The position numbers and the translations under genes are program-made. From assembly GCA_017883235.1 (NCBI GenBank), contig JADGNY010000066.1:1-37522 (forward strand): a stretch of 37,522 nucleotides of DNA. The letters run 5' to 3'. Origin of the DNA: Thermoanaerobaculia bacterium. Lineage in GTDB: Bacteria > Acidobacteriota > Thermoanaerobaculia > Gp7-AA8. Shown in pieces: positions 1 through 37,522 of the stretch. The stretch's first letter is position 1. Every line of letters begins with the position of its first letter. The notes beneath the pieces were generated by a model. It saw only the letters and a program-made list of their open reading frames with translations, did not search any database and was not told the origin of the DNA.

Positions 1-419
1 ATGGCGTTGTCGAACTTCGTGCCGTAGTGGATGGTGGAGATGAGGGGCATGCCCTTGCCGTCGATCGAGTTGCGAAGGAAGGCGCGGGCGAAGAAATCGT
101 ACGTGGCGCCGGAGCCGTCGAAGGCCTCGATGGCCTCGATGTCGCTGCTGACGGCCGCGTGGTCGGCCATGACCAGCTTGCCGGGGAGGTGCCGCGAATG
201 GCCGGCGTCATAGACGCGCCGGTTCTTCCCGGGGAGCGGCGGCGGCGGCGCGGCGGGCGCCATCAGCGCGTTGGCACGGCCGGCGGTGATCAGCCGGCTG
301 TGATACAGCGTCGAGGCGATGCGCTCGCGGACGTCGTCGTCCCCATGCTCGGCCAGGTGCCGCTGGATGTGCAGCGGGATGACAGAGCATGCCGGATGTT
401 GTACTTTCGTATGTGACAT
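1..419 (-). CDS. M4 (protealysin-type) metallopeptidase, N-terminal part, truncated by window edge
   Basis: The frame is open from an ATG at 419 to the window edge (about 139 residues, reading toward position 1). It starts MSHTKVQHPACSVIPLHIQ, which matches the short N-terminal propeptide of protealysin-like thermolysins (a C-S-x-I-P-P/L-x-I-x-R type motif). It then reads VYDAGHSRHLPGKLV and ends HYGTKFDNA, typical of the start of the M4 catalytic domain, where FDNAxWxG follows. The zinc motif HExxH would lie beyond the edge and cannot be seen. A good ribosome site (AGGAG) lies about 6 bases upstream of the ATG. No classical signal peptide is present, as is known for protealysin-type enzymes, which are often cytoplasmic or exported in other ways. 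The unknown 225-residue gene lies 57 bp upstream on the same strand and may be co-transcribed. Confidence 0.85.
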   Translation of the reverse strand, partial: MSHTKVQHPACSVIPLHIQRHLAEHGDDDVRERIASTLYHSRLITAGRANALMAPAAPPPPLPGKNRRVYDAGHSRHLPGKLVMADHAAVSSDIEAIEAFDGSGATYDFFARAFLRNSIDGKGMPLISTIHYGTKFDNA

Positions 420-476
420 GAATCTCCTTTCTCTCAGGATGGGGTGAGTGTCAGGGCATGACCGCGGGCCACGCGG

Positions 477-1154
477 TCATGCCCGCTCGTCTGCGGTGAG
501 CCCTCCGATGGCTGACGGGATGGGAAGAATCGGGACCGGGACCGGAGCGGGCGCGCTGGGGACCGGAGCGGGAGTGCCCGGCGCGGAGACGGGAGTTGGT
601 ACCGGAACTGGCGTGCCCGGTGTTGGGGTCACCTTCTTCCGTCCGCCTTTGCCCGCCTTGCCGAGGTCTCGTCTCAGGTTGCCGACGTGCGAGGCCACCG
701 TCGTGCTCAGGGGATTGAGGGCGACGCGCTTGGCGATGGCATAGACCTCCAGCGCTCCATTCCCGGCGTTTGCCTTCCGGGAGTTGATGCTGAAGGTGAG
801 GTTCTTTGCCGCCGCGTACATCCGGTCCGCCATCGGGCGAAACGCGTCGATGAACTGGAGCGCGTCGCGGGCCTCGGTGGCATCGAAGGTACCCCCTTGC
901 AGCTCGGGGTTCGCCTCGACCGCGGCCACAGCCGTGGCGATGAACTGCAGCGGCACGTTCTGGTGCCTGTTGACGAATACCGTCGTGTCGGGGTGGGCCT
1001 CCACGAAGGTGGGAATGAGCGCCAGCATGTCGTCGATGGCCTTGGCCAGGTTCTCGGCGATCTGCTGGTAGTGCGTGATGGTTGGGGTCTGTGCAGGCTG
1101 CACCGGATCGGCCGGTACCTGCGGCACATCTCCCGCTGCTTTGGTGTTGGACAT
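477..1154 (-). CDS. Unknown protein with Pro-rich C-terminal tail
   Basis: I do not recognise the family. The start at 1154 (MSNTKAAGDVPQ) is chosen because a perfect AGGAGG lies 5-6 bases upstream; a longer frame to 1382 exists, but its extra 76 residues look non-coding. The 225-residue product has a Pro/Gln-rich N-terminus and a helical middle (about residues 25-150) with alternating hydrophobics (ENLAKAIDDMLALIPTFVEA). A basic patch GKAGKGGRKK follows near residue 175. The tail of about 45 residues is made of Pro, Val, Thr, Ala and Gly and looks like a disordered linker or anchor. There is no signal peptide or membrane segment. It lies 57 bp upstream of the M4 peptidase in the same direction, so a partner or substrate role is possible but unproven. 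It does not resemble the known protealysin inhibitor emfourin to my eye. Confidence 0.7.
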   Translation of the reverse strand: MSNTKAAGDVPQVPADPVQPAQTPTITHYQQIAENLAKAIDDMLALIPTFVEAHPDTTVFVNRHQNVPLQFIATAVAAVEANPELQGGTFDATEARDALQFIDAFRPMADRMYAAAKNLTFSINSRKANAGNGALEVYAIAKRVALNPLSTTVASHVGNLRRDLGKAGKGGRKKVTPTPGTPVPVPTPVSAPGTPAPVPSAPAPVPVPILPIPSAIGGLTADERA

Positions 1155-1589
1155 CTCTATCCTCCTGTTGAAGGCCGCGAGCTCGCGCCACACGCGCGGA
1201 CGCGCGGCCTGGTTACCCGGACGGCTCTGATCGGGAGCCTCCAGGCATGCGGCACTCGTACGCGTGCCGATCGGGTGTGAGGGGGCGCTACCCAGTCTGC
1301 AGAGACGCGTTCCACAAAGGAGCCGCACGGGCTCGAGGCCGTTCCGCGGCGATTGGCGTCTGAGGCTGGTTTCGTCCGTCACGCAAGGGGAGAGCCGTGA
1401 GGGGGGAAGATTCCTACCCAGAAAAAAAGTGGGACTTATAAGTCACTTACTGGGCATTTCGCTCTCTACGGAGGGGTGGTGGCGTGCCGGAAATGGTACC
1501 TTTTCACCCAGCCGGAGCGAGGGTGGGGGTCAAAAAAAAGTTTGCACTGGTGCAAGGGCTCAGACTGGCATCGTGAGTCGTGACCCTTA

Positions 1590-1812
1590 CTGTCATCCTG
1601 AGGCGCCGGAGCTGCGAGTCGCGAAGCGATGAAGCAGCGGAGGACGGCCGAAGGACCCCCAAGTTGTATCCCGGTTGGGGCGGCGGAATGGTCGACAGCC
1701 CCCTCCCTGTCCGGGTTTCAACTTGGGGGTCCTTCGGCGTCCTCCGCCGCGACGATCGATCCGAGCAAGCATCAACATTTGAGGCGCGGCTGCGGCAGCC
1801 TCAGGATGACAG
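1590..1812. repeat. 223-bp imperfect inverted-repeat element in a gene-free region
   Basis: The outer arms are exact: CTGTCATCCTGAGGC at 1590-1604 is the reverse complement of 1798-1812. A second, longer pair follows inside: 1640-1666 (contains GCCGAAGGACCCCCAAGTTG) pairs with 1719-1745. Between the inner arms is about 50 bp with no obvious symmetry. The whole can fold as one long interrupted stem. No convincing gene overlaps it. The TCATCCTGAG motif resembles dispersed repeats seen in many high-GC environmental genomes. The element has no transposase, so it is a non-autonomous repeat or a relic. The rest of 1155-2170 shows no gene; a 12-bp palindrome (GACTTATAAGTC, 1433-1444) is the only other visible structure. 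Confidence 0.75.
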
Positions 1813-2173
1813 GTGGTGGGGGCGGCGCGCGTTGGTCAGCCGGGGGGGAGCGACACACCGTTGTAGTCGAAAGCGCGAACTACCCACGTTTTGAACCTGC
1901 TTAGGAGCGACTGCAGGTCGAAATTGTCGCTACCTGGAGCTGAGGCAAAAGCAGGCACCGTGACGCTAAGTGCCGCTACGATCAATACACCTACGGGTCG
2001 GCGGCCCTTCCATGCGTAGAGGTCTCCCTACAAAGAGGAGCGTCGCGACCGAGGTACATCCCTACCCCCCTCTTTACTTAGACAAGTATACGGTGCTGAA
2101 GGTTACCGGCCGCTCGGAACGGAAAACCAGGTGGCCGTTGCTGCGGAAGGTGGTCCGGCGACGAGCTCACGGA

Positions 2174-2642
2174 CATCCGGAGGCAGTTAACACGCTCCCG
2201 GAGGCAGTTGAACTGCCTCTCGGAGGCAGTGAATACGCTCATGGAGGCAGTTAACAGGCTCTCCGAGGCAGTTGAACTGCCTCTCGGAGGCAGTTAATAC
2301 GCTCATGAAGGCTGTTAACACGCTCCCGGAGGCAGTTGAACTGCCTCTCGGAGGCAGTTAATACGCTCCTGGAGGCAGTTAACACGCTCCCGGAGGCAGT
2401 TAAACTGCCTCTCGGAGGCAGTTAATACACTCCCAGAGGCAGTTAACACGCTCCCGCAGGCAGTTGAACTGCCTCTCGGAGGCAGTTAATACGCTCTCGG
2501 AGGCAGTTAACACGCTCCCGCAGGCAGTTGAACTGCCTCTCGGAGGCGGTTCATACGCTCCCGGAGGCAGTAAACACGCTCCCGCAGGCAGTTGAACTGC
2601 CTCTCGGAAGCAGTTAACTGTCTTCCGGAGGCAGTTAACTGT
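2174..2642. repeat. 64-bp tandem repeat array (about seven units) upstream of pdxJ
   Basis: The motif AACTGCCTC recurs at 2211, 2275, 2339, 2403, 2467, 2531 and 2595, exactly 64 bp apart each time. Each unit has three sub-blocks of 21, 22 and 21 bp, each beginning with GGAGGCAGTT. The middle block adds AACTGCCTC, giving a palindrome (GAGGCAGTT-G-AACTGCCTC). The next sub-block then makes a 9-bp stem with a TCG loop (AACTGCCTC/GAGGCAGTT). Units differ by a few point changes. Because 64 is not a multiple of 3, the array cannot encode a periodic peptide. It has no unique spacers, so it is not CRISPR. It ends about 40 bp before the pdxJ start codon. Confidence 0.9.
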
Positions 2643-2680
2643 CTTCCTCCGGCTGCGCGCCTCTCTGCTAACCTTCCTCC

Positions 2681-3400
2681 ATGCGTCTCGCCGTCAACAT
2701 CGACCACATCGCTACCATCCGTGAAGCGCGCAAGAGTGACGAGCCGGATCCTGTCGCGGCAGCGGCGATCTGCGAGCTGGCCGGGGCCCAGGGGATCACG
2801 GTGCATCTGCGCGGCGACCGGAGGCATATTCAGGACCGTGATGCCGAGATTCTGGCGCGCACGGTGTCGACGCATCTCAACGTGGAGATGGCGGCATCGC
2901 CGGAGATGGTTCGGGTCGCGCAGACGGTCAAGCCGCATCAGGTGACGCTGGTCCCGGAGCGGCGCGACGAGCTGACCACCGAGGGGGGGCTGGACGTGCT
3001 GCTCCACTCGAGCAATATCGACAAGACCATCCGGCAGTTGCTGGACGCGGGGATCGACGTCTCGATCTTCGTCGATCCCGATCTGGAGCAGTTGCGGCAG
3101 TGCCAGAAGCTGCGGGTACCGAAGGTCGAGATCAATACCGGCAAGTTCGCCGAGGCCTTTGCGCGCCGCGTGAGCTGGTCCGCGGAGCTGGAGAAGGTGA
3201 CCACAGCAGCCAAGGCGGCCCGGAAGATGGGGCTCGGCGTTCTGGCCGGTCACGGTCTGAACTACCGCAACATCGACAGCATCGCCGCTCTCACCGACAT
3301 CGAGGAGCTGAACATCGGACACTCGATCGTGGCCCGCGCCGCGCTGGTGGGGCTGGAGCGGGCGGTTCGGGAGATGGTGTCGTTGATGAAAAGAATTTGA
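2681..3400 (+). CDS. pdxJ: Pyridoxine 5'-phosphate synthase PdxJ
   Basis: PdxJ condenses 1-deoxy-D-xylulose 5-phosphate with 3-amino-2-oxopropyl phosphate to make pyridoxine 5'-phosphate, the last ring-forming step of the DXP-dependent vitamin B6 pathway, in the cytosol. The 239-residue length is normal. Family signatures are clear: the N-terminal LAVNIDHIATIREAR, the HLRGDRRHIQDRD loop (most members have E instead of G in HLREDRRHI), the VTLVPERRDELTTEGG phosphate and active-site loop, and the C-terminal LAGHGLNYRN and ELNIGHSIVARA. The start follows the tandem repeat array by about 40 bp and has no clear Shine-Dalgarno sequence; the bases just upstream are pyrimidine-rich. The gene stands alone and converges on the transglutaminase gene. 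Confidence 0.97.
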   Translation: MRLAVNIDHIATIREARKSDEPDPVAAAAICELAGAQGITVHLRGDRRHIQDRDAEILARTVSTHLNVEMAASPEMVRVAQTVKPHQVTLVPERRDELTTEGGLDVLLHSSNIDKTIRQLLDAGIDVSIFVDPDLEQLRQCQKLRVPKVEINTGKFAEAFARRVSWSAELEKVTTAAKAARKMGLGVLAGHGLNYRNIDSIAALTDIEELNIGHSIVARAALVGLERAVREMVSLMKRI

Positions 3401-3457
3401 ACCACAGAGGCACAGAGGACACAGAGAAAACCTCTGTGATCTCTGTGTCTCTGTGGT
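3401..3457. terminator. Large imperfect hairpin (CACAGAG repeat) between convergent genes
   Basis: The arms at 3401-3426 (ACCACAGAGGCACAGAGGAC...) and 3432-3457 (...CTCTGTGTCTCTGTGGT) pair over about 26 bp with three mismatches and a loop of about 5 bases. Each arm is itself a run of CACAGAG units. It begins directly after the pdxJ stop codon and ends 18 bp before the end of the oppositely oriented transglutaminase gene. A bidirectional terminator or mRNA-end stabiliser is a reasonable role. There is no U-run, and the motif resembles a dispersed repeat of environmental genomes, so it may simply be a repeat that landed in a permissive spot. Confidence 0.6.
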
Positions 3458-3475
3458 GAAGAATTCTTGACCACA

Positions 3476-5497
3476 TCAACGCATCTCCGCCAACCCCTTC
3501 CGAATCCTCCCCGCCCGCCCCTTCTCCGCCATCCGCGAAAAACGCTCGGCTTCATACAGAGCGATCAGCGGCGCCAGCTCGAGCGCCGCCGCAGGATGCA
3601 TGCGGTGCAGCTGCGACAGCGCTTCCTCCATCGTCATGGCCGGGCCGACTTCGATGCCGAGTCGGGCGAGGTGGAGGGCGAGGAGATCGAAGAGAGAGCG
3701 GCGGCGGCGCGCGAGGAGGACGACCCCAGCACCGGAGATCAGGAGAGCGGCCATCAACAAGCCGAAAGTGCGCGCGCCGGGGCTGCGCAATGCCAGGGTG
3801 GAGGCGGCCACGGCCAGGCGGAGCCGGTCGAACAGGTCGATGGCCAGAGCGAGCTGATCGCCGAGACCGTAGGTCAGGATGTGGCGGTCCCAGAAGTAGT
3901 TCACCCAGTCGGCCAGCGCCGAGGCGTAGGCGTGGAGAAGGCCGTCGTGCGCGGTGCCGGGGCGGAGAGAGGCCGGAGTCGGGTCGAAGGTCTGCCACGC
4001 CCTCCCGTCCCACACCTCCACCCACGCATGCGCGTCTTCGTTGCGGACGATGAAGTAGCCGGTGATCGGATTGAGCGTGCCCCCGTAGAAGCCGCCGACG
4101 ATGCGCGCGGGAGTGTTGAGCGCCGTCATCAGCGCCACCATCCCCGCGGCGAAGTATTCGCAATGTCCGCGGTGCTCCTGGAGCAGGAACTGATCGACGG
4201 TCATGGTGTGTCCGATCGTTGCCGGGTCGGGCACGTAGCGGAAGCGGGTGGCGAGGTAGCGCTCGATCGCCGCGGCCTGCTTCATCGGATCGGTTTCATT
4301 GCCGGCGATCTGCCGCGCCATGGCCTGCACCGGCGGGGTGACCGGATAGTTCGAGACGGTTACCTTCTGCCGCCGGCGGGGCGCGGTCTCATGCGCGAGG
4401 GCGACGTCGTAGGTGATGGTGTTGCCGTGCGATTGCCAGACCGTGTAGATGTCGCGCGTCGGCCCTTCGGCGATCTGACCGGTGCCGCTGACTTCATAAG
4501 TCCCGACCGGCAGGAACAGGCGGCTTCCGATCGTGAACCGCTGCTGCACGCTGGCCGTCCTGGTGAGCCCCGCGGGGCGCGCGATGACGGTCCTGCCGTC
4601 GCTGCTGTCGAGCGGGATGAAGTCACGCCGTCCCTGCAGCCAGGTGTTGTTGGTGAAGCGCTCGTAGATGGTCCCCTTCAGGCGCAGCGGCGTGAAGAAC
4701 GGGATGGTCTCCGGCCCCATCCAGACGCGGCTGACCACAGAGGCATCGCTGCTGATCGAGCGCGGCTCGTTGAGATTGATCGAGTCGCTGAGACCGGTGC
4801 TGGCATTGCTGAGCGATCCGGACATGCCCGGGAGGAGCGGATTCCGGACGCGCGGCAGCAGCGGGAAAAGAAACGCGCCGATGAGCAGGGCGCCGAAGAC
4901 GTAGAACGATGCCGCGCGGCCGGACGGTGGTTCGTGCGCGGAGCGTTCATCGGTCATCCTGACCGTCTCCTCGTGGCTGAGGTGCATGAGCTGCCGCAGC
5001 AGAAAGAATCCGAAAAGAATCACGAACGGGAGGATGGCGATGTGCGTGGAAGTGGCCACGCTGGCGGTGAAGATGAGCGACGCGGTGAGCAAACGCTGCG
5101 CGGCGTTGCGCGTCCGCACCGATTCGATCGGCTGATAGGCGGCGATAAAGAGGATGAGATGGGTTGATGCGGCGATGGCGCTGCGCGAGATCATCGCCGC
5201 GTCGACGATGTAGAACGGAACGTAGGCGATGGCCAGAACGCGCATGACCATCGGCGGCACCACTTCCGGCCCCTTCCCGAGCGCGACACGGACGGCGATC
5301 GCCAGCAGCATGGCGTGAAAGGCCAGCACCGGCATCACGGAGATCGCCTGCGTCACGTAGAGCGGGACGGCGGCGAACATGGTGAGGAAGAGGAGCTCGA
5401 GGTCGGTGAAGCGGGTGTCGGGGGTCGGGAGTCGGGAGTCGGATTGGGCGAGACGGTTGTCGGTTATCGGTTGTCGGTTTTCGGTGAGTGCGGTCAT
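3476..5497 (-). CDS. Membrane transglutaminase-like protein (TgpA type, DUF3488 + transglutaminase core)
   Basis: A 673-residue integral membrane protein. After an odd N-terminal stretch (residues 1-28, repeat-derived, PTPDTRF), several hydrophobic segments span about residues 30-215. A periplasmic transglutaminase-like domain follows, with the Cys-His-Asp triad in GHCEYFA (C446), DAHAWVEVW (H490) and FDPTP (D505). A further membrane segment (about 575-597) and a cytoplasmic tail come last. TgpA-like proteins are thought to act on peptide or protein substrates at the cell envelope; the exact reaction is not known. Its ATG overlaps the stop codon of the upstream DUF58 gene (ATGA), the usual pairing for this family. 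The N-terminus lies in a repeat element (see 5413-5558), so the first 28 residues are not family sequence; the true start could be further in. Confidence 0.93.
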   Translation of the reverse strand: MTALTENRQPITDNRLAQSDSRLPTPDTRFTDLELLFLTMFAAVPLYVTQAISVMPVLAFHAMLLAIAVRVALGKGPEVVPPMVMRVLAIAYVPFYIVDAAMISRSAIAASTHLILFIAAYQPIESVRTRNAAQRLLTASLIFTASVATSTHIAILPFVILFGFFLLRQLMHLSHEETVRMTDERSAHEPPSGRAASFYVFGALLIGAFLFPLLPRVRNPLLPGMSGSLSNASTGLSDSINLNEPRSISSDASVVSRVWMGPETIPFFTPLRLKGTIYERFTNNTWLQGRRDFIPLDSSDGRTVIARPAGLTRTASVQQRFTIGSRLFLPVGTYEVSGTGQIAEGPTRDIYTVWQSHGNTITYDVALAHETAPRRRQKVTVSNYPVTPPVQAMARQIAGNETDPMKQAAAIERYLATRFRYVPDPATIGHTMTVDQFLLQEHRGHCEYFAAGMVALMTALNTPARIVGGFYGGTLNPITGYFIVRNEDAHAWVEVWDGRAWQTFDPTPASLRPGTAHDGLLHAYASALADWVNYFWDRHILTYGLGDQLALAIDLFDRLRLAVAASTLALRSPGARTFGLLMAALLISGAGVVLLARRRRSLFDLLALHLARLGIEVGPAMTMEEALSQLHRMHPAAALELAPLIALYEAERFSRMAEKGRAGRIRKGLAEMR

Positions 5498-5558
5498 GCT
5501 CCGGCCTCCGACACCCGATCTCCGACCCCCGACACCCGACTCCCGACCCCCGTCACGG
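5413..5558. repeat. Modular GAGTCGGG/GGTTGTCGG repeat element across a gene junction
   Basis: The left arm is a run of GTCGGGAGTCGGG units (about 5415-5444), the middle is four GGTTGTCGG-like units (about 5453-5485), and the right arm is the inverted form with CCCGACTCCCGACCCC units (about 5508-5552). It spans the stop of the DUF58 gene and the start of the transglutaminase gene. It therefore supplies the last about 17 residues of one protein (GVGSRVSGVGDRVSEAGA) and the first about 28 of the other. The same three-part structure in the same orientation occurs at 25728-25856 inside the M3 peptidase gene. Confidence 0.85.
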
Positions 5559-6516
5559 TGAAAATCACACTATCCCGATCCACCGTCTGCGCCACCGGTT
5601 CGCGCGTCGATTCGAGGAGCGCAAGAGCGCGGAACATGGCGGCGTCGCCGTCGTGGCCGGAGCGAAGGGTGATGTGGGGGATGGAAAAGGTCACTTCCAG
5701 TCCGCGGTGCAGCGCGTCATCGAGGAACGTGGCGGCCTCGCTGATCATCGTCTCGAACGTCTCCTCGCTGACATCCGACGGCCGATAGGGGTCGACGACG
5801 ATGTGGACCGAACGGCCGACCTCGACTTCCGTCTGCTTGATGATCCAGCGCCCGAGGGAGGCGGACTTCTTCCAATGGACGCGGCGGAGCGAATCGCCGC
5901 GGACGTAATCGCGGAATGAGTGGATCTCCGTTCCACCGCCGATGCGATTCGAGGTATCGACATCCCCCTCCACGAGGCGAAAACGATCGCGGGCGATGTT
6001 TTCTTCGAGCAGCCGGGGAAAGACGACCACGTCACCATCCAGCCGGGGGCGGCGCTTCTTGAGGAAAAAGCCGAACGGGTAGCGCGTGTAGAGATCGATG
6101 CGGCTGAGCTTCACCAGGCCGCGCCTTCGGAAGCGGAACATCGCATGCGCCACGACCTCTCCTCGGCGCTCGATGAGTGGGATGCAGATCGGGGCGTCGA
6201 GATCGCTGGAGGTGACGATGACGTCGCGCACGTTCCAGATGGGCGAGCGGTTGATGACGCGAAGCCGCCCGTGCGCCGGCCGTCCGGCCCACACTTCCTC
6301 GACCCCGTCGAGCTCCACCGCGAGATGCTTGAGCCCCCCCTTCGAAGCGATGCCCGAAAGAAGCAGGCAGCCGAGCATCAAGGAGAGGCCGATGTAGAGC
6401 GAGTTGTTGCCGGTATTGATGGCGGCGAACCCGATGACGACGGTGAAGATGACGAACGACGTGCCGATGCGCGTGAGGCGGACGACGCCGTCGAATTGCC
6501 ATGGTTTCACGGGCAT
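5494..6516 (-). CDS. DUF58 domain protein
   Basis: A 340-residue protein with two N-terminal membrane segments (about residues 15-60, VIFTVVIGFAAINTGNNSLY), then a beta-rich domain, then the DUF58 signature SFRDYVRGDSLRRVHWKKSA near residues 205-225 and a von Willebrand A-like fold to the end (VHIVVDPYR). DUF58 proteins are usually encoded with an AAA+ MoxR ATPase and a transglutaminase. Here only the transglutaminase follows, by a 4-base ATGA overlap, and no MoxR gene is visible in the window. The last about 17 residues come from the repeat element at the junction and are unlikely to be part of the conserved domain. The upstream region is the inverted repeat at 6555-6686, shared with the divergent gene. 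Confidence 0.9.
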   Translation of the reverse strand: MPVKPWQFDGVVRLTRIGTSFVIFTVVIGFAAINTGNNSLYIGLSLMLGCLLLSGIASKGGLKHLAVELDGVEEVWAGRPAHGRLRVINRSPIWNVRDVIVTSSDLDAPICIPLIERRGEVVAHAMFRFRRRGLVKLSRIDLYTRYPFGFFLKKRRPRLDGDVVVFPRLLEENIARDRFRLVEGDVDTSNRIGGGTEIHSFRDYVRGDSLRRVHWKKSASLGRWIIKQTEVEVGRSVHIVVDPYRPSDVSEETFETMISEAATFLDDALHRGLEVTFSIPHITLRSGHDGDAAMFRALALLESTREPVAQTVDRDSVIFTVTGVGSRVSGVGDRVSEAGA

Positions 6517-6554
6517 ATCAATGTTTGCGGGGTGGCTGGGATTCCGTGGGACTT

Positions 6555-6686
6555 GGTCTCGCGGTCTCGGGGTTGCGCGGTCTCGCGGTGCTTTCTTTCA
6601 CGGCCAGCTTCCTGGCTCTCAAATCCATGCCCCGGCAAACGTGTGACCGCGAGACCGCGTAACCGCGAGACCGCGCAACCCCGAGA
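6555..6686. repeat. Inverted GACCGCGAGACCGCG repeats between divergent genes
   Basis: The left arm (6555-6589) is made of GGTCTCGCGGTCTCGGGG units and the right arm (6646-6686) is its near-exact inverted copy (ACCGCGAGACCGCG, twice). About 56 bp of non-repeat sequence lies between. The arms fill the promoter region between the DUF58 gene (start 6516) and the sorbosone-dehydrogenase-like gene (start 6699). Related runs occur inside the RND permease gene (10787-10822) and before the sigma factor gene (about 36805-36825). Confidence 0.8.
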
Positions 6687-6698
6687 TACACTTCCTGC

Positions 6699-7934
6699 AT
6701 GACCTCCCGCTTCCTTCTCGTCTCTACCATCGCCGCCTTCGCCTGTTCGCGTGCCTCGGGGCAATTGCCCGGAGTCGTTGCGCAGGCGCATGACCCGATG
6801 TTGCAGCATCATGAGATTCGCATCGAGCAATTGCCGAAGCCGTATGGCACGCCGTCGTCGGGAAACCCGCCGCTCGTCCGTTCCCAGCCCTCTGATGCGA
6901 CGCTTCATGTGCCTCCGGGGTTCCACGTCTCGCTCTTTGCCGAGAAGCTCGGCGATCCGCGGGCGATGCTGCAGGCGCCGAACGGCGACGTGATCGTCTC
7001 GGAGCCGGGCGAGGGGAAGATCACGATTCTTCGGGATGCGAACCACGATGGCATCGCCGAACAACGGTTCACCTTCGCCAGCGGCCTCAACGATCCGTAC
7101 GGACTGGCCTTTCACGACCGCTGGCTGTACGTCGGCAATGAAAACGCGGTGGTCCGTTTTGCGTACGCGCCGGGGCAGACGGCGGCGAAAGGGACGCCGG
7201 AGCAGATCGCGCCGCTGCCGGGGGGCGGCCACTCCACCCGAGGAGTGCTGTTCAACAAAGCAGGCACGAAGATGTATGTGTCGATCGGTTCCCACTCCAA
7301 CGTCAGCGCCGGTGAGCCGCCTGAGCGTGCCGCCATCGTCGAATTCAATCCGGACGGGAGCGGCAAGCGGATCTACGCCAGCGGTATGCGCAATCCGGTC
7401 GGAACGGCGTGGGAGCCGGTGACCGGCGCACTCTGGACCGCGGTCAACGAGCGCGACGGCCTCGGCGACGATCTGGTCCCCGATTACGCCACCAGCGTGC
7501 AGGCCGGCGCGTTTTACGGCTGGCCCTACGCATACCTCGGCGCTCACGAAGATCCGCGCCGCGCCGGCGAGCGCCGCGACCTGGTGGCGAAAACGATTCC
7601 CCCCTCCGTGCCGATCCAGGCCCACTCCGCACCGCTCGGCATCGCCTTTTATCAGGGGAAGATGTTTCCGCCCGAATACCGCGGCCGCGCCTTCGTCGCG
7701 CTGCACGGCTCCTGGAATCGTTCCCTCCGCACCGGCTACAAGATCATCAGCATCCCCTTCCGCGACGGACACCCCACCGGCGGCTACGACGATTTCCTCA
7801 CCGGCTGGATGACCGACGAGACCAGCCGCACGGTCTGGGGACGCCCGGTCGGCCTGCTCGTGCTCGCCGACGGCTCGCTGCTCATCTCGGATGACGGCGC
7901 CGGAAAGATCTGGCGAGTAACGTACGGGAAGTAG
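6699..7934 (+). CDS. Secreted PQQ-type sugar (L-sorbosone) dehydrogenase family protein
   Basis: A 411-residue protein with an N-terminal signal peptide (about residues 1-21, FLLVSTIAAFACSRASG) followed by a six-bladed beta-propeller of the glucose/L-sorbosone dehydrogenase family. Visible family stretches include VPPGFHVSLFAEKLGDPR, APNGDVIVSEPGEGKI, GLNDPYGLAFHDRWLYVGNE, GGHSTRGVLFN, ASGMRNPVG, ERDGLGDDLVPDY and FVALHGSWNRS. These enzymes oxidise sugars or aldoses in the periplasm using pyrroloquinoline quinone. No CxxCH haem motif is fused here, and no PQQ synthesis gene is nearby, so the true substrate and cofactor use are uncertain. The start codon lies about 12 bp after the inverted repeat block, with no strong ribosome site. 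Confidence 0.9.
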   Translation: MTSRFLLVSTIAAFACSRASGQLPGVVAQAHDPMLQHHEIRIEQLPKPYGTPSSGNPPLVRSQPSDATLHVPPGFHVSLFAEKLGDPRAMLQAPNGDVIVSEPGEGKITILRDANHDGIAEQRFTFASGLNDPYGLAFHDRWLYVGNENAVVRFAYAPGQTAAKGTPEQIAPLPGGGHSTRGVLFNKAGTKMYVSIGSHSNVSAGEPPERAAIVEFNPDGSGKRIYASGMRNPVGTAWEPVTGALWTAVNERDGLGDDLVPDYATSVQAGAFYGWPYAYLGAHEDPRRAGERRDLVAKTIPPSVPIQAHSAPLGIAFYQGKMFPPEYRGRAFVALHGSWNRSLRTGYKIISIPFRDGHPTGGYDDFLTGWMTDETSRTVWGRPVGLLVLADGSLLISDDGAGKIWRVTYGK

Positions 7935-7956
7935 TCGTAAGCGCTCTGCGATGAAA

Positions 7957-8087
7957 CCGGAGCGCTGGCGTCCTCGCCGGCTGGCGCGGGGGCGTCTCGC
8001 CCCCGCTCACCAAGATTCCACACATTTGCGAGTAACCCTCGGCGGCGAGACGCCGCCGAGCCAGCCGGCGAGACGCCAGCGCTCCGG
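7957..8087. repeat. Structured repeat, copy 1 (outer stem with two inner hairpins)
   Basis: The ends are GGAGCGCTGGCGTC... and its inverted form ...GACGCCAGCGCTCC. Inside are two small perfect hairpins, GGGGGCGTCTCGCCCCC and GGCGGCGAGACGCCGCC, separated by an unpaired stretch AAGATTCCACACATT. The whole would fold as a junction with three stems. The copies at 9060-9163 and 17697-17824 have the same design and orientation. It has no coding potential. This is the look of a REP/BIME-like or MITE-like element. Confidence 0.88.
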
Positions 8088-8122
8088 CCGCAAACCGCCG
8101 GGACGGCGGAGGCAAGAACGGC

Positions 8123-8218
8123 TTACTTTGAGCGGTTCGGAAAAACGACGCTGACGTGCCTCGATAAGAGGATGTGCGCGACAAATGGCGCGGGCTCCGA
8201 TTCGATGATCTTCGCCAT
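8123..8218 (-). CDS. 31-codon reading frame directly after the DUF433 gene (possible toxin remnant)
   Basis: The frame begins with ATG at 8218, 3 bases after the stop codon of the DUF433 gene (TGA-AAA-ATG), and ends at TAA 8123-8125. It reads MAKIIESEPAPFVAHILLSR and then a basic tail. DUF433 genes are normally followed at just this spacing by a PIN-like DUF5615 toxin of about 110 residues. This frame is far too short and I see no PIN motif in it. It may be a translated leftover, or the degraded remains of the toxin gene cut short next to repeat copy 1. Expression is not established. Confidence 0.35.
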   Translation of the reverse strand: MAKIIESEPAPFVAHILLSRHVSVVFPNRSK

Positions 8219-8221
8219 TTT

Positions 8222-9013
8222 TCAGGCTGCCCGTCTTGCGCGGACTGATTCGTATCGGATAGCGGCTTCGATTTCGCTGGCGTCGCGCGCGTACTCATCC
8301 GCTATTTCCTGAATTTCGTCCCCTGCGTTGAAAAGCTGGTAGACGGCCGCGGTCGGAATCCCGGTGCCAGCGATGACCGGTTTCCCGAACGCCACCCTCG
8401 CATCAAGCACTATGGATTTCGGTGCCTCGGGATGGTGGTCCTTCGTGATGAAAGGATACAAGCGAACGATGCCGTCGATCGGAGTTTTGTCCACACGTCG
8501 TAGAAAGGTGCTGATGACTTCCGCGAGCACCAGCCTTCGACCACGATCCGAAATACTGATCAGCGGCGTCGTATCTGTCCGAGTAAATAACTCGGGTCTG
8601 GGGCGGCCCTTCTGACGTTTCGTGTAGACCTTGCCTGAAGGACTGAGAACCTCGCCGAGGTCATCCTCGCCATCGGCGAGTACGTTCACGTCCAACTCAG
8701 CAAGTGGATATCTGAATTGCGGGTATTCGGCCCGTAGCTCTGCATCCACGATCCGCAGCGACTGGAGAGAGTAGCGCGAACGACGGCGTAACTCGTTCAG
8801 AACAAATGCTTCGCAAAGATTAAAGAACGATAGCTGGTGCTGGCTCGGTTCGACGGTCAACACCGGCTTGAACTTTCCGTGTCCCGTCAGCCAGTTGAGA
8901 ATCGTCTTTGGAGGGATGTTTAGACACGCGGCGGCATCACGCGGGCCGTATAACGGCAACTCGCGCGGGTCTCTGCCTAGATAGAGATCAACCGCCCCGC
9001 TGGCGCCGGTCAT
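8222..9013 (-). CDS. DUF433 domain protein with N-terminal helix-turn-helix (antitoxin-like)
   Basis: A 263-residue protein. Residues about 20-47 (LYGPRDAAACLNIPPKTILN) look like a MerR-like helix-turn-helix. The middle is a helical linker, and the C-terminal 70 residues carry DUF433 (SIVLDARVAFGKPVIAGTGIPTAAVYQLF and GDEIQEIADEYARDASEIEAAIRY). DUF433 proteins are mostly antitoxins of PIN-type (VapC/DUF5615) toxins; this longer form with an HTH is known from many genomes. Here no full toxin follows, only a 31-codon frame. The gene is bracketed by two same-orientation copies of a structured repeat (7957-8087 and 9060-9163), which sets it apart as an islet. Its base composition is slightly less GC-rich than its neighbours. 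Confidence 0.85.
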   Translation of the reverse strand: MTGASGAVDLYLGRDPRELPLYGPRDAAACLNIPPKTILNWLTGHGKFKPVLTVEPSQHQLSFFNLCEAFVLNELRRRSRYSLQSLRIVDAELRAEYPQFRYPLAELDVNVLADGEDDLGEVLSPSGKVYTKRQKGRPRPELFTRTDTTPLISISDRGRRLVLAEVISTFLRRVDKTPIDGIVRLYPFITKDHHPEAPKSIVLDARVAFGKPVIAGTGIPTAAVYQLFNAGDEIQEIADEYARDASEIEAAIRYESVRARRAA

Positions 9014-9059
9014 AGCACCTCCGGAACAACAATAACACGTCGTTCAAGACGAGGAAAAC

Positions 9060-9163
9060 GGAGCGCTGGCGTCTCGCCCCCCGCCCGCCAAGATTCCACA
9101 CATTCGCCGCTAACCCTCAGCGGCGAGACGCCGCCGAGCCAGCCGGCGAGACGCCAGCGCTCC
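9060..9163. repeat. Structured repeat, copy 2
   Basis: Same design and orientation as the copy at 7957-8087, but the first inner hairpin is shortened and the left outer arm lacks its GGCTGGC part. It keeps the AAGATTCCACACATT block, the GGCGGCGAGACGCCGCC hairpin and the GCCAGCGCTCC end. It lies between the start of the DUF433 gene and the 3' end of the RND permease gene. Confidence 0.88.
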
Positions 9164-9191
9164 GGCCGCAAGCGGCAGCGCATCCGTCGAA

Positions 9192-12100
9192 TTACTCCCC
9201 TCTGATCATCGCGTAAATCGTGGGCGTCACGACCAGCGAGAGCATCAACGCGAAGAGCAGGCCGCCGATGACGCAGATGGCGAGAGGCTGGAGGAGCTCG
9301 GAGCCGGAGCCGAGGGCCAGGGCCAGGGGGAGCATGCCGAGCATGGCGGCGAGAGACGTCATCAGGACGGGGCGGAAGCGGCGCCGGCCGGAGCGGCGGA
9401 GGGCGGTGGTGAGGTCTTCACCGGAGCGCAGGTGATCTTCGACGGTGTCGAGCATCAGGATGCCGTTCTTGGAGACGATGCCGACGATCATGATGAGACC
9501 CATCATCGAGACGACGTTGAGGGTCGTGTGCGTGACGAGGAGCGCTATCAGGCTGCCGGAGAGGGCCAGGACCGCGCCGGCGACGATGGCGGCCGGATGG
9601 GCGAAGGATCGGAACTCGACGACGAGCACGAGGAAGACCAGGGCGATGGCCAAGCCGAGGGCGACGAGCAATTCGCGGAATGACGCCTGCTGCTCCTGAT
9701 AGAGACCGCCGTACTCGATCGTCGTGCCGGTGGGGAGATGCAGTTCTTTCCCGAGGCGCGTCTGAATGTCCTGGATCGCGGAGCCGAGGTCGCGGCCTTC
9801 CAGCCGGGCAGTCACGGAGACCGACTGCCGCAGACCGTCCCTCCCGATCTCGGTCTGGCCGGGATCGTAGTTGATGGTGGCGATCTGATCGATGCGGACG
9901 TAGCTGTTCGACGACGGCGCACGGATCGGCAGGGCACGCAGATCGGCGAGCTGGGGACGCGGACCGCCGAGCAGGACACGGACGCCGACGGCACGGCCAT
10001 GCTCGATGACGCTGGAGACAACATCGCCACCGAGCGCGGTGGTCATCGCCTCATTCACATCGGCGGCGGTAACGCCGTACATCGCCGCGCGTTGCGGATC
10101 GATCTGGAACACGACGGCCGGGCCGCTGACGACGATGCCGTTGAAGACATCGACGACGCCGCTGACTTTGGAGATCGATGCCTTGATCGCTTCGGCGGTG
10201 CGGCGCAGCGCCACCGCATCCTCGCTGAAGACACGGATCTCGATCGGCTGCGGCGCACTGACCAGATCGCCGATCAGATCGGAAAGAATGCCCGGGAACT
10301 CGACGCGCAAGGCCGGCTCGCTCGATTCAATCTTGTGCCGCAGCTCACTGGTCACGGCATCGGTTGACGCCGAGTCCTTCAGTTTCACCGCAAAGTCGCC
10401 CCTGTTCGCCTCGGTCACACCGGCCAGACCGAGCTGCGCGCCGGTGCGGCGCGAGTAACCGTCGACGTCCGGGTTCTCCTTCAGCATCCGCTCGACGTGT
10501 TGCAGCATTCGGTTGGTTTCATCGAGCGAGGCGCCGGGCGGCCCGTTGTAGTCGAGGATGAAGCCGTGCTCCTCGAACTCCGGCAGAAACTCCGAGCCGA
10601 GTCCTTTGTAAATGACGAACGTGAGAACCGCAACGATGCCGATGACGATGAGGACCATCCCCCGACGCGCCAGCGCATGCGCGAGCAGCCATTCGTAGCC
10701 GTTGATGAGACGCGTGAGGAGGGGACCGTCCCCTTCGGACTCGGCTTCTTGCTCCGAGGTCTCGGGGTGTTCGGATTCAAGCTCACCGCGAGACCGCGAG
10801 ACCCCGCGACCCCGCGACCGCACCCGTATGAACTGTTCCGCAAGCACTGGCGTGAACGTCAGCGCCAGGAAGAGTGAGGTCAGCAGGGCCACGCTCATCG
10901 TCAGCGCCAGCGATCGGAAGAAGACGCCGGTGATTCCGGTGAGCAGCGCCAGCGGAAGGAAGACCACGACCGGGGTGATGGTGGAGCCGATGATCGGGCC
11001 GGAGATCTCGCTGACGGCGTTGTGCACGGCCTGGGCGCGCGACTCGCCGCGGGTCATGTGCGTGTAGATGTTCTCGACGACGACGATGGCGTCGTCAATG
11101 ACCAAGCCGATGGCCGCGGCGACGCCTCCGAGCGTCATCAAATCGAAACTCAGTCCCACCATCCACATCACCACGAAGGTGACCAGCACGGTGACCGGGA
11201 TGACCAGCGTGGCCACAACGGTGGTCCCCCAGTTGCGGAGGAAGCCGTAGAGGATGGCCACGGAGAGCAGCAGGCCGATGAGGATGGCGTCGCGCACGGA
11301 GGCGACCGAACTGCTGACGAGAAGCGACTGGTCGTAGTAGGGATGGATGTCGACGTCGCGCGGGAGTTGTTTCTTGAGGCGCGCCAACTCCGTCTTCACG
11401 CCGTCCGCGACGGAGATGATGTTCGCCGTCGGCTGCCGCAGGATGTTGAGCAGCACGGCCTGACGGCCGTCCGCCGTGACGATGGTGAAGAGCGGCTCGA
11501 GACCGGGAGTAACGGTGGCGATGTCCCCGATCCTGACCGGGACGTTGTTGTTCGTGGCGACGACGATTGCGGCGAGATCATCAATCGATGCGGCCTGGCC
11601 GCTGACCAGCGCCAGCTCGAGCTGGTGATTTTCGTTGATGAGGCCCGGCGAGTCGATGACGTTGGCGTTCTTTACGGCGTCGGAGACCTGCTGGAGCGAG
11701 ACGCCGCGCGCTTCGAGCCGGGCCCGGTCGACGAGGATGTGGTATTCGCGCAACTGGCCGCCCAGCACCTGCACGCTGGCCACCCCGTCAATCCTTGCCA
11801 GCGGCGGCCTCAGCGTAACCTCGGCGAGATTGCGCAATGTGCCGGGATCGCGCTTCGCCGAAGTGATGCTGTAGCCGATGATCGGGAAGACGGCGAAGGT
11901 GAGCCGGTCGGAGCGCTCGATCGATGCGCCGGGCGGCAGCGTAGTGGCGAGCTGCGACAGGCGCGCCTGCACGATCTGCAGCGTCTGCACGATATCGGTC
12001 TTCCAGTCGAAGAAGAGATCGATCTCCGCGGAGCCGCGCGCGGTCGTCGATTTGATGCGCGCGATTCCAGGGATGCCGCTCATGGCCTCTTCGATCGGCT

Positions 12101-12293
12101 TGGTGACCGAGACGAGCGTCTGCTGCGCGGGCGCCACACCGTTCTGCGCGACGATGACGATGCGCGGGAAGTCGGTCTGCGGAAAGAGAGCGCGCGGAAT
12201 GCGGGCCAGCGCGATCAGACCGGTGACGGTGAGCAGGGCGATGACGAGCAACACCGCCCGCTTCTGATTCGAGATGGCCCGGCCGAGGTTCAT
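9192..12293 (-). CDS. RND efflux permease (AcrB/HAE-type)
   Basis: A 1033-residue inner-membrane proton/substrate antiporter of the resistance-nodulation-division superfamily, the normal length. The N-terminus (ISNQKRAVLLVIALLTVTGL) is the first membrane helix. GLVIDDAIVVVENIYTHM marks the membrane helix with the proton-relay acidic pair, and the second half repeats the design (MIVGIVSKNGILMLDTVEDH). The specificity (drugs, metals or other) cannot be told from sequence alone. About residues 490-525 in the cytoplasmic loop between the halves carry an unusual Arg/Ser/Glu-rich insert (SRGRGVSRSRGELESEH) from a GACCGCGAGACC repeat at 10787-10822. It is the last gene of the operon and overlaps the adaptor gene by one base. 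Confidence 0.96.
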   Translation of the reverse strand: MNLGRAISNQKRAVLLVIALLTVTGLIALARIPRALFPQTDFPRIVIVAQNGVAPAQQTLVSVTKPIEEAMSGIPGIARIKSTTARGSAEIDLFFDWKTDIVQTLQIVQARLSQLATTLPPGASIERSDRLTFAVFPIIGYSITSAKRDPGTLRNLAEVTLRPPLARIDGVASVQVLGGQLREYHILVDRARLEARGVSLQQVSDAVKNANVIDSPGLINENHQLELALVSGQAASIDDLAAIVVATNNNVPVRIGDIATVTPGLEPLFTIVTADGRQAVLLNILRQPTANIISVADGVKTELARLKKQLPRDVDIHPYYDQSLLVSSSVASVRDAILIGLLLSVAILYGFLRNWGTTVVATLVIPVTVLVTFVVMWMVGLSFDLMTLGGVAAAIGLVIDDAIVVVENIYTHMTRGESRAQAVHNAVSEISGPIIGSTITPVVVFLPLALLTGITGVFFRSLALTMSVALLTSLFLALTFTPVLAEQFIRVRSRGRGVSRSRGELESEHPETSEQEAESEGDGPLLTRLINGYEWLLAHALARRGMVLIVIGIVAVLTFVIYKGLGSEFLPEFEEHGFILDYNGPPGASLDETNRMLQHVERMLKENPDVDGYSRRTGAQLGLAGVTEANRGDFAVKLKDSASTDAVTSELRHKIESSEPALRVEFPGILSDLIGDLVSAPQPIEIRVFSEDAVALRRTAEAIKASISKVSGVVDVFNGIVVSGPAVVFQIDPQRAAMYGVTAADVNEAMTTALGGDVVSSVIEHGRAVGVRVLLGGPRPQLADLRALPIRAPSSNSYVRIDQIATINYDPGQTEIGRDGLRQSVSVTARLEGRDLGSAIQDIQTRLGKELHLPTGTTIEYGGLYQEQQASFRELLVALGLAIALVFLVLVVEFRSFAHPAAIVAGAVLALSGSLIALLVTHTTLNVVSMMGLIMIVGIVSKNGILMLDTVEDHLRSGEDLTTALRRSGRRRFRPVLMTSLAAMLGMLPLALALGSGSELLQPLAICVIGGLLFALMLSLVVTPTIYAMIRGE
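10787..10822. repeat. GACCGCGAGACC-type repeat inside the RND permease gene
   Basis: This run of ACCGCGAGACCGCGAGACCC and CGCGACCCCGCGACC units is the same family as the inverted repeats at 6555-6686. It is read in frame as part of a charged cytoplasmic loop, so it does not disrupt the permease. It is evidence that the repeat family enters coding sequence. Confidence 0.75.
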
Positions 12294-13648
12294 CAGTCCT
12301 TTTCCGCCGGCGTGTTGCTTTTCGAAGGGGGGGACGGCTTCGGCGCCGCATCGGCATTCTGCACCTTCGTGCCGTCGGGCAGCCCGTAGTTTCCTTCGAT
12401 GACGACGGTCTCACCGCCGTGGAGGCCGGAGGTGATCTGCGTCCGGTCGCGCGTGTGGGAGCCGGTGGTGACCTTGACCTCATGCGCGACCGACTTGCCG
12501 TCGACGACCATGACCGTACCGGCGTTCGCGTTCGTGGCGTCGAGCGTGACGGCCGAGGCCGGGACGACGACCGCGTTGGTGACGTTGCTGCTCTGAACGG
12601 TGACGCGCGCGGCACTGTTGGGCCGGAGGCGGCCGTCGGGATTGGGAAGGGTGATCCAGAGCTCGACAGCGCGGCTCTGCGGATCGGCGGCATTGCCGAC
12701 GAGACTCACGGTCCCCTGCAACGTGACGCCGGGAAGCGAGTCGGGCTGGATGCTGGCACTGTCGCCGGCGTGCACGCGCATCGCCGCATCGACCGACAGC
12801 GGTGCCTTGACGATGACCGAGGAGGTGTCGGCGATGGTGAGCATCTTCGCCCCGGCGTTGGCGAAGTCGCCCTGGTAGAGGAACTGATCGCCGATGACGC
12901 CGTCGAACGGCGCGCGGATCGTGGCGTAGCCGGCCTGCGCCGTGATCGAGGCCAGATGTCCGCCGGCCTGCTGCTCCTTGCTGCGGGCCGTGGCCAGGTC
13001 GGAGGGATTGGTAGTCCCCTGATGCAGCGAGGCGGCGCGCTCGGCCAGCCGCAGATCATCCTCGGCTTTGGCGACGTCGAGCTGCGAGGCTTCGAGATCT
13101 TTCTTCGAGATGCCGCCCTGTTCGTACAGCGTCTTTCGCCGCTCGTACGTCTTGCGCATGTTTTCGACAGTGCCCTGGGCGTCGTGGACTGCTTTCACAT
13201 CCTGCGCGTTGGTCAGCGGGATGTTTCCCTGCCCGGTGTTCCGGACGCCGATCTCCGCCTCGCGCAGCGCGGCGGCGGCTTCGGCCTGCTGCGCGGTGAG
13301 GTCGCGCGACTCGAGGACGGCCAGGACTTCACCGCGGTGGACGATGCGATTCTTGATCAGTCCCATCCGCGCGATCTGCGCGCTGACTTTCGGGCTGATC
13401 GTCGCTTCCTGGCGCGCGCTGATGATGCCGACGAGATCGAGCGGCTGCGCGATGGCCCCGATCTCCGCTTTGGCAAGGCGAACGCTGACAACCACTTGGG
13501 CGGCTTCTTCATCGCCCGCCGCGCCGCGGCGGTGCCAGCACCAGCCGGCGACGATGAGGATCACCAGGGCCAGGGCTGCTCCGAGCTGCGCGCGCCGGCG
13601 GCGCCACAGCGGCGGCTCGGCGTTGATTGTGACGTCGCTGTCGGTCAT
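12293..13648 (-). CDS. RND periplasmic adaptor (membrane fusion protein)
   Basis: A 451-residue adaptor with an N-terminal membrane anchor (about residues 20-42, AQLGAALALVILIVAGWCW). A barrel-sandwich/lipoyl hybrid domain follows (LDLVGIISARQEATISPKVS, and GYATIRAPFDGVIGDQFLYQGDF), with an alpha-helical hairpin between its halves (about 110-225, rich in Ala, Glu and Gln). Beta-barrel and membrane-proximal domains come next (RPNSAARVTVQ, VVVPASAVTLD). It links the RND pump to the TolC channel. It overlaps the TolC gene by 4 bases (ATGA) and the pump gene by 1 base, so the three are translationally coupled. The C-terminus is a Pro/Ser/Lys-rich tail. Confidence 0.95.
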   Translation of the reverse strand: MTDSDVTINAEPPLWRRRRAQLGAALALVILIVAGWCWHRRGAAGDEEAAQVVVSVRLAKAEIGAIAQPLDLVGIISARQEATISPKVSAQIARMGLIKNRIVHRGEVLAVLESRDLTAQQAEAAAALREAEIGVRNTGQGNIPLTNAQDVKAVHDAQGTVENMRKTYERRKTLYEQGGISKKDLEASQLDVAKAEDDLRLAERAASLHQGTTNPSDLATARSKEQQAGGHLASITAQAGYATIRAPFDGVIGDQFLYQGDFANAGAKMLTIADTSSVIVKAPLSVDAAMRVHAGDSASIQPDSLPGVTLQGTVSLVGNAADPQSRAVELWITLPNPDGRLRPNSAARVTVQSSNVTNAVVVPASAVTLDATNANAGTVMVVDGKSVAHEVKVTTGSHTRDRTQITSGLHGGETVVIEGNYGLPDGTKVQNADAAPKPSPPSKSNTPAEKD

Positions 13649-14979
13649 TCCCCGGCGGCCTCCTGCAGATGAGCGCGGGCGATCTCGAAGTCGAAGAGCG
13701 CCTGCTGGTAGTTTGCCCGCTGCTGCGCGAGCGTGGTGAGCGCGTCCGTCACCTCGAGGATGGGGGCTTCGCCGGCACGGTAGCGGGCGATGGAGATGTC
13801 GACGTTGCGGCGCGCGTCGGCAACGGCGGTGCGTGCGTTGTCGGCGCGCCGGATCGCCGTGAGTGCTTCATCGCGGGCGCCGGCGAGCTGCTGCTCCACC
13901 TCGCGGCGCGTGATGACCAGTTGATTCTCCGCCGCCTGCGCCTTCAACTCCGCCTGGCGTTGCTTTGCACGGCCGATCCCCCAGTCGAAGATGGGGATGT
14001 TGAGGTTGCCGGTGAAGAGATAGCCGCGGTGCTCGCGGATCACAGATGGGTTGAGCGACGGTGAGTCGAAGCCTTCGTCGATGGCGTAGGTCAGCGTCGG
14101 CAGGCGGCCGGCGCGGGCGACGCCGACGTCGGATTTCGCGGCATTCCGCTGGGCTTCCGCCTGCGTCAGCTCCGGGCGCCGCGCGGCCATCCCGGCGGTG
14201 AAGTGCTCGATATCGGCGGCGGTGGGCTGCGGCGTCAGTTCGGAAACCGTCAGCGGCTGCGGTGCATGGACGCCGGTGAGCACGCGCATGACGGCAAGAG
14301 CCTGCGCTTCCTGCAGGCGTGCCTGTTCGACGTCGTCACGCCTCTGCGCGGTCTGCAGCCGCGCGCGGATCACGTCTACTTCGGCGAGCTCGCCGCCGCT
14401 GTGCTGCAACGTCGTGACGCGCTCGAACTCCTCGGCCGCGGCGCGCGTCTCCTCGGCGCTGCTCCGTTTCGCAGTGGCCAGGCCGAGACCGAAGTACGCC
14501 TCGCGCACGCCGCGGATGAGCGCGCGGCGCGCGATCTCCGTCCCAGCGTGCGCGGCGGCGAGGAGAGCGCGGCTTCTGGCGACGGCAGCGCGCATGCCGA
14601 GGTCGAGCGACCCCTCGAAACCGAGAAGCTCCTGATACTCGCGCTCAGCGTTCTGCGCAATGAACGACGGATCGGCCGTTCCCGGATGGAGCGGCTTGTT
14701 GTACGTGGCGGTGGACGAACTGCGCAACCGGGGCAGCAGCGCACCGCGCGCCTGCGTCAGATCCATCGCCGCGGTCTGTTCGTCGATGACCGCCTGCTGG
14801 TAGGCGTTGGCCTGTTGCAGCGCGGCTTGGGTGGCGTTCTGAATCGTCATGGTGGCGGGAGCGGTTACCGGTGATGTTGATGGTGCCGGTACCGGTGCCG
14901 GTTGCACCGGCGGAATGGTCTGAGACCACAACGGGACTGCCAAGATGACGGGAATCACAAAAAGGCAGCGGCGCAACAT
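13645..14979 (-). CDS. TolC-family outer membrane efflux channel
   Basis: The outer-membrane channel of the tripartite pump. The start at 14979 (MLRRCLFVIPVILAVPLWS) is preferred because it begins a normal signal peptide; a longer in-frame start at 15090 touches the upstream stop codon but would bury the signal sequence and cover a perfect 32-base palindrome. After a Pro/Val/Ala/Thr-rich linker come two OEP repeats with long amphipathic helices (ATQAALQQANAYQQAVIDEQ; LAGARDEALTAIRRADNART), ending ALFDFEIARAHLQEAAGE. The length of 444 residues is typical. It sits between the PepSY gene and the adaptor gene, with which it shares 4 bases. Confidence 0.94.
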   Translation of the reverse strand: MLRRCLFVIPVILAVPLWSQTIPPVQPAPVPAPSTSPVTAPATMTIQNATQAALQQANAYQQAVIDEQTAAMDLTQARGALLPRLRSSSTATYNKPLHPGTADPSFIAQNAEREYQELLGFEGSLDLGMRAAVARSRALLAAAHAGTEIARRALIRGVREAYFGLGLATAKRSSAEETRAAAEEFERVTTLQHSGGELAEVDVIRARLQTAQRRDDVEQARLQEAQALAVMRVLTGVHAPQPLTVSELTPQPTAADIEHFTAGMAARRPELTQAEAQRNAAKSDVGVARAGRLPTLTYAIDEGFDSPSLNPSVIREHRGYLFTGNLNIPIFDWGIGRAKQRQAELKAQAAENQLVITRREVEQQLAGARDEALTAIRRADNARTAVADARRNVDISIARYRAGEAPILEVTDALTTLAQQRANYQQALFDFEIARAHLQEAAGE

Positions 14980-15031
14980 CGGGGGTTGGAGTTTAACCGA
15001 ACGGTCCGCCGATCTCGCACATCCGAGCGGC

Positions 15032-15063
15032 GCTTTGGAGTGCACGGTCGTGCACTCCAAAGC
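15032..15063. promoter_or_regulatory. Perfect 15-bp-stem palindrome between the PepSY and tolC-like genes
   Basis: GCTTTGGAGTGCACG at 15032-15046 is exactly complementary to 15049-15063, with GT in the centre. It lies about 53 bp upstream of the proposed TolC start and 27 bp after the PepSY stop. As RNA it forms a very stable hairpin with almost no loop; as DNA it is a good dimer site. No U-run follows in the operon direction, so intrinsic termination is unlikely. Partial attenuation, mRNA processing or an operator are all possible. Confidence 0.65.
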
Positions 15064-15089
15064 ATCCTGCCCGAAACGAGCCTCCGCCA

Positions 15090-15479
15090 TCAGTGCTTGG
15101 TGGAGTCCTTTTCCTTCGCTTCCTTCTTCTTCTCGTCCGCTTCCTTCTTCGGCGATTCGTGCTCGACGGCAATGACCTTACCGTTGAGGGCGTCGACGTT
15201 GACCTCCATGATGCCGGGCTTCGAAGTGCGGATGTCGAACGAGTAGATCAGCTTGCCGTGCTCGCGCTCCAGCTCGCTGCTCTCGATTTTTCCGGGGACC
15301 TTCTTCAGAGCGATCTCCTGCGCTTTCTCCATCGAGATCTTTGCTTCCTTCTGCAATGCGGCCTGATCTTCGGTCTTTTTTGTTTCCTTCGTCACACTCT
15401 TGGTTTGGTCCGCCTGAACGACTGCCGTTCCGAGTCCGAACGCTGCCACAAGTGTGAATACGGCCAGTTTCGATTTCAC
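15090..15479 (-). CDS. Secreted PepSY-domain protein
   Basis: A 129-residue protein with a clear signal peptide (MKSKLAVFTLVAAFGLGTAV, cleaved after VQA) and one PepSY domain at about residues 48-105 (KISMEKAQEIALKKVPGKIE ... KLIYSFDIRTSK ... EVNVDALNGKVIAVEHE). The last 25 residues are Lys/Glu-rich and charged. PepSY proteins are small periplasmic modules, often found next to two-component systems and metal-related transporters, and may bind peptides, inhibit proteases or sense envelope state. It is the first gene of the efflux operon, with the divergent response regulator 132 bp away. A ribosome site (GGAGG) lies just upstream of the ATG. Confidence 0.9.
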   Translation of the reverse strand: MKSKLAVFTLVAAFGLGTAVVQADQTKSVTKETKKTEDQAALQKEAKISMEKAQEIALKKVPGKIESSELEREHGKLIYSFDIRTSKPGIMEVNVDALNGKVIAVEHESPKKEADEKKKEAKEKDSTKH

Positions 15480-15527
15480 AGTTTCCTCCTTCGTTGATGC
15501 CGAGCGGGGAGCAGATGCTGGGCCACA

Positions 15528-15586
15528 TTCGATGAACGTTCGATAAATCGATACGACACTCCCCAGTCATTCATCGACCATTCATC
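15528..15586. promoter_or_regulatory. Candidate response-regulator binding repeats in the divergent promoter region
   Basis: Two pairs of direct repeats each have an 11-bp period: TTCGAT at 15528 and 15539, and CATTCATC at 15568 and 15579. OmpR/PhoB-type regulators bind direct repeats spaced by one helical turn, and these sit between the PepSY-efflux operon and the regulator gene. That is the expected place for autoregulation and control of the pump operon. The match is by spacing only; no binding data support it. Confidence 0.45.
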
Positions 15587-15611
15587 AGTCAGCGCACATG
15601 CTCGTACGGTA

Positions 15612-16307
15612 ATGCGTGTCCTGGTGGTTGAAGACGAAGTCGATGTTGCTCGGTTCATTCGCAAGGGGCTGGTCGAGCAATCGTATGCGGTCGACGTGGC
15701 ACCGGACGGCGAGCGTGCGCTGTACATGGCCCGGCTGAACACGTACGACGCCGCCATCCTCGATCTGCTCATCCCTGCTCCCGACGGTCTCGATGTCTGC
15801 CGGACGCTGCGCGCGGACGGCTCGACGATGCCCATCCTGTTTCTGACCGCGCGTGGAAGCGTCGACGCCAAGATCGCCGGGCTCGATGCCGGCGGCGACG
15901 ATTACCTGGCCAAGCCGTTCGAGTTCGAGGAGTTGCTGGCCCGCCTCCGGGCCTTGCTGCGCCGCACCGGCACGAAGCTGATGCCGGTGATCACCATCGG
16001 CGACCTCGAGATCGACACGCGGTCCCATCGCGTGCGATTCGAAGGTCAGACGCTGGCCCTGACCACGAAGGAGTACGCGATCATCGAGTTTCTTGCGCAC
16101 AACTCGGGACGCGTGATCTCGCGCCAGGAGCTGTCCGAGCACGTCTGGAACGCGGAATACGATCCGTTCTCGAACGTCATCGAGGTCTACATCAACCGCC
16201 TGCGCCGCCACCTCGCAAAGGTGTCGGAGACCAGGCTGATCCAGACGGTCCGCGGAGAGGGCTACATGCTGCAGGTAGACGCCGCGGCGCCTGCGGCACG
16301 ACACTAG
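15612..16307 (+). CDS. OmpR/PhoB-type response regulator
   Basis: A 231-residue transcription factor: receiver domain (about 1-115) with acidic pocket E7/D8, phospho-acceptor D51 (AAILDLLIP), a Thr-Ala pair at FLTA and K101 (AKPF), then a winged-helix DNA-binding domain (about 128-225: IDTRSHRVRFEGQTLALTTK, NVIEVYINRLRRHL, TVRGEGYML). It belongs to the subgroup that often controls metal or efflux responses (CusR/CopR-like), but the signal is not known. It is encoded 5 bp upstream of its sensor kinase and divergent from the PepSY-efflux operon, which it most likely regulates. Confidence 0.95.
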   Translation: MRVLVVEDEVDVARFIRKGLVEQSYAVDVAPDGERALYMARLNTYDAAILDLLIPAPDGLDVCRTLRADGSTMPILFLTARGSVDAKIAGLDAGGDDYLAKPFEFEELLARLRALLRRTGTKLMPVITIGDLEIDTRSHRVRFEGQTLALTTKEYAIIEFLAHNSGRVISRQELSEHVWNAEYDPFSNVIEVYINRLRRHLAKVSETRLIQTVRGEGYMLQVDAAAPAARH

Positions 16308-16312
16308 AGCGG

Positions 16313-17689
16313 ATGTTTCATTCCGTTCGTGCCCGCCTGACGCTCTGGTACACGGCCATCCTGGCGCTGGTGCTGATCATCTTCAGCGCGGTGAGCTATG
16401 TGCTGCTGGCGCGCGCGATCCGCGCCGAGAACGATGCCTCGCTTGCCGATACGGCGCACGAGTTCGCGGCTGCATTCGATCCCGGAGACCGCTCCCGCGG
16501 GCGCGACGAACTGCTCGATCTCCGCTACAGCGACCGCGAGATCATGGTGTTGTCGCCGGCGGGCGCGCTGGTCGAGGCATCGAAATCGAGGATCGGGCCG
16601 GAGGAGAAGAAACGAATCGAAGCGTTCGTCCGCGCCGGAGGCAAAGGCTCTTACACCATCCTCGGCGGCGAGGAAAGCGACGGCGTCCGCATCATCGCCA
16701 CGCCGATCAACGTCGTCGGCAGGCGTTACACGGTCGTGGTGGCGAGCAGCCTCAGCGAGCAGGCAGACCGTCTCCAAAGCGCGGCCCACGCCGTGTTCCT
16801 CGGCATTGCTGTGGCGCTCCTCGTTGCGGCGGCGGGCGGATATCTGCTGGCCAGAAAGAGCCTCGCGCCGGTGACGATGATGAGCCTGAAGGCGCGGCAG
16901 ATCGGCGCGGAGACGCTCGACGAGCGGATCGAGATCGGCAATGACCGCGACGAGCTGGGGTTCCTCGCCGCGACGCTCAACGGCCTCCTCGAGCGGCTGC
17001 AGCTGGCGTTCGAATCGCAGCGGCGCTTCATGGCCGACGCGTCCCACGAGCTGCGCACGCCGATCGCGATCATCCAGGGTGAGGCGGATGTGGCGCTGGC
17101 CCGCGACCGGGATGCCGTCGATTATCGCGAGAGCATCGAGGTGATGCAGAGGGCGGCGCGGAAGCTGACGCGCATCGTCCAGAACCTTTTCCTTCTGGCG
17201 CGCGGCGATGCCGGCCGCTATCCGATGTCGATCACGCGCTTCTACGTGGGAGACGTGGTCGCCGACTGCGTCCGGGGAATGCGGAGCGTGGCCCAGGCGC
17301 GCGGCGTCGCGCTCACCTCTTCGGCTCCCGAGGATATGGTGATCGTGGCCGATGAAGAGTTGATCAATCGGCTGGTTCTGAACCTCGTCGAGAACGCGGT
17401 GAAGTTCACACCCGAGGGAGGGAGAGTGCACGTGGACGTGCAAACCGAGTACGGCGCCTGCGCGATTCGCGTGACCGACACCGGCATCGGCATCCCTCCC
17501 GCCGATCAGGAAAGGATCTTCGAGCGCTTTTTTCGCGGCGACCGCGCCCGACCCCAGAACGCGGGCGGCGCCGGCCTCGGCCTTCCCATCGCGCGCTGGA
17601 TCGCCGAGGTGCATGGCGGCCAGCTGCAGCTCGAGCGTTCCGATGCGGGGGGAAGCGTGTTCGTGGCCACGCTGCCGTGGGGGACGTGA
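16313..17689 (+). CDS. HAMP-domain sensor histidine kinase
   Basis: A 458-residue membrane kinase, partner of the regulator just upstream. Membrane segments lie at about residues 10-35 and 160-180 and enclose a periplasmic sensor domain of about 125 residues. A HAMP linker follows (ARKSLAPVTMM ... GNDRDELGFLAATLNGLLER). Next come the dimerisation/phosphoacceptor helix with H245 in ADASHELRTPIAI, then N-box (NLVENAVKFTPEGG), G1 (DTGIGIPPADQERIFERFFR) and G2 (GGAGLGLPIARWIAEVHGG). The layout matches the CusS-like class. All catalytic motifs are intact. Confidence 0.95.
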   Translation: MFHSVRARLTLWYTAILALVLIIFSAVSYVLLARAIRAENDASLADTAHEFAAAFDPGDRSRGRDELLDLRYSDREIMVLSPAGALVEASKSRIGPEEKKRIEAFVRAGGKGSYTILGGEESDGVRIIATPINVVGRRYTVVVASSLSEQADRLQSAAHAVFLGIAVALLVAAAGGYLLARKSLAPVTMMSLKARQIGAETLDERIEIGNDRDELGFLAATLNGLLERLQLAFESQRRFMADASHELRTPIAIIQGEADVALARDRDAVDYRESIEVMQRAARKLTRIVQNLFLLARGDAGRYPMSITRFYVGDVVADCVRGMRSVAQARGVALTSSAPEDMVIVADEELINRLVLNLVENAVKFTPEGGRVHVDVQTEYGACAIRVTDTGIGIPPADQERIFERFFRGDRARPQNAGGAGLGLPIARWIAEVHGGQLQLERSDAGGSVFVATLPWGT

Positions 17690-17696
17690 GGTTGAA

Positions 17697-17824
17697 GGAG
17701 CGCTGGCGTCTCGCCGGCTGGCCCGGAGGCGTCTCGCCTCCGGTCTGGCAAGACTCCATACATTCGCTGGCACCTCCTCAGCGGCGAGACGCCGCTGAGC
17801 CAGCCGGCGAGACGCCAGCGCTCC
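17697..17824. repeat. Structured repeat, copy 3
   Basis: Same element and orientation as the copies at 7957-8087 and 9060-9163: GGAGCGCTGGCGTC outer arm, inner hairpins CGGAGGCGTCTCGCCTCCG and AGCGGCGAGACGCCGCT, and inverted right arm. The inner hairpins carry compensating base changes relative to copy 1 (GGGGGCG/CGCCCCC versus GGAGGCG/CGCCTCC), which suggests that the folded structure is kept. It fills the convergent gap between the sensor kinase and the Omp85-like gene, 7 bp after the kinase stop, so it could also act as a terminator. Confidence 0.88.
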
Positions 17825-17832
17825 GTCGCTGA

Positions 17833-19449
17833 TCAGAACGCCTGCATCGTGGAGATTGACCACACAGGACCCCGCCGGTTCAGCGGGCTGGCATTCAGCG
17901 CGTACGCCCAATCGATTCGGATGAGGGCCGATTCGTAGCGGGCGATGCCGATGCGCAGACCGGCTCCGACGTCGCTCTTCATCCCTCGGAAGCGGCCATC
18001 GACAGCCTGGCCTGAATCGGCGAAGACGGCGATGCCCGGCCCGAAGATCTGCAACAGCTCGCGGCCGAGGAAGAGACGATGCTCGACGTTGACGATCAGA
18101 CGCCGGCTCCCTTCGAAGGCAAAGTCGGGATATGCCCGCAAGCCGCTCTGGCCGTCGGCGAGGAACTGTACATCGCGGTCGAGTTGCCACCCGAGGTCGA
18201 GGCGGACACGGGCTACGAAGGCCTGCGGATAGCGCGTCTGGAAACGGGTGACGGCGCGCCCGTCGAGCGAGACGATCGTGTTGCGGTCATGCGGCGCGCG
18301 CGTCGATGCGCTGATCTGGCCGATGACGAAGGAATGGCTGTTGAAGGCGTAGCCCATCCCCTCGCTGGCGCGGAGACGAACGGTCAGCGCGTTGTTTCCC
18401 GAACGCCGCGGCGAAATCGCGGCATGCACGCTGGTGAAGCGGCCGAGGTTGAAGTCCTGTTCCTCCAGATCGCGGTCGACATAGTCGAGTTTCACGAAGC
18501 GGAAACCGGCCGACTCGTAGCCGATGTCGAGGAATCGGAAATGGCGCCCGCCAGGGATGACGTCGTTCGCCCGGCCCGGGAGATGCGAGAACGTGTCGTC
18601 GAGAAGATCGATGCCGCCGACGATGCTCGACCTGCCATTCGGATCGGCATGCAGAACGTGCGAGTGCGACAACGCCAGCTCTCTATGCTCCCGCCGGAAC
18701 CGTGCGGCGACCTCTCCCTGTTGAAAGATCCGCTCATTTTGAAGCACGTGATCGAGGAGCACGCTCGCCGTCCATGCCGTCGTGTACGAGAAGAAGGGCC
18801 GCTCCAGAGCGAGCTTCTCCTCATCGCCGTCCGAGTTCTTCGCGTAGAGCGCGTCGAGATTCCAGTAGGGCCCCAACGCCGCCGGATGCAGAAGCTCGAT
18901 GGCGTTCCCGTCCCGCTCGACGCCGCGCTCGTGGCGCAGTTGCAGCTCGCCGCCGGTACCGAAGAGATCCTTCTGCGTGAGGTTGACGTCGTAGGCGGCA
19001 ACCCCGCCGTCATTGGAGAAATCGCCGTCGATATTCGTGGTCCAGGAGTCCCGCGTCACGACGGCGACGTCGACTACGCCATCGTGCGGCGGCGACGCGG
19101 TGACCGATGCACTCACGAGAAAGTCGAAGAGGCGCAGGTTGCGCTCCGTCTCTTCGAGCTTGACGGGATCGTACGGATCACCTTCGCGAAAGAGCAGAAA
19201 GCGGCGCAGAAGCGCCGCACGGGTCTGGATGTGAAGGAGGTTTGCGACTCGGTAAAAACCGCCGGACGCCTCCGCGGAATCGAAGATCGGGCGGGCGTCG
19301 ACGGTGATGCGTCCGATGCGAAGGGGTTCGCCGGCCATGAGGACGCCGCTCGATGTGAGAGCGAGAATCAACGCGGCGCACAGTCGTTTCACGGGATGCT
19401 GGTTAACAGATCGGAGGTGAAGCGGAGGTGAAGAGAGCTCAGCGCTCAC
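17833..19449 (-). CDS. Omp85/BamA-like outer membrane beta-barrel protein
   Basis: An outer-membrane protein of 538 residues counting from a GTG at 19449 that has a GGAG ribosome site; a GTG at 19392 (VKRLCAALILALTSSGVLMAG) would give a more standard signal peptide, so the start is uncertain. After the signal come a POTRA-like segment (about 75-140: LLRRFLLFREGDPYDPVKLE and VVDVAVVTRDSW) and a C-terminal barrel with many aromatic-ended strands. The signature GQSGLRAYPDFAFEG and the region near the end (GAGLRIGIARY ... IRIDWAYAL) fit the Omp85 (surface antigen D15) family. It may insert or export a protein or act as a patatin-less secretion channel. It is the last gene of an operon with the PstS-like protein and the porin. 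Confidence 0.82.
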   Translation of the reverse strand: MSAELSSPPLHLRSVNQHPVKRLCAALILALTSSGVLMAGEPLRIGRITVDARPIFDSAEASGGFYRVANLLHIQTRAALLRRFLLFREGDPYDPVKLEETERNLRLFDFLVSASVTASPPHDGVVDVAVVTRDSWTTNIDGDFSNDGGVAAYDVNLTQKDLFGTGGELQLRHERGVERDGNAIELLHPAALGPYWNLDALYAKNSDGDEEKLALERPFFSYTTAWTASVLLDHVLQNERIFQQGEVAARFRREHRELALSHSHVLHADPNGRSSIVGGIDLLDDTFSHLPGRANDVIPGGRHFRFLDIGYESAGFRFVKLDYVDRDLEEQDFNLGRFTSVHAAISPRRSGNNALTVRLRASEGMGYAFNSHSFVIGQISASTRAPHDRNTIVSLDGRAVTRFQTRYPQAFVARVRLDLGWQLDRDVQFLADGQSGLRAYPDFAFEGSRRLIVNVEHRLFLGRELLQIFGPGIAVFADSGQAVDGRFRGMKSDVGAGLRIGIARYESALIRIDWAYALNASPLNRRGPVWSISTMQAF

Positions 19450-19924
19450 GTACCGGATACTCCAGGTCGGCCGGCGGCTTTCGATCGATGGTCAGGACGA
19501 CGAGACTCGGTTCGACCGCGGCCGGCGTCATCAGGAGAAATCCGATGGCGTCAGGGTTCGCGGTGACCGCCTTTTCCATCGCCTCGCTACTGTTCATGAC
19601 CCGAGGGGCGGCGGCGGCACGTCCCCGAAAGACGGCGCCGAGCCACCACTGCGAATAGTCGATGTCGGACATCCGGATGAGACGGTCAAGGAAGACATGC
19701 CCCTCCGGCGTTTCCGCCGGCCGCACGAAAAGGACGATGTGATGTCCGTTGCTCCAGCGGCTGATCTCGCCGAGAAAGATGCGGCGAAGATCGCCGGCCG
19801 AAACGTCGCGGATCGGATTCTTCGCTGAGACGAGAAACGAAACGCTCGGATGAAACGTCTCCGCCGCCTTCGCGGTCGACACGAGAAGGAGAAGGATCGC
19901 GATCGACAGCCTGTACATTCGCAT
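19439..19924 (-). CDS. PstS-like periplasmic substrate-binding protein
   Basis: A 161-residue secreted protein. The start at 19924 (MRMYRLSIAILLLLVSTAKA) is set by a clear signal peptide and lies 5 bp after the porin stop; a longer upstream frame overlaps the porin gene and is not real. The mature part resembles a shortened PBP-like domain of phosphate-binding proteins: VSFLVSAKNPIRDVSAGDLR (NP..I/L...L..IF.G), IFLGEISRWSNGHHIVLFVR and PDAIGFLLMTP. Full PstS proteins are about twice this length, so this is a single-domain relative, the kind often found beside porins and sensor kinases rather than with an ABC permease. Its frame overlaps the start of the Omp85-like gene by about 11 bases. Confidence 0.82.
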   Translation of the reverse strand: MRMYRLSIAILLLLVSTAKAAETFHPSVSFLVSAKNPIRDVSAGDLRRIFLGEISRWSNGHHIVLFVRPAETPEGHVFLDRLIRMSDIDYSQWWLGAVFRGRAAAAPRVMNSSEAMEKAVTANPDAIGFLLMTPAAVEPSLVVLTIDRKPPADLEYPVRER

Positions 19925-19929
19925 GACGA

Positions 19930-21018
19930 TCAGAAGGCGATAGCAAGCTCGACGCGGACGAGATGCCGGGCGGTGCGCGGTTCCGGAACCAGTTGCGACC
20001 GAAACTCGCTCTTGAAGACCAATCGCGGCGAGATGTCCCAACGAACGCCGGCGGACCAGGCGTTCAGATTCTGTACATCGCTCAGATACTGTTCGCCGGG
20101 TGCGACCGTCTGATGGTCCAGCAGCACGTATGGACGGAGCGGCTTCCACCGCCCGTGCGGCCGGTACGAACCGAGCAGATACCAGCCGTGCGTGACGAAT
20201 TCATTCGGCCCTCCTACGTCCGAGTGAACCATCCGTGCCAATTCGCCACGAAATTCGACGCCGCCTCGAACGAACGAGGAGAAAAGCGTGGCATCGAGCT
20301 CACGCAACGTCTCGCCCCTCAGCCGAATGCGTCCCGCGTAGCCGGACGCGCCGGCCTGGAAACCGGTCAGGACGTCGGGAGCCACACTCACGACGACGAG
20401 ACCGGCCGGCGAGATCCCCCGCCGAAGGAGGGGTTGAATGTCGTCGCGTTCGGTCCCTCGGGCTCCGCCAAGGCCGACGCCATATTCGGCTCCGAGCGAG
20501 CCGGGCACGCGGCCCGATGCCCACGCACCGTCGAAATGGAGGGGCCAGGCGCCATGCTGCGATTCCCGGCGGGCGATGGCAGGAACGTCGATCGGCGTCT
20601 GTAGAAAGAGGCTGCGGTGCTCGCGCTCGTTCCACTGGATGATGCCCGTGTGGATCTGGCCGATCTCGAGCCGCAGCCGGTCGGAGGGATTGAACGTCGC
20701 GTAGAAGCGCTCCAGATTGAGCTCGAACCGGTGCGTCAGCGGACGATCGCTCCCCGAGTTGGGGGTGCTCTTGACCAGCACTTCACCGAGGAACGACCAG
20801 TCGCCGCCGAGCTGCGATGAGGCATAGAGATCGACCTCTCCGGTTTGATGATCCTTCCCCTGACCCGTCGGATGGCTCAGGACGATGTCGGCGAACGCCC
20901 CGAGACGAAAGGCCGGGAAGTGGCCCGAGGCAGGAGGAGGCGCATCGTCGGCCCGGGACGAAGTTGCGAATGTGAGACTGACGATGATCGCGAGAGCCGC
21001 ACCGATTCGCCGGTTCAT
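19930..21018 (-). CDS. Porin-like outer membrane protein
   Basis: A 362-residue protein with a signal peptide (MNRRIGAALAIIVSLTFATS, cut near SRA) and a mature part of alternating amphipathic strands ending in a terminal aromatic (VRVELAIAF), as expected of an outer-membrane barrel. Phrases such as GEVDLYASSQLGGDWSFLGE, RFELNLERFYATFNPSDRLR and LEIGQIHTGIIQWN look like the family of uncharacterised porins that share operons with PBP-domain proteins. It is the first gene of the operon porin, binding protein, Omp85-like. A role in uptake or sensing of a small anion such as phosphate is a guess from the neighbour. Confidence 0.75.
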   Translation of the reverse strand: MNRRIGAALAIIVSLTFATSSRADDAPPPASGHFPAFRLGAFADIVLSHPTGQGKDHQTGEVDLYASSQLGGDWSFLGEVLVKSTPNSGSDRPLTHRFELNLERFYATFNPSDRLRLEIGQIHTGIIQWNEREHRSLFLQTPIDVPAIARRESQHGAWPLHFDGAWASGRVPGSLGAEYGVGLGGARGTERDDIQPLLRRGISPAGLVVVSVAPDVLTGFQAGASGYAGRIRLRGETLRELDATLFSSFVRGGVEFRGELARMVHSDVGGPNEFVTHGWYLLGSYRPHGRWKPLRPYVLLDHQTVAPGEQYLSDVQNLNAWSAGVRWDISPRLVFKSEFRSQLVPEPRTARHLVRVELAIAF

Positions 21019-21042
21019 GACGATGAATCTACCGCATTCCCG

Positions 21043-22617
21043 CTATTTCACCGTGAACATCGCGTGCGCCAGCAGGGGGTCGTTGCCGTAGTAGATCTTC
21101 AGATTCTGTCCCTTGTCGCTCACGGTCAGCGACGAGATGCGCCAGACGCCGCGCGCGAAGTTGGCCTGGAGGCGAATCGTGCCGATGAAGGTGGTGGCAT
21201 CCTTTTGCAGGAAAGAGAAGAACTGGCCGCTGGAACTGGGGCCGGGCCCGACGATCTGCGCGCTCACCCCGCCAACGCCGCAAGCGTCATCCGCGAGGAC
21301 TGCCGTGACGTCGATGACCGGCTCGTCGCGGCCCATGATGATCTCCGTACGGCTCAGCGCCACTCCCTGCAGCGCGGGCGGCGCGTTGTTGCAACTGTCG
21401 CCCGTGATGTTGAGGCGGACGGCGGCCACGGCCGGATTGTCACCGCGCACGGAGTTGAAGTTTGTGGCGTTGTCCTGAAGCTGCACCTGGTCGAGGGTCC
21501 AGTCACCACAGTCGATGCATTGGGGCGGGGCGATGTCGCATTGCCAGACGTCGGTCGTCCCCTTCTGGCAGCCGACGCCGATGCGCGCCAGCTTCGACGG
21601 ACTGAGGAAGACGGCGGTGACGAGATGAACACCCGACTTGTCGTCCTGCGCGTCGACGAAGAGCGTGTCGTGCTCGCCGATCCGCATGGCCCGGCGGTCC
21701 AGCCAGACGTTGCGCAGAGTCGGCGGGGTCCCGTCGGATGCCGATGAGATGACTTTCAGCGTCGCCGACGGCGGAAGAGTTCCCTGCGCGAAGCTGAGCG
21801 TGACCGAATTCGTGGCCAGGTCGCTCAGCGTCAGAAAGCTCACCTTCCAGATTCCATCCTCTGCCTGTTCGGCGATGTGGATGCGGCTGAGGTAGCGCAT
21901 GGTCTCGCCGTCGCGTTGTTGTGCGAAACCTTGCACTGCCTTGCCGTTGGGACTGGTCAGCGTGCCGGAGATGCCGCGGATGCCGGAGAGGTCGTCGGTG
22001 GCGGTGATGATGAGCGTGGTGTCGCCTCCGTCCTGCACCTGGGGAGGATCGAACGCGATCGAGAGAAGCTGCGGCGGCGTGGTGTCGGAGTTCGGATCGT
22101 GCGGATCGTTCGTCGAAGTCTTCGGCTGCGTGCTGGAAGGCTGGGTGGACGGCGACGTCGTCGACGGCTTCGAGCTGAAGGCATTCATGATCGGCTGGAG
22201 AAGCTTGCTGATCGTCGACTGCGGCTTCACCGGCGGTGGCGGCGTCTTCGTGGTCGTCGCATTCGCATGCGCCGTCCCGTTCGACGTCACCGGAGTGGGC
22301 GGCTTCGGCACACCGAGCGCGAGCAACTCGCGAAGCTTCTGCGCGCGCGAGATCGAAGCGGACGACGATGTCTTCGGCGTTGGCGTCGGCGGGAACGTGC
22401 CGCTTGCGCCATCGGCCGGAAGAGGGACGAAGCTGGTTCGTTGCGCGTGTGCGCCTCCAGCTGTTCCGCCCGGCGCCAGCCGCGCCGGCGCATCTGCCGT
22501 TTCGGTGGTGGTCCTGACCGAGTACGAGCGAACGCGCACGACCAGCGCCGCCGCGAAGGCCACGGTCAGAAGCGTCATGAAAACGGACAGGAATGAGATC
22601 TGGACTGGCCGGCGCAC
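21043..22617 (-). CDS. Membrane-anchored protein with repeated Ig-like domains
   Basis: About 524 residues. The start is taken as GTG 22617 because GAAGG lies 7 bases upstream, right after the apaG stop; a TTG at 22638 inside apaG is the alternative. The N-terminus is a single membrane anchor (VQISFLSVFMTLLTVAFAAALVV). A long low-complexity stretch rich in Thr, Pro and Ser runs to about residue 180 (cell-wall or periplasm spanning). Then come three similar beta domains of about 100 residues, each opening with a pattern like TPPQLLSIAFDPPQVQDGGD, TPPTLRNVWLDRRAMRIGEH and APPALQGVALSRTEIIMGRD. The third and second domains hold paired Cys residues (CIDCGDW; SCNNAPP; DDACGVGG). I do not know the function; adhesion or envelope scaffolding is a guess. 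Confidence 0.75.
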   Translation of the reverse strand: MRRPVQISFLSVFMTLLTVAFAAALVVRVRSYSVRTTTETADAPARLAPGGTAGGAHAQRTSFVPLPADGASGTFPPTPTPKTSSSASISRAQKLRELLALGVPKPPTPVTSNGTAHANATTTKTPPPPVKPQSTISKLLQPIMNAFSSKPSTTSPSTQPSSTQPKTSTNDPHDPNSDTTPPQLLSIAFDPPQVQDGGDTTLIITATDDLSGIRGISGTLTSPNGKAVQGFAQQRDGETMRYLSRIHIAEQAEDGIWKVSFLTLSDLATNSVTLSFAQGTLPPSATLKVISSASDGTPPTLRNVWLDRRAMRIGEHDTLFVDAQDDKSGVHLVTAVFLSPSKLARIGVGCQKGTTDVWQCDIAPPQCIDCGDWTLDQVQLQDNATNFNSVRGDNPAVAAVRLNITGDSCNNAPPALQGVALSRTEIIMGRDEPVIDVTAVLADDACGVGGVSAQIVGPGPSSSGQFFSFLQKDATTFIGTIRLQANFARGVWRISSLTVSDKGQNLKIYYGNDPLLAHAMFTVK

Positions 22618-22627
22618 GCGGACACCT

Positions 22628-23011
22628 TCAGTTGACAACGCCCGGAACAGCGAGAGTGAAGGGTGCGATTTCCGCCCGGAAGGTCTCTCCGCTGGTCAGA
22701 CGCATCATGTAACCGCCCTGCATCGAGCCCATCGACGTCCGCAGCGGGCAGAAACTGGTGTACTCGAATGAAGCACCCGGCTGCAACAACGGCGTCTCAC
22801 CGACCACGCCGGCACCCTGCACCCGCTCCACGTTTCCGTCGGAATCGGTGATGACCCATTCCCGGCTGATGAGCTGCGCCGCCTCGGCGCCGTCGTTCGA
22901 GATGACCACGTGATACGCGAAGAAGTAGTAGCTCTCCTTCGGATCGCTCCGCTCCTCGACGTACATGCTCTCGACCTGGATGCGGATATCGCGTGTGGTG
23001 ATGTCTGACAT
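22628..23011 (-). CDS. apaG: ApaG family protein
   Basis: A 127-residue single-domain cytosolic protein of the ApaG/DUF525 fold (fibronectin-III-like). Characteristic stretches: RIQVESMYVEERSDPKESYY, FAYHVVISNDGAEAAQLISR, EWVITDSDGNVERVQGAGVV, GETPLLQPGASFEYTSFCPL and GSMQGGYMMR. The role is unclear; in enterobacteria it is linked to Co2+ resistance and Mg2+ efflux, and it sits with the ApaH hydrolase there. No apaH is seen here. The ATG is about 12 bp from a dense GGTTGCTTGGTTGC repeat region, and no Shine-Dalgarno is visible. Confidence 0.95.
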   Translation of the reverse strand: MSDITTRDIRIQVESMYVEERSDPKESYYFFAYHVVISNDGAEAAQLISREWVITDSDGNVERVQGAGVVGETPLLQPGASFEYTSFCPLRTSMGSMQGGYMMRLTSGETFRAEIAPFTLAVPGVVN

Positions 23012-23022
23012 TTGGGTTTCTT

Positions 23023-23146
23023 GGTAGCTGGGTTGCTTGGTTGCTGAGTTGCCGGCTTCTCAGTTGCCAGTGACTTTATCATTCAGCGCCGCTTGTTCCG
23101 GCAACCAAGCGACTCAGCGACTCAGCAACCCAGCAACCTAGCAACC
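23023..23146. repeat. Inverted GCAACTCAGCAACC-type repeats between apaG and the DUF4403 gene
   Basis: On one side (23023-23068) are GGGTTGCTTGGTTGCTGAG units; on the other (23101-23146) the inverted form GCAACCAAGCGACTCAGCG and CAGCAACCCAGCAACCTAGC. About 32 bp lie between. The two genes are divergent, so both 5' leaders are made of this repeat. The DUF4403 ATG follows the last unit with no gap, so the repeat takes the place of a normal ribosome site. Confidence 0.8.
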
Positions 23147-24523
23147 ATGTTCATCACCCTCCTCACCATCGCCGCGGCCATCCAGAGCCCGCCACCACCG
23201 CCTCCCCCACCCGAGCTTTCCACGATCGTCATCCCGATCCGCGCGTCGCTCGCACCTCTGCTGCCGCAACTGGAATCGCAGGTGCCGAAGAGTCTGGCGA
23301 AGACGGACGCCTTCGAGCTCGATCCGGCGAAACAGTTCGGGATGAAGTACCGCGTCGTTCGCGATCCGATCACGCTCAACGTCCTCGGCAGCGGCATTCA
23401 CGCCATGACCACCGTCCACTACGCGCTCGAGGGCTGCCGGCGGACGCAGAAGCCGTTCAGCACGGAGATCGTCATGTGGCCCTGCATCTCGTGCGGCTTC
23501 GGCGAGCCGATGCGCGATGCCTGGATCTCGCTCTCGTCGCATCTGGAATGGGACGCCAACTGGCGCCTTCGCTCCGCGACGCGCGCAATGCCGGTCGACT
23601 TCTCCTCCAACCGTTGCCAGGTAACGTTCGCCAACATCGACATCACCGACTGGAAGATCGGTCCTATCGTGAACGAGCAATTGCGCCAGGCGGTGAAGAC
23701 GATCGACGCCAACATCCCTCGATTGACGAACATCCGCCCGGCAGCCAACCAGGTTTGGTCCGCGCTGCAGACCCCGATCGCGATCGGCCCACGCACGTGG
23801 CTGGTGATGGACCCGGTGGATGTCGCCCTCGGCCCGATCTCCGGTTCCGGACTCACGCTCACGAGCGCGTTGACGCTCCGAGCCCGTACGCGCGTCGTCG
23901 TCGGCGATCGCCCGCCGGTGATGCCGAAGCCGCTGCCGGCGCTGCGGGTGGCGCAGGCGGCGAACGACGGCATCCGCATCCCGTTCGACGTCGAGCTGCC
24001 ATACGCCGAGGCCAATCGACTGATGACGGAGAACTTCGCGAAGCAGACCTACGAAGGCGTCGCCGTCGGTTCCATCCGCCTCGGGCCGGGGGCGGACGGC
24101 CGCGTTTCCATCGAGTTGAACGTCAACTACCGCGCCTCGTTCCTCAAGCGCTACAGCGGCTTGGTCTACCTCGAGGGGACTCCGCTCTTCGACGCCGCCA
24201 CGCGCACGGTCTCGCTGGAAAACCTGAACTACTCGCTCGATCCCCGGCGGAAAAATCCGTTCCTCCGGATCGCCGACCGCATCGCACACGAAAAGCTGCG
24301 CGAGACATTGGCGAAATCCGCGCACTGGTCCGTGTCACCGCAGATCGAATCCATTCGCGGGGAGATCGCGCGCGCCGTGACGCGGCCGCTGGCGCCTGGC
24401 GTGATGATGCGCGGCCGCGTCGACGCCATCGAGCCGGGCTCACTGATGCTCGACGCGAACGGCATCATCATCCACGCGCTGGCGACAGGAAGCGCCGAGG
24501 TGGAAGTCAGCGCGATCCGGTGA
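23147..24523 (+). CDS. DUF4403 family secreted protein
   Basis: 458 residues from the ATG at 23147 (MFITLLTIAAAIQSPPPPPP); an upstream in-frame start at 23093 lies within repeat sequence and is not preferred. A short hydrophobic N-terminus and an eight-Pro run precede STIVIPIRASLAPLLPQLES. DUF4403 features follow: FGMKYRVVRDPITLNVLGSG, DWKIGPIVNEQLRQAVKTID, an internally repeated tubular-lipid-binding-like pattern, and a C-terminus with the VDAIEPGSLMLDANGIIIHA motif. The fold is expected to resemble two BPI/TULIP-like domains, so binding of a lipid or other hydrophobic ligand is likely but unproven. No partner gene is clear. Confidence 0.85.
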   Translation: MFITLLTIAAAIQSPPPPPPPPELSTIVIPIRASLAPLLPQLESQVPKSLAKTDAFELDPAKQFGMKYRVVRDPITLNVLGSGIHAMTTVHYALEGCRRTQKPFSTEIVMWPCISCGFGEPMRDAWISLSSHLEWDANWRLRSATRAMPVDFSSNRCQVTFANIDITDWKIGPIVNEQLRQAVKTIDANIPRLTNIRPAANQVWSALQTPIAIGPRTWLVMDPVDVALGPISGSGLTLTSALTLRARTRVVVGDRPPVMPKPLPALRVAQAANDGIRIPFDVELPYAEANRLMTENFAKQTYEGVAVGSIRLGPGADGRVSIELNVNYRASFLKRYSGLVYLEGTPLFDAATRTVSLENLNYSLDPRRKNPFLRIADRIAHEKLRETLAKSAHWSVSPQIESIRGEIARAVTRPLAPGVMMRGRVDAIEPGSLMLDANGIIIHALATGSAEVEVSAIR

Positions 24524-24570
24524 ACGCGATCCTTTTGCTACAGGTAGTAGATGAGCCAATAGAGAGACCG

Positions 24571-24680
24571 ATGTGGCACAGACACTCTTGTCTGTGCCGG
24601 ATCTCGGCACGACTCGAGATCGCAAGCCCTCATGGGTGCGGCTCCGGCCGGGGGCACAGACAAGAGTGTCTGTGCCACAT
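24571..24680. repeat. Perfect 28-bp inverted repeat element (CAGACACTCTTGTCTG type)
   Basis: The arm at 24571-24598 (ATGTGGCACAGACACTCTTG...) is exactly the reverse complement of 24653-24680. Each arm is also palindromic on its own (GGCACAGACA/TGTCTGTGCC around CTCT). So the element can form one long stem or two separate hairpins. The 54 bp between contain a further small hairpin (GATCTCG/CGAGATC). It carries no gene. It is about 110 bp long and lies after the DUF4403 gene. Confidence 0.85.
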
Positions 24681-24711
24681 TGGTCACTGGCTTGCGACCG
24701 CCGGCATCGAG

Positions 24712-24743
24712 ATGACAAAGGGCGGCGAACCGCCCTTTGTCAT
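24712..24743. terminator. Perfect 14-bp-stem hairpin between convergent genes
   Basis: ATGACAAAGGGCGG (24712-24725) and its complement (24730-24743) enclose a CGAA tetraloop. It includes the stop codon of the 72-residue gene on the minus strand and lies downstream of the DUF4403 gene on the plus strand. The position fits a bidirectional terminator. No T-run follows on either side, so its strength is uncertain. Confidence 0.55.
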
Positions 24744-24958
24744 TCCGGGATGACGATGCTCGACCACGGCATCTTGCGGACGGCGACGACTTTTTCGTCG
24801 ACCGCGTCCTGCGTTGCCGTGGCGCCGAGGACACGCTGGATGTACTGCACCTCGGGTGAGACAAGCGGACGCTGCATCAAGCGGGCGGCCGCCTTCCGGA
24901 TGTTGGTCTCCGAGACAGTAACTTTCGGGGCGCGTTTCGGTTTCAAAACGTTCGTCAT
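24740..24958 (-). CDS. Small basic unknown protein (72 aa)
   Basis: Start at ATG 24958 because AGGAG lies 8 bases upstream; a GTG two codons earlier is too close to that site. The product (MTNVLKPKRAPKVTVSETNI, then RKAAARLMQRPLVSPEVQYI) is Lys/Arg-rich at its N-terminus, with a helix in the middle. I recognise no domain. It follows the RRM protein gene by about 20 bp on the same strand and may share its transcript, so a role tied to RNA or ribosomes is conceivable but unsupported. Confidence 0.7.
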   Translation of the reverse strand: MTNVLKPKRAPKVTVSETNIRKAAARLMQRPLVSPEVQYIQRVLGATATQDAVDEKVVAVRKMPWSSIVIPE

Positions 24959-24980
24959 ATTCACAGCTCCTTCCTAGGGG

Positions 24981-25253
24981 TTAGACAGCAGCGACAGCCT
25001 TCGGTGCGTCTTTCTTCGATTTCGCCTCATTGACGACGACGGCCTGACCATTTATGTCCTTGCCGTTGAGGGCGTTGATCGTGGCGTGAGCTTCGTCATC
25101 GCTCGCGAACTCGACGAAGGCAAAGCCTTTCGATGCTCCGGTGACGCGATCCTTGACCACTTCCGCCGACGTTGCGGTGCCGAACGGCTTCACGATCTCG
25201 CCGAGCTTCGCGTCATCGATATCCTTGGGCAGATTTCCGAAATAGACTTTCAT
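24981..25253 (-). CDS. Single-RRM RNA-binding protein
   Basis: A 90-residue protein with one RNA recognition motif: RNP2 is VYFGNLP (residues 3-9) and RNP1 is KGFAFVEF (about 43-50). A Lys/Ala-rich tail ends it (NEAKSKKDAPKAVAAV). The start at 25253 is set by AGGAG 8 bases upstream and by the domain beginning immediately. Bacterial RRM proteins of this size (as in cyanobacteria and many other phyla) bind single-stranded RNA and can be cold- or stress-regulated. The 5' leader up to about 25400 is AT-richer than its neighbours and may hold regulatory structure, but I see no defined motif. Confidence 0.93.
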   Translation of the reverse strand: MKVYFGNLPKDIDDAKLGEIVKPFGTATSAEVVKDRVTGASKGFAFVEFASDDEAHATINALNGKDINGQAVVVNEAKSKKDAPKAVAAV

Positions 25254-25412
25254 TGGGTTTGCTCCTGCTCTCTCCACCGGCACACTTCGAGCGGCATGGA
25301 AAGGTAGTTTGCTAAGAAGATTGAAGTTCAAGGCGCTGACTCAGCTCAGGCGGCCTGAAGGATGAGGAAGGTTCCTCATAGTGCATACCATACAACCCTT
25401 GTGCGAATAAGT

Positions 25413-27464
25413 CTATTCGCCGCGGATCTCGGCGAAGAAGGCATCGCTCGAAACGGGCCGCCCGAGGAACCGTTCCACGAGATCGCGGGCGGGCTCTTCA
25501 CTGCCGCGCGAGAGGATCATCTCGCGAAAACGGCGGCCGATGGCCTCGTTCATGACGTTGGAACCAAACGCCGAGATCAGATCGAGCGCGATGACCTTCG
25601 CCCACATGTATCCGTAGTACCCGGCCGCGTACCCGCTGGCGATGTGCTCGAAGGTACCGGGAAACTCGGAATCCTCGACGTTGCCCATGGGGGTGGAGCG
25701 CTCCATGTCTGTCCAGAGGTGGAGGGAGAGGGAGTCGGGAACCGGGAGTCGGGGGTCGGGGGTCGGAGCGTTGAAACCGGTTGTCGGTTGTCCGTTGTCG
25801 GTTGTCGGTTCGCCTGACTTAGCTCCCACTCCCGACCCCCGGCTCCCGACCCCCTCGCCCGAAAGGGCCATATCGAAGCTGGCGTAAAGAAGCTGTCTCC
25901 CGTAGTCGATTCCTGAGCCGAACTTCTTGGCCGCACGGATTCGCTGCACGAGCGACTCGTCGATGAGCGGACAGGTTGCGCAGTGGTTGCGCATCAGCTT
26001 CAGGCTCTCCATCCGGCTGGCCCACTCCTCGTACATCTGCGACGGCGCCTCGACGAAGTCGCGCTCGACGCTGGTGCCGGAGTGCTGGTTGTATTCGGTG
26101 CGGGAGAGCACGCCGTGCATGACATGCCCGAACTCGTGCAGCAGCGTTTCCAACTCGCTGTGCGTGAGTCCCCGCCGGTTGAAGTTCGCGACCAGGACGC
26201 TGATGGGCTGGCGGCCTTCGTTGCGCGAGACGCCGCGCACCGGCCACGCCGCGGCGTGCTTGTATTTGTCGGCGCGTGGATAGAGATCGAGGTAGATGCC
26301 GCCGATCCGCTCGCCCGAGAGGGCATCCTCGACGTCGTAATACATCACGTCGTCGTGCCACACCGGAACGATGGCCTTGGTGAAGCGAATGCCGTAGAGC
26401 CGCTCGGTGATGTCGAGCATCCAGTGCACGGTCGACAGCGTGGGGAAGTACTCGCGCAGCGTTTCCTGATCGACGGCGTAGCGCTTCTCCCGCAGCCGCT
26501 CGCGGTAATAGACGACGTCCCAGCGCTCGATCGATGCCTGATCGATGGGCAGACCCGTCAGCTCCGCCTTCATCTCCGCGAGCTGCCGCAGGTCGCCGAG
26601 CTCGGCCTCGGTGACGCGGCTCTTCACTTCGTTCAAAAAGCGCATCACCGTCTCGGGGTTCTCGACCATCCGCCGCTTCGTGACGTAGTGCGCGTAGCTG
26701 GGGACGCCGTAGAGATCGCCGATCTCTTTCCGTAGCGCCACGATCTCGTCGAGGACCGCGAGATTGCGCGCCGTGCCGCGATTCATGTTGGCGACGTAAT
26801 AACGCTTCCGCGCCTGTTCGCTGGCCGCATTGGCCATGAACGGCACGAAGTCGGGATAGTCGAAACCGACGACGATGTTCCCCTGCTCGTCGTGCGGCAC
26901 GCGATCGAGATACGACTGCGGCAGACCTTGGCACTCCTCGTTGCTGAAGGTAAGGACGGTCTTGTTCTCGCGGATGTTCTTGCTGAACTCCTGCGCCAGC
27001 TCGATGAGGCGCTCGGAGATGGCCTTGAAGCGATCACGCTTCTCCGCCGGAAGGGCCACGCCGCTGTCCTCGAACGCTTCGAGCAGATCCTTCTTCAACT
27101 GCTTCTGTGCGCCGGTGTGCGTGACGACGCGCCGCACGCGCTCGTAGAGCTGCTCGTTCTGAAAGAGCTCGGTTATGAAGACCGACTCTTCGATCAGGGC
27201 CCGGTCGCCGGCGTCGCGCACCTCGGCGTCAGGATGGACGCTGTTGAGCAGCGAGATCGGGCCATGCACATCCTCGATCATCATGGACATGCGGTCCCAG
27301 GCATCGAGCACCGACTCGGGCGTGACCTTCTCCAGCGGCAGCCGCTCGATCTCGGCCACCCTGCGCCGCGCCTCGGCAAGGGCACGCTCCGATGCCGCCA
27401 CCAGCGCGCCGGCGTCGTAGATCGGAATGGTCGGTCGGCTGCTGAGGGCGATTGCTTCGGTCAT
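25413..27464 (-). CDS. M3-family zinc oligopeptidase (thimet/oligopeptidase A type)
   Basis: A 683-residue cytosolic metallopeptidase that cleaves short peptides. The zinc site is HEFGH (H443, E444, H447) within LLHEFGHVMHG, with the third ligand E472 in DFVEAPSQMYEEW. Family landmarks are VYYRERLREKRYAVD, GGIYLDLYPRADKYKHAA, YNQHSGTSVERDF, LLYASFDMAL and GYAAGYYGYMWAKV. There is no signal peptide. Between residues about 537 and 579, in a loop before the conserved GYAAGYYGY helix, sits a 43-residue low-complexity stretch (GVGSRGSGVGAKSGEPTTDN, then TPDPRLPVPDS) encoded by a repeat element at 25728-25856. It keeps the frame. Without it the protein would have normal family length and continuity. 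Confidence 0.95.
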   Translation of the reverse strand: MTEAIALSSRPTIPIYDAGALVAASERALAEARRRVAEIERLPLEKVTPESVLDAWDRMSMMIEDVHGPISLLNSVHPDAEVRDAGDRALIEESVFITELFQNEQLYERVRRVVTHTGAQKQLKKDLLEAFEDSGVALPAEKRDRFKAISERLIELAQEFSKNIRENKTVLTFSNEECQGLPQSYLDRVPHDEQGNIVVGFDYPDFVPFMANAASEQARKRYYVANMNRGTARNLAVLDEIVALRKEIGDLYGVPSYAHYVTKRRMVENPETVMRFLNEVKSRVTEAELGDLRQLAEMKAELTGLPIDQASIERWDVVYYRERLREKRYAVDQETLREYFPTLSTVHWMLDITERLYGIRFTKAIVPVWHDDVMYYDVEDALSGERIGGIYLDLYPRADKYKHAAAWPVRGVSRNEGRQPISVLVANFNRRGLTHSELETLLHEFGHVMHGVLSRTEYNQHSGTSVERDFVEAPSQMYEEWASRMESLKLMRNHCATCPLIDESLVQRIRAAKKFGSGIDYGRQLLYASFDMALSGEGVGSRGSGVGAKSGEPTTDNGQPTTGFNAPTPDPRLPVPDSLSLHLWTDMERSTPMGNVEDSEFPGTFEHIASGYAAGYYGYMWAKVIALDLISAFGSNVMNEAIGRRFREMILSRGSEEPARDLVERFLGRPVSSDAFFAEIRGE
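25728..25856. repeat. Modular repeat element in frame inside the M3 peptidase gene
   Basis: It has the same build as the element at 5413-5558: left arm of GGGAGTCGGGGGTCGGGG units, middle of GGTTGTCGGTTGTCCG units, and right arm of inverted CCCACTCCCGACCCC units, in the same strand orientation. It adds about 129 bp (43 codons) without a stop, so the host frame remains open. The encoded residues are Gly, Ser, Pro, Thr and Asp-rich and likely disordered. Confidence 0.88.
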
Positions 27465-27530
27465 CGAAAAGGAGGGGGCATTCTAGCTGAGCTGAAACCA
27501 CCCTTACGCAAATTGCGTACAAGAGTTCCT

Positions 27531-28400
27531 ATGCAACGCACGATCGCCGTCATCGCTGTCCTGGTAGGCCTGATGGCCCTCCCGCTCTTCGCCCAGAACT
27601 CGCTGCTCGACCAGGGACGCGCCGCGATGACGCGGAACGATGCCGACGCCGCGGCCGCGCTGTTCGAGAAAGCCGTCGCCCAGAATCCGAAGAGCGCCGA
27701 GGCGCATTACCTGCTCGGCAGCGCCTACGGATCGCAGGCCCAGAAAGCGAGCTTCTTCGGCCAGGCTTCGCTGGCGGGGAAGACCCGCGACGAGTTCGAA
27801 AAGGCCGTCGAGCTCGATCCGAACCACCTCGAGGCCCGCTTCGGTCTCCTTCAGTACTACGCATTCGCGCCAGGCATCATGGGCGGCAGCTACGACAAGG
27901 CCTTCGCCCAGGCGGCTGAGATCCGGAAGCGCGATCCGCTGATGGGCCATCGCGCCGCCGCGTTCATCTACTCGAACCAGAAGAAAACCGAGGAGGCGAA
28001 GAAGGAGTACCTCGACGAGGTCAGGGAGTTACCGAAGTCTGCGCGCGCCCACCTCGACCTCGGCGTCTTCGTCTACTTCGTCGGCCAGAACTACAAAGCC
28101 GCCGCCGACGAGTACGAGACCGCGCTGAAACTCGATCCGGCCTACATGCCGTCCTGCTTCCGCGCCGGGCAAGTCACCGTTTTTTACGGTGACCCCGCGC
28201 GTGGCGAAGAGTTACTGCGGAAGTACCTCACCTACTCACCGAAGGAGAATGAGCCGTCGCTGGCCCGCGCCCACTACTGGCTCGGCCGGATCTTCGAGAA
28301 GCAGGGGAAGAAGGCGGAAGCGAAGGCGAGCTACGCCGCGTCGCTCAAGCTGAACCCGAATCAGAAGGATGTGGCCGAGGCGTTGAAGAGGGTGCCGTAG
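27531..28400 (+). CDS. Secreted tetratricopeptide-repeat protein
   Basis: 289 residues from ATG 27531 with a signal peptide (MQRTIAVIAVLVGLMALPLF, cut after FAQ). It then contains about five TPR units: NSLLDQGRAAMTRNDADAAA, SAEAHYLLGSAYGSQAQKAS, GLLQYYAFAPGIMGGSYDKA, ARAHLDLGVFVYFVGQNYKA and ARAHYWLGRIFEKQGKKAEA. It is a periplasmic scaffold for protein contacts; the partner is unknown. Its last 123 codons are repeated at about 29446-29813 beyond the brnTA cassette, with about eight residue changes. It is divergent from the M3 peptidase gene. Confidence 0.9.
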   Translation: MQRTIAVIAVLVGLMALPLFAQNSLLDQGRAAMTRNDADAAAALFEKAVAQNPKSAEAHYLLGSAYGSQAQKASFFGQASLAGKTRDEFEKAVELDPNHLEARFGLLQYYAFAPGIMGGSYDKAFAQAAEIRKRDPLMGHRAAAFIYSNQKKTEEAKKEYLDEVRELPKSARAHLDLGVFVYFVGQNYKAAADEYETALKLDPAYMPSCFRAGQVTVFYGDPARGEELLRKYLTYSPKENEPSLARAHYWLGRIFEKQGKKAEAKASYAASLKLNPNQKDVAEALKRVP

Positions 28401-28433
28401 TCAGCGCGTCACGCAGCGCTCGGTTCCTACCCT

Positions 28434-28640
28434 CTACGAACCGGAAGCACCGTCGACAACCGCTCCTTGCTGGGCAGCCAGCTTCATGAGGCGGCGTAGC
28501 GTCGGATCGGAGAGCTCCGTGGAGCGGAGCCAGCGATTCTCCTCGTCAGCGGACATCGTCGCGATCCTGGCACTCAATTCGTCGCGAACAGCTCTCACCA
28601 TTTCGACCGTATCGAACGTCTTGGTTGAAGCATTACTCAT
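28434..28640 (-). CDS. Small protein of antitoxin-like appearance (68 aa)
   Basis: A 68-residue product (MSNASTKTFDTVEMVRAVRD, then ELSARIATMSADEENRWLRS) that is mostly helical and acidic. The start at 28640 has a GAGAGG ribosome site. The VEMVRAVRDEL...MSADEE pattern recalls small proteins encoded upstream of type II toxins, but I cannot name a family. It lies 112 bp after brnA on the same strand and converges on the TPR gene, so it may be part of the same accessory insert. No toxin gene follows it. Confidence 0.6.
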   Translation of the reverse strand: MSNASTKTFDTVEMVRAVRDELSARIATMSADEENRWLRSTELSDPTLRRLMKLAAQQGAVVDGASGS

Positions 28641-28752
28641 TGGCGAGCACCTCTCTCGGGGATCGGATCTCGATTGTCGGATATCCGAGCTTCGCGTTCA
28701 CTCCGGAACAAGCGCTGGCTGTCTGCGCGCCGAGACGGCGGCGCTACGCCTG

Positions 28753-29067
28753 TCACCCCGCCCGCTTGCGAGAAGCCGGCTTCCTCGCGCCGCTCTGCCG
28801 CGCGCGCTCTTCGCTGATCCGTTCCGCAAGGAACACTTTCAGCAACGATTGATAGGGAACATCCCGCTGATTGGCGAGCAGCTTGAGCTCCGCGATCATC
28901 GATTCCGGCAACCGAAGAGAAATGGTCCGAAGCGAAGGCCGGAAGTTCGGCAACATGATCCTCTTGGCCTGGGACCAGTCGATGTACTCGGTGGAATCCG
29001 CCTTCCCCCAGAACTCGCGCTCGGCGTCTTCATCCTTGAACGTTGGTATCTTCTTTCGAGGTTTCAT
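28753..29067 (-). CDS. brnA: BrnA-type antitoxin
   Basis: 104 residues from ATG 29067, preceded by GGAG. The N-terminal half (KIPTFKDEDAEREFWGKADS and a Tyr-Ile-Asp-Trp run) is the BrnA toxin-binding part. The second half is a ribbon-helix-helix DNA-binding region (SLRLPESMIAELKLLANQRD, VPYQSLLKVFLAERI). BrnA neutralises BrnT and, as a dimer, represses its own operon. It overlaps the brnT 3' end by 38 bp. The Ala/Arg/Lys/Ser-rich tail of about 18 residues is a usual feature. Confidence 0.9.
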   Translation of the reverse strand: MKPRKKIPTFKDEDAEREFWGKADSTEYIDWSQAKRIMLPNFRPSLRTISLRLPESMIAELKLLANQRDVPYQSLLKVFLAERISEERARQSGARKPASRKRAG

Positions 29068-29353
29068 AGGATCTCCGCTCCCGCGCATTCATGTCGCGAG
29101 CCGTTATCGGACGGACCAGGTTACCGCGTACGGTGAACCCGACGAACAGCCAGCGTCCACGGTTGGTCTGACCGAGAGCGTAGTATCTGGCGTCACCGCC
29201 GGAATGGGCAGCATCGTATCCAAACGCGATCGGCTCGTTGAGAAAAACTTCTTCGATCTCCCAATCCCTGACTCGATGCTTCGTCCAGTTCTTACCGATG
29301 TTTCCATCGTCCCAGTCGCATCCTTCCCACGTTGAAGGATCAAGGCTGTTCAC
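29030..29353 (-). CDS. brnT: BrnT-type ribonuclease toxin
   Basis: 107 residues. BrnT is an RNase-fold toxin that stops growth by cutting RNA and is bound by BrnA. Family motifs: CDWDDGNIGKNWTKHRV (the usual F-x-W-D-x-x-K/N...N..KHGV), EIEEVFLNEP, HSGGDARYYALGQTNRGRWL and the terminal ITARDMNARERRSYE. The start is GTG 29353; no ATG is available in frame further in without losing the domain. A promoter-like pair ends about 8 bp upstream, so the message may be nearly leaderless. It is the first gene of the brnT-brnA operon, a plausible addiction cassette lying between two copies of the TPR gene end. Confidence 0.9.
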   Translation of the reverse strand: MNSLDPSTWEGCDWDDGNIGKNWTKHRVRDWEIEEVFLNEPIAFGYDAAHSGGDARYYALGQTNRGRWLFVGFTVRGNLVRPITARDMNARERRSYETSKEDTNVQG

Positions 29354-29360
29354 CTCGCTA

Positions 29361-29390
29361 GGTATATCGCACAGGTATACGGTGCGTCAA
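29361..29390 (-). promoter_or_regulatory. Candidate brnTA promoter and operator
   Basis: On the minus strand, TTGACG (29390-29385) is followed 18 bases later by TATACC (29366-29361). The expected RNA start falls within a few bases of the brnT GTG, so the transcript could be leaderless. The spacer carries CGCAC...GTGCG around a GTATAC palindrome and a repeated GGTATA, a likely place for BrnA to bind and autorepress. Confidence 0.45.
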
Positions 29391-29445
29391 GTGTTCGGAT
29401 GTTTGGCGCCCGCGAAACAAAGCTCTGACCCGTCCTGCTTTCTGG

Positions 29446-29813
29446 CGAAGTCGGCGCGCGCCCATCTCGACCTCGGCGTCTTCGTCTACTTCGTCGGTCA
29501 GAACTACAAAGCCGCCGCCGACGAGTACGAGACCGCGCTGAACGTTGACCCCGCCTACATGCCATCGTACTTCCGCGCCGGACAAATCACGGTGTTCTAC
29601 GGAGACCCCGCGCGTGGGGAAGAGCTTCTGCGCAAGTACCTCACCTACTCACCAAAGGACAATGAGCCGTCGCTGGCCCGCGCTCACTACTGGCTCGGCC
29701 GGATCTTCGAGAAGCAGGGGAAGAAGGCGGAGAGGAAGGCGAGCTACACCACGTCGCTCAAGCTCAATCCGAATCAGAAGGATGTGGCCGAGGCGTTGAA
29801 GAGGGTGCCGTAA
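29446..29813 (+). pseudogene. Duplicated 3' fragment of the TPR protein gene
   Basis: This stretch matches 28034-28400 nearly base for base; most differences are silent and about eight change a residue (for example DPAYMPSYFRAGQITVFYGD here against DPAYMPSCFRAGQVTVFYGD). It ends with the same ALKRVP and stop. The 5' two thirds of the gene, including the signal peptide, are missing; the upstream sequence is the brnT promoter. An open frame reaches back to 29238, but that part runs antisense to brnT and does not look coding. The mainly silent changes mean it was under selection after the duplication or was recombined in from a related, intact gene. Confidence 0.85.
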
Positions 29814-29865
29814 GCCCACACAACATCCGCGCGTCACCCCGGCCGATGACGCGCGGATGGCGGCA

Positions 29866-30672
29866 CTATCGTGGCGTGAGAATGCTCACTTCCTGCGTGT
29901 CGTTGTTCGTAACGCTGACAAAACCCCAGTACTGCTGTACGGAATCGCCAGGAACGACATCGACCCTGATGCGGCTCGCGTTCTGAAGCGACGGCTCGCG
30001 CCAAAGCGCGATCTCGGCGTATGCTGGACAGTACGGCGCGCTTTCCGTCGGCGGGAGCACAAAGGTCGGAACTATCTCAGCAATGAACGTGGATCCGACG
30101 AACGGTGTGCCCGCGTTCGGATCGACAGCGTAAAACCTCACACGAACGCTCGCTGCACCAGCGGCATTCATCGAATACAGGCGCAACAGTGACCGCAAAC
30201 CACTACTGACCGGCACGTCGACGATCGAGAACGGCCGTGAAAAACGATCGCGCGTGCGTACAACCGGGACAATGCTGCCCCAAGCCTTTGCATCGCGAGA
30301 TGTATCGCGACTCCGAAGAGTGAAGAAGAGGTTCTCCGCGGACGTCCGATCCGAAATGAAAATTTGACCTACGGCAGGTGTGCAGCGGTTGCTGACAGTT
30401 CCGATAAACATCGTTGCGCGTGCCGGGATCGGCTCGGGGATCGACGAACATAAGATGTTACAGAATGGTGGGTAAACCCATACAGTCACAGGCACATCAC
30501 TGACGTTTGCAATCGCGAGACTCGTGTCCCAAGTGGAGCCGAACGCGCCAAGGATGCGGTCAGGCGCGATCGGGACCAAGAGCTGCTCCTGGTCGGCGGG
30601 GAGTTGCTGTGCCTGCGCCGTGGTAGTGATGAGAATCAGTAATCCGAGAATGCACTCCAATGTTTTCTTCAT
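29866..30672 (-). CDS. Secreted protein of unknown function
   Basis: 268 residues with a signal peptide (MKKTLECILGLLILITTTAQ, cut after QAQ). The mature part is beta-rich: DQEQLLVPIAPDRILGAFGS, TWDTSLAIANVSDVPVTVWV, SLRSLLRLYSMNAAGAASVR and a C-terminal SVTNNDTQEVSILTPR. It has several Cys that could form disulphides (FCNILCSS; RCTPAVG). The build resembles secreted Acidobacteriota proteins with repeated Ig-like sheets, but I cannot name a family. It lies 12 bp after the S8 protease on the same strand, so the two are probably one operon. The pair's composition is less GC-rich than the flanks, a hint of separate origin. Confidence 0.8.
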   Translation of the reverse strand: MKKTLECILGLLILITTTAQAQQLPADQEQLLVPIAPDRILGAFGSTWDTSLAIANVSDVPVTVWVYPPFCNILCSSIPEPIPARATMFIGTVSNRCTPAVGQIFISDRTSAENLFFTLRSRDTSRDAKAWGSIVPVVRTRDRFSRPFSIVDVPVSSGLRSLLRLYSMNAAGAASVRVRFYAVDPNAGTPFVGSTFIAEIVPTFVLPPTESAPYCPAYAEIALWREPSLQNASRIRVDVVPGDSVQQYWGFVSVTNNDTQEVSILTPR

Positions 30673-30684
30673 GATGACCTCGGG

Positions 30685-32319
30685 TTATTCAAACGGCGAA
30701 ATGTAGACGAGGTGGTGGTTTTCTACTGCGGACGGGTCGAAATCAGGCATACCCCATCGCTGATTCGCGCGAGTAACAAGCGCCTGCCATATTTGGTCAG
30801 GCGTGAGAGAGCTGTCTCGCTCCAAGAGTCGCGCGACAACACCCGCCGTGAACGGTGCCGAAAACGACGTTCCGCTGTTCGCGCCACCGGAAGGACGGTA
30901 GCTGTTCGCACTCGACGCGCCCGCGACATGGATGTTCCACGCCGGCGCCCAAATGCTCACGCACGCTCCAAAGTTCGAGCCACTGCCGTAACCAGTAATC
31001 GAATCGACCCATCCGGCGTCACAGCCTTCCGGTGTTGCGGCACACGTCCATTGCTGATACGAGTAGTTGCCCGCCGCGTCCTTCAGGTACATCGTGCCAC
31101 CGACGGTAATCGTGCGGTGCGTGCTCGGAAACGCGCTCTCATTGCCGTACCCCATTCGCGCAGGCGATGTGCGGCATTCACCGTCGTTGCGGTTATTCGC
31201 CGACACCACCACAGGAATGTTCGCGCCGATGACGTTGTTGACCTCGTTCTCGAGTGCGCTCACGCAGTTCGTGTACGTATGCGAGCCCTCCGAGTCTTCG
31301 CACATTTGCGCATCGTTCCGGACAAAGTTTTGCCCCAATACCGTGTCAAAGAATACGCTCATGCTGACGACGGCGCGACCGGATCTGCCCTGCATGTCTG
31401 CGATAATCCAATCAAGGCCGCGCGCTACTGCAAGCTTTGAGCTTTGCGCATTAGGCACGGCGCAATTGAACACCTTCACCGGAACGATGGTCACGTTCTT
31501 CGCGACACCGGTGCTGTTGCCGCCGAGCACCGACGCCACAGCCGTACCGTGGCCAACGTTCACGCTCACGTTTGCCGGCGTTTGCCAAGCGCCGCATGGA
31601 AAGTTCGGCAGGGAGTAATCAAGCGAGATCGGCGGTTCTTCATCGTTGCGCTCTACCGCGTCAGCGATGTCGGGATCTACCACCATGTTCGCGCCGGTTT
31701 CGACCCGGCTGTTGCCATTCCCGTCAAGAAATTCTGAATGCTGCCCGTACACTCCAGTATCCACGACATATGCTCGTACACCGGCACCCGTCGTAGCGAA
31801 AGCGTACTTGTGGTCCGCATTGATCGGACCTTGGTTATCGAGCAGGTCAAGGTGCCAAAACGTGTCGTCCGAATACGAGCAAACAAAATACGAACCGTTC
31901 AATGGGCAATTGTCCGGGACCGTGAGAGGTAGCAGCTTCGAGGGTCGTAGCGCCGTGCTCGAACTCACCGGCCTTGCGGACGCAAAGTCAAACCGCGACG
32001 TCGCATCGGAAATATCGATCTCGCCGTCTTCCTCGACAAGCTTCACGGATGGGTGGTGGCTTAGCGCCCGAGCACGCTGTTCTGTCATTACGGCACCAAA
32101 GCCCTTCATTCCATACGACATTGTGGCGATGACGTGCCCTTGGAATTCATGCGCCAGCTCCTTCGCAACACGGTCAACGTCTCCGCGCGCCACGGAATCG
32201 TTGAATGTGATTATGTAGCGGTTCGCCAACGGCTTGTTGGAGTGAAGATAGTCGGCGTTCAACGTTACGACGCCGATGAATATGAGAGCTACGAATGCGG
32301 CCGGAACAGCTCGCTTCAT
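30685..32319 (-). CDS. Secreted S8 (subtilisin-like) serine protease with I9 prodomain
   Basis: 544 residues: signal peptide (MKRAVPAAFVALIFIGVVTL), inhibitor I9-type prodomain (about 32-102, NRYIITFNDSVARGDVDRVA to SVKLVEEDGEID), then the subtilase domain. The catalytic triad is D187 (YVVDTGVYG), H257 (NVGHGTAVASVLGG) and S485 (SGTSFSAPFTAG), with the oxyanion Asn in VVVSANNRNDG. All are intact. An N-terminal Cys-rich section precedes the domain (NCPLNGSYFVCSYSDD), and further Cys in the domain suggest disulphides. It would be secreted and self-processed. The neighbour 12 bp downstream is an unknown secreted protein, perhaps an inhibitor, a substrate or a carrier. Confidence 0.95.
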   Translation of the reverse strand: MKRAVPAAFVALIFIGVVTLNADYLHSNKPLANRYIITFNDSVARGDVDRVAKELAHEFQGHVIATMSYGMKGFGAVMTEQRARALSHHPSVKLVEEDGEIDISDATSRFDFASARPVSSSTALRPSKLLPLTVPDNCPLNGSYFVCSYSDDTFWHLDLLDNQGPINADHKYAFATTGAGVRAYVVDTGVYGQHSEFLDGNGNSRVETGANMVVDPDIADAVERNDEEPPISLDYSLPNFPCGAWQTPANVSVNVGHGTAVASVLGGNSTGVAKNVTIVPVKVFNCAVPNAQSSKLAVARGLDWIIADMQGRSGRAVVSMSVFFDTVLGQNFVRNDAQMCEDSEGSHTYTNCVSALENEVNNVIGANIPVVVSANNRNDGECRTSPARMGYGNESAFPSTHRTITVGGTMYLKDAAGNYSYQQWTCAATPEGCDAGWVDSITGYGSGSNFGACVSIWAPAWNIHVAGASSANSYRPSGGANSGTSFSAPFTAGVVARLLERDSSLTPDQIWQALVTRANQRWGMPDFDPSAVENHHLVYISPFE

Positions 32320-32601
32320 TTTTTCTCCTTAATGCTGTCAAGAACGCCGTGATGGCGTGCTTAATTGCAGACGGGGAGCGGGCACGTCCGGAACCTTGTA
32401 TCTATCTGCAGCAAGGGAGATGCCGGCAAAGCGGTTTATCGCCTCGTGGCCATCGCTACTCCCGCAGCCGATATTGACCCGCAGGCCTAACGACTCGCGT
32501 GCAGCTCAGTCTGATCGGAGACGCAAGAAAGAGAGCGATGCGCCGCGTACGACACTAACGCTGCGCGACAGACAGCAATCGGAGCACGCGGTTTCTTGGC
32601 G

Positions 32602-33153
32602 TCATCGGTCCCATGTCACGCCTCGCGCGACAAGGATCGGATACGGATCGATCGCTTCCCCCTTCGACCACGCCTTGCTCGGCGGCAGTAACGTGATGGC
32701 GAAGTGCAGATGCGGCGTCTCCGGCGGCGCGTTGCCGGTCGTGCCGACGTAGCCGATGACGTCACCCTGCTTCACGCGCATCCCCTCGACGACATTGCTC
32801 GCGTACGCGTCGAGATGCGCGTAGTAGTAGCTCCGCTCGGTAGCCACGTCGAACTCGTAGATCGTCAGTCCGCCGGCGCGGCTCTCGAAGAGCTTCCGGA
32901 TCGTTCCGTCGACCGCCGCGAGCACCGGCGTGCCGCGCGGAGCGAGGATGTCGATGGCGTGATGCGGATGGCCGCTGTGAATGTTGTCGAAGTCGTCGCG
33001 CAAGGCCGCTTTGGCGACGCCCGCCACAGGGATGACGATGGCGTCACCGCTGACGATCGCCCTCGGTTCCGGCGGCGGCACAGCCACGCCACGCCCGCTG
33101 ACGAGCGCGGAGACGGCGATGCCGGCGAGAAGCAGCCTGATAGTCGTGCGCAT
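32602..33153 (-). CDS. M23 family (LytM-type) metallopeptidase
   Basis: 183 residues from ATG 33153 (MRTTIRLLLAGIAVSALVSG, a signal peptide); an ATG at 33168 is an alternative. The LytM/peptidase_M23 domain holds the zinc ligands in HHAIDILAPRGTPV (H...D) and HLHFAI (the H of the HxH motif), with the usual GDVIGYVGTTGNA loop. Such enzymes cut peptidoglycan cross-bridges or act as envelope regulators. The gene is divergent from the Fpg-like glycosylase, with about 46 bp between starts. The 280 bp after its stop (to the S8 protease start) hold no gene that I can see. Confidence 0.93.
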   Translation of the reverse strand: MRTTIRLLLAGIAVSALVSGRGVAVPPPEPRAIVSGDAIVIPVAGVAKAALRDDFDNIHSGHPHHAIDILAPRGTPVLAAVDGTIRKLFESRAGGLTIYEFDVATERSYYYAHLDAYASNVVEGMRVKQGDVIGYVGTTGNAPPETPHLHFAITLLPPSKAWSKGEAIDPYPILVARGVTWDR

Positions 33154-33199
33154 GGGGATGCACACCATAAAACCGGGCGGAGCCGCGATAATCCCTCCT

Positions 33200-34081
33200 A
33201 TGCCCGAGCTGCCGGACGTTACCGTTTACGTCGAGTCGATCGCGCAACGCATCGTCGACCAGCCTCTGCTGAAGCTTCGCCTCGGCAATCCTTTCGTGCT
33301 GCGCACCGTCGATCCTCCCCCCGCGGAACTGGCCGGCAAGCACGTCACCACGGTCCGCCGCTTCGGCAAACGAATCGTCATCGGGCTGGAATCGGATCTC
33401 TTCATCGTCATCCATCTGATGATCGCCGGCCGTTTCAAATGGCTGCCGTCAGGAGCGAAGATCCCGGGAAAGTTGGGACTGGCTGCGTTCGATTTTCCCA
33501 ACGGCACCCTGCTCCTGACGGAAGCCGGCTCGAAGCGGAGGGCCTCGATCCACATCGTGCGCGGCGAAGAGGCTGTCCGCGCGCACGACCCCGGCGGCAT
33601 CGAGCCTCTCGAAGCGTCGCTCGATGATTTCCGCGCCGCGCTGACCCGCGAGCGCCACACGCTCAAGCGGACGCTCACCGATCCGCATGTCTTCAGCGGT
33701 ATCGGCAACGCCTATTCAGACGAGATCCTGCACCGCGCCCGCCTCTCGCCCGTGCAGATGACGACGAACCTCTCCGCCGACGAGATCGCCCGCCTCTACG
33801 GCGCCACGCGCCGCACGCTCCTCGACTGGACCGAGCGCTTACGCGCCGAGGCTGTCGGGAAGTTCCCGGAGAAAGTCACGGCGTTCCGTCCCGACTTCGC
33901 CGTCCACGGCCGCTACGGCAAACCCTGTCCCGACTGCGGCACCCCGGTGCAGCACATCGTCTACTCCGAGAACGAGACGAACTACTGCGCCCGCTGCCAG
34001 ACCGGCGGCAAACTCCTGGCCGACCGGGCGCTATCGAGGTTGCTGCACAGCGACTGGCCGAAGTCGATTGATGAGCTGTGA
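33200..34081 (+). CDS. Fpg/Nei-family DNA glycosylase
   Basis: 293 residues from ATG 33200, the start that places P2 and E3 (MPELPDV) at the active site; longer upstream frames overlap the M23 gene. The enzyme removes oxidised bases and nicks the DNA backbone. Visible features: N-terminal catalytic PELP, the GRFGKRI-like RRFGKRIVIGLESDL and HLMIAGRF strand, helix-two-turn-helix (GIGNAYSDEILHRARLSPVQ) and a zinc finger of type C-x2-C-x16-C-x2-C near residue 255 (CPDCGTPVQHIVYSENETNY then CARC). The sequence is closer to the eukaryote-like or bacterial Fpg group 2 than to classic MutM, so I give no symbol. Confidence 0.93.
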   Translation: MPELPDVTVYVESIAQRIVDQPLLKLRLGNPFVLRTVDPPPAELAGKHVTTVRRFGKRIVIGLESDLFIVIHLMIAGRFKWLPSGAKIPGKLGLAAFDFPNGTLLLTEAGSKRRASIHIVRGEEAVRAHDPGGIEPLEASLDDFRAALTRERHTLKRTLTDPHVFSGIGNAYSDEILHRARLSPVQMTTNLSADEIARLYGATRRTLLDWTERLRAEAVGKFPEKVTAFRPDFAVHGRYGKPCPDCGTPVQHIVYSENETNYCARCQTGGKLLADRALSRLLHSDWPKSIDEL

Positions 34082-34094
34082 GTCGGGGAAGCGG

Positions 34095-34652
34095 TTAGAC
34101 CGCGTGCTGGCGCGCTGCGTTCCACTGCTCGTCCAACTCAAGAGCGGCTACCCACTTCTCGACGTAGTCAGAGTCGAGCTTCGCTCCTTGCACGCGGATA
34201 ATTCCGGCCGCGTCGATGATCTGGCGTTCAGATTCTCCCAGCTTCGCCCACCAGAGCTTCGTGATCAGCACATCTTCGGCGCTCGCCGCGTAAAGTCGTA
34301 CTCCGGCTATCTTAACGAGCTCCCGCCGTGCGAATCTGGAAGCATCGAAGGGCGTTTGCTGACGAACAATGAAATCGATTTTCCAGAACGTTTCGTAATC
34401 GACCACATTGAACTGAGAACGCCGGCGAAGGGCATCAAAGGCGTCTTCCCTGCTCGAACCAAACTTCGACTCAGGAAACTGATCAAGCAGCGCACTCAGT
34501 TGCTGATGGGTCGGAGCAATGACGATATCAATGTCATTCGTGGACCTCGGGATGCCATATGCAGAGCTGGCGAATGAGCCGGTCACGAAGTAGGGAACGC
34601 CCGCTGATTCCAGCGCCGCACGAAGTCTTTCGAAGATACCCTTAGCGCTCAA
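34095..34652 (-). CDS. Nucleotidyltransferase-fold protein (DUF6036-like, possible toxin)
   Basis: 185 residues. The nucleotidyltransferase core is visible: PYFVTGSFASSAYGIPRSTN followed by DIDIVIAP (the G-S...D-x-D motif at about residues 25-46), then a long helical part with FDALRRRSQFNVVD and AASAEDVLITKLWW. This build is typical of small NTase proteins of bacterial TA-like and AbiEii-like systems, which can transfer nucleotides to tRNA or proteins. The catalytic Asp residues are present. It overlaps the upstream 82-residue gene by about 11 bp on the same strand; this two-gene form is what one expects for a toxin-antitoxin pair. It converges on the glycosylase gene. Confidence 0.82.
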   Translation of the reverse strand: MSAKGIFERLRAALESAGVPYFVTGSFASSAYGIPRSTNDIDIVIAPTHQQLSALLDQFPESKFGSSREDAFDALRRRSQFNVVDYETFWKIDFIVRQQTPFDASRFARRELVKIAGVRLYAASAEDVLITKLWWAKLGESERQIIDAAGIIRVQGAKLDSDYVEKWVAALELDEQWNAARQHAV

Positions 34653-34890
34653 CGGATTTCTTCGCAGGACCGTACAGCAATGTCAGGAAAGCCTCAGCCA
34701 CCGCCTCATCGGAGTATTCGGGATGGCGACGCCGAATCCCGTCGAGAGCAGTTTCACGGACCGCGTCACTCAGATCAACGGCAATCTGCACACGATCCGC
34801 TGGCGAGAGAGATCTGTACAGTTCAAGGTGAAGCGCAGCGGCCTTGGGCGACGTGTCGGTTACAGCCACGTGGGAACGATACCACGGCAC
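34642..34890 (-). CDS. Small protein paired with the nucleotidyltransferase (antitoxin candidate, 82 aa)
   Basis: About 75-82 residues. The start is ATG 34890 or a GTG at 34869 (VAVTDTSPKAAALHLELYRS). The body is helical and acidic: SLSPADRVQIAVDLSDAVRE, TALDGIRRRHPEYSDEAVAE, AFLTLLYGP. I recognise no named family, but such short proteins are common upstream of DUF6036-type nucleotidyltransferases. The 11-bp overlap with the next gene implies coupled translation. It likely guards or regulates the enzyme, though this is inference. Confidence 0.65.
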   Translation of the reverse strand: MPWYRSHVAVTDTSPKAAALHLELYRSLSPADRVQIAVDLSDAVRETALDGIRRRHPEYSDEAVAEAFLTLLYGPAKKSVER

Positions 34891-34916
34891 GCCTCGCGGT
34901 GGCCGACCAACTCTCC

Positions 34917-36020
34917 TTAATCGAGCGGTTCTGCCGTGTGCGTGTCATGCTGACGCCACCCGTTCGCGAAAGCTACGAAGTCTTTGATCTCAGTTCCAGA
35001 GAGCGCTGGCTCAGCTGACACAGGATTGGCGTGAAAGAGTACTTCTGCCATGGACTCGGCCAAACGAACCTTGTTTTCAGAGAAATCCTGACCTACCGCC
35101 CATCGGGAAAACACGTCGGCGATTGATTCGCCTCGCTCGAGAGCCGATGAAATCGGCTCAAAGTGGTCCACCGCGAGATCTAGCAGACGGGCGATCCCAG
35201 CCGCCATCAACTTCGGGCCAACCGCATGCTCAAAATCTCTGGTAAACAAAAACACTCTTTTGCTGGCGATCCCGTGTTGAGTAGACATCTGCTGGCAGAT
35301 GCTCGATTTGTCTCTGCCATCGGCATCTCCTTGAACGAAGACGTCGTAGCCATCAGCCTCGTAGCGCTTGACGAGAAGCGTCAGACGCGAATTGCGATTT
35401 GACTTTCCCTCGTAGGTGACCACGTGTAAGTCGTAAGGAAACCAATTACCCGACGATCGTAGGCGCTCAACAAAGCGCAGTTCGACTTGTCCCTCGACGA
35501 GCAACATGCGTTCACGGAGACGAAACTCGGGGAAGCCGCTCATGTGGGCAAAGAAGGAACCAAGGTGCTGTCGGACGCCTTTTAAGTTTGACGCCATCAG
35601 ATGCGATAGTTCGCCGTAGTAGTCCACCATTTCTGTAGAAAGAAAGTTTCCAACATTGACTTCGCTTCGGAATACGTATTGCGCAAAATGGTAGGCCGCA
35701 TCGAGCAGGCCGTTCCGTTGTGTCGTTTCGGATCTTTCCAGAGCTGGAAAAGCCGTGCGTAGAAAATGGCTCAACGCGAGACGAGCGACTCCACATCGAT
35801 AGTTTCGCGAGGAATCGAGGCGCTGGTCGTATTCCGGATCCGCGAGACCGCAGTACTTCCACCTACCGCATCCGTCGCATTCGAAATAGGGTAACCAAAC
35901 TTCAACCAAAAGATCAGCAAGCTTCGCCGGGCCGAAGAATCCCTCCAACACCGACCGGCTGAAGCCGTCGCGGTTGATATGGGAGCAACCGGTGAAGTCA
36001 ATTGTATCGACCAAGCCCAT
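34917..36020 (-). CDS. Orphan TOPRIM (OLD-like) protein with N-terminal zinc-like Cys cluster
   Basis: About 367 residues. N-terminal Cys set C48-x2-C51-x5-C57-x18-C76 (FECDGCGRWKYCG; NYRCG) looks like a zinc ribbon. A helical region follows (about 80-165), then a TOPRIM-like nuclease fold: E176 in LLVEGQVELRFVERL, VVTYEGKSN at 200-208, and D232/D234 in VFVQGDADGRDKS, then RVFLFTRDFEHAVGPKL near 255-271. This order resembles the C-terminal TOPRIM of OLD nucleases, but there is no ATPase domain. Start: AAGGAG lies only one base before the ATG at 36020, while a TTG at 36014 would have ideal spacing, so TTG (MVDTIDFTG) may be the real start. Codon use is AT-richer than the core genes, which suggests transfer. 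Confidence 0.6.
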   Translation of the reverse strand: MGLVDTIDFTGCSHINRDGFSRSVLEGFFGPAKLADLLVEVWLPYFECDGCGRWKYCGLADPEYDQRLDSSRNYRCGVARLALSHFLRTAFPALERSETTQRNGLLDAAYHFAQYVFRSEVNVGNFLSTEMVDYYGELSHLMASNLKGVRQHLGSFFAHMSGFPEFRLRERMLLVEGQVELRFVERLRSSGNWFPYDLHVVTYEGKSNRNSRLTLLVKRYEADGYDVFVQGDADGRDKSSICQQMSTQHGIASKRVFLFTRDFEHAVGPKLMAAGIARLLDLAVDHFEPISSALERGESIADVFSRWAVGQDFSENKVRLAESMAEVLFHANPVSAEPALSGTEIKDFVAFANGWRQHDTHTAEPLD

Positions 36021-36144
36021 TCTCCTTCGTCATCGAGACGCTACGCTGTGAGGAGGAACCAGCTCAATCCTGCCGGCGTAGGCAACGCTGGTCAACTTCC
36101 GGGCACGGGTTTAAGCATCCTTCCTGACGCCGTCAGCATCGATT

Positions 36145-36429
36145 TCACAACGGGACGGCCTCTTCGAGTACACGGTCGCGGAGCAACGCATCGAGTCCCC
36201 GCTCCGTGATGACCTGAACTCTCCGGCCAAGAAGTTCTTCCAGATCGGCGACCAGTCCACCCGGGAACCACGCGCTCGGCTCGGCGCCGACTTCAACTAA
36301 CAGGTCCACGTCGCTCTCCGGCCCAGCATCGCCGCGCGCCATCGAGCCAAACACGCGGACTCCCGTCACGCCATGGCGGCGGGCCAGCCGGAGGATCTGT
36401 TCTCGTTTCGCGTGTACGACGTCAACCAT
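36145..36429 (-). CDS. MNT-type minimal nucleotidyltransferase (MntA-like)
   Basis: 94 residues. The minimal nucleotidyltransferase motif is GVRVFGSMARGDAGPESDVD (G-S-x10-D-x-D, about residues 24-43), followed by LLVEVGA and the usual short C-terminal part (LEELLGRRVQVITERGLDAL). In MntA-HepT systems such an enzyme adds AMPs to the HEPN RNase toxin and so blocks it. The HEPN partner normally begins at the stop codon of the MNT gene. Here only about 120 bp without a HEPN gene follows, so it is orphaned. It lies between the solo MazE gene and the TOPRIM gene. Confidence 0.88.
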   Translation of the reverse strand: MVDVVHAKREQILRLARRHGVTGVRVFGSMARGDAGPESDVDLLVEVGAEPSAWFPGGLVADLEELLGRRVQVITERGLDALLRDRVLEEAVPL

Positions 36430-36491
36430 GAGGTTTCTCCACTCGGCGAGGGCAGTGTACAGGGCCCTGATCCAGCATACATGCCATCCGA

Positions 36492-36734
36492 TTACCAGAC
36501 TTCCTTACCGACTGGCGGATCCCATCTGGTCTCGGCGTGGAGATTGGAAGGCCGAACGCCCGCGAGAAGCTCGTCGAGAGTGTACGACCGCGTCACCCGA
36601 GGTGTGATGACAAGGTGACCCTTTTCGACTGACAGTTCGACCTCGCCGTCCTTCTCAAGGCCGACTTCGAGAGCGAGCGCCTTCGGAAGTCTCAGGGCTA
36701 GACTATTTCCCCACTTCTGAATCCGGGCTCGCAT
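36492..36734 (-). CDS. mazE: MazE-type (AbrB/SpoVT fold) antitoxin
   Basis: 80 residues. The N-terminal swapped-hairpin DNA-binding fold reads RIQKWGNSLALRLPKALALE, VGLEKDGEVELSVEKGHLVI, TPRVTRSYTLDELLAGV, and the tail ends DPPVGKEVW, the usual MazE C-terminus that binds MazF. A mazF gene is expected immediately downstream. Instead, an ATG at 36482 opens MYAGSGP for a few codons with no MazF continuity, and the next gene (MNT) begins 62 bp further on. The sequence near that ATG (ATGTATGCTGGATCAGGG) is close to a mazF 5' end (MY-V-P-D-Q/R-G) with bases lost, so it may be a short toxin remnant. Confidence 0.85.
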   Translation of the reverse strand: MRARIQKWGNSLALRLPKALALEVGLEKDGEVELSVEKGHLVITPRVTRSYTLDELLAGVRPSNLHAETRWDPPVGKEVW

Positions 36735-36804
36735 GAAGGATTGAAGTCTGCGGCGTGAGGTGGTGTCCCGTCAACCGTGATTGCCGGCGCGGACAGACCG
36801 CGAG

Positions 36805-36825
36805 ACCCCGCAACCCCCGTCTCTA
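36805..36825. repeat. Short GACCGCGAGACCCCGCAACC repeat unit
   Basis: A single unit of the family found at 6555-6686 and 10787-10822. It lies about 40 bp before the first possible sigma-factor start codon. It may be a solo remnant of a longer element. Confidence 0.6.
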
Positions 36826-36862
36826 ACTTTCCCCCACCCTAGGCGTCTATCCACGCAGACCG

Positions 36863-37522
36863 ATGGACGCCGTAGCCTCCGCCGTAGACTTGCCCAGGCC
36901 TGTGAACCTGACCATCACACCGCAACCGCTGCCGCGCATGAGTGAAGACGATCTTCGTCTGGCGCGCGCCTGTGCCGGCGGCGATTCGGATGTCTTCGCC
37001 TCGATCTACGCAAACCACGGCGAGCGGATGAAGTCGATCGCCTATCACCAGCTCGGCAACGTGTCGGATGCCGAGGATGCGGTGCAGGAGACGTTCATCA
37101 AAGTACATCGCGCGGCGGCGAGCTACAACGGCGAGGCGGCCTTCACCACGTGGCTGTACCGAATCCTGATCAACACCTGCTACGACATGCTGCGGCGGCG
37201 GAGCCGCAGGATCCGGGAGACGCCGATCGACGACCAGATTGCCGGCGGACGCGCCGCGAACGCCGTCGACGACGTCAAGCGTATGGCCCTCCGCAAGCTT
37301 CTCAGCGAATTGCCCGAGCAACGCCGCACCGTCTTCGCGCTCTTCGAGATCGAAGGGCTCAGCCACGCCGAGATCGCCGCGCACCAGTTTCGGCTCGATC
37401 ACGGCCGCAATCCCGATCACGATGACGTCGAAGTCGGACAACTCGCTCACCGGGACGATCGGCAACGGCGCCTGCCACATGCAGCTCGAGACCGCGAACG
37501 GGGGGATCGAGATCCATTGACC
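36863..37522 (+). CDS. ECF-type sigma-70 factor, 3' end broken or fused; runs off the window
   Basis: The open frame starts at ATG 36863 or, more likely, ATG 36938 (MSEDDLRLARACAGGDSDVF), and is still open at the window edge. Region 2 is intact (LGNVSDAEDAVQETFIKVHR; FTTWLYRILINTCYDMLRRR). Region 4 begins normally (LLSELPEQRRTVFALFEIEG, then LSHAEIAA) but the expected recognition helix (about GxSxxTVKSRL) is missing. From about 37380 the frame turns to an odd His/Asp/Arg-rich text. In another forward frame the same bases read SFGSITAAIPITMTSKSDN, SLTGTIGNGACHM and TANGGIEIH then stop, which resembles the end of a DUF4097 beta-helix protein. So a deletion or a chimera joins the two genes here. 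Confidence 0.8.
   Translation, partial: MDAVASAVDLPRPVNLTITPQPLPRMSEDDLRLARACAGGDSDVFASIYANHGERMKSIAYHQLGNVSDAEDAVQETFIKVHRAAASYNGEAAFTTWLYRILINTCYDMLRRRSRRIRETPIDDQIAGGRAANAVDDVKRMALRKLLSELPEQRRTVFALFEIEGLSHAEIAAHQFRLDHGRNPDHDDVEVGQLAHRDDRQRRLPHAARDRERGDRDPLT

Follow-up and report, generated by a model that had tools for sequence, protein, structure and literature searches.

Heptamer repeats arranged as inverted pairs are known as mostly intergenic elements. According to Rehm et al. 2015 (PMC4692102), the GGGAATC heptamers of Xanthomonas are dispersed, prefer arrays of four units and are capable of forming G-quadruplexes (G4), with 70 convergent inverted pairs in Xcc, 75 in Xac and 7-11% of the repeats located within genes, and the GGGGA(C/T)T repeats of Nostoc are 68% intergenic. 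A second kind of described system comprises palindromes located within coding sequences. In Di Nocera et al. 2013 (PMC3733652), intragenic REPs, over half of them in dimers or groups, correspond to 20-30 aa and often reside in DNA-repair genes and in some tRNA synthetases; different REPs are present at about the same site in the recB genes of X. campestris and X. oryzae; and Rickettsia palindromic elements (RPE) are mentioned as in-frame palindromic insertions in ORFs that likely encode functional proteins. The nematomorph mitochondrial coding palindromes (PMC6649704) represent a further coding inverted repeat.

Here, we analyzed a window of 37,522 nucleotides (positions 1 to 37,522 of contig JADGNY010000066.1, assembly GCA_017883235.1, forward strand) from a Thermoanaerobaculia bacterium, in which an M3 oligopeptidase gene carries a repeat of heptamer arrays. 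The relevant features are as follows, with positions counted along the window:

5412..5552, no strand assigned: second copy of the family in the window, extending across the ATGA at which the stop and start of two operon genes overlap
25413..27464, minus strand: M3 oligopeptidase gene (683 aa), which carries the insert; its HEFGH motif corresponds to residues 443-447
25718..25866, minus strand: predicted mRNA hairpin, -88 kcal/mol (200 shuffles, -61.2 +/- 4.8; z -5.5)
25730..25768, plus strand: G-rich arm, consisting of GGGAGTC, GGGAACC (degenerate), GGGAGTC, GGGGGTC and GGGGGTC, then GGAG
25734..25853, minus strand: insert at the protein level (residues 538-577), net +38 codons relative to the empty site, predicted to be disordered
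25778..25810, plus strand: GGTTGTC array in the loop, with the minus-strand translation PTTDNGQPTT
25823..25860, plus strand: C-rich arm, the inverted counterpart of the G-rich arm

A preliminary description of this DNA, made from its letters alone, had placed an inverted-repeat element in frame inside an M3 peptidase gene. This was confirmed: two inverted arms (25724-25759 and 25825-25860, 36 nt, 83% complementary) enclose the GGTTGTC array, the reading frame is uninterrupted across the whole repeat, and the host protein matches Pfam PF01432 (E 6.3e-98), with thimet oligopeptidase and neurolysin as its top Foldseek matches. The insert is present as claimed, and its proposed size of 43 codons has to be reduced to a net gain of 38 codons, as measured against a same-genus relative (G001) and 12 relatives from other genera. 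In a structure predicted by AlphaFold2 from a 30-sequence alignment (mean pLDDT 88.9, pTM 0.87), the helix preceding the insert ends at residue 535 and the next begins at residue 579, and runs of at least three residues with pLDDT below 50 are found only at 1-6 and 542-576. The insert thus appears, in this model, as a disordered stretch in an otherwise confident fold. An assembly artefact is improbable, because the same family occupies orthologous gene sites in two other metagenome-assembled genomes (MAGs) of the genus. In the second copy in the window, the GGTTGTC array codes for the N-terminus of a transglutaminase-like gene.

The genome under study (G000, 6.92 Mb) is apparently a MAG, as its relatives are. 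It contains 313 matches to GGGAGTCGGG, compared with 9 for the reversed control. When 148 genomes of the class were screened with GGGRGTCGGGRGTCGG, 427, 332 and 142 matches were obtained in the three members of the genus of G000, G001 and G002, 76 in G017, 1-5 in each of nine further genomes and none in the remaining 135. G017 belongs to a different genus of the same family. High copy numbers of the hairpin family are confined to a single Thermoanaerobaculia genus plus one species outside it, and a literature search of limited reach gave no mention of such repeats for Thermoanaerobaculia or other Acidobacteriota. We also surveyed tandem arrays in 1,087,159 bp (1.09 Mb) of G000, in stretches selected for holding arrays. 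Their number peaks at period 7 (187 arrays), with 109 at period 14, 112 at period 21 and 37 at period 8, versus no period-7 array and one period-8 array in a single order-3 Markov sequence of equal length. By both comparisons, with the reversed control and with the Markov sequence, the repeat is not a product of chance. Several heptamer dialects coexist in this genome, including GGGNGTC, GGTTGTC, GGTTTCT, GGATGAA, GGCAGAA, GAATGTT and GAAAGCA.

The standard copy of the family can be written as C(GGGNGTC)4-GGAG-loop-CTCC-(GACNCCC)4-G, in which the inner border also occurs as GTAG/CTAC. Its anatomy was counted in 120 hairpins from four genomes, after two of 122 located no more than 200 bp from a stretch end had been set aside. 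Exactly four units are present in 79 of the 120 left arms and in the same number of right arms, and 57 of the 120 hairpins are four-by-four. Adjacent arrays in the four genomes form 122 convergent pairs, one pair in the opposite order and nine in the same orientation, besides 53 single arrays. Three units (GGGGGTC, GGGAGTC and GGGTGTC) make up 681 of 886, while GGGAATC accounts for 8, and many arms hold four GGG tracts spaced four bases apart. The loops are mostly 15-35 nt long and largely unrelated to each other; loop pairs with a common 9-mer (76, versus a shuffle mean of 36 and maximum of 47) result in part from GGTTGTC arrays nested in the loops and from a single local duplication. At the variable N positions, the two arms show no correlation (identity at 76 of 228, against 78.0 expected), and neither recent inverted copying nor selection for perfect pairing is seen, which leaves the idea of the arms as mutual copies unsupported. 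The idea that the loop is always host sequence fits a glycosyltransferase (L049, start 6788) and perhaps L174 and fails generally; the G002 loops in MutS and pyruvate dehydrogenase (PDH) far exceed the length of the empty site. In the glycosyltransferase, the arms flank a conserved host segment of about 36 residues, and the right arm occupies the position of host residues in other genera, with no lengthening relative to G003, G010, G016 and G017. Judging from this alignment, the arms may be able to arrive separately.

Such an organization resembles the Xanthomonas repeats in its G-rich 7-base unit, preference for four units and convergent pairing; it differs from them in its main units and in inner borders that are mostly GGAG/CTCC. 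The copies fall outside the Xanthomonas type, a GGGANTN array with at least one GGGAATC: 301 of the 886 units fit GGGANT, and GGGAATC is present in only 8 of the 120 hairpins. Several tandem heptanucleotide types per genome are also characteristic of the cyanobacterial STRR. Compared with intragenic REP dimers, the copies are likewise inverted dimers with a variable spacer within proteins. REPs are 20-40 bp GTAG/CGTC palindromes; the arms here are heptamer arrays, with GGAG or, less often, GTAG at the inner border. The two inverted units of REPINs enclose a variable spacer, as do the arms in our family; the latter are tandem heptamers, and no RAYT was found beside the arrays. REPINs are paired inverted repeat units in many copies (Bertels and Rainey 2011, PMC3116915). 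As in-frame insertions in conserved protein genes that are missing from orthologs, the copies also recall the RPE. The G000 family joins the heptamer-pair and intragenic-REP kinds, as heptamer pairs with an unusually large in-gene share.

To obtain this share, genes were called by a purpose-written codon-usage caller (813 genes, 77% coding; 815 genes in a rerun). Among 58 complete GGGNGTC hairpins in the G000 stretches, 28 are intergenic, 9 overlap a gene end and 21 lie wholly within called genes, at least five of the last (L039, L043, L048, L156 and the first of L157) near a gene end whose start or stop is uncertain. More than one-third of the sampled complete hairpins are therefore located within genes. 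The way in-gene copies were defined keeps all of them in frame, frame-broken copies being called intergenic, and the fractions refer to G000 only, the G001 and G002 stretches having been picked in part around known in-gene sites. The in-gene share is still below the 77% coding share of the stretches; it nevertheless differs from the strong coding under-representation given for Xanthomonas. According to Pfam and NCBIfam, the hosts of hairpins include metabolic enzymes (threonine synthase, pyruvate dehydrogenase E1 with alpha and beta parts, an aconitase-family enzyme, aldehyde ferredoxin oxidoreductase and NadD) as well as MutS, UvrD, an IMS-type polymerase ('ImuB-like'), a PD-(D/E)XK nuclease, a sulfatase and a YfhO protein, so that in-gene copies reach enzymes of both core metabolism and DNA repair. 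PheT, PurH, 6-pyruvoyl tetrahydropterin synthase, formate dehydrogenase and an RND transporter contain arms that are single or mixed, or heptamers of other types. A GGGNGTC hairpin typically encodes the peptide SGVGSRESGVG...SPTPDPRLPTPD.

The GGTTGTC arrays offer a simple genome-only test for translation and for peptide-level selection of repeats. Such an array is stop-free on both strands and reads GCRLSVV one way and DNRQPTT the other way. All 11 arrays located within genes at a distance of over 30 bp from the stop are read in the DNRQPTT direction, compared with a 13:14 split between tandem genes (Fisher p 0.0026); the 30 bp cut-off was chosen after the data had been seen and excludes three arrays that overlap a gene end or lie within 30 bp of the stop (two GGTTGTC-sense and one GACAACC-sense). 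The ratio becomes 11:2 (p 0.040) if all arrays wholly in genes are counted, including two C-terminal tails, and 7:0 (p 0.026) if four arrays near N-termini or with doubtful starts are left out. This direction bias is the best evidence for translation, and the gene-internal arrays are most likely translated. Together with the modelled disorder, the exclusive use of the hydrophilic direction in genes agrees with the resemblance to a peptide linker noted in the preliminary description.

For a repeat that keeps one of its frames free of stops, the same description had suggested either strong selection for frame or evolution towards being tolerated, and it had proposed a test for bias in the insertion frame. 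Part of the first suggestion holds, in that arrays with a stop in the heptamer on either strand are rarer in genes (2 of 33) than stop-free arrays (76 of 219; Fisher p 4.5e-4), although the test is partly circular because a stop itself terminates the called gene. The difference persists when counted by cluster (2 of 21 vs 46 of 126, p 0.021), and is not significant without the GGGNGTC family (22 of 106 stop-free arrays vs 2 of 33, p 0.064). Neither a special frame nor evolution towards being tolerated is supported. Among arrays in genes, frames 0, 1 and 2 are represented 16, 19 and 12 times. Since 7 is coprime with 3, a tandem heptamer array offers one and the same set of seven codons whatever the frame, and 74% of 7-mers drawn at random from the genome lack stops on either strand; a special stop-free frame was therefore rejected. 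On average, 4.38 of the six frames are open in intergenic hairpins, no more than in their own dinucleotide shuffles (4.32); the value is 4.83 for in-gene hairpins (4.51 in shuffles) and 3.68 for random genomic DNA. The array-to-array length shows no quantising in multiples of three (remainders 0, 1 and 2 in 17, 11 and 19 cases in genes and 16, 21 and 23 outside), and the frame must thus be set by ragged ends plus the loop. Post-insertion selection, with no frame-preserving design, would be enough to account for the open frames. It is not the whole story, since GGGNGTC is commoner in genes (54 of 113 arrays) than either GGTTGTC (11 of 59) or the remaining stop-free arrays (11 of 47), an excess that stop-freedom does not explain. 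The Gly/Ser- plus Pro/Thr/Asp-rich peptide may simply be a better linker.

Relatives were then compared at the host sites, where alignment had been proposed as a check on whether the 43 residues are missing elsewhere. In most relatives they are: of 15 measured at the M3 site, 13 have exactly 14 residues there, the sister species G001 among them, with 85 residues in G002 and an unreadable site in G008. Queries made of joined flanks mostly gave single matches across the junction for these genes in other genera, and some matches were split, such as those of PDH and the ImuB-like protein in G010. Short sites are found in 12 of 14 measured relatives for MutS (13-17 residues), in 11 of 13 for aconitase (13-21 residues) and in 8 of 11 for PDH (15-20 residues); G001 and G002 are filled at all three, as is G010 at the PDH site. 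For ThrC, AFOR and PheT, the few other-genus relatives measured also have short (empty) sites. These alignments support the in-gene repeats as insertions, with empty sites in most measured relatives from other genera. A net increase by 23 residues is seen repeatedly, at MutS, threonine synthase, PDH and elsewhere. Within the genus, most of the tested sites are common to the members, but the unit, loop and length vary, and the array dialect at one and the same site differs between species. Within the genus, G001 is cleanly empty at M3, at L151 and at the second L165 site, and G002 at L057. At the threonine synthase and ImuB-like sites of G002, another palindrome is present, one edge of which apparently retains part of a heptamer arm.

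Drawing on the computed family, anatomy, empty sites in other genera, one-way GGTTGTC reading and predicted disorder, we consider it probable that the M3 insert is a copy of the dispersed heptamer hairpin family, located in a loop between two helices, translated as a disordered surface loop and retained because it is in frame and stop-free. A hairpin copy would have landed in the loop joining two M3 helices and survived because it adds a whole number of codons in net length and its heptamers are free of stops; in any frame, it would give a Gly/Ser- and then Pro/Thr/Asp-rich peptide. Copies that are out of frame, contain stops or encode unsuitable peptides would be purged, and the remainder would build up at permissive enzyme loops. 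The M3 enzyme presumably works with its insert. The arms are probably copied as modules and the arrays homogenised within species; as to how the family spreads, we tentatively suggest REPIN-like copying of inverted modules via a single-stranded intermediate, together with slippage and conversion between copies. A REPIN in the strict sense, namely a REP dimer moved by a genome-encoded RAYT tyrosine transposase, is improbable. The inverted modules, variable spacer, fixed convergent order and GGAG/GTAG beside the spacer are all reminiscent of it, and G000 has nine Y1 transposase matches; however, none of these nine PF01797 loci has a detected GGGNGTC array in flanks of about 1.5 kb or less, leaving a RAYT link unsupported, and the arms are heptamer arrays with no small palindrome. 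One of the nine loci (L351) contains an irregular G-rich GGGGGTCGGAAGGGTCGG stretch.

In-place growth of a microsatellite, by which slippage in variable loops would produce the arrays and template switching the pairs with no insertion at all, deserves some weight but is rather unlikely. It would agree with the dominance of period 7, with the dialects that vary between species at one site, and with the glycosyltransferase, where the right arm replaces host residues without net gain and the arms bracket conserved sequence. On the other hand, the recurrence of a four-unit module with mostly GGAG/CTCC borders is not obvious from independent slippage, and the arms are not copies of each other. Removal of the hairpin from the message, or its skipping by the ribosome in an intron-like manner or by translational bypass, would yield a protein without the repeat. 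The very stable predicted RNA hairpin of M3 would suit this, as would the insertions in threonine synthase and PDH E1, which are near what we take to be cofactor motifs. Nevertheless, this explanation is very unlikely: the one-way reading of GGTTGTC in genes would be unexpected for a skipped segment and argues against both routes, and the net lengths at the orthologous G001 and G002 sites are whole codons. Regulation of the host gene by the hairpin or by an arm G-quadruplex, with coding as a tolerated side effect, could draw on the spaced GGG tracts of many arms and on the G4 formed in vitro by the Xanthomonas repeats (PMC4692102). It too is quite improbable, given that the host genes are functionally mixed and that presence varies among species of the genus at several sites.

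Both G000 and G002 are filled at the M3 site and at the second L165 site, which are empty in G001. The sister of G000 is nonetheless G001 (M3 tree, UFBoot 96; among 34 flanks, 24 are closer to G001 and 5 to G002), so that the M3 pattern of filled, empty and filled runs against the gene tree. The residues of G001 at the M3 site are similar to those of other genera. The simplest reading of these alignments is repeated gain at one codon position, and exchange between species may be an alternative. In G010, which has three GGGNGTC matches, the PDH site is filled by an array of the GGTCACGA octamer, and GCAGAGC heptamers are present at both ImuB-like sites, with GACCGCA and GGACTCA also at the first. 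The formate dehydrogenase site of G007 contains a CGATGAA hairpin. It is conceivable, although we would not yet favor it, that conserved enzymes of this family of bacteria hold fixed 'sockets', codon positions that are refilled across species and genera by unrelated 7- or 8-base arrays and provide a standing source of new loops; periods of 7 and 8 are coprime with 3, and an array of either would give one peptide in all frames. If so, the sockets would constitute a repeatable natural experiment on the entry of disordered loops into proteins and would bear on why certain loops take almost anything. The host bacterium is a soil acidobacterium, and its repeats are found in genes for everyday enzymes.

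A second copy of the GGGNGTC hairpin family and two inverted pairs of octamer arrays were located in the window:

5412-5552, spanning the stop/start overlap (ATGA) between two genes of a minus-strand operon: second copy of the GGGNGTC hairpin family
23013-23146 and 6555-6686, divergent intergenic gaps: inverted pairs of octamer arrays (TGGGTTGC/GCAACCCA and GGTCTCGC/GACCGCGA)

The arms of the copy at the overlap are coding, specifying the C-terminus of one operon gene and the N-terminus of the other; the first gene of this pair has a weak, sub-threshold match to DUF58, and the next encodes a TgpA/transglutaminase protein. For the period-8 arrays, the majority were found outside genes (44, versus 8 within them).

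Repeat families were also found to share sites. A GGGNGTC pair in one array-holding stretch (L055, 10447-10593) has a GGTTTCT heptamer hairpin nested in its loop. In G002, another genome of the same genus, the threonine synthase and ImuB-like sites (L210, L216) are filled by the palindrome GTAGGTCGGACTCTCCAGTCCGAC, with an apparent heptamer remnant along one edge. It seems that one repeat family has replaced another at these two sites.

The in-gene GGTTTCT hairpin of an RND transporter (L176, 11284-11385) encodes SGFWFLVSGL, a hydrophobic stretch adjoining a hydrophobic region of the protein. Three host genes, MutS, IMS-type polymerase, and UvrD (L053, L157, and L159 (17406-19736)), have roles in DNA repair or translesion synthesis. 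DNA-repair genes are likewise among the hosts described for intragenic REPs (PMC3733652).

Further repeats in the window include a long inverted repeat of a different kind (24568-24693; GGCACAGACAC..TCTTGTCTGTGCC paired with the mirror of this sequence) directly downstream of the gene at 23147-24523, and a 64-bp unit present seven times (2177-2639), each unit with GAGGCAGTT/AACTGCCTC palindromes. An 11-mer array, CGGCGAGACGC, occurs twice (8043-8081 and 9121-9159), with approximately 1.1 kb between the two occurrences.
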